A stretch of DNA of 64,000 bases. Origin: Lachnospiraceae bacterium (lineage in GTDB: Bacteria > Bacillota > Clostridia > Lachnospirales > Lachnospiraceae). The notes below the pieces were generated by a model. That model made no database searches. It was not told where the DNA came from and saw only the letters and a program-made list of their open reading frames with translations. The DNA lies in assembly GCA_017936785.1 (NCBI GenBank), contig JAGBEV010000028.1, forward strand, positions 1-64,000. Direction: 5' to 3'. Positions 1-64,000 of this stretch are shown in pieces (position 1 is the stretch's first letter; every line of letters begins with the position of its first letter). A program made the translations under genes and the position numbers.

Positions 1-158
1 CACTTCCAGAGTCCGAATAATTCCACAACGCTTTTTTTCAGACCAGCACTGGTGTGGTGGTTTTATTGTGATACCTGTTTTTCAACCTGTATAAAATTTT
101 CAATGTTCAGCAATTTAGCCTTGACTTTTTATTTGCAGGCTTAAAGGACCTTTCGTTG

Positions 159-1253
159 TTAATGGCTGCCATAAGCGTAAGCTGTACCAGTTGCCTCCGG
201 CACAGAAGTTTCATCCCATCGGTGAATACTGCCTCTCCGCAAATAGTCGCTGGTTACATTGAAGTAAGTGTGGCAGGGACTTCCTCCGATTGGATCATCC
301 CATGCACAGTCCACACAATACCATTCTCCGTCCAGTTTTACCATGTTCCATGAGTGTTCCACTCCATTGCTGCCGGGAATACCAAAGACAGTCATGCATT
401 CTATATCCAGCATATCCATGAATAATTGAAAGGTGGAAGAATAGCCATGACACATAGCTGATTGGTCGATCAAAACACCATAGGGCGTATCGCTTCCATC
501 TGTAAAACCGTCTGCGGCTGACCGTCCAAAGACACTATAATCAAATCTTGACCAGCCTGTGATAAAGTCATGTATTGCAAGTTCTTTTTCGTAGTCGCTC
601 ATATCATCGCTGATTTCTGATGCAATCACGTCTTTCGCTGCATCCAAAATACTGCGGTTAGCCTCCGATAAAGACGAAGAATCACCAGACCGGTAGGCTT
701 GTAAAACTGCCTCGGCATCATAAGAATTTTCCATCCCAGCAGATGGCTCCGGCTTTTCTGCATTTTCTCCAAAACAATCCAAAAACGCTTTTTCCGCCGT
801 TTGTGGTTCCGGACAAATTAACAGAGCAATATATCTGCCATTTACCACAACAATCCCTGCTTTTACCATTGCGGCCTGCTGTGGCGCATAGCCTTCAAAA
901 ATACCAGCCCGATTCTGGATATATTCTTTCAAATCCTCCTCGGCTTCTTTACAATCCTTTTCGTCTGCCATTACCAACACAGCAATCTCGCTGGCCTCGA
1001 CACCATCTGCATAACAGATCACTCCATCGGCCACTTGCTCTGACTGCATTAAATAATAGTCCGACAGCCACGTAGTAAAGTCCACATCTTCCGGGGTAAT
1101 ATGCGTTAATTCCGGGAGTTCCTGCTGACTAAGCTGAATAACTCCTATCATATCGTCAAGGGACATATCCGTTTCCGATGTCTGCTTTTTGGAGCAACCT
1201 GCAATGGAAAATATAAGTAATAACGTGAGAATGAAACACAATAACTTTTTCAT
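159..1253 (-). CDS. Transglutaminase-like lipoprotein with DUF4358-type N-terminal region
   Basis: This 364-residue protein has a lipoprotein signal peptide with lipobox SIAGC (Cys20), so it should be anchored on the outer face of the membrane. Residues about 35-165 resemble the DUF4358 family. The C-terminal part is a transglutaminase/protease-like core: Cys in SAMCHGYSS, His in VEHSWNMV and Asp in YCVDCAWDD form the expected Cys-His-Asp triad. It is the last gene of a four-gene operon, 38 bases after the DHHW gene. Clostridial transglutaminase-like proteins act as peptidases or cross-linkers at the cell wall, but its substrate cannot be read from the sequence. The domain call is fairly sure; the role is inferred. 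Confidence 0.85.
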   Translation of the reverse strand: MKKLLCFILTLLLIFSIAGCSKKQTSETDMSLDDMIGVIQLSQQELPELTHITPEDVDFTTWLSDYYLMQSEQVADGVICYADGVEASEIAVLVMADEKDCKEAEEDLKEYIQNRAGIFEGYAPQQAAMVKAGIVVVNGRYIALLICPEPQTAEKAFLDCFGENAEKPEPSAGMENSYDAEAVLQAYRSGDSSSLSEANRSILDAAKDVIASEISDDMSDYEKELAIHDFITGWSRFDYSVFGRSAADGFTDGSDTPYGVLIDQSAMCHGYSSTFQLFMDMLDIECMTVFGIPGSNGVEHSWNMVKLDGEWYCVDCAWDDPIGGSPCHTYFNVTSDYLRRGSIHRWDETSVPEATGTAYAYGSH

Positions 1254-1291
1254 GGAAACCTCCTAATTCATACTTATTGAACTACTAATGT

Positions 1292-2446
1292 TCAATAAGG
1301 TGTAAGTTTTGAAATACTCATGTCCTCTGCAAATCCAGAGGCATTATAGAGAATCAATATATCGGTATATCCGCCCTCTGCAAGTATCCCGCTTAATCGT
1401 TGATTGGTATATCTTAAATCGAGAACGTCAATCTCCTGAAACTCTCCCAGCATAAACGGGATAAAACAGTTCGCATAAGAATCCTTAATCACCAGAATTT
1501 TACGCCCATTTGGGGCCGCTGTTCTAATCCTCAGGAACGGTTCATTTCCTCCAAGAAATACAGCATATTTATCTTTCGTATCCAGTGCGGCATAGTCGTA
1601 AAGGCTATTTTCTGTTATTTCCGTACTCTCTCTATACACGGTATAGGCAGGTTCCGTTAAGGGGAAGAATAGCTCAATGGTATCGCCCGCTGTCCCAATT
1701 CCCAGCTTGGACTGTATCGTCCCTTCAAAACAATCTGTCACCGTCTGAATTTCATAGTCTGTAAGCTCCGGTACAGTATAACCTTGTCTTTCTGCCCATG
1801 CCTGATATACATAAAAAGCGGCAAGAGTTTTCCAATGGTGATCGGTTCGATAATAGATTTCTTCGTCCGTATGCTCACGCAGAACCGAGGCTCCATCAAA
1901 CCAAATGCCTTCCGGCAGGATTTCTGAAATCTGTTCCAGATACTCATTCCCACCACCAGACTCCGCAAAAGGCGGCAGCTTATCCGATAAAATATCCACT
2001 GCGTTTGGTACAATCAGAATAGATAAATGTGACTGCCCGAATTGTTCCTCATATTGCTGTGCAAATTCTGTAAGAGCTACAATATTGCGCTGCGCCATCT
2101 GTGTTTCGTATGAGCCGGTATGCTTTTCAATCAGATAATCGTCCTTTGCAAAATAAATATCTTTGCTTTCTCTTTTTAAGAGCAGCCTTTCCACAGAGGT
2201 TTTTAATGAGATCCACTGATTTCTCATAACAAACTGATCTGTCAGATATTCTTCATAATCTGCTTCAAAATCGCCGCTAAGTATTGTGTTTATTTTCACT
2301 TCCGGCATTTCTGCTAAAACCCGGTTCTCCGTTTCTGAAAACCCCATCGGAGGAGATAATATCGTTGCTGCCGTAAATCCGAATATAAGTAGACAAAACA
2401 CAATAACGGTAACGTATGGCTGCCAGCTTTTTGTCTTTGAATCCAT
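1292..2446 (-). CDS. DHHW family protein (AlgX/AlgJ-like, SGNH-hydrolase type)
   Basis: This 384-residue protein has an N-terminal membrane anchor (residues about 11-32) followed by an extracytoplasmic domain. It carries the family signature SETENRVLAEMP after the anchor, the DHHW motif in YRTDHHWKT, and a late VIKDSYANCF segment that would supply the nucleophilic serine. In AlgX/AlgJ/PatB-type systems such proteins transfer or accept acyl groups on an exported polysaccharide in partnership with an MBOAT. The MBOAT gene lies immediately upstream (20-base gap), which strongly supports that pairing. The glycan modified is unknown. Confidence 0.88.
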   Translation of the reverse strand: MDSKTKSWQPYVTVIVFCLLIFGFTAATILSPPMGFSETENRVLAEMPEVKINTILSGDFEADYEEYLTDQFVMRNQWISLKTSVERLLLKRESKDIYFAKDDYLIEKHTGSYETQMAQRNIVALTEFAQQYEEQFGQSHLSILIVPNAVDILSDKLPPFAESGGGNEYLEQISEILPEGIWFDGASVLREHTDEEIYYRTDHHWKTLAAFYVYQAWAERQGYTVPELTDYEIQTVTDCFEGTIQSKLGIGTAGDTIELFFPLTEPAYTVYRESTEITENSLYDYAALDTKDKYAVFLGGNEPFLRIRTAAPNGRKILVIKDSYANCFIPFMLGEFQEIDVLDLRYTNQRLSGILAEGGYTDILILYNASGFAEDMSISKLTPY

Positions 2447-2466
2447 TTTCCTATCACCTCCACCTT

Positions 2467-3888
2467 TCAGAATCTAAAATACAGAAACGGATTAAAGGTT
2501 GCGTCTACAAGCCACGCTATGGACAGAAGGAACACTCCGATATAAAATGTATTTTTGACTGCTGCCAGTACAATTTCATTCCCTGCCAGCTTTGCAGACA
2601 GCCATTTCCCGAATTTACTTGGAAGCTGCGTACTTCCAAAGATACATAAAATCAGCAATGCCATATTGTTATATAAAAGGTAAACCGTTTGTGTGTTCAA
2701 AAATCCTTGCCCATAAAAACCGAACAGCGATTTCAAAAATTCGATTCCCTGTCCCATATTTTCAAATACAAACAGGTTCCAGCCGAGCATAACAAAGATC
2801 ATACAATAGATATGCTGAAACAAAGCTGGCAGTTTTTGCAGATACTTTCCGAAAACAAACTTTTCTGCAAGCAACAGTACGCCATAATAGATTCCCCATA
2901 TCAGAAAATTCCAGCTTGCTCCATGCCAGATTCCGGTCAGCAGCCAGACAACAAGAATATTACGAATATGCCGCCACTTGCTCACTCTGTTTCCACCTAA
3001 TGGAATATACACATATTCCCGAAACCATGTGCCAAGGGATATATGCCATCTGCGCCAAAACTCCGTAATACTTTTCGATATATAAGGATAATTAAAATTT
3101 TCCAAAAAGCGAAAGCCAAACATACGTCCAAGTCCGATTGCCATATCAGAATACGCCGAAAAATCAAAATAGATTTGAAAGGTATATGCCGCAAGCCCCA
3201 TCCAAGCAGTCAGTACCGGTACTTCTGAATATGTGGAAGCCTGTATTGTATCCCAAAGCGCTCCGGCATTGTTCGCAATTAGAACCTTTTTGCTAAGTCC
3301 GATCATGAAGCGATGAATACCCTCCGCAAACTGTTCTGCCGTTTCTGTTCGTGTACGAAGCTGCGTATCAATGGTTTTGTACTGAACAATCGGTCCCGCA
3401 ATCAACTGCGGAAACATTGTTACATAAGCTCCAAAAGAAATTAGATTCTTCTGCACTGCCGCCTCTCCACGATATACATCAATGGTATAAGATAACATCT
3501 GAAATGTATAAAAGGAGATACCAATGGGCAGGGCAATGTTCAGCATAGCGATTTCCGCCCCGGTCAGACTATTCACAGTTTCAAAAGCAAATCCTGCATA
3601 TTTGAAAAAGGCGAGTAACGACAAACCGGCAACACATGATATGATTAGCGCCCACTTTGCCGCTTTCATTTTTTCTATCTGCTTGAACCGGTCAACAAGA
3701 ATACCTCCCGTATACGAAATCAAAATAGATGCCAGCATCAAAATAATGTAAATCGGTTCGCCCCAAGCGTAAAAGGCAAGGCTAAATATGAGCAGCACAA
3801 GATTACGAAAACGGTGTGGTACAATATAGTAAACCAGCAATATTGCTGGCAAAAATCGAAACAGGAAAAGTAAGCTACTGAAAACCAT
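2467..3888 (-). CDS. MBOAT family membrane-bound O-acyltransferase (AlgI/DltB-like)
   Basis: A polytopic membrane protein of 473 residues from the chosen start MVFSSLLFLF. The reading frame stays open further upstream (to 4047), but that part overlaps the preceding gene. AAGGGGGAGCTT sits directly before the ATG at 3888, so I place the start there. MBOAT hallmarks are visible: the WRRWHISLGTWFREYVYIPL region (membrane-embedded His) and the invariant WHGASWNFLIWG region. The family moves acyl groups from the cytoplasm to an extracellular sugar polymer. The adjacent DHHW protein is the usual partner, suggesting O-acetylation of a wall or capsular glycan. Its ribosome-binding site abuts the stop codon of the upstream lipoprotein gene, so translational coupling is likely. 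Confidence 0.93.
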   Translation of the reverse strand: MVFSSLLFLFRFLPAILLVYYIVPHRFRNLVLLIFSLAFYAWGEPIYIILMLASILISYTGGILVDRFKQIEKMKAAKWALIISCVAGLSLLAFFKYAGFAFETVNSLTGAEIAMLNIALPIGISFYTFQMLSYTIDVYRGEAAVQKNLISFGAYVTMFPQLIAGPIVQYKTIDTQLRTRTETAEQFAEGIHRFMIGLSKKVLIANNAGALWDTIQASTYSEVPVLTAWMGLAAYTFQIYFDFSAYSDMAIGLGRMFGFRFLENFNYPYISKSITEFWRRWHISLGTWFREYVYIPLGGNRVSKWRHIRNILVVWLLTGIWHGASWNFLIWGIYYGVLLLAEKFVFGKYLQKLPALFQHIYCMIFVMLGWNLFVFENMGQGIEFLKSLFGFYGQGFLNTQTVYLLYNNMALLILCIFGSTQLPSKFGKWLSAKLAGNEIVLAAVKNTFYIGVFLLSIAWLVDATFNPFLYFRF

Positions 3889-3898
3889 AAGCTCCCCC

Positions 3899-4732
3899 TT
3901 AAAATGCCCGGACAGCCAATGCGTGAACATTCGTAAAGTTTTTCGGGCACTCTCCGGCATAACCGTTGAAATAGTGTACAAACCACGCATAATCATCCTC
4001 TGAGCTTGCCTGCGAGGATGACCAGTACCAGTTTGTTTCCAGTCCATTCATGGCCGCATGATCGTCAAGACTGTATATATGCTGTAACGAATCATTTACA
4101 GCTTCCCGGTTTTGGTATATGTCACACAATTCAGCAATACTCGGCATATACCAGCCGGAAGCATAATCACCTGCCAACTTATAGGTTTCCGCATATGTGT
4201 TTACAAAATAGAACGCCGGATAATTTGTTATGGCATCGGCAGTATCTTCGTTGTCTTGCGCACAAATCACAGTCCAGTTATCGCTGCCATCTATATCACC
4301 AGAGAAGTCGAAATCAGACTCCTGTATACAAATATTTTCTGCAAAATTGGTTACATATCCGCCAGAATCATCCGCCGCCCACTGTAAGGGCGTATCGCTC
4401 CTATGAACACCAACACCAAAAGCCGTCCCGTCCTCCTGAAATCCGGCAATCACCGCTATTGGAACATTGCTACTATCAATAATGGTTAAATCAGCCTCTC
4501 TTATTACAGAGCCGTCCGCAAGAATAATGTCTCCAATCTCATATTGTGAGATTACGGCGTTGTTCTCGCTTTCTTCCAGTTCTTTTACCGTAGAATTATC
4601 GGATTCCACAAGGGCTTCATCAGGCTTTACTATTGATTCGTCAGACGAAGTAGACTGTGAATTGGTACTGCTGCAAGCAGCCATAGAGAGCGTTAAGAAC
4701 GCTATTAAAATTGAAATTGCTGTTTTTTTCAT
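3899..4732 (-). CDS. DUF1566-like lipoprotein
   Basis: A 277-residue lipoprotein. The start at 4732 (MKKTAIS) follows GAGGAGGAG at good spacing and is preferred over an upstream extension. The lipobox is SMAAC. After a low-complexity Ser/Glu-rich linker comes a domain with GWYMPSIAELCDIY and YWSSSQASSED, the pattern of DUF1566/Lcl-type C-terminal domains, which are often found on surface-exposed or carbohydrate-binding proteins. It is the first gene of the operon with the MBOAT and DHHW proteins and faces the divergent MerR regulator. A role in binding or displaying the modified glycan is inference. Confidence 0.75.
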   Translation of the reverse strand: MKKTAISILIAFLTLSMAACSSTNSQSTSSDESIVKPDEALVESDNSTVKELEESENNAVISQYEIGDIILADGSVIREADLTIIDSSNVPIAVIAGFQEDGTAFGVGVHRSDTPLQWAADDSGGYVTNFAENICIQESDFDFSGDIDGSDNWTVICAQDNEDTADAITNYPAFYFVNTYAETYKLAGDYASGWYMPSIAELCDIYQNREAVNDSLQHIYSLDDHAAMNGLETNWYWSSSQASSEDDYAWFVHYFNGYAGECPKNFTNVHALAVRAF

Positions 4733-4753
4733 CTTTTTTCTCCTCCTCACACA

Positions 4754-4783
4754 TTGACATTATCATAGACCTTAGAGTATACT
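4754..4783 (+). promoter_or_regulatory. Candidate merR promoter
   Basis: TTGACA (4754-4759) and TATACT (4778-4783) with an 18-base spacer point toward merR. The -10 element lies inside the operator dyad, so the regulator would control itself as well as the divergent operon. Confidence 0.45.
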
Positions 4784-4792
4784 ATCAGTCAA
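4762..4792 (-). promoter_or_regulatory. MerR-type promoter with 19-bp spacer and operator dyad
   Basis: On the minus strand, TTGACT (4792-4787) and TATGAT (4767-4762) are separated by exactly 19 bases, the over-long spacing typical of MerR-activated promoters. Within the spacer and overlapping the -35 element lies the imperfect dyad CTTAGAGTA/TACTATCAG (4771-4788; 7 of 9 positions pair). It would drive the lipoprotein-MBOAT-DHHW-transglutaminase operon. The divergent merR gene is 53 bases away and is the obvious regulator. The assignment is by inspection only. Confidence 0.6.
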
Positions 4793-4844
4793 GAGAGTAT
4801 CTCCCAGTTTTTTGTGAATTTTATATGAACAGGAGCAAATGCCT

Positions 4845-5336
4845 ATGTACTATACTGTCTGCGAAGTCGCTAAGCGGCTAAATCTTTCACCACATACCAT
4901 TCGTTTTTACAGCAAAGAGGGATTGCTGGATTTTGTTGACCGCGATCAGAATGGCAACCGGATTTTTAAGGAGTCCGATTTTGAACGATTATTTATTATT
5001 GCCTCTCTAAAACGGGCGGGAATGTCAATCAAACAAATTCGGGAATTTACTATACTTTGTGATGAGGGCGATTCCACAATAGCGCAACGCTTAAAAATTA
5101 TCATGGATCAGAAGGAATCCGTTGAGGAACAAATCACAGAATTGCAGGATGCGTTGGATGTATTGAAATACAAAACATGGCTTTATGAAGTAGCCTTAGA
5201 AGCAGGAACCACCGCCGTACATGATAATATGCCTTTGGAGGATATGCCGCCCAACATTCAAAAAGTGAAAGAGCGTATTCGTAGACTTACTGATGATATG
5301 GAAGTACGTTATAAAAAAGCTGCGGCAGACAGATAA
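4845..5336 (+). CDS. MerR family transcriptional regulator
   Basis: A DNA-binding regulator of 163 residues. The N-terminus has the winged-helix MerR domain (TVCEVAKRLNLSPHTIRFY, then GLLDFVDRDQNGNR). A long coiled-coil dimerisation helix follows (about residues 80-120), then a short C-terminal region without the cysteine pattern of metal sensors. AGGAG at 4831-4835 is 9 bases before the ATG at 4845 but only 3 before the one at 4839, so 4845 is preferred. The divergent operon has a 19-bp-spacer promoter, the classic MerR target. The effector is unknown. Confidence 0.93.
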   Translation: MYYTVCEVAKRLNLSPHTIRFYSKEGLLDFVDRDQNGNRIFKESDFERLFIIASLKRAGMSIKQIREFTILCDEGDSTIAQRLKIIMDQKESVEEQITELQDALDVLKYKTWLYEVALEAGTTAVHDNMPLEDMPPNIQKVKERIRRLTDDMEVRYKKAAADR

Positions 5337-5353
5337 AAGCATTTGACGAAATA

Positions 5354-5396
5354 AAAAATGCTATGCAATCGGCGAACCTTTTTGCATAGCATTTTT
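5354..5396 (+). terminator. Intrinsic terminator after merR
   Basis: A perfect 15-base inverted repeat (AAAAATGCTATGCAA, 5354-5368, with its complement at 5382-5396) around a 13-base loop, followed by T-rich sequence. It is symmetric and could also end transcription arriving from the opposite strand. Confidence 0.85.
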
Positions 5397-5492
5397 ATTT
5401 TTCCGTTTACCTGGCATAAGTCATAAATTTTGTAATGTTTCCTTATGGGCTACTGCCATTCATAATGGGCAGTCTCTAAAAACTTCCTGATA

Positions 5493-6134
5493 TTATTCAG
5501 CTACTTTTGTAAATACCCAAGGATACTCAAATCCGGGAACCTCTGCTGCTTCAGCTTCGATTTCTTCTGATGCTGCATTAATTGTAAGGGTATCACCTTC
5601 TAAAGTATAGAGATCATACTGGTTGGCAAGGATTTCTGTGTCTCCCATGTAAAGCTTGCCGCCTTTTGCTTCAAAAACACCTTCTGATTCAAGATTGCTC
5701 ATAAGCGTATCAACATCAAAGCTTTCTTTTGCTGCTTCCAGCATATACTCTTCCATTGTACATCCATACTGCTGCTGTGCCTGTTCATCAACTTCTTCAC
5801 GGGAAAATCCCTGTTCTTCATATGTGGAATAAACCACTTCTGCCTCATAAGCTGCCAGCGCTTCAATCCACTGAGTGAAATTGGCTTCTGTAACTTCTTC
5901 ATCGGCATGTAATGCATAAGAACCGTCTTCGTTAAATTCCAGGATCATCTTCAGTTCGATCTTCTCATTGAAATCTGCATATTCATCACCGGCACCGTCC
6001 ATCATAGCTTCAGTAACATCATAGGTTTTTTCCCATGTTCCATACAGATCTGCTGAGTCGTCACCACATCCCACTAATGATAAAGAAAGGATCATTATCA
6101 TTACCAATGCTAAAAATCTTTTTGTTCTTTTCAT
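5493..6134 (-). CDS. Lipoprotein of unknown function
   Basis: A 213-residue secreted lipoprotein: signal peptide MKRTKRFLALVMIMILSLSL with lipobox SLVGC. The start at 6134 is chosen because GGGAGG precedes it at normal spacing. The mature part begins LYGTWEKTYDV and has alternating strands with ILEFNEDGSY, the layout of lipocalin-like or DUF-type lipoproteins common in Lachnospiraceae. It is rich in Glu/Asp and lacks catalytic motifs that I recognise. It appears to be a single-gene unit, facing merR convergently. Confidence 0.8.
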   Translation of the reverse strand: MKRTKRFLALVMIMILSLSLVGCGDDSADLYGTWEKTYDVTEAMMDGAGDEYADFNEKIELKMILEFNEDGSYALHADEEVTEANFTQWIEALAAYEAEVVYSTYEEQGFSREEVDEQAQQQYGCTMEEYMLEAAKESFDVDTLMSNLESEGVFEAKGGKLYMGDTEILANQYDLYTLEGDTLTINAASEEIEAEAAEVPGFEYPWVFTKVAE

Positions 6135-6268
6135 TTCTTTTCCTCCCATATACGGGTTTTGCCCGCAAACTTTTACCGTAAAATTTTATCAGTATGTATG
6201 GAATATGTCAATTGTCTTAATATACAAATAATTCATACTCCATCAGCCATTTTTTCGTCATTATTATT

Positions 6269-7201
6269 TTACCGATTCCGGACACAGCTTTCCGTCTCTG
6301 CAATTTTTTCCACCATTTCCCACAGTTCTTTTAATTCTGTCATAATTTTAAGATATTCTTCTTCAAAAATACTTTTTTTCCTCCAGACAAAGGTAAATTG
6401 ATGTTCATTCTCCATATGATTGACAGGTATCTCATAAAGCTGTTTTTTCCTTAATTCCTCTTTTACTGCTGTTTCATAAAGGAAACTGATGCCGCAGTTC
6501 TCCAACACCATACGGCGTATGAGATGGATATTGCTGACTTCATGAACCTGTCTGAAATCTTTAATGGAATAATTCCGTCCGGCAAGCTCCCTTTCCAATA
6601 TTTCTCTTGTGCCGGACCCGGGCTCCCTGATAAAAAGCGGCTGTAAAAATACTTCTTCCAATTCCACTGTTTTTCTTTCTGCCCACTGCCCCTCTGCCGA
6701 TACTGCTACAAAACGTTCTTTAGAAAAATTTCTATATGTATATCTGCTTTTATCAAAATATCCTTCCACCAGGGCAAAATCCAGTTCACATTCATCTAAA
6801 TCCTTTAACAATTCTCCTGTATTAGCCACTTTAACCTTGAGAGACACATCAAGATTCTTTTTCAGGAAATTTCCCATAACATGGGGAAGCACAAAATCTC
6901 CCACTGTTTTTGTGGCTCCCATCTTCATCTTTCGCATATGACCGCCATTTTCTTTTAAATGTTCCTTCAGATATCCTTCATCATGCTTCATGGTCATCAT
7001 TGCCTGATATAAAATTTCTCCTTCCTTTGTCAGAGAAAGCTGCCTTCCTTCATAATGAAATAATTTTACCTGATATTCTTCTTCCAGCTGTCTCATCTGA
7101 ACGGAAACAGCCGGCTGCGTAATGTGCAGCAGTTCTGCCGCCTTTGTAAAATTCATACACCGGCACACACATAAAAACGTTTCCACCTTTGCATCCAGCA
7201 T
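6269..7201 (-). CDS. LysR family transcriptional regulator
   Basis: A 310-residue LysR-type regulator. The N-terminal helix-turn-helix reads [19 protein letters not shown], followed by the linker helix and a periplasmic-binding-like effector domain ([20 protein letters not shown] onward). It is transcribed divergently from the YeiH-like transporter gene, an arrangement known for YeiE/YeiH and CysR-type pairs, so it most likely controls that gene in response to a small anion or sulfur metabolite. The effector itself cannot be read from the sequence. Confidence 0.93.
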
Positions 7202-7244
7202 CTTTTATATCTCCCATCTATCCATAAATTTGTTTTATCAATAC

Positions 7245-7288
7245 ATAAATATTTATCATTTTACTTTATCACACTTTTCCATTATTAT
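7245..7288 (+). promoter_or_regulatory. Candidate yeiH-like promoter with LysR operator
   Basis: TTTACT (7260-7265) and TATTAT (7283-7288) have a 17-base spacer and point to the transporter gene. Just upstream is a perfect 12-base palindrome ATAAATATTTAT (7245-7256), a plausible LysR-type site in the divergent intergenic region. Assigned by eye. Confidence 0.4.
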
Positions 7289-7361
7289 CCATATAAGGGA
7301 ACATTGTTTTTCAACTGCTGACGATGCCCCAAATCAAAATGCGAAAGAAAAGAGGATTCTT

Positions 7362-8393
7362 ATGAAAACACTAAAAGAAAATCTGCCGGGATTTCTTCTT
7401 TGCCTGGTCATTGCAGTTCCTTCCTGGTTTCTGGGCAAAAAATTTCCTATTATCGGCGGTCCGGTCATTGCCATTATTGCGGGTATGATCATTACCCTGT
7501 TACTGAGAGACAAAAGTATGTTGGAAAGCGGCATCAAGTTTACTTCCAAAAAAATTCTTCAATGGGCGGTTATTTTACTGGGCTTTGGTCTGAATTTGAA
7601 TGTGATCGTCAAGACCGGTGCGCAATCCCTGCCGATCATTGTTACTACCATCAGTACATCCCTGATCATCTCTTATGTACTTTGTAAAGTCATGCATATT
7701 CCGGGAAAGATTTCCACTCTGGTGGGCGTTGGTTCTTCCATATGCGGCGGTTCTGCCATAGCTGCCACAGCTCCTGTTATCGATGCAGATGACGAAGAAG
7801 TTGCACAGGCGATCAGCGTTATTTTCTTTTTTAATGTGCTTGCTGCACTGTTATTCCCCAATTTCGGCACACTGATCGGCTTTGATACCACAACAGGAGA
7901 CGCTTTTGGTATTTTTGCAGGCACAGCCGTTAATGATACTTCTTCCGTTACTGCGGCGGCTTCTACATGGGATGCCATGTACAATCTGGGCTCCCAGACT
8001 CTGGATAAAGCAGTTACTGTAAAGCTGACCAGAACTCTGGCTATTATTCCCATTACCCTGGTACTGGCATTGATCCGCACGAAAAAAGAGAAAAATGCCG
8101 AAGGCGGTAAGGTAGATATGAAGAAAATCTTTCCTTTCTTCATCCTTTATTTCGTCCTTGCCTCGGTCATTACCACAATTGCCACCAGCTTAGGCGCTCC
8201 CGCATCCGTTTTTAATCCCATTAAAGAATTGAGCAAATTCTTTATTATTCTCGCCATGGCGGCAATCGGTATCAATACCAACATTGTAAAGCTCATTAAG
8301 ACCGGCGGAAAGCCAATATTTATGGGACTTTGCTGCTGGGTGGGCATTACATGCGTCAGCCTGCTGTTACAGCATGTATTGGGAATCTGGTGA
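7362..8393 (+). CDS. YeiH/UPF0324 family putative sulfate-type exporter
   Basis: A 343-residue integral membrane protein with about ten hydrophobic helices. The start is ATG 7362 ([11 protein letters not shown]), preceded by GAGG; open sequence upstream is non-coding leader. The family signature [18 protein letters not shown] is present, as are [10 protein letters not shown] and the C-terminal helix [12 protein letters not shown]0324 proteins are proposed exporters of inorganic or organic anions. Divergent placement from a LysR gene matches the family. The substrate is not determinable here. Confidence 0.9.
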
Positions 8394-8418
8394 ATATTTC
8401 CTGTAGATTTTTTACAAA

Positions 8419-8472
8419 GAAAAGGACACATGAACGGGTCATCATTCTTCCCCGTATCCTGTGTCCTTTTAT
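8419..8472 (+). terminator. Terminator between the YeiH-like gene and the DUF2225 gene
   Basis: AAAAGGACACATGAACGGG is followed by its near complement CCCGTATCCTGTGTCCTTTT, giving a long hairpin with a terminal T run. The two flanking genes converge on it, so it probably serves both. Confidence 0.7.
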
Positions 8473-8507
8473 ATGTGGGTTCTATGAAAATCACAGCCGG
8501 ACTGATC

Positions 8508-9149
8508 TTAAAGATCCTCCATCCGGTAACATTTCTTATCTCCGGCTTTCGCCCTGGCTATCTGGAACTGCTGAATCCGGATATATTGTTCTGTCCGAAA
8601 TTTCAAATGTCCTGCAAAAGATGCCGCCTCTTCAAACATGCCCGCCCTTCTGAGCACATCCACGATCCGCAGTTTTAACTCCGGCAGCTCTCTTTTGGAT
8701 ATTTGGGAAACATCCACTTCATTATAACATGCAAGGGCTCTCTTACGGCATATGATCGCTGTTACATCCAGTTTTTCATCATCACATGCCCATGCTGCAC
8801 ATAAAAACGCATCTCCCGCTTTTTTGTAATCCTTACAATGCTGATAGATCAAAGCCAGCTTTACAAAACGTTTGCCAAGCTCCGGCAGTCCTGCAATTCC
8901 TGCACAGTTGACATATTCCTTGGAATCAATATATTTCTCTTCATACTCCGGCATAGGGTCTGATGTGGAAAAAACATTTCTGCAATAATCACATTTGTGC
9001 ACCCACAAAGGCATGGCACTCCTACGCACTTCCGGCGGTCTGAAATCCAGATCCGCAGTTCCGTTTGTTGTTGCCATGGCAAGAATGGTTATTTCATTGC
9101 TTCTGCCGCAAATATTACATTCAACATTTTTCACAGCAAATTTTGACAC
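8508..9149 (-). CDS. DUF2225 family protein
   Basis: A 213-residue soluble protein. The N-terminal zinc-binding region has CNICGRSNE and CDYCRNVF (two CxxC pairs). A helical, TPR-like region follows (LALIYQHCKDYKKAGDAFLCAAWACDD). The start codon is GTG at 9149 with GGAGG eight bases upstream. DUF2225 proteins are widespread in Firmicutes, and I know of no established biochemical role. It is monocistronic and divergent from the YczE-like gene. Confidence 0.85.
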   Translation of the reverse strand: MSKFAVKNVECNICGRSNEITILAMATTNGTADLDFRPPEVRRSAMPLWVHKCDYCRNVFSTSDPMPEYEEKYIDSKEYVNCAGIAGLPELGKRFVKLALIYQHCKDYKKAGDAFLCAAWACDDEKLDVTAIICRKRALACYNEVDVSQISKRELPELKLRIVDVLRRAGMFEEAASFAGHLKFRTEQYIRIQQFQIARAKAGDKKCYRMEDL

Positions 9150-9235
9150 TGTTATTACCTCCGTATGATTTTCCTACACTCTGCTTACTATTTTAACAAA
9201 TTCCACTTCCTTCTTCAACTGAAACTATGTTATGA

Positions 9236-9264
9236 TTGTTTTTCATTGCATACCATGATATGAT
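9236..9264 (+). promoter_or_regulatory. Candidate promoter of the YczE-like gene
   Basis: TTGTTT (9236-9241), a 17-base spacer and TATGAT (9259-9264). The -35 element is weak and the -10 is good. Confidence 0.4.
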
Positions 9265-9338
9265 TACATCCTAAACGCTTACAATATATTTATTACTGTA
9301 TTGTGTTCTCACTATTTTATCCGGAGGTTTACATAATA

Positions 9339-10019
9339 ATGTCAGAAACATTTGCAAAAGACACTTCAAACAGAAGCAAAAAGGATTGGGCAATCGCCCT
9401 GATCGTCTTATTCATAGGATTGACCATTGCCCATCTGGGTGTATCTCTGTTTTTGGTATCCGCCATGGGTACCGACACCTTTACCGTATTTATCCAGGGA
9501 CTTTCCCTGACCTGCCGGAAAATTACAGGCACAGGATTCCCTACCGTCGGAACGGTACATGTGATTATCCTGTGCCTGATCATGGTCATAATGTTATTTA
9601 CAACAAAAGGCTACATCAAACCCGGAACCGTCATCTGTGCATTCTGCGGCGGACCGATCATAGATTTCTTCAACTGGCTCATTTTACCCTTTGTCAACGA
9701 AGGAAGCCCTATTGCTGTCCGTGCTGTTGTTATGGTGCTCGGCTGTGTGATCCTGTCTGTGGGAATGTCCGTCGTTATCAACAGTGAGGCAGGGACCGGT
9801 CCCAACGACCTGATTGCCATTGTGATCTCCGATAAACTTCCCGGATTTCAGTTCCGTTTTGTCCGTATTGCCTGTGACATATTTTTCATCGTCATCGGTT
9901 TTCTGCTTGGCGGCGTGGTCGGCATCGGAACCGTAGTTGCCGCATTTCTGACCGGGCCTCTGGTTCAGTTCTGGCTGCCAAAGACTAAAGCGGTCATCAG
10001 GAAGCTGCCTTATCAATAA
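9339..10019 (+). CDS. YczE/YyaS-like integral membrane protein
   Basis: A 226-residue membrane protein with five to six hydrophobic segments. The start at 9339 (MSETFAKD) follows GGAGG at 11 bases. It contains VSLFLVSAMGTDTFTVFIQG early and INSEAGTGPNDLIAI later, as in YczE/YitT-like families (membrane protein YczE, DUF6198). Members are of unknown function and possibly transporters. The gene stands alone between a divergent and a convergent neighbour. Confidence 0.8.
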   Translation: MSETFAKDTSNRSKKDWAIALIVLFIGLTIAHLGVSLFLVSAMGTDTFTVFIQGLSLTCRKITGTGFPTVGTVHVIILCLIMVIMLFTTKGYIKPGTVICAFCGGPIIDFFNWLILPFVNEGSPIAVRAVVMVLGCVILSVGMSVVINSEAGTGPNDLIAIVISDKLPGFQFRFVRIACDIFFIVIGFLLGGVVGIGTVVAAFLTGPLVQFWLPKTKAVIRKLPYQ

Positions 10020-10040
10020 AACTTTCTTTTACCATTTCAA

Positions 10041-11333
10041 TTATATACAAAACACTGCATATAGCGGTACAGATCTTAAGCCATCCTTTTCGCCGAAATT
10101 CTTGAGAGAAAACCGAATGGAATACGCCGGTTTATATGCATCCACAAATACACTGAGGCTCCTGGAACGTACATGTTCTCCTTTTTTAACCTCAATCCCT
10201 ATAATCCGGTTTTCCTTTTGTAATACAAAATCCAGTTCTGCTGTGCTTTTACTTTCCCAATAATACAAAGGATAACCTTTCGCTGCAAGCTGTTGCGCCA
10301 CATAATTTTCTGTTACGGCCCCCATAAAAAGATTTCCTTCTCCTGACAAAATGGTCTGCGCAGAAATACCGGACTTCATCACCAGAAGACCTATATCTGC
10401 CATGTATATTTTAAATGCCGACAAGTCCGCATACACAGAAATCGGTTCGAAAGCTTCATTAAGACGATGACATTTTAAAATAACACCTGCCAAATTCAAC
10501 CATTCGATGGATGCACCAAATATAGCAGCCGTGCCGCCTTTTCGCACAACCTTATACTGAAACTTTTTATTCTCCTTTGCAAGCTGCGCCGGAATAGAAT
10601 TGTAGCAGGCACGTATCTTGACACTTTCCGTATTGCTGGCATATTTTACCATATCCGCTATATAGTTATCCAAAATCTCATTTTGTACAGAAGAAACATC
10701 CAAAAAGCTTCTCTGATCCAGAAAAGCATTGATACACGCCGGCATACCTCCAACAATCAGATATTCCCTATACAACTCAATCGCTTCCTGATGAAGGGCT
10801 TTTGGTAATGCCTCCATTGTCTCATATGCATGGCGTATTTCCTCACAAAGCAATTCCTTTCCTCTTGCCCACAAATATTCTTCAAAATCAAAGGGATACA
10901 ACGTAAGCGTCTCAACTTTTCCGACAGGAAATGAATACTGTTTGCGATTGATCGCCACTCCCAAAAGACTGCCTGCTGCCACAACATGAAATTCCGGTGT
11001 TTCTTCACAAAAATATTTTAAGGAAGTCAGCGCTCTTTCACAGGATTGTATTTCATCAAAAATAATCAGCGTCTCTCCGGCTATGATTTTTTCTCCTGTG
11101 GATACTTCAAGATAACGAAGGAGCTTTTCCGGAGAAATATTGTCTCCAAAATAGGATGCCACCGTATAATTTGTCTCCAAATTCACATAGACAACATTTT
11201 GAAACTGTTCTTCTCCAAATTTACGCAATATATAAGTCTTTCCTACCTGTCTGGCTCCATTGATGATCAAAGGAAGCCTTCCACTCCCTTTATCCTTCCA
11301 TGCAAGCAAATGGGTTTCGATCTTTCTTTTCAT
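10041..11333 (-). CDS. AAA ATPase with C-terminal DUF4143 domain
   Basis: A 430-residue protein of the ATPase plus DUF4143 family. The Walker A motif is GARQVGKT (about residue 28) and Walker B is LIIFDEIQ. The C-terminal DUF4143 part includes ELDFVLQKENR and GIEVKKG, a restriction-endonuclease-like (PD-(D/E)xK) pattern. The ATG at 11333 follows GAAGG at a good distance; a GTG nine bases upstream has no usable site. These ATPases are patchily distributed and often transferred between genomes, and the cellular role is unclear. A perfect palindrome lies just upstream of the start. Confidence 0.9.
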   Translation of the reverse strand: MKRKIETHLLAWKDKGSGRLPLIINGARQVGKTYILRKFGEEQFQNVVYVNLETNYTVASYFGDNISPEKLLRYLEVSTGEKIIAGETLIIFDEIQSCERALTSLKYFCEETPEFHVVAAGSLLGVAINRKQYSFPVGKVETLTLYPFDFEEYLWARGKELLCEEIRHAYETMEALPKALHQEAIELYREYLIVGGMPACINAFLDQRSFLDVSSVQNEILDNYIADMVKYASNTESVKIRACYNSIPAQLAKENKKFQYKVVRKGGTAAIFGASIEWLNLAGVILKCHRLNEAFEPISVYADLSAFKIYMADIGLLVMKSGISAQTILSGEGNLFMGAVTENYVAQQLAAKGYPLYYWESKSTAELDFVLQKENRIIGIEVKKGEHVRSRSLSVFVDAYKPAYSIRFSLKNFGEKDGLRSVPLYAVFCI

Positions 11334-11354
11334 ATACCACACCTTCTTTCAGAT

Positions 11355-11368
11355 GCTAAAATTTTAGC
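11355..11368. repeat. Perfect 14-bp palindrome upstream of the DUF4143 ATPase
   Basis: GCTAAAATTTTAGC reads the same on both strands and lies 22 bases before the ATPase start codon. It is a possible autoregulatory site; no regulator can be named. Confidence 0.5.
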
Positions 11369-11377
11369 AATTTAAAA

Positions 11378-11427
11378 TAGTTAAGTCAAGAAAAATCAAA
11401 ATTTTCTGATTTTTTCTGACTTAACTA
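11378..11427 (-). terminator. Terminator of the ABC permease transcript
   Basis: TAGTTAAGTCA (11378-11388) pairs with TGACTTAACTA (11417-11427), and the stem continues inward with AAAAATCA/TGATTTTT, giving a stem of about 20 bp. Read on the minus strand it ends in a T run, so it terminates the permease gene and separates it from the DUF4143 gene. Confidence 0.8.
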
Positions 11428-11444
11428 TCATTTTGCCATTTATT

Positions 11445-13799
11445 TTAATCTTCCGTCAACATCTTAACCGGCTCAATTTTCCGGATTCCGGCACTGGTAA
11501 ACAGCGCCACCAGAAATGCCGCCACTGTAATTCCAACCACTGTCAATACAAGCCAGAGTAGTGCAATGCTCATATCGCATTTCTGAATTCCTACGCTGGA
11601 AAGGCATACCGTTACCATGGGCTGTACCAAAAAGTTGGAAAGAAGCGCACCCGCCAAAGCTCCTGTAAACATAACAGGCAGATTAGAAAAAACAGCCTGT
11701 ATGCAAAGCTGCTTTGTAGTAAAGCCCAGTGCCTTGTAGATTCCATAATTTTTTCGTTCACTGACAACTGTAGATTTGATCAGCAGAAATACTACCATAC
11801 CTACCACAAAAACCGTAATGACTACAAATATCACACAAATAACTTCCATAGCAACTACGATACTTTCAAGGGAATCCATGACCATTTTCTCACTATCAGC
11901 CATTTCCTGATCCGGATAGGTTTCTTTTAATTTATTTATCAATTCATTACTGCTAACCCCTTCCTTCCCATAAATATAAAGTCCATTGACCACAGTAGTT
12001 CCATTCAGCCGTTTTTGACCTTCTAAAGTCAGCATGCCTTTCTTTCCCGAATTATTGATCTTTTGGTCAATCCCTACAAGAATATAATCCTTTTCCTCTC
12101 CGGAGCCTTTTACATAGACCACATCTCCCAGCTCTATCCCCAATTCATGACAAATAACGGTAGTCAATACAATTTCATTGTCATATTCAGGAAGCCTTCC
12201 CTGTATGAGTATTTCATTTTCTAACACCTCCGGTTCTTTCCAAAAATCACAGGTAACTGTTTGCTCTTTATCCTTATGAGAAATCAAAACATCTGCCGTT
12301 GAATAATAACAGACTTTTTCAACTTCCGGAAGTTCTTCAATTTCCTTCCCGATCTCTTCCATATCTTCTCCCATAATTATCGCATTCCCAGTTTCTGCTC
12401 CGACCAGTTTCAACAGATAAGCGTTATCAAGGACAAAATTCTGATACAATCCAAACCCGATGCATGCTGAAAGGCTCAGTACAGCAACGATCAGAAGAAT
12501 GCCCAGATTTTTCATTTTTGCCCTGAAGATGCTTTTCATGCCAAGCCCCAACAGCAAGGGTTGTCTTGTTTTTTCCAGGGGAAAATAATTTTTATGAAAA
12601 CTATGTGTCACAACACCTTCACGAAGTGCATCCAACACCGGCATTTTCCCATATTTTCTGCTGCTTAACCATGCAACCAGCATAATGATAAGAACACTGG
12701 CTGCCATGGCAAAAGCGGCAGATTTTACAGAAAACTCCAAATGCCAGGAAAGCCCCATGATAGATGCCAGTATATTTCCCACAAATTTCCCCAGTGCGGC
12801 TCCAAGCCCCAAACCCAGGATGCTGCCCAGAATAGAAAGCATCAGCATTTCCATTACAAAACTGCCGGTTAATTGTCCCGATGTATAACCGGAAGCCCGC
12901 AGGATACCGATATTTTTCAGATTCATCCGACAGAAATTTCCGATGCTGAATCTGACGATGATAAGTGCGATTACCATTAAAATTACCGCAAATACCAGCA
13001 TAATACCCATTCCGATACTTGCTATCATCACATCTCCGCCACGCATTGCCTCCCAACTAAATGAATAATTCAAAGTTCCTTTCCCCTGAGGCATTTTTTC
13101 ATTGATCTGCTTTGAAATATCCATATAAAAATTATCTGCATCCACTCCGTCTTTTAATTTGGCTTTGCACTCCATATAAGAAAGAAAAGCATTCTCTTCC
13201 TGCTTAAACTCTTCCATTTTTGCCTGGGTAATATAACACTTATAGACGGTTATATTGTTGGGATTGGCATATAAGGGGTCTTCTGTAAATCCTGCAATTT
13301 GAAATTCATAAGTATGTTCTTCCAAAACAAGAAAAAAATCATCTCCCGTTTTGCATCCGAATGCAGTCTTATAATAGTATGGCAGCAAAATCTCATTATC
13401 CGCCAGCGTTTCTGAAAATTCAGGATTGATCCGGCATATATCCCGCTCCTCATCCACAGCACCCAACAAAAAAGTATACTCCCTTCCGGCTTCATCTTCT
13501 GATAATCTGTATTCAACACCACCGGCAAGAAGTGCCGGCGTCATCTCAAAACTTTCCACCTCTGATCTGTCCTCAAATATTTTTTCTAATCCTTTTACAC
13601 TTTCTGCATCATTCACCATATACCAGTCGGCAGAGTTGCAAGCCTCATAAGCCGTATCCACCACATCACCCATACGGGAAAGAACCGAAAGACTGATATA
13701 GAGAATCAAAACTGCAAGAGCGATTAATCCGATCAATACAGCCACATCGCTTTTCTTTTTCTTCATATTGTTCTTTGCAATAAAGTATAAGCGATACAT
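11445..13799 (-). CDS. ABC transporter permease (FtsX/MacB-like, large)
   Basis: A 784-residue permease. The start is ATG 13799 (MYRLYFIAKNN), directly after the stop of the ATPase gene with GGGGTGG upstream; sequence further upstream lies inside the ATPase gene. It has an N-terminal helix, a large extracytoplasmic domain, three helices in the middle (about residues 255-400), a second extracytoplasmic domain, and three helices at the C-terminus, i.e. two FtsX modules. Such permeases pair with MacB/LolD-type ATPases for antimicrobial-peptide resistance or signalling. The neighbouring two-component system supports that role. Confidence 0.9.
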   Translation of the reverse strand: MYRLYFIAKNNMKKKKSDVAVLIGLIALAVLILYISLSVLSRMGDVVDTAYEACNSADWYMVNDAESVKGLEKIFEDRSEVESFEMTPALLAGGVEYRLSEDEAGREYTFLLGAVDEERDICRINPEFSETLADNEILLPYYYKTAFGCKTGDDFFLVLEEHTYEFQIAGFTEDPLYANPNNITVYKCYITQAKMEEFKQEENAFLSYMECKAKLKDGVDADNFYMDISKQINEKMPQGKGTLNYSFSWEAMRGGDVMIASIGMGIMLVFAVILMVIALIIVRFSIGNFCRMNLKNIGILRASGYTSGQLTGSFVMEMLMLSILGSILGLGLGAALGKFVGNILASIMGLSWHLEFSVKSAAFAMAASVLIIMLVAWLSSRKYGKMPVLDALREGVVTHSFHKNYFPLEKTRQPLLLGLGMKSIFRAKMKNLGILLIVAVLSLSACIGFGLYQNFVLDNAYLLKLVGAETGNAIIMGEDMEEIGKEIEELPEVEKVCYYSTADVLISHKDKEQTVTCDFWKEPEVLENEILIQGRLPEYDNEIVLTTVICHELGIELGDVVYVKGSGEEKDYILVGIDQKINNSGKKGMLTLEGQKRLNGTTVVNGLYIYGKEGVSSNELINKLKETYPDQEMADSEKMVMDSLESIVVAMEVICVIFVVITVFVVGMVVFLLIKSTVVSERKNYGIYKALGFTTKQLCIQAVFSNLPVMFTGALAGALLSNFLVQPMVTVCLSSVGIQKCDMSIALLWLVLTVVGITVAAFLVALFTSAGIRKIEPVKMLTED

Positions 13800-13800
13800 A

Positions 13801-14556
13801 CTACCACCCCATTTCCTGTAAGAAATGGCGCAGAGCTTCATGCCTTTTCTCATCGCCGCTGACATATTCTCCCAGCTCCAGTTTTCCTGTGATGACTCCG
13901 TCCTGCAGATATTGAATCTGATTTCCCCTTCTGGCTGAACATATATCATGGGTTACCATGATGATGGTCTGCCCCTGCTTGTGGAGATCTGTCAATACAT
14001 TTAAAACGCTCTCTGTATTTTTCTGGTTCAAAGCGCCTGTAGGCTCATCTGCAAAAAGAATCTGCGGCTCATTGATGACCGCCCTGACGATCGCCACACG
14101 CTGCTGTTCCCCTCCTGACAACTGGGTAGGAAACTTATGATAGACTTCCTTTGATAATCCCACCTGTGAAAGCAGCTTCTTTGCCCTTTCAGCAATGGCT
14201 TTCCGATCCCTGCTCACCAAAAGTCCGCTTACCATAATGTTATCCAAAACGCTCATGGTATCATTTAAATAATTCTGCTGAAATACAAATCCACAGTGAT
14301 TTCTGCGGAAAAGAGCCAGTTTATCATTGCTGTACTTTGAAATTTCCTCCTCCTGAAAGCAAATGCTCCCAAGGGTCGGCCGGTCCATACCGCTTAAAGC
14401 ATAAAGCAGGGTAGATTTTCCCGATCCGGAATTTCCCATAATGACCGTAAAATCCCCCTGCTCAATTTCCAGATTTAAATTTTTTAACACATGCTGCTGC
14501 ACACTTTCATTTGAGAAACTTTTGCACAGATCCTTCGCTTTTAATATGGTTCCCAT
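13801..14556 (-). CDS. ABC transporter ATP-binding protein (MacB/BceA-like)
   Basis: A 251-residue ATPase. Walker A is GNSGSGKST, the Q-loop region [10 protein letters not shown], the signature [14 protein letters not shown], Walker [12 protein letters not shown], and the switch histidine is in MVTHD. The sequence matches the lipoprotein/peptide-exporter ATPase clade that works with FtsX-type permeases. The permease gene follows after one base. A promoter with paired direct repeats lies upstream, between this gene and the sensor kinase. Confidence 0.95.
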
Positions 14557-14629
14557 AAAATCCTCCCTTTCAAAATGTCAAAAGGCAATTTCTCTGTTCC
14601 AAAACGCCTTGTTTTCCTTTTCCTTTTTT

Positions 14630-14692
14630 ATTATAGGAAGATTGGGCGAAAAAATCTTTTACTGAGTCTTGTATATTCCTTAACTGATTCTT
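14630..14692 (-). promoter_or_regulatory. ABC promoter with paired direct repeats for an OmpR-type regulator
   Basis: On the minus strand the 16-base repeats AAGAATCAGTTAAGGA (14692-14677) and AAGACTCAGTAAAAGA (14670-14655) match at 13 of 16 positions. They are exactly 22 bases (two helical turns) apart. A perfect TATAAT follows (14635-14630), with no good -35 box. The repeats occupy about -60 and -38, the usual place for OmpR-family activation. The response regulator encoded next door is the likely binder. Confidence 0.6.
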
Positions 14693-14700
14693 AAACTTTT

Positions 14701-15936
14701 TTATACCTTACTTAAAAACAAGTTCACCACAAAACCCTTTTCCACAAAACACTCCATGCCGCCTTTCATTTGCTCCATGAAATTTTTTGCCAGATACAGC
14801 CCCAGACCGGAACCGGATTCTCCTTTTGCGTTGCTGCCCCGGTAGAATTTTTCTGTAACCAAAGCTAATTCCGCTGAAGCCACGCCCGGTCCTTCATCCC
14901 TGACCATTATGCTGATTCCTTCTTCTGTTTCTCCAAAGGAAACCCGGACCGGTGTTTTGGCATATTTAAAGGAATTGTTTACAATATTGTCTATCACCTG
15001 TTCCAAACGGATTTTATCCATATAAATAAGGCACCCGGCAATTTCATTTTCTATGATGATATCCCCATAATATTTTAAATTTTCAAACATTCCGGGAATC
15101 AATGTGCTGCTCTCTTCACATGCTCTTACCTTTAACACCTGCAGCTCCTCCATGGTGGCATGGAACATGTTGCCGATCAGATGATCGATCGTATCCGCCT
15201 TTGTCTCGATCACCTTGATTTTTTCCAAAGTATCTGCATTCTTTTCTTTAACTTCCATTACCTCACAAGTAGCTTTGATTGCCGCAACAGGCGTCTTGAT
15301 GTCATGGGACAGTTCTGCCACCAGCTCCTTTTTGCTCACATTTGCCAGATATTCACTTTCTCTTGCCTTCTTCAATTCTTCCCTCATAATATCAAAGCTT
15401 TCCGTAAAAGCTCCGAAAAAATTATGCTTGTACATAGGCAGAGGAAGATCCAGATTGCCTTTTGCAATTTCTGCAGAAAACACCTGTAACTGCCGGAAGG
15501 GACGGACAAAACGCAGATACAAAATCGTTAGCAACAGATAACCAGCAGCAAGCATTGTTGACCAGAAGATCACAATTTCTCTGCGCATCCGGGATTTCCA
15601 TGTTTGGTACAGGCGGCTTTCCCTGTCCCATATTACCTTTCCTGCCACCTGCCCATCTTCTTCATAATCCAGGATCACATATCCCTTTAACAAAGCCTCA
15701 TTTAATCGGCTTTTATAGTCTTCATCAGTCAAAAAAAGAAGGCTGCAGTCATACTCAGCCTCCAAATTTTCTTTTTCGATCCCGGATCTGACTGCCTCAC
15801 TGATTTCCTTTAATTCCTTATTGTAATATACCATGTCCAGGGCTGCCTGCTCATTTTGTCCTGTCACCAGCAAAAAATAAGCTAAGACAATGCCCATAAA
15901 CACAGTAAAGACTGCCGCCAGATATCTGATTTTCAT
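14701..15936 (-). CDS. Sensor histidine kinase (OmpR-partner type)
   Basis: A 411-residue kinase with two transmembrane segments (residues about 6-24 and 138-160) enclosing a small extracytoplasmic domain of about 110 residues. A HAMP-like linker follows, then the phosphoacceptor region ELSHDIKTPVAAIK, the N box DNIVNNSFKYAK, and the G boxes RDEGPGV and GSGLGLYLAKNF. It starts two bases after the response regulator stop. Together they probably control the adjacent ABC transporter. Confidence 0.95.
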   Translation of the reverse strand: MKIRYLAAVFTVFMGIVLAYFLLVTGQNEQAALDMVYYNKELKEISEAVRSGIEKENLEAEYDCSLLFLTDEDYKSRLNEALLKGYVILDYEEDGQVAGKVIWDRESRLYQTWKSRMRREIVIFWSTMLAAGYLLLTILYLRFVRPFRQLQVFSAEIAKGNLDLPLPMYKHNFFGAFTESFDIMREELKKARESEYLANVSKKELVAELSHDIKTPVAAIKATCEVMEVKEKNADTLEKIKVIETKADTIDHLIGNMFHATMEELQVLKVRACEESSTLIPGMFENLKYYGDIIIENEIAGCLIYMDKIRLEQVIDNIVNNSFKYAKTPVRVSFGETEEGISIMVRDEGPGVASAELALVTEKFYRGSNAKGESGSGLGLYLAKNFMEQMKGGMECFVEKGFVVNLFLSKV

Positions 15937-15938
15937 AT

Positions 15939-16673
15939 TTAAATCTCCAATATATAACCTGTTCCCCAGACCGTTTTTATGATTTTCGGCTCATTGGGAT
16001 TTTCCTCCAGCTTCTCTCTCAGTCTGCGGATATGTACATTTAAGGTTCCGTCACTGAAAAAGGCATCTCCCCAGACTTCATCAAACAACCGTTCCTTGGT
16101 AACAATGGTATTTTTGTTCTCATAAAGACATTGAAGCAGTTTAAATTCCTTTGCCTTTAATTCCACCCTTTTGCCGCGGATCAATACACTTCTGATTTTT
16201 TCATCCAGAATAAAATCCTTTTCTTCCGGACATTTTCCTACATGCCCGGCTGTTACCGTTCCCTGTTCTGCTTTGTTATCTTTATCCGTTCCATCATCCT
16301 TCTCCCGGGAAGGAATCCTTTTCAGGACAGCCTTTACTTTTGCCAAGAGAACACTTAATGTATAGGGCTTCTTAATATAATCATCACCGCCGATATTCAA
16401 CGCAACCAGGATATCCTCATCGCTTTGTCTGGCACTGATAAATAAAATCGGCATATCCCAGGTCTCCCTGAGTTTTTTACAAAGCATAAAGCCGCTTTCC
16501 TGAGACAGATTAATATCCAAAAGCAGCAGGTCCACCTGATTTTCCAAAAGGAAACTGTTGCAGGAAGCCGCATCCGTTACATAGGCACAGGATACATCAA
16601 ACAGTTCAAAATATTCACATGTCATCTTAGCCAAATCGGCTTCATCATCTACGATCAGGCAGTTATAGTTCAT
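15939..16673 (-). CDS. Response regulator, OmpR/PhoB family
   Basis: A 244-residue regulator. The receiver domain has the acidic pair in VDDEADL and the phosphorylation site Asp in LLLLDINLS. The C-terminal winged helix ends with FSDGTLNVHIRRLREKL and TVWGTGYILEI. A linker of about 35 charged residues (residues 120-155) is longer than usual. It begins 16 bases after the flavo-diiron gene, so the two may share a transcript. Confidence 0.95.
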   Translation of the reverse strand: MNYNCLIVDDEADLAKMTCEYFELFDVSCAYVTDAASCNSFLLENQVDLLLLDINLSQESGFMLCKKLRETWDMPILFISARQSDEDILVALNIGGDDYIKKPYTLSVLLAKVKAVLKRIPSREKDDGTDKDNKAEQGTVTAGHVGKCPEEKDFILDEKIRSVLIRGKRVELKAKEFKLLQCLYENKNTIVTKERLFDEVWGDAFFSDGTLNVHIRRLREKLEENPNEPKIIKTVWGTGYILEI

Positions 16674-16689
16674 CTGATTCCCCTATTCC

Positions 16690-17844
16690 TTATTGGCATA
16701 AAACATCTGCCAGCTTTTTGATTTCTTCTCTATTGGCATCACTTAATGCGGATTTTATAGAGATTACAGGCTCTAAGATCTCCACATTTTTCATGGTCTC
16801 TAATACAGCGCGCATCTGCTTAGCCGCCATAGGTGCCCATGTTCCGTTTTCCATGAGCGCCACCTTTCTCTTCTGATAGTTTTTGGCTTTCAAATGCTGT
16901 AAGAAATGTTCCATCCATGTAAACATTCCTCCATCATAGGTGGCTGATGCTAACACCATTCTGTCATAACGGAAGGCATCCTCAATGGCCTCAGCCATAT
17001 CTTCTCTTGCCAGATCACAGACAGCCACTTTCTCTGCTCCCTTAGCCTTTAATTCCTCTGCCAGAAGTTCTGCGGCTTCGGCAGTGTTTCCATATATGGA
17101 AGCATAAGCGATCAATATGCCTTTATCTTCAGGCTCATAACTGCTCCATGTCTGATATTTACCGATATAATAAGTCAGATTTTCATTCAGAACCGGTCCG
17201 TGAAGAGGACAAATGGTGTTGATCTCAAGTCCTGCAGCCTTCTTTAGCAAAGCCTGTACCTGTGCACCGTATTTACCCACAATGTTGAAATAATAACGCC
17301 TTGCTTCACAAGCCCAGTCTTCGTCTGTATCCAGAGTACCGAATTTTCCAAAACCGTCTGCAGAGAAAAGAATCTTTTCCTTCTTTTCATAAGTAACCAT
17401 AACTTCCGGCCAGTGAACCATGGGTGCCATATAAAATACCAGCGTATGCTCTCCCAAAGATAACTCTTCTCCTTCTGCTACGGTTACCTTTTTCTCTTCC
17501 TCGATTGCACCGAAAAACTGTGCGATCATCTGAAAAGTCTTGGCATTTCCCACAACTTTTGTGTCAGGATATTTGTCCGTAAATTTGCCGATCAATGCAG
17601 CATGATCCGGCTCCATATGGGAAACAATGAGATAATCCGGCGTTCTGCCTTCTAACTCTCTTTCCAGATTGGCAAACCACTTTTCTTCCACTCTGGCATC
17701 GGCAGTGTCCATAACAGCAACCTTCTCATCCAGAATCAAATAGGAATTGTAGGAAACACCGTTGGGCACTACATACTGACTTTCAAACAGATCAATATCA
17801 GGATCATCTGCTCCGATATATTTTACATTTTCACTGATGAACAT
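16690..17844 (-). CDS. FprA-type flavo-diiron protein (oxygen or NO reductase)
   Basis: A 384-residue cytoplasmic protein of the A-type flavoprotein family. The metallo-beta-lactamase-like N-terminal domain carries the di-iron ligands SHMEPDH, the His in MVHWPEV and the His in PLHGPVL. The flavodoxin domain begins near residue 245 with an FMN loop at YASIYGNTAEAA. In anaerobic clostridia these enzymes reduce O2 to water (or NO to N2O), protecting oxygen-sensitive metabolism. The length is normal. It may be co-transcribed with the downstream two-component system. Confidence 0.95.
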   Translation of the reverse strand: MFISENVKYIGADDPDIDLFESQYVVPNGVSYNSYLILDEKVAVMDTADARVEEKWFANLERELEGRTPDYLIVSHMEPDHAALIGKFTDKYPDTKVVGNAKTFQMIAQFFGAIEEEKKVTVAEGEELSLGEHTLVFYMAPMVHWPEVMVTYEKKEKILFSADGFGKFGTLDTDEDWACEARRYYFNIVGKYGAQVQALLKKAAGLEINTICPLHGPVLNENLTYYIGKYQTWSSYEPEDKGILIAYASIYGNTAEAAELLAEELKAKGAEKVAVCDLAREDMAEAIEDAFRYDRMVLASATYDGGMFTWMEHFLQHLKAKNYQKRKVALMENGTWAPMAAKQMRAVLETMKNVEILEPVISIKSALSDANREEIKKLADVLCQ

Positions 17845-17957
17845 TTTACTACCTCCGTTTTCTTCCTTATTTCTTTTTATATGTTTTCTATTTATAAGTT
17901 TTTTATTAATACGCTTTTCTTTTGACTTTGCATTTCACCATGACTTGTCCGGTTCTA

Positions 17958-18902
17958 TCATGACAATACTTTATCCGCAACTGCCCTAAGCTCCTCTGCC
18001 GATTTATGAATTTTGCCTAATTCTTCCTCATTCAGCGAAATGGGTACGATCTGTTCCACTCCGTCAGCGCCGACAATAGCCGGAAGACTCAAGCAGATAT
18101 CTTCTATTCCGTATTCCCCCTGTACCAGACTGGAAACCGGCAGAATAGAACGTTCGTTTCTGATAATACACTCACAGATTCGCCTTACGGACATGGCAAT
18201 TCCATAATAGGTGGCATTTTTCCGCTCTATGATCTGATATGCACTGTCTCTGACATTTTCATAAATTTTTCTTGTTGCTTCTTCGTGATGGAAATGACCT
18301 TTTAATTCACAAAAAGTATTTAAAGGAACACCTGAAACCGTTGCGCTGCTGAATGCCGCCACTTCGCTGTCCCCATGCTCTCCAATTATGAATGCATGGA
18401 CACTGCGGTTATCTACATTCAAATGCTCTCCCAGCAGATATTTCAATCTGGCTGTATCCAACACCGTACCGGAACCGATCACCCTGTTAGGTGCAAAGCC
18501 TGAAAGCTTGATGGCTGTATAAGTAAGAATGTCAACAGGATTGGAAACGATCAGCAAAAGTCCTTCACAATTACGCTTTGCGATCTCAGGAATGATCGTT
18601 TTAAATATTCCCACATTCTTTTCTACCAGATCAAGCCTGGTTTCTCCCGGCTTCTGATTTGCTCCCGCAGTAATGATGATAATGGAACAATCCACAATAT
18701 CATCATAAGTCCCCGCATAAATATTCATGGGCTTTGCAAAGGGCAGCCCATGGCTGATATCCATTGCCTCTCCTTCTGCTCTTGCCCCATTAGCATCTAT
18801 CATCACGATTTCCGAAAAGAGTCCGCTCTGCATCAGGCTGAACACTGATGCGGATCCTACAAAACCGCAGCCTATCATTGCTATTTTCCGCATATTTACC
18901 AT
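17958..18902 (-). CDS. ldh: L-lactate dehydrogenase
   Basis: A 314-residue NAD-dependent dehydrogenase that interconverts pyruvate and lactate in fermentation. The Rossmann motif is GCGFVGSAS. The substrate-specificity loop reads GANQKPGETRLDL, with Gln as in lactate rather than Arg as in malate dehydrogenases. The catalytic region has GEHGDSE. The start at 18902 has GGAG nine bases upstream. It has its own promoter and seems monocistronic. Confidence 0.93.
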   Translation of the reverse strand: MVNMRKIAMIGCGFVGSASVFSLMQSGLFSEIVMIDANGARAEGEAMDISHGLPFAKPMNIYAGTYDDIVDCSIIIITAGANQKPGETRLDLVEKNVGIFKTIIPEIAKRNCEGLLLIVSNPVDILTYTAIKLSGFAPNRVIGSGTVLDTARLKYLLGEHLNVDNRSVHAFIIGEHGDSEVAAFSSATVSGVPLNTFCELKGHFHHEEATRKIYENVRDSAYQIIERKNATYYGIAMSVRRICECIIRNERSILPVSSLVQGEYGIEDICLSLPAIVGADGVEQIVPISLNEEELGKIHKSAEELRAVADKVLS

Positions 18903-18942
18903 AATTTATTTCTCCTTTTTATTTGCTGAATATTCTATATCC

Positions 18943-18971
18943 ATGATATACGATATTTTTTGATTTTTCAA
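18943..18971 (-). promoter_or_regulatory. Candidate ldh promoter
   Basis: On the minus strand TTGAAA (18971-18966), a 17-base spacer and TATCAT (18948-18943) lie about 40 bases before the ldh start codon. Confidence 0.5.
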
Positions 18972-19090
18972 TCAATACAATATCTCAATATACTTTAATA
19001 CAAATCTATCATAGTGGAAATCCCATGATTATGCAATCATTTCAGAAAAGCAACAATCCTGCTTTTCATGTCCAATAACTCTCAAATCTG

Positions 19091-19118
19091 TTGACATCAA
19101 AATTTCAAATGCTATAGT
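19091..19118 (+). promoter_or_regulatory. Candidate chemoreceptor promoter
   Basis: A perfect TTGACA (19091-19096) is followed after 16 bases by TATAGT (19113-19118), about 33 bases before the chemoreceptor start. Confidence 0.55.
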
Positions 19119-19150
19119 TATTTTATACTAATCTTACAGGAGACATACTT

Positions 19151-20617
19151 ATGAATAAAAAGATACTTACTGAGATAGAAAGAAACAATAAAATTGCCAT
19201 GACTGCACACTTTGCAGAAGTCATTATCATGTTTTTATTCTGCCTGCTGCAGGCTGTGGGCGGCATCAAGCCATGGACATACCCTGTCATTGTAGCTGTT
19301 CTTGGATTCGGTCCCACTATTGCGGAGTTTATTTTATACAGAAAAAATAAATCTACTTCTGCCATTAAGCATTTGGTTGCTATAGGCTTTGCTGTTTTTT
19401 ATACCTATACCTTATTTACTTCTATCAACAATATGGTTTTTGTATTTGTCATTCCCATGATCCTGATTGTTTCCATTTATAATGATATCCGTTATTCACT
19501 TCTGATCAATATCGGTGTCATATTGGAAAGTATTATTATTGTAGCGCTGGGTGCAAAAACCTCCGGCTATGGCTATGCGGGTTCGGATTCTGCCATCATT
19601 CAGATCGTATTTGTTATGATCATCGGCGTTTATTCTATCCTGACCGCTAAAACTCTAAAAGAAAATTCTGAGCAGAAACTGCAAAATGTAGCTGACGCAC
19701 AGGCAAAAACAAACGAACTTCTCTCGGAAGCTTCAAAGCTTTCCCAAAATCTGACATCCGGAATTGAAGAAATATATCTGGAGCTGGAAAAGCTGAATCA
19801 GGCATCAGAAACAACCAAAGCTACCATGCAGGAATTATCCACCGGTACCAATGAAACTGCCGAAGCTGTCCAAAATCAGACACAGCAGACAGAAGCAATC
19901 AGAACTCAAATCGATTCTGTAGATCACGCCGCTGCCAATATTACGCAAAACATGCAGCATACACTGGAAGTTCTGGAAACCGGAGGCAAAGATATTACCC
20001 TGTTGGTACAAAAGGTAGAAAATTCCGTACAAAACGGCTCCCAGGTTACGGAAAAACTGAAAAATCTTGAAAAAGATATGGAAGAAATGAATTCCATTGT
20101 AGAAATCATCAGTGAGATCACCACCCAGACAAGCCTCTTAGCCTTGAACGCAAGTATTGAAGCAGCAAGAGCAGGCGAATCCGGAAAAGGATTTTCCGTG
20201 GTTGCTTCAGAAATTTCCAAAATGGCTACTCAGACCGACGATGCCACTGTACATATTGTTGAGCTCATCCAAAATGTATCCACTTCTATCAGGGATGTGG
20301 TAAATGTTATGTACCAGATGATCGACAGAATCAACGAGGAGCGCCAGTCAACACTGAATGCCTCTGAAAGCTTTCAGGCAATTCAGGACAATACTTTTTC
20401 TATTAGAGATCATATAGAAAGTCTGGCACAAAACATTGCTGATTTAAAGGATGCAAATTATGTGATCATCGATTCTACCCAGACGATTTCCGCAATCTCA
20501 GAAGAAGTATCCGCTCATGCCAATGAAACTCTGCTTTCAGAAGAACAAAATGTAAATATTCTCAGAGATATCGATCATAAAATGAGCACTTTGATGCAAT
20601 TGATTCAAACCAGATAA
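19151..20617 (+). CDS. Methyl-accepting chemotaxis protein, multi-span membrane type
   Basis: A 488-residue chemoreceptor. The N-terminal 170 residues form about six membrane helices with no extracellular sensor domain and no clear HAMP. The cytoplasmic coiled-coil signalling domain follows, with the conserved tip TSLLALNASIEAARAGESGK. It would signal to CheA/CheW. The membrane-embedded input suggests sensing of a membrane or intracellular cue. It has its own promoter and a strong terminator. No chemotaxis operon is in the window. Confidence 0.93.
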   Translation: MNKKILTEIERNNKIAMTAHFAEVIIMFLFCLLQAVGGIKPWTYPVIVAVLGFGPTIAEFILYRKNKSTSAIKHLVAIGFAVFYTYTLFTSINNMVFVFVIPMILIVSIYNDIRYSLLINIGVILESIIIVALGAKTSGYGYAGSDSAIIQIVFVMIIGVYSILTAKTLKENSEQKLQNVADAQAKTNELLSEASKLSQNLTSGIEEIYLELEKLNQASETTKATMQELSTGTNETAEAVQNQTQQTEAIRTQIDSVDHAAANITQNMQHTLEVLETGGKDITLLVQKVENSVQNGSQVTEKLKNLEKDMEEMNSIVEIISEITTQTSLLALNASIEAARAGESGKGFSVVASEISKMATQTDDATVHIVELIQNVSTSIRDVVNVMYQMIDRINEERQSTLNASESFQAIQDNTFSIRDHIESLAQNIADLKDANYVIIDSTQTISAISEEVSAHANETLLSEEQNVNILRDIDHKMSTLMQLIQTR

Positions 20618-20619
20618 TA

Positions 20620-20657
20620 AAGGCGGGAAAATCTGATTTTTCAAATTTTCCCGCCTT
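20620..20657 (+). terminator. Terminator after the chemoreceptor gene
   Basis: AAGGCGGGAAAAT (20620-20632) pairs with ATTTTCCCGCCTT (20645-20657) around a 12-base loop. It is nearly symmetric and also lies downstream of the convergent metA gene. Confidence 0.85.
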
Positions 20658-20690
20658 AACTATTTCTAAATCCACATTCCATAAGAAGTA

Positions 20691-21608
20691 TCATCTATGT
20701 TCATTCAGGTCATAGGGTGTGATCTGATATACATAATAATTCAACCAGTTGCTGTATAGGTTATTGCTATGGCTTCTCCACTGCAAATGAGGTCTCTGGT
20801 TAGGATCATCATCCGGGAAATAATTTTTAGGCACTGCAATCTCCAAACCTTTATTCACATCCCTGAAATATTCATCCCGCAGTGTCAGCCTGTCGTACTC
20901 AGAATGTCCCATAACAAAAAATTGTTTTCCTTCTCCTGCCATGGCAAGATATACGCCGGCTTCTTCCGATTCTGCCAGTACAGTCAGTTCCTTACAATTA
21001 TGGATATCCTCGGCTGCCACTTCCGTGTGACGGCTGTGAGGCGCCATAAAGTAATCATCAAAGCCTCTGACAATGGGAATCTTTCTGTTCATAACCTTAT
21101 GCTCAAATACTCCGAATACCTTTTCCGGCATCAGGCGTTTCTGCAATCCAAAATGATAATAAAGTCCTGCCTGGGCTCCCCAGCAGATATGGAACGTGGA
21201 AGTCACATTCTTCTTGGACCATTCCATCACTTCCACCAGTTCTTCCCAATAATCCACTTCTTCAAATTCCATATGTTCTACCGGCGCACCGGTAATGATC
21301 AGACCATCAAATTTTTTCCATTTGATATCCTCAAAGGAAACATAGAATTTATTCAGATGGTTTGCAGACGTATTTAAGGAAATATGGCTCTTCATATTCA
21401 AAAAAGTCACATCCACCTGTAAAGGGGTATTGGAAAGGGCGCGCAACAGCTGCAGCTCCGTATCCTGTTTTACAGGCATCAGATTTAAAATACAGATCTG
21501 CAGGGGTCTGATATTCTGGTGCAGCGCTCTGTATTCATCCATAACAAATATATTTTCGTTTTCCAAAATCTCCTTTGCAGGGAGATCGCTTTGTGTCTTG
21601 ATCGGCAT
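20691..21608 (-). CDS. metA: Homoserine O-acetyltransferase (MetA family)
   Basis: A 305-residue enzyme that acylates L-homoserine, the first committed step toward methionine. The nucleophile is Cys142 ([10 protein letters not shown]), and His235 and Glu237 (GHSEYDR) complete the catalytic set. Residue 111 is Glu (GAPVEHMEF). In this family Glu111 correlates with acetyl-CoA and Gly111 with succinyl-CoA, so I call acetyltransferase. A TATAAT-like -10 lies about 100 bases upstream; I see no SAM riboswitch. It appears monocistronic, after ligA. Confidence 0.95.
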
Positions 21609-21761
21609 TTCTATTCCTTCTTTGCATTACAAATATTTTTCTTTTGCAGCGCTATATCGCCGTTTTCTCAAATGGCTTGTTTTGTATCTGCCATCATAGC
21701 AAAGCTGCTACATTATACTAACATTTTTTATGCTTTCCGTAAACCCAAAAGCCACATAAAC

Positions 21762-21780
21762 AGGCTGAGAATACCAGCCT
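21762..21780 (-). terminator. Possible weak terminator after ligA
   Basis: A 6-bp hairpin AGGCTG/CAGCCT lies 17 bases after the ligA stop, followed on the minus strand by an imperfect T-rich stretch. Confidence 0.4.
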
Positions 21781-21796
21781 CATAACTTCTTGTCCC

Positions 21797-23779
21797 TTAA
21801 AGCATCTCCAAAAACATTTCCTCAGAAATAATTGGTATTCCCAGTTCCTTTGCTTTTTTGTTTTTCCCTGAAGTGGACGTTATATCATTATTGATAAGAT
21901 AATCTGTTTTACTTGAAACACTTCCGGATACTTTTCCGCCTTTGCTTTCGATCAGTTCTTTCACTTCGTTCCGGTTTGCAAAGTGCTCTACACTTCCGGT
22001 AATGACAAAAGTCTTTCCTGTAAATATCTGTTCCTCTGCATTTACTTCTGTTCTGGCTATCCGCAGTTCCTTTAAGAGATTATCCGCAGATGCCTTCTTT
22101 TTCTCGTCATCAAAGAAAGTACAGATGCCCTCTGCCAGCACTTCTCCGATTCCTTCAATATCTGATAACTCTTCCATAGTGGCAGACTTTAGCAAATCGT
22201 AATCATCATGAAAAGCCTTATAAATCATTTTTGCATTGGCAGAACCAATGCCGCTTATGCCCAGTCCATATATAAATTTCGCCAAGGTGGTATCTTTTGC
22301 CTTTTCAATGGATTCCATCAGATTTTCATAGGACTTTTCTCCAAATCCTTCCATTTCAGTGATTTCCTTCCGGTAACGGTCCAAATGGAAAATATCCGCA
22401 AAATCATGGATAAAGCCCTTTCCAATAAACTTCTCCAAAGTTGCCTCTGACAAGCCGTCAATATTCAGCGCATCCCTGCTGACAAGCAGGGTAAATGCCT
22501 TGATCTTCTTTGCTTCACATTCTATATTGGGACAGATCAGCGTTTCCGCATCATTCAGTTTACTGATCTCCGTTTTTGCACCACACACCGGACAATATTC
22601 AGGTATTTCCAGATTGCCGCTTTCTGTCAGGTTCTCTGCAATCTGGGGAATGATCATATTTGCTTTATAAACTTTAATACGGTCACCAATACCTAACTTA
22701 AGTCCTTTCATAATACTGAGATTATGGACACTGGCGCGGGAAACAGTAGTTCCTTCCAGTTCCACCGGTTCAAAGATCGCCACCGGATTAATAAGCCCTG
22801 TCCGGCTGGGACTCCATTCGATTTCCTTCAAAGTGGTTTCCGCAGTTTCGTCTGCCCATTTAAAAGCAATGGAATCTCTTGGGAACTTTGCAGTCCTTCC
22901 CAGGGATGCACCATAAGCCATATCACAATAAGTCAATACCAGACCGTCCGAAGGTACATCATAGCCGGAAATTTTATTTGCAAATTCTTCAATGGCTTCC
23001 AGTATATTCTCAGGACTGACCCGCTTATATTCCACTACATCAAAGCCCTGCTCTTTCAGAAAATTAAACTGGTTTTCCCTGTCATTATTAAAATCCACGT
23101 CATTACCGTTTTCCTGTGCACTGACCAGTGAAAATGCAAAAATACGGACATTTCTTTTTGCTGTAATCTCATTATTTAACTGTCTGACAGAACCGCTGCA
23201 GAGGTTTCTGGGATTCTTGTATTTTGCGTCCGCATCTGTAATTTCTTCATTTACTTTTTCAAAATCCGAATAGGTAATGACCGCTTCCCCCCGCAGGATC
23301 AATCTTCCGTGGAAGGAAATGGTATGAGGAATGTTCTTAAACACCTTGGCATTATTGGTAATAACTTCTCCTACTTCTCCGTTTCCTCTTGTGACAGCTT
23401 TTTCCAGCCTGCCGTTTTCATAGGTTAAAACAATGGTCAGACCATCCAGTTTCCATGAAAGCAGACCTTCCTTTCCGTTCAGCCAGCTTTGCAGTTCTTC
23501 CCTGCTTTTGGTCTTTGCCAAAGAAAGCATTGGTTTTTCATGGCGTTCCTTGGGCAGCTCGTCAACAGCCTCATAGCCTACACTTACTGTAGGGCTGCCG
23601 GAAAGGGTCATTCCCGTTTCTTCTTCCAGAGCCACCAGTTCATCATAAAGGGCATCATATTCATAATTGCTCATGATTTCCCTGTCCTCGGCATAGTATG
23701 CTTTGGCTGCCTCGTTTAATTTTGTGATCAGTTCTTTCATTTTATCTGTTTTATTCATCACATTTCCCATATCTGCCAT
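21797..23779 (-). CDS. ligA: NAD-dependent DNA ligase
   Basis: A 660-residue ligase of normal length that joins Okazaki fragments and repair nicks using NAD. The domains in order are: Ia N-terminal region; adenylation domain with catalytic Lys in SWKLDGLT and GEAVI; OB fold; four-cysteine zinc finger (CPVCG and CPNIEC); helix-hairpin-helix repeats (SDIEGIGEVLAEGI); C-terminal BRCT domain (FVITGSVEHFANR to the end). It starts just after the pseudouridine synthase stop. In-frame ATGs at residues 4 and 8 could also serve as the start. Confidence 0.95.
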   Translation of the reverse strand: MADMGNVMNKTDKMKELITKLNEAAKAYYAEDREIMSNYEYDALYDELVALEEETGMTLSGSPTVSVGYEAVDELPKERHEKPMLSLAKTKSREELQSWLNGKEGLLSWKLDGLTIVLTYENGRLEKAVTRGNGEVGEVITNNAKVFKNIPHTISFHGRLILRGEAVITYSDFEKVNEEITDADAKYKNPRNLCSGSVRQLNNEITAKRNVRIFAFSLVSAQENGNDVDFNNDRENQFNFLKEQGFDVVEYKRVSPENILEAIEEFANKISGYDVPSDGLVLTYCDMAYGASLGRTAKFPRDSIAFKWADETAETTLKEIEWSPSRTGLINPVAIFEPVELEGTTVSRASVHNLSIMKGLKLGIGDRIKVYKANMIIPQIAENLTESGNLEIPEYCPVCGAKTEISKLNDAETLICPNIECEAKKIKAFTLLVSRDALNIDGLSEATLEKFIGKGFIHDFADIFHLDRYRKEITEMEGFGEKSYENLMESIEKAKDTTLAKFIYGLGISGIGSANAKMIYKAFHDDYDLLKSATMEELSDIEGIGEVLAEGICTFFDDEKKKASADNLLKELRIARTEVNAEEQIFTGKTFVITGSVEHFANRNEVKELIESKGGKVSGSVSSKTDYLINNDITSTSGKNKKAKELGIPIISEEMFLEML

Positions 23780-23784
23780 TGTTC

Positions 23785-24528
23785 TTACTTTCCTCCTGCG
23801 ATCTCATACAAAGTTTTTAATTCTTCTCCCTTTAATATCCGGTATTCTCCCGGTTTCAACTTATCCAGTCGTATATTTGCCACCCGGATTCTCTTTAACG
23901 AATGTACCTCGTATCCCAGTTCCTGACACATCCGGCGGATCTGCCTGTTCATTCCCTGGGTCAGTATAATGCGGAAAGTCAGCTTTCCTACCTGCTCCAC
24001 CCTGCATGGTCTCGTTGTTTTGTCCAGATCCTTTAAATAAACCCCTTGGGACATGTCTTTCAAAAATTCCGGTGTGATCTCACTTTTTACCTTTACTACA
24101 TATTCCTTTTCATGACGGTTTGCCCCCCGCATGAGAGCATCGATCAGATCTCCGTCATTGGTCAGCAAAAGCAGACCTTCTGAATCCTTATCAAGCCTTC
24201 CCGCATAGGTTACCCGGACGGGATAATGCAGTTCATCGGTCAAAAGCTTATCCGCATGTTTATCACGCTCCGAACAGATCACACCTACAGGCTTGTAATA
24301 GGCAAGCACTGCCTTATCCTGCCTTCCGCCAATGATTTTTCCATTATAGCATACTTTGTCTCCCGGATATACTTTTGCTCCCTGTGCTGCTGTTTTGTCA
24401 TTGATGGTAACCTGCCCCGTTTCGATCAGCTTATCCGCATCTCTTCTGGAACAAATGCCCGCCTGTGCCAAATATTTATTTAAACGGATTTCTTCATTTG
24501 CTTTTTTAATCTGTTTTCTGCCACTCAT
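23785..24528 (-). CDS. RsuA/RluB/RluF-family pseudouridine synthase
   Basis: A 247-residue rRNA-modifying enzyme. An N-terminal S4 RNA-binding domain (RLNKYLAQAGICSRRDADKL) precedes the catalytic domain, whose Asp lies in AGRLDKDSEGLLLLTNDG. The late GMNRQIRRMCQELGYEV motif and overall pattern resemble RluF (23S U2604 in E. coli), but RluB/RsuA specificity cannot be excluded. It is followed by ligA with five bases between them, suggesting a joint transcript. Confidence 0.9.
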   Translation of the reverse strand: MSGRKQIKKANEEIRLNKYLAQAGICSRRDADKLIETGQVTINDKTAAQGAKVYPGDKVCYNGKIIGGRQDKAVLAYYKPVGVICSERDKHADKLLTDELHYPVRVTYAGRLDKDSEGLLLLTNDGDLIDALMRGANRHEKEYVVKVKSEITPEFLKDMSQGVYLKDLDKTTRPCRVEQVGKLTFRIILTQGMNRQIRRMCQELGYEVHSLKRIRVANIRLDKLKPGEYRILKGEELKTLYEIAGGK

Positions 24529-24739
24529 TTTTCTATCCTTTACAATATCCCTGATACAAATTCTTCATCAAAATTTATTCGGATATTTTTTCAAAATAAT
24601 TTCCCCATTTATCACTTACCTGCAATTTATAGGATTTCTTTAATATCATACTTTAATTTGATAATTATTTCCAGCATAAATGATTTCTCCACTGGTCATA
24701 GTATGAGTGTAGGCATCTTTTTTGAAAGGAGGCATTCAC

Positions 24740-24949
24740 ATGAGAAACAAAGCATTTGACTGCATCGTTCTGACCATTGTCATTATCGGTGCCATTAACT
24801 GGGGATTGATCGGATTTTTCGGTTTCAACCTTGTTTCAACAATTTTTGGAGGTATGAGCTGGATTTCCAGAATCATTTATGCCCTTGTAGGACTTGGCGG
24901 ACTTTATTTAATCAGTTTTTACACCAACTTTGGTTCAAACGAAGCCTGA
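24740..24949 (+). CDS. DUF378 small membrane protein
   Basis: A 69-residue protein with two membrane helices. The start at 24740 (MRNKAFDC) follows AAAGGAGG at seven bases; an upstream in-frame TTG covers the ribosome-binding site itself and is rejected. The INWGLIGFFGFNLVSTIFGG stretch is the DUF378 signature. The function is unknown. The intergenic region 24529-24739 upstream holds no further gene that I can see. Confidence 0.88.
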   Translation: MRNKAFDCIVLTIVIIGAINWGLIGFFGFNLVSTIFGGMSWISRIIYALVGLGGLYLISFYTNFGSNEA

Positions 24950-25049
24950 CCCCTTCTAAAACTTCATATAACTTACCGGTGACAAAAAGCGGATAGCAGA
25001 GCCAGGCGCCTGTTATTCGCTTATATTTTGTCCATTTTGGCAAAATCCA

Positions 25050-25078
25050 TTGACAAATGAGCCTATATTTTGTATGAT
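25050..25078 (+). promoter_or_regulatory. Strong promoter of the aldolase-family gene
   Basis: A consensus TTGACA (25050-25055), a 17-base spacer and TATGAT (25073-25078), about 80 bases before the start codon. A hairpin and direct repeats lie in the leader. Confidence 0.7.
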
Positions 25079-25082
25079 AAAT

Positions 25083-25119
25083 ACGCTTTAGCGATTTAAA
25101 GTTTAGCAATTTAAAGCGT
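25083..25119 (+). repeat. Leader hairpin with two direct repeats
   Basis: ACGCTTTA (25083-25090) pairs with TAAAGCGT (25112-25119). Inside are the direct repeats AGCGATTTAAAG (25090-25101) and AGCAATTTAAAG (25106-25117), 16 bases apart. They start right at the predicted transcription start of the aldolase-family gene, so they may be an operator or a leader structure. Confidence 0.45.
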
Positions 25120-25155
25120 GACATTTAAAAGATCGCAGCACAGATGGAGGAAAAA

Positions 25156-26145
25156 ATGATGAATACTGGAAATTGCAACGAAAGAACATTAATGGATTAC
25201 TGCCCGGACATCAAGGTTGTAGACTGTACCATGCGTGACGGCGGTTTGGTAAATAACTTTGCTTTTACCGATGAGTTCGTAAAAGATTTATATGCGGCTA
25301 ATATCAAAGCCGGTGTTGATTATATGGAATTTGGTTATAAGGCATCCAAGGAACTGTTCGATCCCAAGGACTTTGGCAAATGGAAATTTTGTGATGAAAA
25401 GGACATCCGTGCCATTGTGGGAGACAATAACTCTCCTCTTAAAATTTCCGTAATGGCAGATGTTGGGCGATGCGATTTTAAAAAGGATATACTGCCTAAA
25501 AAGGACAGCGTGATCGATCTGATCCGTGTGGCTACTTACATTCACCAGATTCCTACAGCTATTGAAATGATTGAGGATTTTAAGAAAAAAGGTTATGAAG
25601 TAACTGTTAATATTATGGCAGTATCAAAAGTAAATTCTGACGATCTTGATGCCGGTTTAAGGCTTCTGGCACGCAGCAGTGTAGATGTTATCTATCTGGT
25701 TGACAGCTTCGGTTCTTTCTATCCGGAACAGATTACCAAGCTGGCAGAAAAATATCTGGCTATTGCTGATGCTTCCGGTAAGACTGTCGGTATCCATGCA
25801 CATAACAACCAGCAATTAGCATTTGCTAACACAATCGAAGCATGCCGTGTAGGTGTCAACTATCTGGATGCCACTGTAAATGGCATGGGCAGAGGTGCGG
25901 GAAACTGCTATTCCGAATCCCTGTTGAGCTTTTTGAAAAACCCTAAATACGATAAGGTACCGATCATCCGCTTTGTGGAAAAACATATGTTGAAATTGAA
26001 ACAGGAAGGTGCTGTATGGGGCTATGACATCCCCTATCTTTTAACAGGAATTTTAAACAGCCATCCTTCTACTGCTATTAAATTTATCAAAGAAGGCAGG
26101 ACTGATTACTGCAACCTGCTGCAGGAATTGATGGATATGGAATAG
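25156..26145 (+). CDS. HMGL-like aldolase-superfamily protein
   Basis: A TIM-barrel protein of 329 residues of the pyruvate carboxyltransferase/HMG-CoA lyase superfamily. The N-terminal VVDCTMRDGG motif gives the metal-binding Asp and Arg, and GIHAHNNQQLAFAN provides the two histidine ligands. It is closest in layout to 4-hydroxy-2-oxovalerate aldolase-like proteins. The ribosome-binding site GGAGG (25146-25150) overlaps an upstream ATG at 25144, so translation starts at 25156 or 25159 (ATGATG). It stands alone, so the substrate cannot be inferred from neighbours. Confidence 0.85.
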   Translation: MMNTGNCNERTLMDYCPDIKVVDCTMRDGGLVNNFAFTDEFVKDLYAANIKAGVDYMEFGYKASKELFDPKDFGKWKFCDEKDIRAIVGDNNSPLKISVMADVGRCDFKKDILPKKDSVIDLIRVATYIHQIPTAIEMIEDFKKKGYEVTVNIMAVSKVNSDDLDAGLRLLARSSVDVIYLVDSFGSFYPEQITKLAEKYLAIADASGKTVGIHAHNNQQLAFANTIEACRVGVNYLDATVNGMGRGAGNCYSESLLSFLKNPKYDKVPIIRFVEKHMLKLKQEGAVWGYDIPYLLTGILNSHPSTAIKFIKEGRTDYCNLLQELMDME

Positions 26146-26161
26146 AATACAAAAAAACAGA

Positions 26162-26189
26162 AGAGACTGTCACGGAACGGGCAGTCTCT
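26162..26189 (+). terminator. Terminator after the aldolase-family gene
   Basis: AGAGACTG and CAGTCTCT form an 8-bp stem around a 12-base loop, followed by CTTTCTATGTTT. Confidence 0.75.
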
Positions 26190-26225
26190 CTTTCTATGTT
26201 TATCACTTGGGAAGCAATTCAGTAC

Positions 26226-26933
26226 TTACACAACATAAATGCTTTCGATTCCGCCTGACACCATTCTGTTTTCAAATCGTGTTACCAGCATATTCATATC
26301 AATTCCCGCATCATCATATAAATGAACCGAAACCACCATTTCCCTGGTTGTTTCATCCTCTAAAAGCAATTTCAAAATGCAGAATCCACAAAGCTGTCCG
26401 CTCATCAGATCCTGTCCATTCCTTATTCTCTCTGCCTGTTTCCATTTATATTCCTGGGAACTCAATCGCTCTTTTCCGATACACTTGGCATTACATACCA
26501 GAATATTTTCATTTTTATATCTCTGATACCGGATTTTTAATCCCAACATGATCGTAATATATATCAGCCCTATAATTCCAAAACCAACTGCATAATGAGT
26601 CATATGAGAAGTTCTCAATTGTTCCCTTACCTGTTCCCTTGTGCGTTCCCTTTTGTTCTCATCAGCCTTTTTATCGTCCAAAATATACGTGTAATCATAT
26701 AAATTATCCGGATAATAAGAACCGATCAGGGATGAGGACGAATTTCTCAAAATTTTCTCAACTTTTTTCTCCTGCTCTGCTGCATGAATACATGACATAA
26801 TCAGAAAAAAAGCAATCCCTATAACAATTCCGCCAATACTGATATACTTTATCATCCGCTGCATAAATGCTTTTTCACCTTTTACGATCACTTCCCTGTC
26901 CTGTTCATTTGCCGCTCTCCATCCTTTTTCCAC
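26226..26933 (-). CDS. Two-helix membrane protein of unknown function
   Basis: A 235-residue protein that I do not recognise. It starts with GTG at 26933, eight bases after GGAGGG. Hydrophobic helices lie at about residues 30-50 and 112-133, with a charged extracytoplasmic region between them (KKADENKRERTREQVREQ). A C-terminal cytoplasmic domain follows, with a Cys-rich stretch LCGFCILKLLL. It lies just downstream of nth and in the same direction. Confidence 0.65.
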   Translation of the reverse strand: MEKGWRAANEQDREVIVKGEKAFMQRMIKYISIGGIVIGIAFFLIMSCIHAAEQEKKVEKILRNSSSSLIGSYYPDNLYDYTYILDDKKADENKRERTREQVREQLRTSHMTHYAVGFGIIGLIYITIMLGLKIRYQRYKNENILVCNAKCIGKERLSSQEYKWKQAERIRNGQDLMSGQLCGFCILKLLLEDETTREMVVSVHLYDDAGIDMNMLVTRFENRMVSGGIESIYVV

Positions 26934-27041
26934 TTTCCATTCCCTCCGCTTTACACCTAATTTAAAAGATCATCAAAAACTGTAAAACCTTTTCTCCAAA
27001 GGAATTATCCCCCAATTCCATGACGCCCCACGCCTCTGCGC

Positions 27042-27683
27042 TCATTCCGATTTCTTCTCATACAATTTCTTTTCACACCACTTCTCTAAAACACACCTTT
27101 CGCAATGTGCTTTTCTTGCCGTACAAATGCTTCTTCCGTGATAGATCAATTGAAAATTGATGCGGTTCCAATGCTCCTTAGGCAGTACTTTCATCAATTC
27201 CTGCTCCACCTGAACCGGATTTTTGCCTTCTGCCCATCCTATACGCTTGGAGATACGAAATACGTGGGTATCCACAGTCACTCCCGGAATTCCGTAGGCG
27301 TCGGCAAGAAACAAAGTTGCTGTTTTTCTTCCCACTCCGGGCAATTCAACCAGTTGTTCTATGCTAACCGGAACTTTCCCGTCATGTTCGCCTAATATTT
27401 TAGCACAACAGTTTTTCATATTTTTTGCCTTCATTTTATATAGTCCGATGCTTTTGATGGCATGCTCAATTTCTTCTACAGGAGCATCTGCAATTGACTC
27501 CGGGGATGGAAACTGCTTCCACAAAGCCGGAAGCGTTTCATCCACCTGCTTATCAGTACTCTGTGCACTGAGCATAATGGCGATCAAAAGCTGCCAGTCA
27601 TGGTCATGTAAAAAGCCTTCCTTTACAGTTCCATATTCCCTGTCTAATATTTTCAAAATTTCACTTGTCTTTTGTTTTGTCAT
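27042..27683 (-). CDS. nth: Endonuclease III (DNA glycosylase/AP lyase)
   Basis: A base-excision-repair enzyme of 213 residues that removes oxidised pyrimidines. The helix-hairpin-helix LPGVGRKTA carries the catalytic Lys, and the catalytic Asp is in TVDTHVFR. The C-terminal 4Fe-4S cluster has Cys spacing C-x6-C-x2-C-x5-C. GAGG upstream is seven bases from the ATG at 27683 but only one base from the ATG at 27689, so the shorter form is preferred. Confidence 0.95.
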   Translation of the reverse strand: MTKQKTSEILKILDREYGTVKEGFLHDHDWQLLIAIMLSAQSTDKQVDETLPALWKQFPSPESIADAPVEEIEHAIKSIGLYKMKAKNMKNCCAKILGEHDGKVPVSIEQLVELPGVGRKTATLFLADAYGIPGVTVDTHVFRISKRIGWAEGKNPVQVEQELMKVLPKEHWNRINFQLIYHGRSICTARKAHCERCVLEKWCEKKLYEKKSE

Positions 27684-27720
27684 GACCATTTCCTCTATTT
27701 TTAAATAAGTATGTCATTTA

Positions 27721-28341
27721 TTACGAGAAAGCTACAAAAAGAAACAGTAAGCCCAACAACACCCAAAACAGCCAGGAAATACCTATCCTTTTGTTTGTCA
27801 GAAAACTGTTGGGTTCCCGGGGATCAATATAAATCTCATATTCCTCTCCAATCTGAAACTTTTTATCCAGCTTTCTTTTGGAGAATACTTCACCGCTTGT
27901 ATTGGAATAAACTACATCATTATACTGAAAAGAAAATATGGGTGTATAAGAAGTGCGCCCTTTTATAGTATAAGACTGGGGTCCCGTATATCTGGCTGAT
28001 ATTTTGTAACTGCATCGGAGCTTTTTGATAATTCCCATATAGACGCCGGACCACATAATAAGAACCCCTATTCCGAATATAAAGACGTGAACATCATAAT
28101 TTTGGAAAAGCCCTGTCAGTTTTTCAGCCACGGTAAATCCAAGCATAATTATCCCCCACAGAAACCAGACTGCAGTAAAATAAGTAAATACTTTTTGAAT
28201 TTTAACGTTCTTTTGACGATAGCACTCCAATAACATAAAACCAATGGTAATCATCATGAGATCGAACCAAATAAAATCTTTTGTTATACTTCCTATGATC
28301 ACTTCCGCAATACAGGCGATCAACAAGAAAAAAATAACCAT
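27721..28341 (-). CDS. DUF3592-like membrane protein, copy A
   Basis: A 206-residue membrane protein. Three to four helices in the first 110 residues precede a cytoplasmic or external beta domain. That domain has YTPIFSFQYNDVVYSNTS and FQIGEEYEIYIDPREPNSF, the DUF3592 pattern, and a last helix follows. The function is unknown. It shares its domain order and the RKFQIG(E)xYxIYI motif with the next upstream gene, indicating an old tandem duplication. Confidence 0.75.
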   Translation of the reverse strand: MVIFFLLIACIAEVIIGSITKDFIWFDLMMITIGFMLLECYRQKNVKIQKVFTYFTAVWFLWGIIMLGFTVAEKLTGLFQNYDVHVFIFGIGVLIMWSGVYMGIIKKLRCSYKISARYTGPQSYTIKGRTSYTPIFSFQYNDVVYSNTSGEVFSKRKLDKKFQIGEEYEIYIDPREPNSFLTNKRIGISWLFWVLLGLLFLFVAFS

Positions 28342-28436
28342 CCATCTTTCCCCCGCTTCTTAAAATATAACTGTACATTCAGATGATATAGTTTAAGAAT
28401 ACTTCAAAACCGCAAAAAAGTCATTAAAAATGATAC

Positions 28437-29066
28437 TTACAAGGCGGAAATGATAAGTGCGATTCCCATCAGGATTATGACAACAGCCTTTTTTTCTATG
28501 CCTCTGCTAAGAACAAAGTTCTGGGGATTCTTAGGGTTAATATAAATATCGTATTGTTCCCCTATCTGAAATTTCTTCCGGATTTTTTCTTCAGAAGAAA
28601 ATGTTTCCCAACTGGTGCAGGAATGGTGCCCGCCTTCATAATCATAGATAAAGACCGGCGAATACCTTGAAGTATGCCGGGTATTATTGTAAAAACGAGC
28701 TGTTTCTTTATAAACAGCTCGTTTTTTCAGCCTGCACTGCAGCTTTTCTGCCATCAAACTCACACCAAACAGCACCAATACCAGTCCCAAGCCTATTACA
28801 ACGGCATATTTTTCATAAGCATCCATGCCTCCCACTATACGGTCTGCAATATAAAGTCCTACGATACACGCTCCCCACAGAAAGCAATATCCTGTCATAA
28901 AAATATGCTTATGTTTCTTTCTCTTCTGTACATTTCCATGCAAAAAACATGAGTGAAACATAAAACCAACTGTAATGATCACAATTCCCAGCCAGACCGT
29001 CTCCTGCATAATGCACATTATGACTATTTCCACCCCAATGGCTATGAGCCATGGTACAATATTCAT
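28437..29066 (-). CDS. DUF3592-like membrane protein, copy B
   Basis: A 209-residue paralogue of its downstream neighbour, with the same layout: N-terminal helices, then YSPVFIYDYEGGHHSCTS and FQIGEQYDIYINPKNPQNF, then a final helix. The start at 29066 (MNIVPWL) follows GGGAGG at eight bases; the longer open frame upstream lacks such a site. The coding sequence contains a perfect terminator-like inverted repeat at 28691-28726. No function is known. Confidence 0.75.
   Translation of the reverse strand: MNIVPWLIAIGVEIVIMCIMQETVWLGIVIITVGFMFHSCFLHGNVQKRKKHKHIFMTGYCFLWGACIVGLYIADRIVGGMDAYEKYAVVIGLGLVLVLFGVSLMAEKLQCRLKKRAVYKETARFYNNTRHTSRYSPVFIYDYEGGHHSCTSWETFSSEEKIRKKFQIGEQYDIYINPKNPQNFVLSRGIEKKAVVIILMGIALIISAL
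28691..28726. repeat. Perfect intragenic hairpin inside the DUF3592 copy B gene
   Basis: AAAAACGAGCTGTTT (28691-28705) and its exact complement (28712-28726) are separated by six bases. A T run follows on the plus strand, and five T end the repeat on the minus strand. It encodes the stretch KKRAVYKETARF. Confidence 0.75.
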
Positions 29067-29143
29067 TGCTTCTGCCTCCCTGTTGATCTGATTATAACAG
29101 GCATACCGTGAAATCACAACATATGGAAAATACGCCACATATT

Positions 29144-29923
29144 TTAATCCGCTCTTCTAACAGCCTCTTTCATGGACTTCACATATTCTCCCACATATCC
29201 CGGCGCTTCTTTTCCGTATTGGGCTACCAGCTTTACAATAGCACTGCCCACGATCGCACCGTCGGAAAGAGATGCCATCTTTTCCGCCTGTTCCGGTGTG
29301 GCTATACCGAAGCCGATGGCACAAGGCGTATCAGTTACTTCTTTTACCAGTTTTACCATAGCACCGATGTCCGTTTTGATTTCTTTTCTGACTCCGGTAA
29401 CACCCATAGAGGATACGCAGTATACAAAGCCTTTTGCTTCCTTGGCAATGGTTTTGATCCGCTCATGGGAAGTGGGTGCTATCATGGAGATCAGATCCAC
29501 GCCATATTCATCGCATACGCCGGACAGTTCTTCTTTTTCTTCAAAAGGAATATCCGGAACGATCAAGCCGTCAATGCCGCATTCCACGCAGCGTTTCATA
29601 AATTTCTCTTTGCCATATTTTACTACTGCGTTAGCATAGGTTAAGTATACAATGGGAACTGTAACCTTTTCCCTTGCTTTTTTAACGGTATCAAACAATT
29701 TATCAGTGGTACAACCGGCAGCCAGCGCCCTTTCGTTAGCCTCCTGAATTACCGCACCTTCTGCAATAGGGTCTGAAAAAGGAATGCCGATCTCGATCAG
29801 ATCTGCGCCTGCCGCTTCCATGGCATATAAAATCTGTTCCGTGGTCTCTAAATCCGGATCTCCTCCGGTTACAAATGCAATAAATGCTTTTCCGTTTTCA
29901 AATGCTTTTCCGATCTTACTCAT
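29144..29923 (-). CDS. trpA: Tryptophan synthase alpha subunit
   Basis: A 259-residue TIM-barrel subunit that splits indole-3-glycerol phosphate to indole and glyceraldehyde 3-phosphate and channels indole to TrpB. The catalytic Glu is in [12 protein letters not shown] and the Asp is in [12 protein letters not shown]; phosphate-binding [10 protein letters not shown] and [10 protein letters not shown] are present. It is the last gene of the trp operon and overlaps trpB by eight bases. Confidence 0.97.
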
Positions 29924-31100
29924 ATAACTCTACCCCCCGATATCTGGCAATGGCTGCCACATCTTTATCTCCGCGTCCGGAAATGGTACATACAATGATC
30001 TTATCCTTATCCATGGTCTTTGCCATCTTCATGACCTGTGCTACCGCATGAGAGCTTTCGATGGCAGGTATGATTCCTTCTGTACGGGAAAGATATTCAA
30101 AAGCCTCTACAGCTTCTTCATCCGTAATCGGTACATACTGCGCTCTTCCTGTATCATGGAGCATAGCATGTTCCGGTCCGATGCCGGGATAGTCCAGACC
30201 TGCGGAAATGGAATAGACCGGAGCGATCTGACCGTATTCATTCTGACAGAATAAGGATTTCATACCATGGAAAATACCTTCACTTCCGTTTGCCATGGTA
30301 GCGGCATTTTTAGGATTGTCCACGCCCAGACCTGCTGCCTCACAGCCGATCAGTGCCACTTCCTTATCCTGAATAAATTCATAAAAGCTTCCCATGGCAT
30401 TGCTTCCGCCGCCTACACATGCAACAACCGCATCGGGCAGCCTTCCTTCCCGTTCTAACATCTGCGCTTTGATCTCCTTGCTGATCACGCTCTGGAAATC
30501 TCTTACAATCGTGGGGAACGGATGGGGACCCATAACAGACCCCAGCACATACAAAGTATCATCTACTCTGTTGCTCCACTCTCTCATGGTTTCATTGACA
30601 GCATCCTTTAAGGTCATTGTGCCGCTGGTAACAGGATGTACCTTTGCTCCTAAAAGCTCCATACGGAATACATTCAACGCCTGACGGATAGTATCCTCTT
30701 TGCCCATGAATACTTCACATTCCATATCCATAAGGGCTGCAGCCGTTGCGGTTGCCACGCCGTGCTGACCGGCACCTGTCTCTGCAATCACTCTCGTTTT
30801 GCCCATTTTCTTTGCTAAAAGCACCTGACCTAAAACGTTGTTGATCTTGTGGGAACCGGTATGGTTTAAATCTTCACGTTTTAAATAAATCTTCGGTCCG
30901 CCCAGATCTCTGGTCATCTTTTCCGCATAATATAATAAAGAAGGTCTTCCTGCATAATTTCTGTTCAATTCATCCAGTTCCCGGATAAACTCAGGATCGT
31001 TTTTGTAATGCTCATAAGCCTCCTCTAACTCATATATGGCATTCATCAATGTTTCGGGAACATACTGCCCGCCATATTGTCCAAATCTTCCTTTACTCAT
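29916..31100 (-). CDS. trpB: Tryptophan synthase beta subunit
   Basis: A 394-residue PLP enzyme that condenses indole with serine. The PLP lysine is in HTGSHKINN, the catalytic Glu in AETGAGQHG, and the PLP-phosphate loop is [10 protein letters not shown]. The length is normal and it is the canonical TrpB1 type. The start codon overlaps the trpF stop by four bases. Confidence 0.97.
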
Positions 31101-31774
31101 TTTGACTCCTTTCTGACTGCATCTATGATTTCTTTTATCTTTTCTCTGTCTTTATATCCATCCGTTTCCACGGCACTGCTGACATCGATTCCGAATGGCT
31201 GTCTTAATTGTATCAGCTCGTTTGCATTATGTAAACCAATTCCTCCTGCCAGAAAATAGGGCATTCCGATCGCCTCATCAGATGGCAGTCCTGCAATATC
31301 AAAGTTCTTTCCGCTGCCTCCGAGGATTCCCTTTACCTTAGCATCAAACAACAGATAATCAACCTGTAAAGCCTTTGCCTCATCGATCAGCTTTTGATTC
31401 TCTCTAAGGATTTCCTGCTCCCGCTCTTTTGTTACTTCCAAAGAAGCATCTATGCGTACCGCTTTGATAATGGGAACGCCTTTGACTGCCGCTCTCAGTT
31501 GGTTTACATAATCTAAATCTTCCTGACCATGCAGCTGGACCATATCAATGGTTCCTTCTGCCACAAGCTTTGCCATATGCTCTACCGGCTCGTTGACAAA
31601 CACACCTACCGCTTTAATGGACGAATCCAGCGCATCCTTTAACTCTGCAGCCGTTTCATCTGATACAAACCGCCTGGTATTGGCAAATACAAAGCCGATA
31701 TATTCCGGTCTGTATTCATTGACCGCTTCAATATCTTCCATGCGCTTTAAGCCGCATATTTTGATCTGACTCAT
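31097..31774 (-). CDS. trpF: Phosphoribosylanthranilate isomerase
   Basis: A TIM-barrel isomerase of 225 residues. The N-terminal KICGLKR motif carries the catalytic Cys, and the general-acid Asp lies in [19 protein letters not shown] and FLAGGIG bind phosphate. I use ATG 31774: AAGGG is six bases upstream, and its ATGA overlaps the trpC stop. An ATG two codons earlier sits on the ribosome-binding site. An insertion around residues 105-125 ([18 protein letters not shown]) makes it slightly longer than typical TrpF. Confidence 0.95.
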
Positions 31775-32577
31775 AGGCATCCCTTCCGCAGTTCATTTAA
31801 CATTGCTTTCTTATCAGGACTTCTCATCAAAGTTTCCCCGATCAGCACGCCGTTGACACCAGCCTCGTTTAATACTTTGATATCTCCGGCATTTTGGATT
31901 CCGCTTTCCGCTACAAACAGCACATGGGGAGGAACCAGCTTTCTCAATCTCTCACTGTTATGCACATCCACGGTAAAATCTTTTAAATTCCGGTTATTGA
32001 CACCGATGATCCTTGCTCCTGCTCTGACTGCCATTGCAATTTCTTCATCGTCATGTGCCTCCACCAAAGCAGATAAGCCCAGACTGTCACAGATTTTAAT
32101 ATATTCCTTTATGACATTCTCTTCAAGCAAGGCACAGATCAGAAGCACCATAGAAGCTCCCAATACCTTAGCCTGATAGATCTGGTATTCATCTACCGTA
32201 AAATCTTTCCTTAAAACAGGGGTTTTTACTTCCTGTACGATTTCCTTCAGGTATCTGTCGCTTCCCAGAAACTTGCTGGGCTCCGTCAAAACTGAAATAC
32301 AATCCGCTCCTGCCTGGTCGTAAGCCTTTGCTATTTCCACATAAGGGAAATCTTCAACGATCAGCCCTTTTGACGGGGAGGCTTTCTTTACTTCACAGAT
32401 AAAGGATATGCCCTTTTTCCTCAAGGCGTGCTCAACAGGAAATCCTTTCTCAGGATCTGTGATACATTCTTTTGATCTGGCAAGCTCTTTCATTTCTTCC
32501 AGAGAAATTTTCTCTTTATCTTTGGCAACACGTTCCCTTGCCGTATTTGCCAAAATATCTAAAATCGTTTCTGCCAT
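31771..32577 (-). CDS. trpC: Indole-3-glycerol phosphate synthase
   Basis: A 268-residue TIM-barrel enzyme that closes the indole ring. The conserved FICEVKKASPSKG includes a catalytic lysine, LRKDFTVDEYQ the second, and IIGVNNRNL and VAESGI follow. It begins after GAGGAGAACAC and lies 90 bases downstream of trpD. Confidence 0.97.
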   Translation of the reverse strand: MAETILDILANTARERVAKDKEKISLEEMKELARSKECITDPEKGFPVEHALRKKGISFICEVKKASPSKGLIVEDFPYVEIAKAYDQAGADCISVLTEPSKFLGSDRYLKEIVQEVKTPVLRKDFTVDEYQIYQAKVLGASMVLLICALLEENVIKEYIKICDSLGLSALVEAHDDEEIAMAVRAGARIIGVNNRNLKDFTVDVHNSERLRKLVPPHVLFVAESGIQNAGDIKVLNEAGVNGVLIGETLMRSPDKKAMLNELRKGCL

Positions 32578-32660
32578 GTGTTCTCCTCTTGCTATATTAC
32601 TTTATCCGCCATCTTATCAGCATTTCCATTGCAATCCGATGCTGCAACAGCTTTTACGCT

Positions 32661-33668
32661 TTACGCATTTGTTGCTTTAATGAAGGCTTCCAGTTTTTCC
32701 ATTGCTTTGCCGCTGTCAATTACTTCCTGTGCTTTTTTAATACCATCAGCCAGACTTTCTGCCTTTCCTGCAATATAGATACATGCTCCTGCATTGAGCA
32801 CTACCGCATCCCGCTTAGGTCCTTTTTCTCCTGCAAAAATAGCCCTTGTAATTGCAGCATTCTCAGCAGGATCTCCACCTTCCATATCGGATTTCCCAGC
32901 TGTCTTTAATCCGAACTGTTCCGGTGTGATCTCATAATCGGTCAAAGTTCCATCCTTGATCTCGCATACAATAGTAGGTGCACTGATGCTGATCTCATCC
33001 AGTCTGTCCGTGCCATACACTACCATACCACGTTTTACACCTAATTTCATCAAAATCTCTGCCATGGGTTTTACAAGTCCTTCTTCATAAACACCCATTA
33101 ACTGCATATTGGCAAAAGCTGGATTGGATAAGGGTCCTAATATATTAAAGATCGTACGGATTCCCAATTCTTTTCGAACCGGAGCCACAAATCTCATTGC
33201 CTTATGATAAATCTGGGCAAACATAAAAGAAATGTTCTCTTCTTTTAATACTTTTTCCATCTTTTCCGGTTCAATGGTAATATTAACCCCGAGAGCTTCT
33301 AATACATCTGCTGCCCCACATTTACTGGAAACGCTGCGGTTTCCATGCTTTGCAATGGGAATTCCTGCTGCTGCGGCTACGATTCCCGCTGTTGTGGAAA
33401 TATTAAAGCTGTATGCTTCATCTCCGCCTGTTCCGACAATTTCCAACACATCCATATCATGATTTAATTTTGTTGCATGTTTTCTCATACCATTGGCAGA
33501 TGCTGCGATTTCATCAATGGTTTCACCTTTCATACGAAGTGCTGTCAGATAAGCTGCCATATGCATCTGGCTTGCCTCTCCGCTCATGATCTCATCCATA
33601 CATTGTTCTGCTGTTTCATAGCTTAAATCCTTACCTTCAACTAACTGTGCGATTGCTTCTCTGATCAT
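32661..33668 (-). CDS. trpD: Anthranilate phosphoribosyltransferase
   Basis: A 335-residue transferase that attaches phosphoribosyl to anthranilate. The PRPP-binding loop is VGTGGDEAYSFNIST, followed by KHGNRSVSSKCG. The start at 33668 (MIREAIAQ) follows AGGAGG at eight bases; the open frame extends eight codons further upstream across that site and is rejected. It is the third gene of the operon. Unlike in enterobacteria, it is not fused to trpG. Confidence 0.96.
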   Translation of the reverse strand: MIREAIAQLVEGKDLSYETAEQCMDEIMSGEASQMHMAAYLTALRMKGETIDEIAASANGMRKHATKLNHDMDVLEIVGTGGDEAYSFNISTTAGIVAAAAGIPIAKHGNRSVSSKCGAADVLEALGVNITIEPEKMEKVLKEENISFMFAQIYHKAMRFVAPVRKELGIRTIFNILGPLSNPAFANMQLMGVYEEGLVKPMAEILMKLGVKRGMVVYGTDRLDEISISAPTIVCEIKDGTLTDYEITPEQFGLKTAGKSDMEGGDPAENAAITRAIFAGEKGPKRDAVVLNAGACIYIAGKAESLADGIKKAQEVIDSGKAMEKLEAFIKATNA

Positions 33669-33773
33669 CTTTTTTTCCTCCTGATCTTTCATTTCATGAT
33701 TTATTATTTCTATTATTATTTATGTTTTTACCGCTTATATATTTTATTTCTATCGTGCTCTGACTTTTCCCGG

Positions 33774-34346
33774 CTAACTCTGATTCAGGAAATTCCGCAG
33801 GATCACTTCTCCGTCGGGCGTCAGCACGCTTTCAGGGTGAAACTGCAGTCCATACACTTCATATTCCTTATGCCTGATCGCCATGATCTCGCCATCCGCA
33901 GTAGTTCCTATTACCTTCAGGCAATCCGGCATGGTCTTCGGATCAGCCGCCAGAGAATGATACCTTGCTACGGGAATCTGCTCCGGCAGCCCTGCAAAAA
34001 TCTCATCCGTCTGATCAATGGAAGTCAGGCTCTGCTTACCGTGCATCAGTTCCTTTGCATAAGTGATCGTTGCTCCGTATACCTCACAGATTCCCTGATG
34101 TCCCAGGCATACGCCCAGGATCTTGCTTTTACCCTGCATTCTCTTTACCACATCTTCACAAATGCCCGCATCCTGCGGTCTTCCCGGTCCCGGAGATAGT
34201 ATGATATATTCCGGTGCCAGCTTTTCCACTTCCTCCACGCTCATGGCATCATTACGGATAACCTTGATCTCTTCCTTTGCAATGCTTCCTATGAGCTGTA
34301 CCAGGTTGTAAGAAAAGCTGTCATAATTATCGATTAAAAGTATCAT
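33774..34346 (-). CDS. trpG: Anthranilate synthase glutamine amidotransferase component
   Basis: A 190-residue class I amidotransferase that feeds ammonia to TrpE. The nucleophilic Cys is in LGVCLGHQGI, and the His/Glu pair is in QFHPESVLT. It starts in an ATGA overlap with the trpE stop, a sign of coupled, equimolar synthesis. It may also serve folate synthesis, since no pabA is visible in the window. Confidence 0.96.
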   Translation of the reverse strand: MILLIDNYDSFSYNLVQLIGSIAKEEIKVIRNDAMSVEEVEKLAPEYIILSPGPGRPQDAGICEDVVKRMQGKSKILGVCLGHQGICEVYGATITYAKELMHGKQSLTSIDQTDEIFAGLPEQIPVARYHSLAADPKTMPDCLKVIGTTADGEIMAIRHKEYEVYGLQFHPESVLTPDGEVILRNFLNQS

Positions 34347-35803
34347 GATCCGTTCACCTCGCTTGCCCGTTTTACGGCTTCAATTACCGCTCCTGCCTTG
34401 TTAGCACATTCCTGATACTCGTTTTCAGGTACGCTGTCCGCAACGATACCGGCTCCTGCCTGAATATAGACCTTATCGCCTTTTTTAACTGCTGTCCTGA
34501 TAGCGATACAGACATCCAGATTTCCTGAAAAGTCCAGATAACCGATGGCACCGCCGTAAATGCCCCTGCTGTCCTTCTCCAGTTCATCAATGATCTCACA
34601 TGCCCTGAATTTTGGCGCTCCTGAAAGGGTTCCTGCCGGAAGCATGGTTGCAATGGTATCACATCCGTCTTTATCTTCTCTCAGCCTGCCGCATACAACA
34701 GATGCAATGTGCATAACCTTGGAAAAACGGTGTATCTTCATATATTCCTCAACCGTTACGCTGCCGTATTCCGCGATTCTTCCAATATCGTTTCTTGCCA
34801 GATCCACCAGCATATTATGTTCAGCACATTCCTTTTTATCTGCCAGCAGTTCTTCTTCTAACATTTCATCCTCTTTGGTATCTGCACCTCTTTTTCTGGT
34901 TCCTGCTACGGGGAAAGTGGTTAATTTCCCCTGCTCCAGTTTTACCATGGTCTCAGGAGAAGTTCCTGCGATCTGTAAATCCTCACACTGGATAAAATAC
35001 ATATAAGGGGAAGGATTTGTAGTACGGAGCACTCTGTAAGTGTTTAACAGGCTGCTCTTATAATCAGCTTCAAATCTTCTGGAAATAACTCCCTGGAAAA
35101 TATCTCCTTCTCTTATATAGTGCTTGGTCTTTTCCACCATTTCACAATATTCTTCCTCTGAAGTATTGCAGGTAAAGTTTACCTCTTCCTGTGCCTCCTC
35201 AGGTTTTAAGGGAGTGGAATCATAAATCATATGAATGATCTTTTCGATTTCCAGCCCTGCAGCATTATAACCGGTTTCACCCTGATCGCTTCTGTAATTG
35301 ACAATAACAATGATCTTTTGTTTTAAGTGGTCATAGGCAATGACCTTATCAAAAAGCATCAGGTTATAATCATCAAATTCACTTTCCTTTAAATGAAGTT
35401 TCGGCTCTGCATAGCCAATCATCTCATAAGAGAAGTGTCCTACAAATCCGCCTGTAAAAGAGGGCATTCCTTCGATCTTCGGTGTCTTAAACTTAGCAAG
35501 CTGTTCACGAAGAGCCTCCATAGGATCTTTTTCTTCCTTCTGCTCAATGGCTCCGCTCTTTAAAGTAACGATCCCATTCTTACAGGAAATCTGCATCAGG
35601 GGATTTACCCCCAGGAAAGAATATCTGCCCCATCGGCTTCCTCCTTCCACACTTTCCAGCAGGAAGAACCGGCTGTCTATCTGTGCCAGTTTCCGAAGCA
35701 GCGTAATCGGTGTTACAACATCTGCATAGATTTCACGGCAGACAGGAATGATGTTATATTCTTTTTCATACTGTCTGGCATGTTCATAATCCGGATAATA
35801 CAT
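34343..35803 (-). CDS. trpE: Anthranilate synthase component I
   Basis: A 486-residue chorismate-using enzyme and first step of tryptophan synthesis. The start is ATG 35803 (MYYPDYEH) with AAGGAG eight bases upstream. The N-terminal feedback-inhibition region contains LLESVEGGSRWGRYSF (the LLES tryptophan-binding motif). The C-terminal chorismate-binding domain has PFMYF-like PSPYMYFIQ, AGTRKRG and GGAIGYLDFSGN. It is the first gene of the operon behind a T-box leader. Confidence 0.97.
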   Translation of the reverse strand: MYYPDYEHARQYEKEYNIIPVCREIYADVVTPITLLRKLAQIDSRFFLLESVEGGSRWGRYSFLGVNPLMQISCKNGIVTLKSGAIEQKEEKDPMEALREQLAKFKTPKIEGMPSFTGGFVGHFSYEMIGYAEPKLHLKESEFDDYNLMLFDKVIAYDHLKQKIIVIVNYRSDQGETGYNAAGLEIEKIIHMIYDSTPLKPEEAQEEVNFTCNTSEEEYCEMVEKTKHYIREGDIFQGVISRRFEADYKSSLLNTYRVLRTTNPSPYMYFIQCEDLQIAGTSPETMVKLEQGKLTTFPVAGTRKRGADTKEDEMLEEELLADKKECAEHNMLVDLARNDIGRIAEYGSVTVEEYMKIHRFSKVMHIASVVCGRLREDKDGCDTIATMLPAGTLSGAPKFRACEIIDELEKDSRGIYGGAIGYLDFSGNLDVCIAIRTAVKKGDKVYIQAGAGIVADSVPENEYQECANKAGAVIEAVKRASEVNGS

Positions 35804-35898
35804 TTTATTTACTCCTTTTCTTAGATTTGTAATATGGCAGCAATCCGGGCGGTCCGTCAAAATGCTGAAGCATCTTTATTTTTATGCCTTTTAGGGTA

Positions 35899-36165
35899 TA
35901 AAAAAAGCTCCTATCCCATATAGGGACAAAAGCTTGAAATTCTTCTGCGGTACCACCCTGATTGATAGTCTTTGACTATCCACTCGCTCTGCATACTCAC
36001 AATATGCACCCTCCTGATAACGGGCAGGGAACCCGTTGACGTCTACTCCCTTTCGGTTTCAAGTCACCCTCGCAAGTCCATTCAACCATTTCCTTCATAC
36101 TGCATCCCACCTGCCGCAGCTCTCTGTGATGTACTCCATAGCCTACTTCTCTTGCTCATCGGTTT
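35899..36165 (-). promoter_or_regulatory. T-box leader of the trp operon, Trp (UGG) specifier
   Basis: The minus-strand leader contains the invariant T-box AGGGTGGTACCGCAG (35959-35945) and a preceding stem I region. The specifier-loop candidate reads GAA-TGG-ACTTGCG, with TGG at 36080-36078, matching tRNA-Trp and fitting the downstream trp genes. Uncharged tRNA-Trp would stabilise the antiterminator. The terminator stem at 35935-35900 ends in seven T. The stem I limits are approximate. Confidence 0.93.
35900..35935 (-). terminator. Attenuator terminator of the trp T-box
   Basis: Minus-strand AAGCTTTTGTCCCTAT pairs with ATGGGATAGGAGCTT and is followed by a run of T. Its 5' arm overlaps the end of the T-box antiterminator region, as expected for a transcription-attenuating T-box. 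Confidence 0.88.
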
Positions 36166-36194
36166 TATAATGGTTTAACTCTTTAACTGAATAA

Positions 36195-36223
36195 AGTTTA
36201 AAACAATTTATTCGGTATGTCAA
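36195..36223 (-). promoter_or_regulatory. Promoter of the trp operon
   Basis: TTGACA (36223-36218), a 17-base spacer and TAAACT (36200-36195) on the minus strand, just upstream of the T-box leader. It is divergent from the tetR promoter. Confidence 0.75.
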
Positions 36224-36264
36224 TCTTTTTTTATACTTTATTTCTATTCCGTTTCATTTTTTTG

Positions 36265-36309
36265 TTGACAAAGAGACACTCATGTCGCACAATAAGAGAC
36301 ACAAGTGTC
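36265..36309 (+). promoter_or_regulatory. tetR promoter with two tandem palindromic operators
   Basis: The -35 element TTGACA (36265-36270) is followed by a weak -10 CACAAT (36288-36293). Two similar palindromes lie here: GACACTCATGTC (36275-36286) inside the promoter and GACACAAGTGTC (36298-36309) downstream, 23 bases apart. Both sit in the shared context GA-GACAC-N2-(A/G)TGTC-GC. This fits autorepression by the TetR protein encoded next. Confidence 0.65.
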
Positions 36310-36325
36310 GCAAAGGAGATTATAA

Positions 36326-36907
36326 ATGGGAGCAAAAGGAGAACAGACCAGACAACTGATTCGCACAAAGGCATATGCTGTCTTTGCCAAAAAAGGATAT
36401 AAGGAAGTTACCATGAAAGATATATGTGAAATAACCGGTCTGAGCCGGGGTGGTCTGTACCGCCATTATGAAAGTACAGAACAGATTTTCCTGGAAATTC
36501 TCAATGGTTTTCTGGACAGACAACAAAATGAATTTCAAAGTAAAATCCAAGATCATGTACCCGCTTCTGTAATACTGGATGAGATTTTAACCCGCTATGA
36601 AAAAGAAATGCCGGATTCCGGAAATTCACTCAGTATTGCAATTTATGAATTTTTCAGTAATCCGGAAATTTCCAAAAGAGAAAATGCCCTTTGGAAACAG
36701 TATTTATGCTCTAAAGAAATGTGGGTAAGCCTGATCGAGTATGGCATGAATACCGGGGAATTCAAAAATGTCGATCCGGAAGCAGTTTTTGATCTGATCG
36801 CATTTTCTTATCAGGGAATCCGAATGTACAGCAAGATGATGGAGCTTGATAAAAAAACACCCCAAAGAGTCATAAAACAGATTCAATCTATATTAGCGGC
36901 GGAATAA
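36326..36907 (+). CDS. TetR/AcrR family transcriptional regulator
   Basis: A 193-residue repressor-type regulator. The N-terminal helix-turn-helix reads VTMKDICEITGLSRGGLYRHY, and the helical ligand domain follows. AAAGGAG is eight bases before the ATG. The two palindromes directly upstream suggest it represses itself. The downstream acetyltransferase gene (29-base gap) is probably in the same unit and hence co-regulated. The ligand is unknown. Confidence 0.93.
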   Translation: MGAKGEQTRQLIRTKAYAVFAKKGYKEVTMKDICEITGLSRGGLYRHYESTEQIFLEILNGFLDRQQNEFQSKIQDHVPASVILDEILTRYEKEMPDSGNSLSIAIYEFFSNPEISKRENALWKQYLCSKEMWVSLIEYGMNTGEFKNVDPEAVFDLIAFSYQGIRMYSKMMELDKKTPQRVIKQIQSILAAE

Positions 36908-36936
36908 TCCATAACAGGAAAAGGAGGAATAAAAAC

Positions 36937-37467
36937 ATGAAAAAAGAAGATGCAGTCATTTTAGTAAGACCTGCTATGGAATGGAAGGAACAGGCTCTGA
37001 ACTATCGAAAGGAACACTTCCTTCATGGAGAACATATCATAAGCGGCAGCGAGCTTTTAGACCGGACCGAATCTTATGAAGAATGGTTGGATGCTGTTAC
37101 ACAAAATGCAAATCCTGAAACCGTAAATAAAAGCTGGGTTCTTACGGATACTTTCTTTGCAATAAGGGAAAGAGATCAGGAAATCGTAGGTATTATCGAC
37201 CTTCGTCACAGCCTCAATGACTTTTTAAAGAACCTGGGAAATTGCGGATACAGCGTAAGACCATCCCAGCGTCAAAAGGGATATGCTACAAAAATGCTGC
37301 ACCAGATCATATGCCTCGCCCGTGAAAGGGGCATGGATGAACTTCATATATCTGTAGAAAGAACTAATATTCCCTCCGTAAGGGTCATTGTCAAAAACGG
37401 CGGTATCTATGAACGAAGCTTTATACATGAAAATGAAATGGCAGATATTTATAAAATAGCCCTGTAA
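36937..37467 (+). CDS. GNAT family N-acetyltransferase
   Basis: A 176-residue acetyltransferase of the RimJ/RimL-like GNAT group. The acetyl-CoA loop is visible as SVRPSQRQKGYATKML (the Q/RxxGxA pattern), followed by ISVERTNIPSVRVIVKNGG. The N-terminal part (HGEHIISGSELLD, then YEEWLD) matches the predicted-acetyltransferase subgroup. It probably acetylates a small molecule or an N-terminus, and its pairing with a TetR regulator suggests a detoxification role (inference). Confidence 0.9.
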   Translation: MKKEDAVILVRPAMEWKEQALNYRKEHFLHGEHIISGSELLDRTESYEEWLDAVTQNANPETVNKSWVLTDTFFAIRERDQEIVGIIDLRHSLNDFLKNLGNCGYSVRPSQRQKGYATKMLHQIICLARERGMDELHISVERTNIPSVRVIVKNGGIYERSFIHENEMADIYKIAL

Positions 37468-37530
37468 GCTATCATCAACCATTCAGAACATGCCAGTAAA
37501 AAGCGACCTGTGGCAGGCATTTTCTACTGA

Positions 37531-38562
37531 TCATGATACAACAATATCGTTTCCTAAAGAAATGTTCAAATATTTCATGGCATCCAATCCATTTGCCAAA
37601 AGCAGCCACAATTTTATATACATTGCTGCCGGAGATGCCTGCAAAAGCACAGAAACTCCTTCTTTTTCATAGCTTCTGACCGTTTCATAGTTAAGTCCCC
37701 GGCTAACGCCTGCAATAAAAACCGGAATCTTTCTCTTTTGGGCCTCAGAGAGAAAATGTTCAAATCCGCCAAATGCTACAGGAAGGGTTCCTGAATGATA
37801 AGTATCCATCAGGATAGCATCACAATCATCAGGAATCCAAAACTCCATTCCCGGATAAGGTCTCTGAAAGTAAATATGAATATTGGGCAAATTCGCACAT
37901 TTCAGTTTTAATAAAGCCTTTGGAACGGCATCTGATGAACGCTCTTTTGCTTCTGTTACACATTCCAACCCCTGTTTACCGTTTTCTATCTTTGCATAAA
38001 CCCTGTCTTTTACACTAAACACCTGGTCGCTGTAATTATTCTGCATCAAAAGCCTGGTTGCATAATGAATGAAATGTTCCTTTTCATTTTTGTAAGAACA
38101 AAACACACCTTTATGCTTTCCTTCCAGGATCAAAAGCATGGCTCCTTCAAAATTGTCAAAGCCGTTGCTTTTTTTATGGGTCAGGGGATAATTCGCTGAC
38201 ACTGTTATTATAGGGACCTGCGCATCTGCAAATAAGTATCCCATGGCTGCTGAGGAATAAGCAAGAGTATCCGTTCCCGTAGTGATAATGATTCCATCAT
38301 AACCCCCGGCATCTTTTACCGTATTCCAAAGAGAATCCAAATATCTCCCATTCAGATTCTCACTTAATATTTCATAAGGACAGGCGGTTTCAAACAGGAT
38401 CTTTGTTTGAAACCGCTCTTCATAAAAAGCCCGCTTTTCTTTTATAAAGCGCTCTAACAAGAGCCTGCGTGGAGCCTCTCCTCCCGGTGTCAGAAAACCT
38501 TCCTCCGGTACACTACCGATGGTGCCTCCCGTAAATACTATCAAAACCTTCGTCTCTTCCAT
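37531..38562 (-). CDS. Asparaginase-family protein
   Basis: A 343-residue protein of the type I/II asparaginase fold without a signal peptide. The first catalytic Thr motif is FTGGTIGS and the second motif is TTGTDTLAYSS; Lys in TVSANYPLTHKKSNG completes the usual set. The start is ATG 38562 with AGGAGAG upstream; a TTG one codon earlier is less likely. The middle part diverges from standard AnsA, so glutaminase or related amidase activity is possible. It is convergent with the GNAT gene. Confidence 0.85.
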   Translation of the reverse strand: MEETKVLIVFTGGTIGSVPEEGFLTPGGEAPRRLLLERFIKEKRAFYEERFQTKILFETACPYEILSENLNGRYLDSLWNTVKDAGGYDGIIITTGTDTLAYSSAAMGYLFADAQVPIITVSANYPLTHKKSNGFDNFEGAMLLILEGKHKGVFCSYKNEKEHFIHYATRLLMQNNYSDQVFSVKDRVYAKIENGKQGLECVTEAKERSSDAVPKALLKLKCANLPNIHIYFQRPYPGMEFWIPDDCDAILMDTYHSGTLPVAFGGFEHFLSEAQKRKIPVFIAGVSRGLNYETVRSYEKEGVSVLLQASPAAMYIKLWLLLANGLDAMKYLNISLGNDIVVS

Positions 38563-38596
38563 CAAATCTCTCCTGCTATGTCAGAGTTTTTTGTTT

Positions 38597-39955
38597 TTAT
38601 GCCGGACTGACCATTTCTTTTCTTTCGTTAAAATGCCCGCGCAGCTTCTTCATTACATGGAAATATGCCGGAATCAAAAAGCAATCTGCACAGATCCATG
38701 CCACCGGACTTGCAAAGCTGGCTGCAGCAAAACCAAATATGGGAACAAAAACAAATCCCACAATACTTCTTGCCGCCATCTCACACACCCCTGCCAGTAT
38801 GGCAAAGTTGGAATACCCCAAGCCCTGAATCATAAACCTGACAATATTGACAAAGGCAAGAGGAATATAGAAAACTACGTTTGCTATAAGGAAATAATGA
38901 ATCCGGTCAATGATCGCCACCTCGTCCGCTGAAACAAACAGCAGGGATAAGGTCTTGCCTAAAAGCAATACAAAGATCAGGCTGATAACTGAATAAACAA
39001 TTCCCAGCTTGGAGCAGTCTTTTATTCCTTCATCAATTCTATCCAGGTATCCTGCTCCTATATTCTGACCTCCATAGGTCGCCATTGTGGAACCCATGGC
39101 ATCAAAAGGACAGCACAAAAACATACAGATTTTAGTGCCTGCCGTAACTGCCGCTACAGCATCAGAACCTAAAGTATTAACTGCCGACTGCAATATAACG
39201 CTGCCGATTGCCGTAATGGAATACTGCAGTCCCATGGGCACGCCCATTTTGCAAAGGACTCTGATACATTCAGGATCAAATCTTCTCTCTTCCCGTGACA
39301 TCCTCAAAATATCATATTTTTTTACCAGATAGATCAGGCTGATAATGCCTGACGCTCCCTGGGCGATGACTGTGGCAAGTGCTGCGCCTGCAACGCCAAA
39401 GGGAAAGATCAGAACAATATCCAGCACAATATTGGATAAAGAAGATATTACCAAAAATACCAAGGGCATAATACTGTCACCCAAAGACCGGATGATACCT
39501 GAAACCATATTATATAAGATTGTTGCCGGAATGCCCATAAATATTATGAATATATAGGCATAGGCATCTTCCATAATATTTTCCGGTGTCCGCATCCAGA
39601 CTAATATATTTCTGCAAAGAAAAACTACGATCAGGGTAATGACTATAGCAAAAATAACCGATACCCATGCACAGCCCGCCACATATTTTCTCAAGCCGTG
39701 GTCATCCTTTGCTCCGAATTTCTGGGCAATGGGAATGGCAAAACCGTTACAAAGACCAATACAAAATCCCAGGATCATAAAATTCACGGAACCTGTAGCC
39801 CCCACTGCCGCCAGGGCATCCACTCCAAGCATCCTGCCTACGATAATGGTATCTACCATATTGTAAAACTGCTGAAATAACAAGCCAAAAAGTAAAGGAA
39901 CTCCAAAACCTAAGATCAGCTTCATAGGTGAGCCTTTTGTTAAATCTTTTGTCAT
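38597..39955 (-). CDS. MATE family efflux transporter
   Basis: A 452-residue transporter with twelve membrane helices that exports drugs or metabolites using a Na+ or H+ gradient. The start is ATG 39955 (MTKDLTKGSP) after GAGGAGG; the longer open frame reaches into the promoter region. VDTIIVGRMLGVDALAAVG and GAKDDHGLRKYV are characteristic of the DinF/NorM-type family in clostridia. Tandem CAATTG sites lie in its promoter region. Confidence 0.95.
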   Translation of the reverse strand: MTKDLTKGSPMKLILGFGVPLLFGLLFQQFYNMVDTIIVGRMLGVDALAAVGATGSVNFMILGFCIGLCNGFAIPIAQKFGAKDDHGLRKYVAGCAWVSVIFAIVITLIVVFLCRNILVWMRTPENIMEDAYAYIFIIFMGIPATILYNMVSGIIRSLGDSIMPLVFLVISSLSNIVLDIVLIFPFGVAGAALATVIAQGASGIISLIYLVKKYDILRMSREERRFDPECIRVLCKMGVPMGLQYSITAIGSVILQSAVNTLGSDAVAAVTAGTKICMFLCCPFDAMGSTMATYGGQNIGAGYLDRIDEGIKDCSKLGIVYSVISLIFVLLLGKTLSLLFVSADEVAIIDRIHYFLIANVVFYIPLAFVNIVRFMIQGLGYSNFAILAGVCEMAARSIVGFVFVPIFGFAAASFASPVAWICADCFLIPAYFHVMKKLRGHFNERKEMVSPA

Positions 39956-40005
39956 ATTCCAATGCCTCCTCTCTCTATATCGCGGATATATTAGCACATT
40001 GGATT

Positions 40006-40033
40006 TCAATTGTGTATACATGATCTCAATTGT
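40006..40033 (-). promoter_or_regulatory. Tandem CAATTG sites upstream of the MATE gene
   Basis: The 8-mer TCAATTGT occurs at 40006-40013 and 40026-40033, exactly 20 bases apart (two helical turns), each containing the palindrome CAATTG. They lie 50-80 bases before the start codon. This is a plausible MarR-type operator, but no regulator gene is adjacent. Confidence 0.35.
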
Positions 40034-40129
40034 ATGAAAAAAAATACAATTTTAACACTTTTTTGACCTGATAATGATTAAAAAAAGGTTTTTTCCTTTT
40101 ATTCAGCAATCAAAATAATCTTATATTGC

Positions 40130-41917
40130 TCAAATCTGTTTTAACATCTCCAGATATTCCCTAAATACTTCCAGGGCTTTTTGCACCGGCTTGCCGCTGG
40201 TCATATCCACCTTACACAGCTTTAACAATTCAATGGGGCTCATGCTGCTGCCTCCGCTTAAAAACCTTTTATAATCTTCTACTGCCCCTTCTTCCCCATT
40301 CAAAATCCTGCTGCTGATGGCAATTGCTGCCGCAAATCCTGTTGCATACTGATAAACATAAAAAGGCGTGTAGAAATGAGGAATTCTCGCCCATTCATAA
40401 GCAATTTCATCGTCGATCACCATATCCTGCCCGAAATATTTCTTATTTAATTCCCGGTAAGTATCACATAACACCTGAGCTGTCAGCGTCTTCCCTTCCT
40501 TAACCATGTCATGGGTCATCATTTCAAATTCCGCAAACATAGTCTGGCGGTATAACGTACCTTTAAACTGGTCCAGAAAATAATTGATCAAATAAGCCTT
40601 TTCCTTTTTATCCTCAGTTTTTTCCAGCAGATAATGAATTAACAGCGCTTCATTACAGGTAGAAGCCACTTCTGCCACGAAAATCTTATATCCTGCATAT
40701 AAATAAGGCTGATGCTTATCTGAATAGTGAGAATGAAGGGCATGACCCATTTCATGCGCCAGCGTAAATACATGATTTAAGGTTCCCTGAAAATTCAGCA
40801 ACACATAAGGATGCACTCCATATGCTCCCCAGGAATAGGCGCCATTGCGCTTTCCTTCATTTTCATATACATCAATCCACCGGTTGTCAAATCCTTCTCT
40901 TAACAGTTCCAGATAATCCTCTCCCATGGGCGCCAATCCTTCCAGAACCAGTTTCTTTGCCTCCTCAAAGGTATATTTCTTTTCCACGCCGCTTACCATG
41001 GGCACATATACATCATACATATGCAGTTCTTCCACACCTAACAATTTTTTGCGAAGAGCTACATAATCATACATGGTGTCCAGATTATCATGAACAGCCT
41101 CGATCAGCTTATGATACACATTCACCGGGATTTCCGAATCATCCAGTGCCGCTTCCAAAGCGCTGTCATAATGCCTCTCCTTTGCAAAAAAAGCTGTGGC
41201 TCTGGCATTGGCATCATACATTGCCGCAACAGTATTGATATTCTGGCGGTAGGCTGCATAAAGAGAAGTAAAGGCTTCCTGTCTGACTCTTCTGTCTCCG
41301 CTCTCCATAAAGGAAATAAATCTACCCTGGGTAAGGGGGACCTTCTCTCCTTTTTCATCTGTGATATCCGCAAACCTGATATCCGCATTATTGAACATGG
41401 AATAGATATTAGAAGCTCCCTTTGCCATTTCGTTAGCAGCCGCTAACATATGTTCCCCCTTTTCATCCAGAGTATGTTCCTTTTGTCTCTGGATATTTTC
41501 TATAAACAGACGGTATGCAGAAAGCTCCGGTTCCTCTTCATAAAATTCATCTAATTTCTCCCGGGAAATCTCCAGAATCTGGGGAACCATATAGGAAACA
41601 GCCGCCTGGAGCAGGTTCATTTTGATCTCTGCTTCTCCTGCAAATCCCTGATAATAAAAATTTGCCGTATCCTGATGATATCTCTGGTTCGCATAAACAT
41701 AATAAGCTTCCATCAGACAGTTTACCTCTTCATACGCCTTCAGACATTCCAAAAGCTTACGGGCGCTCTCCTGCAGATGCCCGTCATATTCTTTTATCTG
41801 GTCAATGGCAAACTGCAGCCTGACACCATCACTTTTCCATGCGTCATCATTGATATAAAGATCCTCCAATGCCCAGGTATCTTCTGTTTTCTGTTCTTCC
41901 CTTTTCATCAATTTCAT
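40130..41917 (-). CDS. pepF: Oligoendopeptidase F
   Basis: A 595-residue cytoplasmic M3-family zinc peptidase that degrades short peptides. The zinc site is LAHEMGHALHSHYS (HExxH) with the third ligand Glu in VAEVASTCNEALL. The chosen start is ATG 41917 (MKLMKREEQ) after AAGGAA; a TTG at 42004 overlapping the previous stop would add a 29-residue, highly charged, unconserved-looking extension. It follows the GTPase-nuclease gene on the same strand. Confidence 0.93.
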   Translation of the reverse strand: MKLMKREEQKTEDTWALEDLYINDDAWKSDGVRLQFAIDQIKEYDGHLQESARKLLECLKAYEEVNCLMEAYYVYANQRYHQDTANFYYQGFAGEAEIKMNLLQAAVSYMVPQILEISREKLDEFYEEEPELSAYRLFIENIQRQKEHTLDEKGEHMLAAANEMAKGASNIYSMFNNADIRFADITDEKGEKVPLTQGRFISFMESGDRRVRQEAFTSLYAAYRQNINTVAAMYDANARATAFFAKERHYDSALEAALDDSEIPVNVYHKLIEAVHDNLDTMYDYVALRKKLLGVEELHMYDVYVPMVSGVEKKYTFEEAKKLVLEGLAPMGEDYLELLREGFDNRWIDVYENEGKRNGAYSWGAYGVHPYVLLNFQGTLNHVFTLAHEMGHALHSHYSDKHQPYLYAGYKIFVAEVASTCNEALLIHYLLEKTEDKKEKAYLINYFLDQFKGTLYRQTMFAEFEMMTHDMVKEGKTLTAQVLCDTYRELNKKYFGQDMVIDDEIAYEWARIPHFYTPFYVYQYATGFAAAIAISSRILNGEEGAVEDYKRFLSGGSSMSPIELLKLCKVDMTSGKPVQKALEVFREYLEMLKQI

Positions 41918-42000
41918 TTTATGAATTTCCTTTCTGCGATTTTTCTCTTTTTTATCCTTTTCTTTCACATGGTATTCTATTTCCCTGTTCCGTCCTGTTT

Positions 42001-44607
42001 TCAAATTCTTCCATCTATGATTTCCCGCACCTTTTCCTTTACATCTGCAACTTCCCGTTCAAATTCCCCGGCGGACACTCTCATGGCACCATGTCCCATA
42101 ATGATCAACTGCTCCAATCCGTCGGAAGTTGCCACTCTGACCCGGTGCTTACTTCCTATATCCTTAGTTACTTTTTCAATATACATATCCGCAGTCTCCG
42201 CCTCTTTGGTATAAACGACATGGATATTGTGATATTTCCCCACTTCTCCCATATTGCCCTTAACCTTATAGGCGTCAAATACAAGGATCAGATGGCATTT
42301 GGTAAAGCCCTGGTAATCACAGAGAATATCCATAAGCCGTCCTCTTGCTGCGTCCAGATTAGTCTTTGCCAGTTCCTTTAATTCATCCCATGCAAAAATA
42401 ATATTGTAACCATCCACTAACAAATAATTTTCTACAGGCATTACATTTTTATTCTTCTGTTTCCTGTAGTATTCCCCTGCATCCACGCTCTTTCCGCCTG
42501 CTACATACCTGGTATGGCTGCTGCCGTATTCCCTTCTTTTCATAGGACCGAATTCCCGCAGCATGATTTCTTCCAGCTCACGGTCAGAATACCCGCTGCC
42601 GTCTTTGCGATTCTCCTGTTTCTCCCTATTGACTTTTCTGCGTACTTTCTCATCAACCGTCTCCCCCGCTTTCCCGGAGACATCCGGCACATGACTGTCT
42701 ATGTGCATATATTGACGCACTTCATCCCACTTTACATAAAAACCGGCCCCATGGGCGCAGAAAACCGAACCTGTAGGGTTTTCCAGGTCTTCTTCACTAT
42801 CATATGCTGCCTGCTTTAGTACTTCCGGGGTATTATGACAGGGCTTGTAACCTGCAGCCTGGAGATTCATCCTTCCCCTTCCCTTTGTATAAGCAGCTAC
42901 CTGACTGACATAATCAATGGAAGTGGCTACCGGAATTGTTCCCTTTATCACAGATGTTTCTCCCGAAGTCCGGGGCGGCTCAAATTGACCGCTCATTCTC
43001 TGGATATCGCTCATTGCCCTGCCGATCTGTTCCGTAGGAACCTCCAGTTCAAAGGCATAAAAAGGTTCCAACAAAATACTTTCCCCGCTCTTTAACCCCT
43101 GTCTGACCGCACGATAAGTAGCCTGTCTGAAGTCTCCTCCCTCCGTATGCTTCAGATGCGCCTTGCCTCCAACAAGTGTAATCCTCATATCGGTTATGGC
43201 GGCTCCCATGAGCACACCGGGATGCTCCCGCTCCCCTAAATGGGTGAGGATCAGTCTCTGCCAGTTTAAATCCAGTTCGTCCTCACTTAAATCGCTGTCA
43301 TAGATCAACCCGCTTCCTTCCGGCAGAGGTTCCATCAATAAATGAACCTCCGCATAGTGGCGCAGAGGCTCAAAATGCCCCACGCCTTCCACCGCTGCAG
43401 CAATGGTTTCCCGATAGACAATGCTTCCCCTGTCAAATTCCACAGTTACCCCAAAGCGCTCTGAGATCATATCCTTTAGGATTTCAAGCTGCACCTTACC
43501 CATGATCTGTACATGGATTCCCTTCAGTTTTTCATTCCACAGCACATGAAGCAGAGGGTCTTCCTCTTCCAGTTCCCGCATTTTTGGCAGTATGACAGCC
43601 GGATCAGTTTCTGCCGGAAGAAGCATCTGGCAGGTCATGACCGGAGTTAATACGGGCTCTGGGGATTCCTCTTCTATTCCTACACCCTGCCCGGGATAGG
43701 TTTTTGCCGGTCCCGTAACAGCACAGACGCTTCCTGCTTTTACCTCACTTACAGTTTCATATCTGCTTCCGGAGTAAATACGGATCTGGTCCGCCTTCTC
43801 CCCGTTTAAGAGCTCTTTGACCTTGAGGTTTCCTCCTGTAACCTTCAGGTAAGTTAAACGATTTCCCTGTTCATCTTTTGCGATCTTATAGATCTTTGCA
43901 CCAAATTCAGAAGGATAATTTAAGTCACAGCAATAATCCTTCATTCCATCTAACAGTTCCCGAATCCCTTTCAGTTTTAATGCTGACCCAAAGAAGCAGG
44001 GAAATAATTTCCGCTCTGCCACCAATAGGGAAATGGTTTCCTTTTCCAGATACCCCTTTTCCAAAAACTCTTCCATGGCATTTTCCTCACACAGGGCTGC
44101 CTCTTCCATAAAAGAATCTTCTTCCGTAAAATCCAGAAGGTTTGCCGAGAGCCTGTCCCTCATTCCGGAAAGCATTTCTTTCCTGTCTTCATCAGAAAAA
44201 TCCGCGCCCAGCAGATCGATCTTGTTCATAAATAGAAAAGTGGGAATGTGATATTTCTCCAAAAGTTTCCATACAGTCTCCGTATGAGCCTGAATACCAT
44301 CGGTTCCACTGACTACCAAAATGGCATAATCAAGCACCTGCAGGGTTCTCTCCATCTCCGTAGAAAAATCCACATGACCGGGTGTATCCAACAGGGTCAT
44401 TTCCATCCCATCGGTAACAACCTTAGCCTGTTTGGAAAAAATCGTAATTCCTCTTTGCCGCTCCAGCCTGAACGTATCCAGATAAGCATCCTGATGGTCC
44501 ACTCTCCCCATGTTTCTGATCGTTCCGCTTTCATAAAGCAATGCCTCTGATAAAGTTGTCTTTCCTGCATCCACATGTGCCAGGATTCCCACTACAGGCT
44601 TTTTCAT
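42001..44607 (-). CDS. Tet(M)-like ribosomal-protection GTPase fused to a Rae1/YacP-type NYN nuclease domain
   Basis: An 868-residue two-part protein. Residues 1 to about 655 are an EF-G/Tet(M)-type translational GTPase: G1 AHVDAGKTT, G2 RQRGITI, G3 DTPGH, G4 NKID, then domains II-V, with an end (CAHGAGFYVKWDEVRQYMHI) that differs from classical Tet(M). A basic, charged linker (about 660-724) leads to a NYN/PIN domain (725-868) resembling the ribosome-associated endonuclease Rae1. Four acidic residues are in place: D732 (LVDGYN), D778 (VFDAYK), D807 (ETADMY) and D829 (TSDGLE). The start follows GGAGAATGTGTA. It lies between a zinc-ribbon membrane protein and pepF. The domains are clear; the joint function is inferred. 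Confidence 0.93.
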   Translation of the reverse strand: MKKPVVGILAHVDAGKTTLSEALLYESGTIRNMGRVDHQDAYLDTFRLERQRGITIFSKQAKVVTDGMEMTLLDTPGHVDFSTEMERTLQVLDYAILVVSGTDGIQAHTETVWKLLEKYHIPTFLFMNKIDLLGADFSDEDRKEMLSGMRDRLSANLLDFTEEDSFMEEAALCEENAMEEFLEKGYLEKETISLLVAERKLFPCFFGSALKLKGIRELLDGMKDYCCDLNYPSEFGAKIYKIAKDEQGNRLTYLKVTGGNLKVKELLNGEKADQIRIYSGSRYETVSEVKAGSVCAVTGPAKTYPGQGVGIEEESPEPVLTPVMTCQMLLPAETDPAVILPKMRELEEEDPLLHVLWNEKLKGIHVQIMGKVQLEILKDMISERFGVTVEFDRGSIVYRETIAAAVEGVGHFEPLRHYAEVHLLMEPLPEGSGLIYDSDLSEDELDLNWQRLILTHLGEREHPGVLMGAAITDMRITLVGGKAHLKHTEGGDFRQATYRAVRQGLKSGESILLEPFYAFELEVPTEQIGRAMSDIQRMSGQFEPPRTSGETSVIKGTIPVATSIDYVSQVAAYTKGRGRMNLQAAGYKPCHNTPEVLKQAAYDSEEDLENPTGSVFCAHGAGFYVKWDEVRQYMHIDSHVPDVSGKAGETVDEKVRRKVNREKQENRKDGSGYSDRELEEIMLREFGPMKRREYGSSHTRYVAGGKSVDAGEYYRKQKNKNVMPVENYLLVDGYNIIFAWDELKELAKTNLDAARGRLMDILCDYQGFTKCHLILVFDAYKVKGNMGEVGKYHNIHVVYTKEAETADMYIEKVTKDIGSKHRVRVATSDGLEQLIIMGHGAMRVSAGEFEREVADVKEKVREIIDGRI

Positions 44608-44630
44608 TACACATTCTCCAAACTGTTTTA

Positions 44631-45872
44631 CTATCTTTTCCGAATCTTGATTACTGCCCAGTCATCCTCTTCCAAATGATATTCCCCGCCGCAAAAAGGA
44701 CAATAGCGTTCTCTTGTAGCATCAAAACTTCCGCCGCAGCCTGCACACTGTACTTTCCTGATGGAAAATCCAAAATCTGATTCCTTCTCCAGTTTTCTGC
44801 ATATTACCATGCGGAATATATCGGTCTTCTGATAAACTTTACCTTTATCATAAATGTCAGCCATATATACATCCAGATCAAGATAACAATATCCATTTTC
44901 GATCCACTTCTTATTCAGCCCTATGTATCCTCCATAAGCCGCTTCCACAATTTCAGAAAGATCGGGGATTTCCCCTTCTCCCTTATAAACCGTAAGTTCC
45001 TTAACATCCTCTGCAAAAATCATAATTTTTAAAAGACTTACGATTCTGCCTATAAAATATTCATAGGAAAAACTCTTATCATAAGGCTTCATCAGCCTGT
45101 TCAGCCGCAACTTCGTGCCTGCAGTCCTGAAAAGTCTGGGAATGTTTACTGCTGCAAAACCCAAAAGACTCATGAACATCCACATGCACATAGCCAAATA
45201 CCCCAGAAAAATTCCCAGTGGTATACTTCCCAAAAGATTTAAGAATATGGAAAATATCTTCCCCTGGATCAGGGCAGGAATCGTCCAGCACAGCCAGACC
45301 AATATGATCCCGCCTATCGCCCATTTTTTGATCCTGTTTTTGCTCTCTTTTTGATTCATAGAAAAATCATACTGAAAAAAGTAACCGGTTACCACAGGAA
45401 AGAGATCAGACATCAGAAATCTGGTATGACAATAAGGGCATCCGTCCAAAAGTACCTTTATGGAACTGACCGCACCGCAGCTGGGACAGCAATAGGTTTC
45501 ATCTATCTTTTGCTGTTCCATTTTAGTTATTGTCTGATAAAAATTCTGTGGTTTTTCTTTCTCATATACCTTTTTTTCATCACGCCAAAAAGCTGTTTTC
45601 TGTAAATAGCTTGAGAAAACAAACTCATTGGTATAAATCTGGTCTTTGTAGGTTTTTTGAAAGATCCGGTCCAAATGCTCTCCCCTAAGCTTCATCCGGT
45701 ATTCCATCTTAAGATTCCGTTCCCTGAGACGTCCTTTTTGCAGATCCAGATAATATCTGATATCCTGATTGCCCGTAGAAGGTGCCTCACCGCTCCTGCT
45801 CCACTCTTCCAGTTCATCAGTAAACTGCCTGAAGATCTTTTCATCTTCCGTGTTGTATGGTTTTGTATTCAT
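44631..45872 (-). CDS. Zinc-ribbon membrane protein
   Basis: A 413-residue protein. The start at 45872 (MNTKPYN) has GGGGG nine bases upstream. A charged helical N-terminus precedes a first zinc ribbon (CPSCGAV...CPYCHTRF). Two membrane segments follow (roughly residues 185-205 and 215-250), then a soluble domain and a second C-terminal zinc ribbon (CAGCGGSF...CPFCGGEY). I do not recognise the soluble domain with confidence. It is the first gene of a likely operon with the GTPase-nuclease fusion (23-base gap) and pepF. Confidence 0.8.
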   Translation of the reverse strand: MNTKPYNTEDEKIFRQFTDELEEWSRSGEAPSTGNQDIRYYLDLQKGRLRERNLKMEYRMKLRGEHLDRIFQKTYKDQIYTNEFVFSSYLQKTAFWRDEKKVYEKEKPQNFYQTITKMEQQKIDETYCCPSCGAVSSIKVLLDGCPYCHTRFLMSDLFPVVTGYFFQYDFSMNQKESKNRIKKWAIGGIILVWLCWTIPALIQGKIFSIFLNLLGSIPLGIFLGYLAMCMWMFMSLLGFAAVNIPRLFRTAGTKLRLNRLMKPYDKSFSYEYFIGRIVSLLKIMIFAEDVKELTVYKGEGEIPDLSEIVEAAYGGYIGLNKKWIENGYCYLDLDVYMADIYDKGKVYQKTDIFRMVICRKLEKESDFGFSIRKVQCAGCGGSFDATRERYCPFCGGEYHLEEDDWAVIKIRKR

Positions 45873-45970
45873 AAGCTCCATCCCCCATTCTTCATAAGTA
45901 TTCTTTTAAATTCTACTTTAATTCAGAGGCTCCGTCAATTCTGCCTTTGAACCGGTCATGTGCAAAGACG

Positions 45971-46022
45971 GGCTTATTTATTTTCCCTTGTTGTTCTTAT
46001 TTTAGGCGGCAGTGCAATTGAG
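45971..46022 (-). pseudogene. Frameshifted remnant of a Hol_Tox holin-like toxin gene
   Basis: The plus-strand stretch starting GGCTTATTTATTTTC at 45971 matches the 3' half of the intact toxin gene and its terminator arm (51342 onward) at about 28 of the first 30 bases. A deletion follows, and the match resumes in GCAGTGCAAT. On the minus strand only the end (NKNNKGK-stop) is recognisable, out of frame and behind a stop. The 5' half and ribosome-binding site are absent, and the remnant abuts the response regulator stop. Confidence 0.7.
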
Positions 46023-46027
46023 AAAAT

Positions 46028-46669
46028 TTACTCCTCTTTCTTCTTACCTGTAAGATAATATACCGCAAGCGCTGTTCTGTGGGACAGATTCTCCTTGGCT
46101 AATATGGAGGTGATGTAATTTTTAACAGTTCCTTCCGTTATGAAAAGCTGACTGGCGATTTCTTTGTTAGAAAGCCCTTCTGCAACTGCTTTGATAATAT
46201 CCATTTCTCTGGAGGTATATCCCTCCCCGTTAAATCCACCTGCTCTTACATCAGTATTTTTTGCAAGATTTTCTAAGATCGCTTCCTCCATGACACCTGT
46301 TCCGTTATATACGGATCTGATCATCTGCTTTAAATGCTCCGGCGTATGATTTTTGATCAAATACCCCTTTGCTCCGTTGCGAAGTGCCTTCTGCACCAGC
46401 TCATCATCATCAAAAGTTGTAAGGATCAGCACTTTTCCCAGATCATGTTCTACAATATACTTTGTTGCTTCGATTCCGTCCATTTCCGGCATCTGAATAT
46501 CCATTAAAAAAACATCCGGTGCCGTCACTTTGGCAATCTCTATTGCCTCCCTTCCGTTTGCAGCACAGCCGATGACTTCAAACCCTTCATCTACATCCAG
46601 AATGATCTTCATACCGCCTCGGACAAACTCACTGTCATCCGCAATGATCACTTTTATCTTTTCCATCAT
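46028..46669 (-). CDS. Response regulator, NarL/FixJ family
   Basis: A 213-residue regulator. The receiver domain has IIADDSEFVRGG and the phosphorylation site Asp in DVFLMDIQMPEMDG. The C-terminal LuxR-type helix-turn-helix reads LSNKEIASQLFITEGTVKNYI. AGGGA precedes two adjacent ATGs, so the start may be one codon later. It is the last gene of the exporter operon and pairs with the kinase directly upstream. Confidence 0.96.
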   Translation of the reverse strand: MMEKIKVIIADDSEFVRGGMKIILDVDEGFEVIGCAANGREAIEIAKVTAPDVFLMDIQMPEMDGIEATKYIVEHDLGKVLILTTFDDDELVQKALRNGAKGYLIKNHTPEHLKQMIRSVYNGTGVMEEAILENLAKNTDVRAGGFNGEGYTSREMDIIKAVAEGLSNKEIASQLFITEGTVKNYITSILAKENLSHRTALAVYYLTGKKKEE

Positions 46670-46709
46670 TTTTCCCTATACTTTCCTATTTATTTTGTTC
46701 AAAAATCTC

Positions 46710-47837
46710 TTATAATGGTAAGAGCATATTGATGGCAAATCCCATTTCGGACTTAAAATCCAGAATACCGTTTACTTCCCTGATCCTGCGGCGCATCCCC
46801 GAAATGCCCATACCATCTATGATTTCATTACATCCGATTCCGTTATCCCATATACTGCATCTGATCATCTGATTCATCACATGAATCCTGATTTCAATCT
46901 TTGTACATTTGGCATATTTCATAGAATTGGAAACTGCCTCATAGGCATTATCCAAAATAATTTCCAAATATTTCTCCGGTATTTCTGACAATTCGCCTTC
47001 TGTCACAAGTTTTGCTTCCACGCCTTTTTGACAGCACTCTTCACAAAGTTTCTCCAGCTGCAGCAATGCAAGCTTATATTTTTTGGGTCTTTCTTTTCTC
47101 AAAATGGCACGGATCTCATCCATTCCCGTTCTCAACTGGTCGATGACTGCCTGGATCATTTTCTTTGATGTTTCCGGATCTTTTTCCATCATAACCTTGA
47201 TTGCTTCCAGCTGATATACGGAACCATTGATATTATGCCCCAGCTTATCATGTAATGTCTGGGAAAGATTTGCCCGTTCCTCCAAAAGCTGATTTTCAGC
47301 CATCAGCATGCCTTTACGGACCTCCTCCTGCATTTCATGCTCCCTTTGATACATATTTTGCTTCAAACGCTGTTCCGTTATATCATCTTCCCTGGTCCGT
47401 TTCCGGTAAGACTCTGCAATAAAGTCATTTTGAACATAAATAACACTCATCAGCAAAGTAATCATAAGTTCTGCGTACACATTTATCCCATCCGGAAAAC
47501 AGGTAAAAAACACCGGAACAAAATACCAGATTATTCCGGGTTTCACCCAGGAAAGGATCTCATAACACAAAAAAATTCCCAACAGCAAAAATTCTGTTCC
47601 TAACATAAAACATATCATAAAAAGCAAACATACTGCCACAACAAAAAAGGGGATCTTCTTCCACTTCTCCACCAATTCTTTTCCTGCCATTGCTCCCGTA
47701 AAAAATGCAAGAAGCAGGAGCACCCTGACAGATGCCCCTGTAAACACAGACTTTGATAAAAGAATATATATTTCTATTGCCAACAGCAGTCCCATCCGAA
47801 CTGCTAAAAAGTAATGATCTCTAAGCCGTTCTTCCAT
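46710..47837 (-). CDS. Sensor histidine kinase, NarX/DesK type
   Basis: A 375-residue kinase. About six membrane helices make up the first 150 residues, without a clear extracellular sensor. The HisKA_3 phosphoacceptor motif is LSQTLHDKLGHNINGSVY, and the ATPase domain has NAYEAVSNSMKYAK and DNGIGCNEIIDGMGISGM. The start is ATG 47837 (MEERLRDHY), 17 bases after the permease stop with AAAGGAAAAGGGG upstream; the longer open frame lies within the permease gene. It probably senses the cargo or state of the linked exporter. Confidence 0.93.
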   Translation of the reverse strand: MEERLRDHYFLAVRMGLLLAIEIYILLSKSVFTGASVRVLLLLAFFTGAMAGKELVEKWKKIPFFVVAVCLLFMICFMLGTEFLLLGIFLCYEILSWVKPGIIWYFVPVFFTCFPDGINVYAELMITLLMSVIYVQNDFIAESYRKRTREDDITEQRLKQNMYQREHEMQEEVRKGMLMAENQLLEERANLSQTLHDKLGHNINGSVYQLEAIKVMMEKDPETSKKMIQAVIDQLRTGMDEIRAILRKERPKKYKLALLQLEKLCEECCQKGVEAKLVTEGELSEIPEKYLEIILDNAYEAVSNSMKYAKCTKIEIRIHVMNQMIRCSIWDNGIGCNEIIDGMGISGMRRRIREVNGILDFKSEMGFAINMLLPL

Positions 47838-47854
47838 AGCCCCTTTTCCTTTCT

Positions 47855-49111
47855 CTAGGCTTCGGTTCGTTTTATCTTTATTCCCACACTCCCCAAACTG
47901 ATGATCACGATCAGGTAAGCGGCTGTAACATATAATAACATAGAATATGCTCCCTTGTCTTGTACCAGCAGCATTTCCGCCGCATTCATAAACCATTTCT
48001 GGGGCATCAGATAAGAAAGCGTTTTCAATGCTTTCGTGGTATCCTCCAGTGGGAAATACAATCCTGCCAGCAATGCGGAAATACTCCATATTGCAAACGC
48101 AGCATAATTTGAACTCATCACATCGCCGATCAATATGCCCAGCAAAAGGCTTAATGTACTAAAGATCAGTCCCAGCAGAAATATTACCCAAAAGAAACTC
48201 AACTTACTGATGCCGAAATCAAGGTCTTTAACAGCGGATAAATATATCTCTAATACCAGAGTCTGCATAATGCTTATGATCAATACTACAACAAACTTTG
48301 AAAAGAAATACACTTTTCCTGAAATCCCTGACATCATCATTCTGGTAAAAACCTTGTTATTCTGTTCTTCAATAACGGTGTGTGCAACACAGACACCACA
48401 GAACAGAAATCCTAATGTCATAATCGCAAACGCATATCCGATCTGTGTTTTCTGGTTGATCTGCTCATCTGTCAACAGAATGTCTTTTTTTCCTGCCAGG
48501 TTTACGATCTCCTTTTGGGGCATTTGTCCGGCAATGGTATGAAGCATATCAACAATTTCTTCACTGTCCCCGCCTGCGGTCATTTGCACCTGCTTTATCT
48601 GCTTTAGTACATTCTCAAGCTCTGACTCAAACAACGGCTCCCTTTCATCCTCAGACACTTTATACAGCTGCATTCCTGATTCCCAGTCACCCTTTAAAAC
48701 CGCCTGGTCAAAGTCCTGCTTTAAATAAAGTAAAATTCCTGCCCTGTCATCAAATGCATCTTTCTTTGCCTGAGCTAAAACCTCTTCTTCCGTCATACTG
48801 CTGACATCACATCTGCAGACCGAGAACATGCCTGTTTCAACCATTTTTTCCAGTACATACTCCGACAGTTCTGACCCGGAAGCATCATACACCTTGACTA
48901 TAAAAGCCGATGTATCGCCAACATAAACTGCCCTTTCTGTACAATCATCCAGTTCAATCATAACAGGTGAGTCTGCACTGCCACTATAAACTGCATGTTC
49001 TACTTTTATATTCAGAATAAATGCAGACACTACCGGCGTTGCTATGAGGAAAAACAAAAATCCCTTATTCCGCAGCAACAATTTTAAACTCATTTTTATC
49101 AATGAAATCAT
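47855..49111 (-). CDS. ABC-2 type exporter permease, second subunit
   Basis: A 418-residue permease. One N-terminal helix (about 19-35), a large extracytoplasmic domain of about 190 residues, and five to six C-terminal helices follow the ABC-2 (YhgE/NatB-like) plan. FTRMMMSGISGKVYFFSKF and AIWSISALLAGLYFPLED are typical. It overlaps the preceding permease gene by four bases. The pair probably forms a heterodimer driven by the ATPase at 50214-50975. Confidence 0.92.
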   Translation of the reverse strand: MISLIKMSLKLLLRNKGFLFFLIATPVVSAFILNIKVEHAVYSGSADSPVMIELDDCTERAVYVGDTSAFIVKVYDASGSELSEYVLEKMVETGMFSVCRCDVSSMTEEEVLAQAKKDAFDDRAGILLYLKQDFDQAVLKGDWESGMQLYKVSEDEREPLFESELENVLKQIKQVQMTAGGDSEEIVDMLHTIAGQMPQKEIVNLAGKKDILLTDEQINQKTQIGYAFAIMTLGFLFCGVCVAHTVIEEQNNKVFTRMMMSGISGKVYFFSKFVVVLIISIMQTLVLEIYLSAVKDLDFGISKLSFFWVIFLLGLIFSTLSLLLGILIGDVMSSNYAAFAIWSISALLAGLYFPLEDTTKALKTLSYLMPQKWFMNAAEMLLVQDKGAYSMLLYVTAAYLIVIISLGSVGIKIKRTEA

Positions 49112-50196
49112 GCTTTCCCTCTCTTTCTGATGCTACCGGCAAAAACCGCGATCCCGGAGCAGATAACTGTAATTGCCAGCGAATAAACAACTGCACTGAC
49201 TACATACTCACTGTGCCCCATACAGGAAAGCTCAACCAGTGCTCTGTTTCCGTGGTAAATCGGCGATAACTGCTTTGCAATATCCGGCATGGAGGAGAAC
49301 ATATAAGTCTCAAAGCTTCCGCCAAAAAAGCCCATGAACCAGACAACTACGAACAATGCCACTATTGTAAGCACTAAATTATCAGAGATATTATATAACA
49401 TCATTCCCAATGAGGTTCCCGCTGATATCATCAGAAAAACAATGGCAGCCGATACCAGTGCATTTCCCCAATGAATCCGAAACAGCAGAATGGTTATCAA
49501 TGCAGCTGCTGCCATTTCTGCCGCCGCTGTCAATATAATGGGAATCAGCTTACTCATATATAACTGAAAATCAGATAAACAGGACACCCGGAACTTTCTT
49601 TCGATGCCGTACTTTTTCTCATTACTCAGTACACCGGTTGCACACACTATCCCACACCATCCAAAGTAGGCAATATATATGATTCCATAATAGTCCTTTG
49701 AGTCTACTGCCGGCATAAAATCCAGCTGCGCAACGGGTAACTTCACATCCCCTTCAGCCGCCGGGCTCATCATCAAAAGAGAGGCATTCACGCTTTCATT
49801 CATTACCCTGTTTAAAAAATATTCCAGGGCAATTCCTTCCACTTCATAATCAGCGCTTTGGTATAACACATATGAATCTTTGGTAAACTCTACAAATCCG
49901 GCAAGATCATTATTTTCTATTACCGCTTTCACTTCCCCTTCCGGATATTCATAAAAGGTGATCCCATTTTCCCCTCCTGCTTCCCTGATCAGTTCCATAT
50001 AATCGGATAGCCCGCTGTCCTGTTCTACCCTGTACCCTATGTTAAATTCATCCACACCTTCATAGGACTTTAACAGCTCAGAAAACGCACTGGACAAAGC
50101 CGCAATGACCAGAATGGGACCTGAAAGCATTACCACAAGACTCCACGTATTACGAAGCATGAGCTTAAAATTATTCTTTATCAGATATCGAATCAT
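49108..50196 (-). CDS. ABC-2 type exporter permease, first subunit
   Basis: A 362-residue permease with the same plan: N-terminal helix (about 18-40), extracytoplasmic domain, then five to six helices. VLSNEKKYGIERKFRVSCLS and MGFFGGSFETYMF lie in the membrane half. AAGGAG stands before the ATG, 17 bases after the ATPase stop. The linked NarL-type two-component system resembles those controlling lantibiotic or drug exporters. Confidence 0.92.
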   Translation of the reverse strand: MIRYLIKNNFKLMLRNTWSLVVMLSGPILVIAALSSAFSELLKSYEGVDEFNIGYRVEQDSGLSDYMELIREAGGENGITFYEYPEGEVKAVIENNDLAGFVEFTKDSYVLYQSADYEVEGIALEYFLNRVMNESVNASLLMMSPAAEGDVKLPVAQLDFMPAVDSKDYYGIIYIAYFGWCGIVCATGVLSNEKKYGIERKFRVSCLSDFQLYMSKLIPIILTAAAEMAAAALITILLFRIHWGNALVSAAIVFLMISAGTSLGMMLYNISDNLVLTIVALFVVVWFMGFFGGSFETYMFSSMPDIAKQLSPIYHGNRALVELSCMGHSEYVVSAVVYSLAITVICSGIAVFAGSIRKRGKA

Positions 50197-50213
50197 GTCT
50201 TTTCTCCTTCACA

Positions 50214-50975
50214 CTACTCCACATAATCTCTCAATTTCTTGCCCGTCAGGGTCAAAAACACTTCCTCCAGCGTAATATTTTCGCTGCCGTCTGTTACAAG
50301 TTTCTTTAATTCCTCACTGGTTCCGCAGGCAATGATCTTTCCATTGTCCATAATGGCAATCCGTGTACATATTGCTTCCACTTCCTCCATATAATGGCTG
50401 GTATAGATGACCGTTGCCCCCTTTTGGTTGGATTCCTTGATTTTATCCAGGATAAAATTTCTGGACTGAGGATCAATTCCCACAGTGGGCTCATCAAAGA
50501 TCAGCAGCTCAGGATCATGACCAATGGCGCAGGCAATGTTCAGCCTTCTCTTCATGCCCCCTGAAAAGTTTTTGGCGAATTCCTGCTTTTTATCTAACAG
50601 ACCAACATATTCTAAGGACTCATCAACTGCTTTTCTCAGCTTTGCGCCCTTTATTCCATATAAAGAAGTAAACAGTTCTACATTTTCCCAAGCCTTCAGA
50701 TTCCCATGAATTGCAAGCTCCTGGGGTACATAGCCGATTTTATGGATCACTTCTTTTTTCTGTTTCCAGGGATTCTTTCCTAACAGCTCAATGGAACCTA
50801 CAGTGGGGCGGACAATAGAACAGATCATATTCATGGTCGTGCTTTTTCCCGCTCCGTTTGGTCCCAGCAAACCAAAAATCTCGCCCTTTCTGATTTCTAT
50901 GTTTAAGCTGTCAACAACTGCCTTATTGTTGTACTTCTTAGTTAAATCTGTAGTTTTCAAAATCATATCTTCCAT
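50214..50975 (-). CDS. ABC exporter ATP-binding protein
   Basis: A 253-residue ATPase. Walker A is GPNGAGKST, the signature NFSGGMKRRLNIACA, Walker B LLIFDEPTVGID, and the switch His is in YTSHYMEEVE. It belongs to the ABC-2 exporter group (CcmA/NatA-like). It is the first gene of the five-gene unit (ATPase, two permeases, kinase, regulator); GAGGAG precedes the ATG. Confidence 0.95.
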   Translation of the reverse strand: MEDMILKTTDLTKKYNNKAVVDSLNIEIRKGEIFGLLGPNGAGKSTTMNMICSIVRPTVGSIELLGKNPWKQKKEVIHKIGYVPQELAIHGNLKAWENVELFTSLYGIKGAKLRKAVDESLEYVGLLDKKQEFAKNFSGGMKRRLNIACAIGHDPELLIFDEPTVGIDPQSRNFILDKIKESNQKGATVIYTSHYMEEVEAICTRIAIMDNGKIIACGTSEELKKLVTDGSENITLEEVFLTLTGKKLRDYVE

Positions 50976-51014
50976 GGCGGTCTCCTCTTCATAAATGTGT
51001 CATTTCATATGGTC

Positions 51015-51045
51015 ATCATATCAATTTTGAACTATGAGTGGTAGT
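51015..51045 (-). promoter_or_regulatory. Candidate exporter promoter with an ACTA-N7-TAGT dyad
   Basis: On the minus strand a TATGAT -10 (51020-51015) has no good -35. In that place lies the dyad ACTA-N7-TAGT (51031-51045), similar in form to sites of NarL/LuxR-type response regulators. Autoregulation by the operon's own regulator is plausible. Confidence 0.4.
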
Positions 51046-51066
51046 GAAAAAAGAGCTGTTTTTAAC

Positions 51067-51080
51067 ATGACTAAAGTCAT
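51067..51080. repeat. Perfect dyad upstream of the exporter operon
   Basis: ATGACT-AA-AGTCAT: two exact six-base arms around two bases. It lies upstream of the exporter promoter and just before the terminator of the decayed gdhA end. It may be a second regulatory site. Confidence 0.4.
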
Positions 51081-51088
51081 ATCATTAA

Positions 51089-51136
51089 AAAAGTCCCGTA
51101 AACACAGACGAAATCGTCTTATTTACAGGACATTTT
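51089..51136 (-). terminator. Terminator behind the decayed gdhA 3' end
   Basis: A long, nearly perfect hairpin: AAAAGTCCCGTAAA pairs with TTTACAGGACATTTT, and GACG/CGTC sits near the loop. On the minus strand it ends in six T. It lies 30 bases after the stop of the gdhA-like remnant, the same arrangement as at intact gdhA. Confidence 0.8.
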
Positions 51137-51165
51137 AAATTATTTATTATTTTAAGATTCAGTTA

Positions 51166-51222
51166 TTATACAATACCCTGAGTTTTCATGACAATACACA
51201 CCGTCATAAACTATTTACAATT
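51166..51222 (-). pseudogene. Remnant of a glutamate dehydrogenase gene 3' end
   Basis: Translated on the minus strand, 51222-51166 gives N-C-K-stop-F-M-T-V-C-I-V-M-K-T-Q-G-I-V-stop. Intact gdhA ends [18 protein letters not shown]-stop. Nine of eighteen residues plus the stop coincide without gaps, and an in-frame stop interrupts it. A terminator follows, as at gdhA. Homology beyond 51222 is not visible. It is most likely a duplicated and decayed gdhA end. Confidence 0.6.
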
Positions 51223-51228
51223 TTCTTC

Positions 51229-51257
51229 TTGAAACTTTATCCTCAGCATACTATAAT
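51229..51257 (+). promoter_or_regulatory. Promoter of the antitoxin RNA
   Basis: TTGAAA (51229-51234), a 17-base spacer and a perfect TATAAT (51252-51257). No plus-strand reading frame follows, only a short stretch to a terminator, so it should make a small RNA. Confidence 0.7.
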
Positions 51258-51263
51258 AAGCAT

Positions 51264-51352
51264 AAATAGAAGCAACCGCCTACAAAGTGGCAGCCTCGTA
51301 AGATGATTAAAATAAGTCACCTGTCCGGCTAAGACAAAGGTGGCTTATTTAT
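51264..51352 (+). ncRNA. Predicted antisense RNA antitoxin of a type I toxin-antitoxin pair
   Basis: A transcript from the promoter above would start near 51264 and end at the hairpin 51310-51350, giving a length of about 90 bases. Its 3' part is fully complementary to the end of the toxin mRNA, including the last toxin codon and stop and both terminator arms, as in txpA/RatA-type modules. It also contains GTGGCAGCCTC (51287-51297), the same 11-mer that occurs in the toxin mRNA leader. Ends are predicted, not measured. Confidence 0.6.
51310..51350. terminator. Bidirectional terminator shared by toxin mRNA and antisense RNA
   Basis: AAATAAGTCACC (51310-51321) pairs with GGTGGCTTATTT (51339-51350), 11 of 12 positions plus a G-T pair, around a 17-base loop. 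T-rich tracts lie on both sides. The toxin stop codon (51351-51349) lies at its edge. Confidence 0.75.
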
Positions 51353-51444
51353 TTTCGCTTGTTGTTCCTATCTATGTAGGCAAGCAGTGCAATGAGGAAC
51401 GAGCCGCCTAAAAATAATAGGCTTAATACTTCGTATATATCCAT
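51349..51444 (-). CDS. Putative holin-like toxin (Hol_Tox), 31 residues
   Basis: An intact small gene with GGAGG eight bases before the ATG. The peptide starts MDIYEVLSLLFLGGSFLIAL, continues LAY and ends IDRNNKRK: a single membrane helix with a positively charged tail, as in the putative holin-like toxin family of type I toxin-antitoxin modules (TxpA/BsrG-like). Such peptides insert into the membrane when made in excess and are normally silenced by an antisense RNA. Here a convergent RNA overlaps its 3' end. It sits between gdhA and the exporter operon. The family call rests on the pattern, not on a search. Confidence 0.8.
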   Translation of the reverse strand: MDIYEVLSLLFLGGSFLIALLAYIDRNNKRK

Positions 51445-51533
51445 CAGCACCACCTCCCCTCTTCTTCAAGTATGGGAGGCTGCCACCAGCTTTAGCTTGG
51501 CTAAACTTGTATTCGATTACTTCTCATGTCGGT

Positions 51534-51562
51534 AGTGTACCATAATTTATATATCTCGACAA
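51534..51562 (-). promoter_or_regulatory. Candidate toxin promoter
   Basis: On the minus strand TTGTCG (51562-51557), a 17-base spacer and TACACT (51539-51534). The start near 51527 would give an mRNA leader of about 80 bases that includes the repeated GTGGCAGCCTC. Confidence 0.45.
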
Positions 51563-51696
51563 TCTGATTTTCTCTTAAAATTTTACCTCTACCCTGTGCT
51601 ATGTTTTACCTCGTTTTATAAATATACACTTTCCATGAACTTTTCAATGAATATTTTCTTGTTTTATTGCACACTTATTCATTTTTGTAAAATCAA

Positions 51697-51739
51697 AAAA
51701 TCCCACACTTATGCTGTTTCCAGTCATGTGTGGGATTTT
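51697..51739 (-). terminator. Terminator of gdhA
   Basis: AAAATCCCACAC (51697-51708) and its exact complement (51728-51739) form a 12-bp stem with A and T runs on both sides, 20 bases after the gdhA stop. The stretch 51563-51696 between this and the toxin promoter holds no gene that I can see. Confidence 0.88.
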
Positions 51740-51759
51740 CATTTTTGAATAATTATTCG

Positions 51760-53121
<1,362 letters not shown>

Positions 53122-53303
53122 TTAGTTTAAAATGTGCAACACGGGCTTCTTAACCCAAGTTTTATTATATAACGTACCTATTCTATGGACAAGAAAAAAA
53201 TTTGTATGTACCCACAAAAATTTCAAAAAATTTTTTAGTTATTTTTACCAAAAAACGCTGGTATTTCTTCTAAAAACGGTTCAGCAGCCGTATATTTGCT
53301 TTT

Positions 53304-54284
53304 TTATTTTTCAAAAGGATACACAAGACCGATCTGTTCCCTGATGAGATCCATCTGTTTCATCATCTTCATGGTAACCTGGTGAGGCATCTGCTCACAT
53401 TCTTTCTTTTTGCGCTTTAATGCCTTTTTACATGCCTCAATCTCATATTCATAACCACTGATCTGTTTCGGCGCCTTCTTAAATACTTTTTTCTTATAGT
53501 CCTTGTCATAGACTGTAAGGGATTCAAAATTATTGATGTTTTCAATGATCATAACTCCGGCTGTTCCCTGAATGATGCCCTTTCGGTCACTGACTGTCTG
53601 CATGGAAGTATTCAAAACTGCCATACTGCCATTCTCATAACGGATCGTAATGCTGTCATGGGCATCCACACCGTCAGCGGTCATGACTGCTGAAGACTGA
53701 ATATCCCTCACTTCCGATCCGCTTACCATATCTGCAAAATTCAGCGGATAGATACCCACATCCAGTAAAGCGCCTCCTGCCAGCTCCGGTTTCAGCAAAC
53801 GTTCCTTATGCAGCATGGGATATGCCAGATTTGCCGTGATCATTTTAGGCTCACCGATAACTCCGCTGTTTAATACTTTCATGATCGTCTCATACATTGG
53901 CATATAACGAATCCACATTGCTTCTGAAATAAAAACATTCTTTTCTTCTGCATATGCCAGCAATTCCTCCGCTTCTTTGGCATTGACACAGAACGGTTTC
54001 TCCACCAGTACCGGCTTTCCCGCATCAATGCACATTTTGGCATGTTCAAAATGAAAAGGATGAGGAGTCGCAATATATACCAGCTCAAAATCCTTGTCCG
54101 CCAGCATTTCCTCATAACTGCCATAGGGCTTTGTCACATTATGCAGGGAAGCAAACTCCATTGCCTTCTCCATGCTTCTGGATGCAACTGCATAACATTC
54201 CGCCGTTTTCATTTTGGAAATGGTATCCGCCATAATAGCTGCAATTCTCCCGGCTCCCAGAATACCTACTTTCAATTTTGCCAT
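53304..54284 (-). CDS. Gfo/Idh/MocA family oxidoreductase
   Basis: A 326-residue NAD(P)-dependent sugar or diol oxidoreductase. The Rossmann motif is GILGAGRIAAIM, EKPFCVNAKEA contains the catalytic Lys, and GGALLDVGIYPLNF lies in the substrate domain. These features resemble the trans-1,2-dihydrobenzene-1,2-diol dehydrogenase-like subgroup. The substrate is not determinable. It has its own ribosome-binding site (GGAGGG) and stands alone. The 197 bases between it and gdhA hold no gene. Confidence 0.92.
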   Translation of the reverse strand: MAKLKVGILGAGRIAAIMADTISKMKTAECYAVASRSMEKAMEFASLHNVTKPYGSYEEMLADKDFELVYIATPHPFHFEHAKMCIDAGKPVLVEKPFCVNAKEAEELLAYAEEKNVFISEAMWIRYMPMYETIMKVLNSGVIGEPKMITANLAYPMLHKERLLKPELAGGALLDVGIYPLNFADMVSGSEVRDIQSSAVMTADGVDAHDSITIRYENGSMAVLNTSMQTVSDRKGIIQGTAGVMIIENINNFESLTVYDKDYKKKVFKKAPKQISGYEYEIEACKKALKRKKKECEQMPHQVTMKMMKQMDLIREQIGLVYPFEK

Positions 54285-54349
54285 AAAATTCCCTCCTGTT
54301 TATCAAATCTTTTTTCATTTCTATTGACTAATTCCATTTTACACAAAAA

Positions 54350-54389
54350 AGGACTATTGTAAAATGAAATTTCATTTTGCAACAGCCCT
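54350..54389 (-). terminator. Terminator after the SH3 protein gene
   Basis: AGGGCTGTTGCAAAATGAA pairs with its near complement through AGTCCT on the minus strand, with the 18-base palindrome AAAATGAAATTTCATTTT at the centre. Six T follow on the minus strand. Confidence 0.85.
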
Positions 54390-54405
54390 GTCTTTTGTAT
54401 TTTCT

Positions 54406-55644
54406 TTAGTTTATTTCTACATAATCAGTTTTTACATAACCGGTCTTTCCGTTATAATTGATCTTACACCAGCCATCAGCCTGCTCCATGATCAGGTCAT
54501 AGCTTTCGCCCTGATAAGCCATTCCCAGGATCTCTCCGGATTCATTTGCAGAAGCACGAACTCTGACACTTTCTTTTGCTGTGATCTTACCTGTAGCTGC
54601 AGCAGGTGTTTCTGTCTGCTCAGCCTGTCCGCCATCCTCTGTCTGTTCCGGTTCTTCCACTACTTCCGGTGCCTCGTTGGCACTCTGTACCTGAAGAAAT
54701 TCGGATTTTATGTATCCCTCCTGACCGTTGTAATCAATCTTACTCCAGCCGTTATCTCTTGTTTCATATCTTGTAAGGGCAGTACCGGCTTCTACCTGAC
54801 CCAGCCTGTCCGCATTCTCACTGTCGGAAACACGCACATTTACCTTTGTGGTAGTAGTTACGGTTTCATTAACAGGCGTAGGCTCCGGCGTCTGGGGCTG
54901 CTCTGCTGCCTGCTCTGCCTCCTGCTGTCTTGCTGCCACTGCTTCTTCAAGCTTCTGATTCATGACATTTTCCATATAATTTTTCAGATCCGGATCAGCA
55001 GCCAGCGCATTGGTATAATTGGTAAGCACCTGATTGAAGTAATCTGCGATCACTTCTTCTGCCGCTACCTGTTTTACATATTCCATGGTAGTTTCATCTA
55101 CACCGCTGTCAATATACAGACTTCCGTCTTCTCTGGTTGACACATAGGTTGTAGCAAAGCTTGGAGCTTTTGTTTCAATTCCCACAAACTTCATTTCACA
55201 ATAGATGAATACCACATAAGAACCTTCTGTCATACCCGGTCTGGTATAAACTTTGATATTATCAATGGTTTCAATATCATTTGCTTTTGTCTCAAGCTTG
55301 ATCTTTTCTTCTTCCGTAACATCGGACTTTACGGTTTCCACTGTAGCGGAATCACCGACCTCCAATGCTTTATAATAAGTGTTTACCAACTGTAAAACGG
55401 CTTCATTTGTTGTTTCTTCCAAAGTTCCCGTTGCCGCAGCCACAGTGCTGTCGGATACAGTTGTCTCCTCCTGGGGTGCAACATTTTCGTCCTTTTTAGA
55501 ACAGGACACACATATGATTATGATAACGATCAGGATCAATGCAAGAACTCCGCCTGTTATTCCGTAACGGAACTTTACATCCGTTTTCATTCTTTCTATT
55601 AAATCAGTCAAGCCGCCATTTGGTTTTTTTGACATATCACTCAT
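54406..55644 (-). CDS. Membrane-anchored protein with two bacterial SH3 domains
   Basis: A 412-residue protein. The cytoplasmic N-terminus is short, with one membrane helix at about residues 32-50. A Thr/Glu-rich stretch and an NTF2-like middle domain (LVNTYYKALEVGD onward) follow, then a coiled, Gln/Glu-rich linker. Two SH3b domains end the protein (TTKVNVRVSDSENADRLGQV and ITAKESVRVRASANESGEIL), each finishing in GYIKSEFLQV or GYVKTDYVEI. SH3b domains usually bind cell-wall peptides. It starts 28 bases after the tRNA-Arg gene, so both may be in one transcript. Confidence 0.88.
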   Translation of the reverse strand: MSDMSKKPNGGLTDLIERMKTDVKFRYGITGGVLALILIVIIIICVSCSKKDENVAPQEETTVSDSTVAAATGTLEETTNEAVLQLVNTYYKALEVGDSATVETVKSDVTEEEKIKLETKANDIETIDNIKVYTRPGMTEGSYVVFIYCEMKFVGIETKAPSFATTYVSTREDGSLYIDSGVDETTMEYVKQVAAEEVIADYFNQVLTNYTNALAADPDLKNYMENVMNQKLEEAVAARQQEAEQAAEQPQTPEPTPVNETVTTTTKVNVRVSDSENADRLGQVEAGTALTRYETRDNGWSKIDYNGQEGYIKSEFLQVQSANEAPEVVEEPEQTEDGGQAEQTETPAAATGKITAKESVRVRASANESGEILGMAYQGESYDLIMEQADGWCKINYNGKTGYVKTDYVEIN

Positions 55645-55672
55645 TTTTCAAATCCTTTCTTTCCTTTTCAGA

Positions 55673-55744
55673 TGTACCCGAGAGGAATCGAACCCCCATC
55701 GGCTGAACCGGAATCAGCTGTTTTATCCATTAAACTACGGGTAC
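55673..55744 (-). tRNA. tRNA-Arg (CCG anticodon)
   Basis: The minus strand folds as a cloverleaf: acceptor GTACCCG/CGGGTAC, D arm GTTTAATGGATAAAAC, anticodon stem GCTGA/TCAGC with loop TTCCGGT (anticodon CCG, reading CGG), and T arm GGGGGTTCGATTCCTCT. The discriminator base is A and CCA is not encoded. Confidence 0.95.
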
Positions 55745-55882
55745 AAATATATTACAAAAATGTTACAACTCGTATATCATAGCATAAAACATCATATTTG
55801 ACAAGATTGTTAAAGTTTTTTTACAAAATATCCATATTTTGTAATCTTTTTGCCTTTTCCTATTCAGCCGGGTTCTGTTATT

Positions 55883-56821
55883 TTATCTTACAGAAGGCAT
55901 TCTAAGCTCATCTCTTCCCAGATCATAATAGTACATATGATCCGACAGCACTTCCTCTTCTGCCACCTGATGGATGTTGATGTCCCTGATCATTTCATTT
56001 AACTCTTCCGGATCTTCTCCTCCATGAACAGGAAGAAGGATCACTTCATGGACACTGCTGGGCAAAAGGATCAGATCGGAGTGTAAAGTCTCTCCCAACT
56101 TTTTCAGCACTCCCGGATAATAAATGACCGCCGCACCAAAATAATTTTTTTGATTGCTCAGTACATACATGGGAACCTGGTCGGCTTTTTTCTTAAATTC
56201 CTCTATGGCATCCTGTCCCGGTCTGATACCATCATTACCCAGTATCTCAAGGATAATCTCATATACGGTCTGACAGCGCACAGGCATTTTGCGTATCGTA
56301 TTCTCCTTAGCCAGATCATACAATGTTCCCTCATCAATCTTCCACATTTCCAAATGTTGATTTTCTATCTGGACAGACGCATTTCCCCCGGAAGTTTCCG
56401 GTAACTCCAGATTAAAATAGAAGGTCAGTGCCAGATCCAGAAATTTTATATGAGGGATCTTCTTTAATCTTTCTCTGTTCCGGTCATATCCTATAATTTT
56501 AAATAAAATATGTCCCTTAGCCTTCTCAAAATCCGTAAAAAACGATACATCAATTTTTTCATGTCTGCTGCTTCTGTAAATTTCCAGAATATCTTCGGCT
56601 ATTTCCTCCATGGAAATTCCTTCCTTATAAGAATGATAAAATCCATCCAGCCTTATATTGGGAGTCATATTGCACTCCCCATAAAGAATTGCCATGGCAC
56701 TATAGGTCACGTCATTGTTTTTGCTTGTTTCATGAATATCGATCCGAATGTTTTCTCCCAGTTTTTTATACAGTCTGTTTTTTAATTCCTCTGTAAACTC
56801 ATAAAAATTGTTTTCTTTCAT
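55883..56821 (-). CDS. DUF5688 family protein
   Basis: A 312-residue cytoplasmic protein without signal peptide or membrane helices. The pattern matches the DUF5688 proteins common in Lachnospiraceae: IHETSKNNDVTYSAM and GISMEEIAEDILEIY near the start, MYVLSNQKNYFGAAV in the middle, and LPSSVHEVILLP near the end. No function is known. It is separated from efp by a terminator and followed by the tRNA-Arg gene. Confidence 0.8.
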   Translation of the reverse strand: MKENNFYEFTEELKNRLYKKLGENIRIDIHETSKNNDVTYSAMAILYGECNMTPNIRLDGFYHSYKEGISMEEIAEDILEIYRSSRHEKIDVSFFTDFEKAKGHILFKIIGYDRNRERLKKIPHIKFLDLALTFYFNLELPETSGGNASVQIENQHLEMWKIDEGTLYDLAKENTIRKMPVRCQTVYEIILEILGNDGIRPGQDAIEEFKKKADQVPMYVLSNQKNYFGAAVIYYPGVLKKLGETLHSDLILLPSSVHEVILLPVHGGEDPEELNEMIRDINIHQVAEEEVLSDHMYYYDLGRDELRMPSVR

Positions 56822-56888
56822 ATCAATGATTTCCTTTCGACTTTAATAGATTTGATTTAGATTTGTCATAGATTTGATGAAATAGAAA

Positions 56889-56914
56889 AGGCAATAGATT
56901 TTCACCTATTGCCT
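56889..56914 (-). terminator. Terminator after efp
   Basis: AGGCAATAG and CTATTGCCT form a perfect 9-bp stem with an eight-base loop, followed on the minus strand by TTTTCTATTT. Confidence 0.85.
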
Positions 56915-56959
56915 AAAGCTTTTGATACTACGATATACACTGCATTTATCAATTACAGA

Positions 56960-57517
56960 TTATACACGGGATAAATATTCACCGGTTCTGGTATCGATCT
57001 TGATCTTGTCCCCCTGATTTACAAATAAAGGAACAAGCACCTGTGCGCCGGTCTCAACGATTGCAGGCTTTGTAGCTCCTGTAGCTGTATCACCTTTGAA
57101 GCCCGGTTCTGTTTCTGTAATCTCTAATTCTACAAACAACGGCGGTTCAACGGCAAATACGCTTCCGTTGTGGGAACACATTTTAACCATTTCGTTCTCT
57201 TTTACAAACTTCATTGCATCGCCGATCTCGTCCTGATTTAACGCGATCTGTTCGAAAGTCTCAGTATCCATGAAGTTGTACAGATCACCGTCTGCATATA
57301 AATACTGCATATCTTTTCTATCAATACGTGCCTGAGGGCATTTTTCAGTAGGACGGAAGGTTTTCTCAACAACACCGCCGCTCTTGATATTTTTTAATTT
57401 GGTTCTGACAAATGCTGCTCCCTTACCGGGTTTAACATGCTGGAACTCAATAATCTGATAGATATTATTATCTAATTCGATGGTAATACCATTTCTGAAA
57501 TCACCTGCAGAAATCAT
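56960..57517 (-). CDS. efp: Elongation factor P
   Basis: A 185-residue three-domain factor that relieves ribosome stalling at proline runs. The modified residue at the tip of domain I is Lys32 (KPGKGAAFV), so modification should follow a lysine pathway rather than the arginine-rhamnose route. The C-terminal [17 protein letters not shown] is typical. It is the last gene of the yqeG-aroE-aroK-aroQ-efp cluster, 134 bases after aroQ, and may have its own promoter. Confidence 0.97.
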
Positions 57518-57650
57518 GATTTATTCCTCCTAAAATTTTCACGTTATAATCCTTTACTAGTTTATAATAAAAAAAGGCATTTTTCAACTGTTTTTTTAAC
57601 TGATTGTCAACCGACCGGTAATTTGTGCCTTTTCTCATGCAGTTTTCCTT

Positions 57651-58088
57651 TTATTTTGCAATCTTTTCCAGAAGGAAATCCACAGCTTCCAGATACCCAT
57701 CCAGCCCATGTCCGTAAATCTGGGCATCACATGCATCCTTTGTAACTGAGTTTTTGCGGAATTCCTCTCTTTTAGTAATGTCTGAAATATGAATTTCCAC
57801 TTTTGGCATCGTCACACTGGCAAGGGCATCCCTGATGGCATAGCTGTAATGGGTGTATGCTCCGGGGTTAATGACGATTCCTTCTGTCCCGTCAAAATAA
57901 GCATCCTGAATGCGGTCAATAATGGCACCTTCGTGATTGCTTTGAAATACCTCGATCTCACTGCCGCATTCCTGTCCTTTCTTTCCGATCATCTCTAACA
58001 GTCCGTTATAATCGGTTGTCCCGTATACACCTTTTTCCCTGATTCCCAAAAAGTTAATATTGGGTCCGTTGATCACTAATATCTTCAT
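57651..58088 (-). CDS. aroQ: 3-dehydroquinate dehydratase, type II
   Basis: A 145-residue shikimate-pathway enzyme. The N-terminal VINGPNINFLGIRE, the flexible loop with the catalytic Tyr (GVYGTTDY), the FQSNHEGAIID motif and the catalytic His in NPGAYTHYSYA are all present. It overlaps the aroK stop by four bases, so the two are translationally coupled. Confidence 0.97.
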   Translation of the reverse strand: MKILVINGPNINFLGIREKGVYGTTDYNGLLEMIGKKGQECGSEIEVFQSNHEGAIIDRIQDAYFDGTEGIVINPGAYTHYSYAIRDALASVTMPKVEIHISDITKREEFRKNSVTKDACDAQIYGHGLDGYLEAVDFLLEKIAK

Positions 58089-58606
58089 TGCTTTGTTCCT
58101 TTCACTAAATCTATGATCTCTCCGATAAGCGTTTCATAACCTTTTTCATCCACATCAATGATAACATCCGCTGCCTCTTCGTACACAGGTCCTCTTATTT
58201 GGATCATGGTTCTGATCTTTCCCTCAGGGTCATCACCACGCAAAAGCGGTCTGGTAGTATCATTTTTTAACCTTCCGTATATGGTATCAGGTCTTGCTCT
58301 TAAATAAAGAACCGTTCCCAATTCTTTCAGCAACATCCTGTTTTCTTCCTTTAAAGGAAGTCCTCCGCCTACGGAAATGATATACCTGTCCGAGTAACCC
58401 ATGATTTCCTTCAGACAATCCGTTTCCATCTGTCGAAAAGCATTTTCACCCTCTTCATCAAAAATCTCCGAAACAGCCTTTCCCTGCTTCTGCTCGATCA
58501 TCTTATCCGTATCCAGAAAGGCGATCCGTTCCCGAAAAGAAAGCTTCTTTCCCAGGGTTGTCTTACCGCTTCCCATATAGCCGATCAAAATAATATTATT
58601 CTTCAA
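58085..58606 (-). CDS. aroK: Shikimate kinase
   Basis: A 173-residue kinase. Walker A is GYMGSGKTTLGKKL, the shikimate-binding Asp is in LDTDKMIE, GGGLPLKEENR binds shikimate, and the lid has RPLLRGDD. It overlaps aroE by eleven bases and aroQ by four. The cluster supplies chorismate, the precursor for the trp operon in this window. Confidence 0.96.
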   Translation of the reverse strand: MKNNIILIGYMGSGKTTLGKKLSFRERIAFLDTDKMIEQKQGKAVSEIFDEEGENAFRQMETDCLKEIMGYSDRYIISVGGGLPLKEENRMLLKELGTVLYLRARPDTIYGRLKNDTTRPLLRGDDPEGKIRTMIQIRGPVYEEAADVIIDVDEKGYETLIGEIIDLVKGTKQ

Positions 58607-59468
58607 CCTTCGTCTCTTCCTTCATCAATTCATATATTTCATCTGCAAGTGCATCTTCCACATGTACATCATTCCATAACTCATAAGCAATGATTCCCTG
58701 ATAAAGCAGCATTTTAAGACCATTATATGCTTTTGCCCCTGCCTCTTCACAAAGCTCCATAAATCTGGTTTTTGCCGGTTTATAGATCAGATCTACCGCC
58801 ACATCCACCAACTCATAAAAGCTCCTGTCATCGATCACTACATCCCTGCTATTGGGATACAGCCCCACGCTTGTACCCTGAATACATAGATATTTCTGCT
58901 TTGGAAGTTCCTTATAACCTTCAAGGGGCATGGCAGCTACTTTTTCACATTCCATAGCTTTATTCACTTCATCTGCGACTGCCTGTGCTTTTTGAAGAGA
59001 ACGGTTCAATAAATAAACCCTTTTTGCTCCCTTATACACAAGCATAAATGCCACAGCTCTGGATGCACCTCCTGCGCCCAGCAAAATGGCTTCCCTGCCT
59101 TCTATGGTGATCCCTTCAGTTTCCATGGCACGCTGCAAGCCTGTCATATCCGTATTATATCCTTTGTAGCCTCCCGGAACAGGAACGAGGGTATTGACCG
59201 CTCCGATCTTTTCTGCCAATGGATCAATTTCCTTCAGGAAAGGAATCACCGCACTTTTATGGGGTACCGTTACATTCATTCCTGCAATGGAAAGTGCATT
59301 TGCCCCCTTTACTGCTGCCTCTACATCATCCCTTTCCACATGAAAGGGAAGGTACACAAGGTTATGACCCATACGTTCTGCCAGCGTATTATGTATGATG
59401 GGCGATAATGTATGTTCTACAGGGCATCCTATAAGCCCGCAGGTCTTTGTCTTGCCGTTTATCTGCAT
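58596..59468 (-). CDS. aroE: Shikimate dehydrogenase
   Basis: A 290-residue NADPH-dependent reductase that converts 3-dehydroshikimate to shikimate. The catalytic Lys is in NVTVPHKSAV and the Asp in NTDMTGLQ. The nucleotide-binding loop GAGGASRAVAF and NRSLQKA follow, and GLKMLLYQG is near the end. The start follows GGAGGAAAAGAA. Confidence 0.97.
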   Translation of the reverse strand: MQINGKTKTCGLIGCPVEHTLSPIIHNTLAERMGHNLVYLPFHVERDDVEAAVKGANALSIAGMNVTVPHKSAVIPFLKEIDPLAEKIGAVNTLVPVPGGYKGYNTDMTGLQRAMETEGITIEGREAILLGAGGASRAVAFMLVYKGAKRVYLLNRSLQKAQAVADEVNKAMECEKVAAMPLEGYKELPKQKYLCIQGTSVGLYPNSRDVVIDDRSFYELVDVAVDLIYKPAKTRFMELCEEAGAKAYNGLKMLLYQGIIAYELWNDVHVEDALADEIYELMKEETKVEE

Positions 59469-59567
59469 TTCTTTTCCTCCATATGATCCATCTTTCTATT
59501 CATATATCATATATGTTTTCTTTATGAACCGCAAATATCCCATTTTTATATATTCAACTGCCATGAT

Positions 59568-60095
59568 CTATTTTATTTTCACATATTTATTTTTATTTTT
59601 TATATGTCTTTGATAAAAGAATAAGACAATCTTTTCCAGATAACGTTTCAATACGATCTGAATTTCTTCTTTTTTATCAATGGGTTTTACCAATATACTG
59701 TAAATTCCGCAGCGTTTTGCTCCCCATACATCGGTAAAAAGCTGATCGCCGATAAACACTGTGGTTTCCCTGGTGGAATTCATCAGCTCCATGGCTTTTT
59801 CATATCCCTTTCTCCCCGGCTTTCCCGCCTTGTAAATATAAGCTGCTCCTTCCACCGCATCACAGAACATCTTAACTCTGGGCTCCTTGTTGTTAGACAA
59901 CAGCATCATGGAAAATCCCAGTCCATGCAAACGCCTAAACAATGCAATAGCGCGGTCATCTGCCGGTGCCCCGTGAGGAACAAGGGTATTGTCAATATCA
60001 AAAATAAGGGCGTCGATGCCGTCCTTTCTCATTTTCTCAAAATCAATCTCATAGGTGGAATCCAGCCATATGTCCGGATAGAAGCATTGAAACAT
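59568..60095 (-). CDS. YqeG family HAD-type phosphatase
   Basis: A 175-residue HAD-IIIA phosphatase. The nucleophile motif is ALIFDIDNTLVPHG, motif II is LLSNNKE, and the third and fourth motifs are AGKPGRKG and FIGDQLFTDVWGA. YqeG homologues dephosphorylate phosphatidylglycerophosphate in other organisms (plant PGPP1, yeast Gep4); whether this one does is inferred. It is the first gene of the aro-efp cluster. Confidence 0.92.
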   Translation of the reverse strand: MFQCFYPDIWLDSTYEIDFEKMRKDGIDALIFDIDNTLVPHGAPADDRAIALFRRLHGLGFSMMLLSNNKEPRVKMFCDAVEGAAYIYKAGKPGRKGYEKAMELMNSTRETTVFIGDQLFTDVWGAKRCGIYSILVKPIDKKEEIQIVLKRYLEKIVLFFYQRHIKNKNKYVKIK

Positions 60096-60146
60096 ATCTG
60101 TCTCCTCTCTTTCCGACTTATCATATCACAGAAATGTAAATTAAAA

Positions 60147-60186
60147 AAGCCCCGCGAATCTGTTTTTAAGCAAATCCACAAGGCTT
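60147..60186 (-). terminator. Terminator after the 130-residue hypothetical gene
   Basis: AAGCC and GGCTT close an imperfect stem extended by G-T pairs; six T follow on the minus strand. Confidence 0.6.
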
Positions 60187-60202
60187 GGGTGTTCTGTTTT
60201 TA

Positions 60203-60595
60203 CTATTTCAGGACTACGATGCCGTCTCCGGATAATCCTTCATAAAAAGCATTTCCTGCTTCTTCCTCTCCTACAAAGTAACGATACTGTTCCAGCACAC
60301 TGTCCTTCTTCATGTCGGAAATAACCTGTTCCATATCCAGTAAAGTCAGATCACTTTCACTTCCGATATGATCATAGGTGTCACCGGCATTAAAATTCAG
60401 GGAGATGTTCTCCAGATCAACAGGTCCGGGTCTATGTTCAAAAGCAGTCTGAGTATCCTGCTTTGCAGCGGGTGAAACTATATTTTCCTGTTGTTTTGCA
60501 ATCTCATCCTGCTCTCTGACCGTCTCCAGTTCCACTCTTTTTATGGGTTCTACAGGATAACATCCATAAATTCCTCCGATTCTTCCAATGCCCAT
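60203..60595 (-). CDS. Hypothetical protein, 130 residues
   Basis: I do not recognise this protein. It begins MGIGRIGGIYGCYPVEPIKR; the start at 60595 has AGGTGG eight bases upstream, and an earlier in-frame GTG sits on that site. The rest is acidic and helical (LETVREQDEIAKQQ, VISDMKKDSVLEQYRYFV) and ends in a short VVLK. There is no membrane segment. It lies between the chemoreceptor gene upstream and yqeG downstream, with its own terminator. Confidence 0.7.
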   Translation of the reverse strand: MGIGRIGGIYGCYPVEPIKRVELETVREQDEIAKQQENIVSPAAKQDTQTAFEHRPGPVDLENISLNFNAGDTYDHIGSESDLTLLDMEQVISDMKKDSVLEQYRYFVGEEEAGNAFYEGLSGDGIVVLK

Positions 60596-60690
60596 GATAC
60601 TCACCACCTTTTGCTTTTATGTTTCTTTGTATTATATATCGGCTTTTCAGGCAAAATCATTACCATCCTGTTGCTATTATTCTATTACTA

Positions 60691-62373
60691 TTAGTCTGCC
60701 ACTACAAATTTACGAATCAAGCCTTCCAAGGTAGATGCCTGTCCGCTCATTTCCTGACTTGCCGCCGCACATTCCTCAGAAGTTGCGGAATTGGACTGTA
60801 CAACATCATTAATATGGATAACGCCCTCATGGATCTGTGAAATGGATACTGCCTGGTCTTCCAGTACCATTGCAACTCCGTTTACCTCATCTGTGATCAC
60901 CTTGGAGCCCTCCACTACATTTTCCAGCTGCTGTGCAGTTTCACCGGCAATTACCATACCTTTTTCAACCGCTTTAACAGAAGATTCTATCAATATCGTA
61001 GACTCTTTTGCCGCTTCCGCACTTTGTGCAGCCAAAACAGATACCTGATCCGCTACGACAGCAAAACCTCTGCCGGATTCTCCTGCTCTTGCAGCTTCAA
61101 TAGACGCATTTAACGCCAGCAGATTTGTCTGGGAAGCAATATCATTGATCGTAGCGATGATCTTGCTGATCTCTCTTGAGGATTCGTTAATCTCACTCAT
61201 GGATTCAACCATTTCCTGCATCTTGCCGTTGCTATTAACGATTTCTACTCCTACATTCTCCACTTTTTTACTGATTCCCTTGGCATTTTCCGCATTCTGG
61301 GCCACCCGCTCAGATACATTTTCAATGGTCGCAGTCAACTCCTCTACAATAGCAGCCTGGTCTGTTGCTCCCTGTGCCAGATCCATAGAACTTGCTGCCA
61401 CCTGCTCCGCACCATTTGTTACCTGGTCCGCTACTGTCTGGATTCCTTTTACCGTATCTGCCATGCTTGCTTCAAATCCCATAAAAGAATTCAGGATTCC
61501 CACGAAATCCCCTTTCCATTCCACTGTAGGCTGAGCAGTAAAATTGCCATTGGAAAACTCCTTCATAGCCTGGTCGATATCATCAACATAAGAACCCAGG
61601 ATACGGATAGACTTACGCAGATTATGTGCCAGACTTCCGATCTCATCATCTGAATGATATTCCAGATTACTATGTAAATTTCCTGCTGCCAGTTCATTTG
61701 CCACCTTTTCAACTTCACCAAGAGGGATAACAATGGAATCAACAATCCGTTTTCCAAGTTTTTTGGATATCAGACTTGCTCCCACAATGAATATAAGAAT
61801 CAGCACGATACTGCCAATTGCTGAATATTTACTGCTTCTGACTGCTTCTGTTTTTTCCAGATCCGTTATCTTATCTATCTCTTCGGAAATTGCGATTACC
61901 TCATCCAAAGCAGGTGCACAGTCATTTAATATCATCTGTGCAGCATTGTCATGATTTCCTGCTTCAATTTCAGCCATGATCTTATAGCCAACTCCGCCCC
62001 AATCAGTCAGGACAGTCTCATACTGTGAATACAATTCCTCATCAACAACTCCGGTGCTTTCCAATGCCTCCAGCTCAGTTCCGATTTCATTTAATTTTTC
62101 TTCGATTGTCTCCCGATATCCACTGTATGAATCAGAATCTTCATTCAGCGCCATTTCACGTATGTTTCTGGCTGCGATGTTAACGTCGATAATACATACC
62201 TTTACCGCAGTATCGGCTCTTTGGGCACTGTTGACATAGTTATGTATATTACTATACAAAACAATTAACCCGATGATGCTGAATATTCCCGACAAGATCA
62301 TAATGCCGATTACAATGGCATATCCAAAATTAAGTTTTTCTTTTAATTTCATATGGTCTAATTTCTTTAACAT
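60691..62373 (-). CDS. Methyl-accepting chemotaxis protein with periplasmic-type sensor
   Basis: A 560-residue chemoreceptor. The start is ATG 62373 (MLKKLDHMK) with AAAGGAG eight bases upstream. Two membrane helices (about residues 18-42 and 183-205) enclose a four-helix-bundle sensor domain. A HAMP domain follows (VEKVANELAAGNLHSNL), then the signalling domain with TNLLALNASIEAARAGESGR. Unlike the chemoreceptor at 19151-20617, it has an extracellular sensor. No chemotaxis signalling genes are in the window. Confidence 0.95.
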   Translation of the reverse strand: MLKKLDHMKLKEKLNFGYAIVIGIMILSGIFSIIGLIVLYSNIHNYVNSAQRADTAVKVCIIDVNIAARNIREMALNEDSDSYSGYRETIEEKLNEIGTELEALESTGVVDEELYSQYETVLTDWGGVGYKIMAEIEAGNHDNAAQMILNDCAPALDEVIAISEEIDKITDLEKTEAVRSSKYSAIGSIVLILIFIVGASLISKKLGKRIVDSIVIPLGEVEKVANELAAGNLHSNLEYHSDDEIGSLAHNLRKSIRILGSYVDDIDQAMKEFSNGNFTAQPTVEWKGDFVGILNSFMGFEASMADTVKGIQTVADQVTNGAEQVAASSMDLAQGATDQAAIVEELTATIENVSERVAQNAENAKGISKKVENVGVEIVNSNGKMQEMVESMSEINESSREISKIIATINDIASQTNLLALNASIEAARAGESGRGFAVVADQVSVLAAQSAEAAKESTILIESSVKAVEKGMVIAGETAQQLENVVEGSKVITDEVNGVAMVLEDQAVSISQIHEGVIHINDVVQSNSATSEECAAASQEMSGQASTLEGLIRKFVVAD

Positions 62374-62496
62374 CTTTGGTACTCCTTTACTAGTTTTGTC
62401 CATAAGTCCAATATTTTTAATATCACTTTTCCATTAGTCAGTCAATGGTTTTTTTTACATTTTCATTTCTATTTTTTCTTTATCATTTTCTACATA

Positions 62497-62548
62497 AAAA
62501 AAGTGCAGTTCAATTTCCATGCTCCAGAAAATCGAATTGCACTTTTTT
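62497..62548. terminator. Bidirectional-looking terminator between lipoprotein and chemoreceptor genes
   Basis: AAAAAAGTGCA (62497-62507) and TGCACTTTTTT (62538-62548) form an 11-bp stem, extended inward by partly paired bases. It follows the lipoprotein gene. Confidence 0.85.
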
Positions 62549-62563
62549 CATATCATTTCAATA

Positions 62564-63232
62564 TTATCGAAAAAATTCTGTTGTCTTTGAACGGATGATA
62601 AAACCATTTTCATTATCTGCCGGAAAAATGTTAAAACTTACTGTACCAACATTACTTTCCCCCTCAAAATCAATATTGTATTTTACAATGGCATAGGTTT
62701 CAGATTCTTCGTAAACGGTAAATTCATCAAAAGTATATTGGTAATCGGGGAAATCGGATACACCAATATAATAGAAGCCATCCTGATAATAGCAGGAAGT
62801 CTGTCCATTTTCCATTTCCTCAAAAGAAGGCTCTAAATCCGGCATTTCAGTGCCGAAAACCAGTTTTGCATACGCTTGTACATCTTGTCTGCTTACTTTT
62901 ACAACGGTTTCTTCTCCCCCCAAATCTTCACGATATACCTGTTCCATATCCGCATTTTCTGCAGAAGCTCCTGTATAGGAATAAAACAGAAAATCACGCC
63001 AGAATTTCTCATCCATTTCGGTTTGGGCATTAAAATCGCTCAGTTCTTTACACATCTGTGTCAGAAAATCCTTTCCTTCATCAGTAAGTTCAAAATTTTC
63101 TTTTGTCTGTGTCTGAGTCTGGGGCTGTGAATAATCTTTATTTTCTGCGGAATTTTCACAGCCAGCCAACAATACAGCCATCATTAAAACAAATAATAAA
63201 GCGCATTTTAGACCAATTGATCTTCCAAACAT
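62564..63232 (-). CDS. Lipoprotein of unknown function
   Basis: A 222-residue secreted lipoprotein with the signal peptide MFGRSIGLKCALLFVLMMAV and lipobox LLAGC. After a Gln/Thr-rich linker (DYSQPQTQTQTK) comes a domain with LTDEGKDFLTQMC, a region with paired aromatic strands (QTSCYYQDGFYYIGVSDFPD), and an end of beta strands. I cannot assign a family. GGGGAGG precedes the ATG. The upstream gene on the same strand is 63357-64000. Confidence 0.75.
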   Translation of the reverse strand: MFGRSIGLKCALLFVLMMAVLLAGCENSAENKDYSQPQTQTQTKENFELTDEGKDFLTQMCKELSDFNAQTEMDEKFWRDFLFYSYTGASAENADMEQVYREDLGGEETVVKVSRQDVQAYAKLVFGTEMPDLEPSFEEMENGQTSCYYQDGFYYIGVSDFPDYQYTFDEFTVYEESETYAIVKYNIDFEGESNVGTVSFNIFPADNENGFIIRSKTTEFFR

Positions 63233-63356
63233 TTATCTTTCCTCCCCTACAAATTGTATTTAAATGTTAATAGAATCTTATTATCCTCTTTATCGGTCAT
63301 AAATACAAGCACTTTATATAGGAAAACTTCTTGTATTCCTCATCACTGATACCACT

Positions 63357-64000
63357 TTAATTCTTGGAATTTTCATACATCTGAAGACTGCCAAATATAT
63401 AATTTTGCAAAGCCAGCGGTTTCCCTGACCGTTTATTTTCCCGATACAGCTTCATATATATATCCTTTGCCTGATAAAAACCATTTTCCAATTCTTCAAT
63501 TTCCCTTATTGGGATTTCAGGAATATGTCCCAGGAAAACCTCTCTCCGGGCTGCTGCTTTGGCACAAGCCGTCTGCCACTTCACTTCATTCTCATATTCC
63601 TTATTCAGCCATTCAATTTCATCTTCCTTTGTCAGCGGTGTTCCATCTATTTTATAATATTCTTCATTTTTACTCTCATAGCGTTCTTCAATTTCGGCGT
63701 AAAGCTTTGCATAGCTTAACCCGCAGGCATTCACAACATCAGAATATCCATATTGCCCCTTGTCTTCCCTGACTCCTTTTAATATTCCCGCCCTTGTGTC
63801 ACTGAACAATGAAGCAGATTGTAAGACTGTATGTTTCATCCTGTCCGCTATAGCTTCTCTATTTTCTGATAACCGGGAAATTTCCAGAGTATCCCTACGA
63901 AATGCTTTCTGATCTGTATTCTGACTTCTCTGCGACTTTACATATTCTCTATCCAACTTAAAATCATCCTGCAAGTGAATCTGATATCCTGAAATATTAA
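63357..64000 (-). CDS. Hypothetical protein, 5' end beyond the window
   Basis: The reading frame is open to the window edge: before the residues LQDDFKLDREYV it continues NISGYQIH, so the true start probably lies past 64000. The only start-like codon inside the window is a TTG at 63974. The visible 213 residues are charged and helical, with no signal or membrane segment (VNACGLSYAKLYAEIEERYE, LNKEYENEVKWQTACAKAAA). I do not recognise the family. Confidence 0.65.
   Translation of the reverse strand, partial: NISGYQIHLQDDFKLDREYVKSQRSQNTDQKAFRRDTLEISRLSENREAIADRMKHTVLQSASLFSDTRAGILKGVREDKGQYGYSDVVNACGLSYAKLYAEIEERYESKNEEYYKIDGTPLTKEDEIEWLNKEYENEVKWQTACAKAAARREVFLGHIPEIPIREIEELENGFYQAKDIYMKLYRENKRSGKPLALQNYIFGSLQMYENSKN

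Follow-up and report, generated by a model that had tools for sequence, protein, structure and literature searches.

What does a translational GTPase accomplish with a Rae1-type endonuclease attached to its C-terminus? The question is raised by a gene in a 64,000-nucleotide stretch of a Lachnospiraceae genome (the window), whose product is supported by sequence comparison as an EF-G/Tet-superfamily GTPase carrying a Rae1-type nuclease domain with intact catalytic residues. To our knowledge there is no account of how Rae1 gets brought to particular ribosomes. We lean towards reading the fusion as a GTP-driven factor that would bring Rae1-type mRNA cutting to stalled ribosomes.

The architecture itself is not new, having been known since 2015. 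The accessible part of an in silico study (Atkinson 2015; PMC4342817) reports a Tet-like GTPase joined to a YacP-like NYN domain in ten Clostridiales species and treats these proteins as Tet, whereas we find the fusion in 123 of 150 family genomes and apart from Tet. The window protein almost certainly belongs to the group described there. No published test of the fusion's function was found in the literature. New here are the single origin of the fusion, its linkage to the absence of stand-alone rae1, the loss of the Rae1 tail and a variant architecture in one genome (G135).

Architecture of the fused gene

The fusion is encoded by a single unbroken frame on the minus strand that starts with ATG and yields an 868-residue product (Table 1), in agreement with the original prediction of one uninterrupted gene. 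The residues of the G motifs that it had recognized, including H78, are invariant across 63 aligned sequences. Of the further GTPase domains II to V, domains III, IV and V were recovered as Pfam matches, while domain II stayed below the cut-off. Domain IV is the most highly conserved part within the fused family (mean top-residue frequency 0.84), and the KHTEGGDFR sequence of its loop III is exact in 119 of 120 aligned fused sequences. The C-terminal extension that follows domain V is common to unfused GTPases and absent from the Tets aligned. A linker, which ranges from 67 to 124 residues among relatives, leads to the NYN domain, for which a confident PF05991 match was obtained as anticipated.

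Table 1. Positions in the window of the fused gene, its parts and its upstream neighbour
Feature	Residues	Positions	Strand	Basis or remark
Whole fusion gene	868 codons + stop	42001..44607	(-)	EF-G/Tet-superfamily GTPase + YacP/Rae1-type NYN domain
G domain	5-225	43933..44595	(-)	GTP_EFTU PF00009, 4.3e-51, 173.6 bits; G motifs present
Domain II	237-301	43705..43899	(-)	PF22042, 18.7 bits vs Pfam cut-off 27; weak, below cut-off
Domain III	322-391	43435..43644	(-)	EFG_III PF14492, 7.2e-07
Domain IV	395-507	43087..43425	(-)	EFG_IV PF03764, 1.9e-14
Domain IV loop III, KHTEGGDFR	486-494	43126..43152	(-)	replaces Tet YSPVSTPADFR loop; alignments with TetO/TetM and with Tets from related genomes
Domain V	512-593	42829..43074	(-)	EFG_C PF00679, 1.1e-20
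C-terminal extension, GY.PCHN...SVFC.HG...W	587-636	42700..42849	(-)	alignment
Variable linker	637-726	42430..42699	(-)	alignment of relatives
YacP/Rae1-type NYN nuclease domain	729-862	42022..42423	(-)	NYN_YacP PF05991, 4.5e-49, 167.1 bits, cut-off 24.6
Equivalent of B. subtilis Rae1 D7	D732	42412..42414	(-)	invariant 120/120
Equivalent of B. subtilis Rae1 D53	D778	42274..42276	(-)	invariant 120/120
Equivalent of B. subtilis Rae1 D81	D807	42187..42189	(-)	invariant 120/120
Equivalent of B. subtilis Rae1 D104	D829	42121..42123	(-)	invariant 120/120
Upstream neighbour gene		44631..45881	(-)	no Pfam match; same strand, 23 bp from fusion gene

The NYN domain matches solved YacP (5mq8/5mq9; E 4.5e-27) and is 45% identical to the B. 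subtilis domain, so that its fold is assigned by homology. The four aspartates proposed as the acidic residues of a nuclease align with those of Rae1 without exception, and homology to the same structures predicts that they cluster. Unlike Rae1 proper, a stand-alone protein of about 170 residues, the 868-residue window protein is fused with a GTPase, is encoded at a different locus and has no R165 tail. All 26 stand-alone rows, which represent 22 distinct genes, have this arginine, and the window protein ends short of the conserved tail to which it belongs. The tail is gone from 48 of 120 fusions; a FastTree phylogeny shows nine changes, six or more of them on well-supported branches. To judge from this pattern, it is as if an anchoring role had passed to the GTPase; altered nuclease function could be the alternative.

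Distribution, origin and genomic setting

The fusion lies in one frame in 123 of the 150 sampled family genomes, nearly every one of which comes from a different genus. From 587 confirmed relatives the 80 best named loci were fetched; every one of them contains both parts, as do all nine same-genus genomes, the window's own counted. The fused gene occurs in well-known gut genera including Faecalibacterium and Dorea. These relatives exclude a sequencing error that joined two genes, which the original prediction had named as a danger. More broadly, a frameshift, a mis-assembly or a gene in decay might be read from the broken or contig-split copies found in a few genomes (G042, G095, G098, G140); given the relatives that carry both parts and the invariant catalytic residues, we regard this artefact reading as refuted and its probability as negligible.

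Fused NYN domains form one clade (support 95/82), which also holds a row from a contig-split copy (L133) and is nested in a group, supported at 100/100, with stand-alone Rae1 of Lachnospiraceae. Judged from this tree and from that of the GTPases (below), the fusion arose once. Both GTPase and NYN are missing from 15 of the 150 family genomes, and the system is thus dispensable within the family.

The ancestral place of rae1 is the cysS-mrnC-rlmB-rae1-sigH locus, outside of which the fused gene lies. In stand-alone form yacP follows rlmB in seven of ten Lachnospiraceae loci and is located elsewhere in the other three; in B. subtilis it likewise comes after rlmB. By contrast, no stand-alone rae1/yacP was present within three called genes of rlmB in any of 13 fused genomes inspected, and in nine of these sigH is the next called gene. 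The window's genome has rlmB and then sigH, with 67 bp between them. Its only PF05991 match is the fused gene, and stand-alone rae1 was not found in this assembly (66 contigs, contamination 8.77). Whether stand-alone rae1 is missing from genomes with the fusion, as the original prediction asked, is thereby answered in the affirmative for the window's assembly and for the rlmB locus of the 13. Since it is absent beside rlmB in 13 of 13, the fused gene is usually the sole Rae1.

The upstream neighbour possibly shares a transcript with the fusion gene; it was not found as a conserved neighbour. No conserved operon partner was found: the neighbour family met most often is present at 11 of the 80 loci, and the pepF gene that neighbours the fusion in the window is present at three. 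A promoter-like site at 45938-45910 is a consensus match only, promoter and terminator scans gave results near chance, and no RNA leader or regulator of the fusion gene was found at Rfam gathering scores. The window also contains a T-box (35919-36168) and a tRNA. Two fused copies are located on large plasmid-listed records (Monoglobus, 518 kb; Agathobacter rectalis, 252 kb), and the NYN domain has matches at about 65% in two 'Bacteriophage sp.' records from human faeces, both of them unannotated.

Possible functions of the fusion

The NYN homologue Rae1 of B. subtilis is described, in the accessible text of two papers (PMC12320835, PMC6613710), as cleaving mRNA in the A site. In the mechanism that we favour, the GTP-bound GTPase part would dock on the factor site of a stalled ribosome and domain IV would reach into the decoding site. 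The NYN domain on its tether would next cleave the A-site mRNA, and the factor would depart upon GTP hydrolysis. The shortened mRNA would then permit release of the ribosome via trans-translation or some comparable rescue pathway. Because domain IV and the NYN domain hardly fit the A site together, the model requires a hand-over between them. Against this mechanism speaks that no conserved gene neighbourhood indicates ribosome rescue, the best cluster being that in 11 of 80 loci. The family genomes that lack both parts, and the unfused GTPases of the class sample listed without an NYN (below), also count against it. In eukaryotic no-go decay, Hbs1/Dom34 and the endonuclease Cue2 combine a GTPase factor with A-site mRNA cleavage on stalled ribosomes. 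The resemblance is one of working mode only, as the domains are unrelated, the proteins are separate and we propose no homology.

The GTPase part had been labelled a ribosomal-protection protein of the Tet(M) type, and this label found no support. A tetracycline-resistance protein, possibly with an RNase activity serving resistance, is suggested in the accessible part of PMC4342817, and the best solved relatives of the GTPase are indeed Tet(O) (241.7 bits) and Tet(M) (240.2 bits), barely ahead of EF-G (237.6 bits). With Tet(M) and Tet(O) it shares about 30% identity and the domain order G-II-III-IV-V (II being weak here); it differs from them in loop III, C-terminal extension, clade, score and the extra NYN domain. 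In the NCBIfam model tet_protect, the window protein scores 398.2 bits against a cut-off of 775, close to three fused relatives (392-426) and two unfused GTPases (393 and 442), whereas three Tets with a YSPVSTP loop reach 853-1001. In the GTPase tree, the fused proteins come together in a single clade (29 rows, support 100/100); a larger 45-row clade (100/99) joins them with unfused GTPases and leaves the Tets outside. The GTPase is like EF-G in domain order and in H484 at the domain IV tip, which aligns with the histidine of the EF-G HEVDSS loop; it is unlike EF-G in its separate long branch, the lack of a VDSS loop and the added extension and NYN domain. The letters of loop III do not settle the matter by themselves, since activity is reported for a Tet(M) S508A/P509A/V510A triple mutant in the accessible text of PMC4750697. 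The spread over 123 of 150 genomes, largely at genus level, is not sporadic. In addition, 11 fused genomes of the family sample have a separate match of Tet length (643-644 codons) at 31-33% identity; for G138 and G088 the tet_protect score confirms this match as a Tet. Tetracycline resistance as the main function was rejected on score, loop III and clade, and as an explanation of the fusion it appears highly improbable. Clearing of drug-bound ribosomes is likewise unsupported, because the GTPase was not borne out as Tet(M)-type. The A. rectalis copy bears the RefSeq name TetM/TetW/TetO/TetS family protein; on sequence grounds, such naming is probably wrong for at least one fused copy.

Alternatively, the GTPase could be an independent EF-G-like elongation or rescue factor, for instance one that translocates or splits stalled ribosomes, with the NYN domain riding along for co-expression and ribosome proximity and cleaving without GTP control. 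There are unfused GTPases that share the loop III type and the C-terminal extension, and seven of 14 class genomes with an unfused GTPase had no NYN among the matches listed, which argues that the GTPase can act without Rae1 and serves a function independent of it. The long and variable linker also fits an independent factor, whereas the single origin of the fusion and its retention in many genera do not. Nor does the gene of G135, in which G, II, III and NYN stand in one open frame while domains IV and V are lost. This architecture, seen in a single genome and nowhere else among the matches listed in 61 genomes, may represent a decaying gene. Altogether we consider an independent factor rather unlikely. 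Among non-fused family genomes, five have both GTPase and NYN, none the GTPase only, five the NYN only and 15 neither, an association with a Fisher value of 0.0047, uncorrected for kinship. One of the NYN-only genomes (G128) probably has a contig-cut fusion, as its NYN match begins within the linker, at the edge of a contig. A general 'Rosetta stone' co-occurrence of unfused GTPase and stand-alone NYN was set aside as support, the class sample showing no link (the above seven of 14, among the matches listed). Less probable than an independent factor is an rRNA- or tRNA-processing enzyme whose GTPase directs the NYN domain to ribosomal particles, where rRNA or tRNA would be matured or degraded: ancestral rae1 adjoins rlmB and mrnC, but Rae1, the homologue that has been characterised, is presented as an A-site mRNA cutter in the passages of the two papers cited above.

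Going beyond the favoured delivery of mRNA cutting to stalled ribosomes, we tentatively entertain a bolder and doubtful version, a GTP-gated nuclease. An unnamed translational-GTPase subfamily with the KHTEGGDFR tip would carry Rae1 into stalled A sites, and the NYN domain would be able to substitute for domain IV. This one-piece factor would have replaced stand-alone Rae1 in Lachnospiraceae, Oscillospiraceae and relatives and would be a main ribosome quality-control factor there and no drug-resistance protein.

As a natural fusion whose GTPase, nuclease and domains can be inactivated separately, the protein would make the delivery of Rae1 directly testable. RefSeq naming of fused copies after tetracycline resistance could inflate counts of resistance genes. 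The fusion is carried by many Clostridia, common gut bacteria among them, and it would add a nuclease-bearing GTPase to bacterial ribosome rescue.

Domain composition and conservation

The fused gene forms a single frame (see table), as the original prediction of one uninterrupted 868-codon gene had it. The confident NYN match that the proposed fusion requires was found, and this part matches the B. subtilis YacP structures 5mq8/5mq9. Of the GTPase domains II–V that had been claimed, III, IV and V were recognized by Pfam, and domain II remained below the cut-off. All ten relatives scanned with Pfam, a subset of a 63-sequence alignment, match NYN_YacP as well as the models for the GTPase and for domains III, IV and V, and the predicted G motifs are borne out by residues, including H78, that are invariant in all 63 rows. 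The four acidic residues singled out earlier (D732, D778, D807, D829) are invariant in 120 of 120 aligned full-length fused sequences (118 mutually different) and correspond in alignment to Rae1 D7, D53, D81 and D104, respectively.

Among fused sequences the mean frequency of the top residue is highest in domain IV (0.84), followed by the NYN core (0.77) and the linker (0.43). Within the otherwise variable linker, a motif found in 87 of 120 fused sequences may represent a docking helix. Two conserved cysteines in the C-terminal extension, which is common to the unfused GTPases, are a possible metal site.

Coordinates of the fused gene, its domains and other loci mentioned in the text
Feature	Location	Residues	Remark
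Fused gene	window 42001-44607 (-)		868 codons
GTP_EFTU G domain		5-225	Pfam
Domain II		237-301	Pfam, weak, below cut-off
EF-G domain III		322-391	Pfam
EF-G domain IV		395-507	Pfam
EF-G domain V		512-593	Pfam
C-terminal extension	window 42700-42849	587-636	C590, C617 (CHN...SVFC.HG)
Linker motif	window 42538-42579	677-690	EL..[IM][FLM].R
NYN_YacP		729-862	Pfam, 4.5e-49
T-box leader	window 35919-36168 (-)		118.5 bits
Agathobacter rectalis fused gene	L214:3634-6435		252-kb record listed as plasmid
Fused gene and rlmB of genome G370	G370:C1:4605893-4608427 and 4613153-4613872		same strand
Short variant of genome G135	L261:1358-3400		690 codons stop to stop; 661 residues from internal ATG

Distribution and origin of the fusion

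How widely the fusion occurs was assessed in a family sample of 150 genomes from 149 genera, in which PF05991 matches were compared by eye with the GTPase listing. PF05991 matched in 135 genomes, and in 123 the NYN and GTPase matches share one open frame; these include two cut at contig ends (G006, G098), one with a frame break (G140) and one lacking domains (G135). In G042 and G095 the two parts lie on separate frames or contigs. Ten genomes have a stand-alone NYN frame (G007, G016, G020, G024, G029, G054, G059, G068, G099, G128), five of them together with an unfused GTPase (G024, G029, G054, G059, G099); that of G128 is probably a contig-cut fusion. Both genes are absent from the remaining 15, whose top GTPase match is at EF-G level. 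A single PF05991 match was found in 122 of the 125 genomes with both parts, in one place or split; second matches lie in the same frame (G130), below cut-off (G076) or on a contig-edge fragment (G039). Both parts occur in all nine genomes of the own genus. Among the genera represented by the named loci (best 80 of 587 confirmed) are Dorea, Faecalicatena, Faecalibacterium, Butyricicoccus, Oscillibacter, Intestinimonas, Anaerotruncus and Caproicibacter. In the class and phylum samples PF05991 matched in 161 of 245 and 180 of 348 genomes, and among the matches listed for the phylum stand-alone length predominates, with fusion-length frames in the minority. Two 'Bacteriophage sp.' records of human faecal origin that lack annotation (MT835563, MT835514) have NYN matches of ~65% identity and may be either phage or bacterial contamination.

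In a GTPase tree of 55 rows whose bootstrap is not fully settled (L003, which matches poorly, and L172, whose frame is truncated, were omitted beforehand), all 29 fused rows form one clade (100/100). A wider clade of 45 rows (100/99) unites them with 16 unfused GTPases of ~640-655 residues and excludes both the Tets and a third group. This third group of Tet-like translational GTPases (L173, L187, L202, L203, L204; ~33-37% identity) is a clade of its own (100/95), and the tip of its domain IV follows the pattern H[TS]...DF, which reads HTHPLDF in three of the five members and is neither Tet nor EF-G. In the NYN tree (61 rows, 56 distinct) the 34 fused NYNs fall in one clade (95/82), joined there by L133 from the contig-split G095 copy. 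This clade belongs to a 100/100 group that includes the stand-alone Rae1 of Lachnospiraceae, whereas Rae1 of B. subtilis and of the Clostridium type branches separately. One fusion event would be the simplest reading of these trees.

B. subtilis has the gene order cysS-mrnC-rlmB-rae1-sigH, and yacP directly follows rlmB in seven of ten Lachnospiraceae loci with stand-alone NYN (elsewhere in G059, G391 and G020). rlmB was searched in 15 fused genomes; in all 13 whose region was inspected (G117 and G350 are not among them) no yacP was seen up to three called genes away from rlmB, and sigH is the next called gene in nine of them. The own genome has rlmB followed by sigH, 67 bp apart, and one PF05991 match in total. 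In most cases, then, no Rae1 other than the fused gene was found, which bears on the earlier question of a stand-alone rae1 in fused genomes; exceptions with two matches are G285, G350 and G390 (one genus) and G282. The order rlmB–sigH without yacP also occurs in three of four genomes having neither gene. The fused gene of G370 lies ~5 kb downstream of rlmB, an arrangement that differs from other single-contig fused genomes and is possibly a hint to the birthplace of the fusion, or chance. Twelve PLSDB records of Clostridioides difficile listed as plasmids carry a NYN gene; the one inspected (L215; cysS, RNase III-domain gene, thyX, rlmB, NYN, secE) looks like a chromosome piece.

Relation to Tet proteins and possible function

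The Tet(M)-type ribosomal-protection label originally given to the GTPase is not supported by the available tests. Among solved structures the protein is closest to Tet(O) and Tet(M) (~240 bits), with EF-G close behind at 237.6. With tet_protect, for which the cut-off is 775 bits, it scores 398; three fused and two unfused relatives score 392-442, and three Tets with a YSPVSTP loop from related genomes 853-1001. In domain IV loop III that motif is replaced by KHTEGGDFR (exact in 119 of 120 fused sequences; KHT[ESCN]GGDFR in unfused relatives). In the alignment H484, K486 and H487 stand opposite Tet(M) Y507, P509 and V510. According to PMC8161019, Pro-509 of Tet(M) lies in the drug site. PMC4750697 regards loop III as key but reports that an S508A/P509A/V510A mutant can be active, and the difference is therefore suggestive of a non-Tet identity rather than proof. 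Tets lie outside the clade of the fused GTPases, and in eleven fused family genomes there is an additional match as long as a Tet; those of G138 and G088 were confirmed as Tets. The Agathobacter rectalis fused gene is annotated as TetM/TetW/TetO/TetS tetracycline resistance protein, probably a misannotation.

EF-G-like factors bind the ribosome at a place that coincides with that of the A-site-acting Rae1; a Tet passage in PMC8161019 bears on this place. The best-supported explanation, which we favour with some reserve, is that the GTPase part would bring the Rae1-type nuclease to stalled ribosomes, driven by GTP. The strongest alternative, that the GTPase acts independently and carries the nuclease as a passenger, arises because NYN is missing from seven of the 14 class genomes in which an unfused GTPase appears among the matches listed; we consider it rather unlikely. 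The original prediction knew of no experimental description of such a protein. The architecture itself is in print: according to Atkinson 2015 (PMC4342817), Tet proteins of ten Clostridiales species acquired a YacP-like NYN RNase domain, and the authors suggest that it may serve resistance, or that rRNA cleavage should be tested for. Among the titles and abstracts listed in literature searches, no other names the fusion. Processing of rRNA or tRNA appears improbable, and tetracycline resistance, given the Tet comparisons, very improbable.

The C-terminal tail of Rae1 offers a possible clue to the mechanism. All 26 stand-alone rows (22 distinct genes) have this tail with R165, and R166P, affecting its neighbour, is listed in a passage of PMC6613710 among loss-of-function suppressor mutations in B. 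subtilis. The tail is absent from 48 of 120 fusions, including the window protein, and 45 of 120 have R in the R165 column; on a FastTree tree this pattern requires nine changes, at least six on well-supported branches. This fits, without proving it, a takeover of the tail's role by the GTPase. The single frame of G135 joins domains G, II and III, 43% identical to residues 6-392, to an NYN domain (63%), retains the G motifs and the four Asp, and lacks domains IV and V and the C-terminal extension; it is known from this single genome, with no relative of its architecture among the matches listed. If this variant is functional, GTPase core and NYN would constitute the minimal unit.
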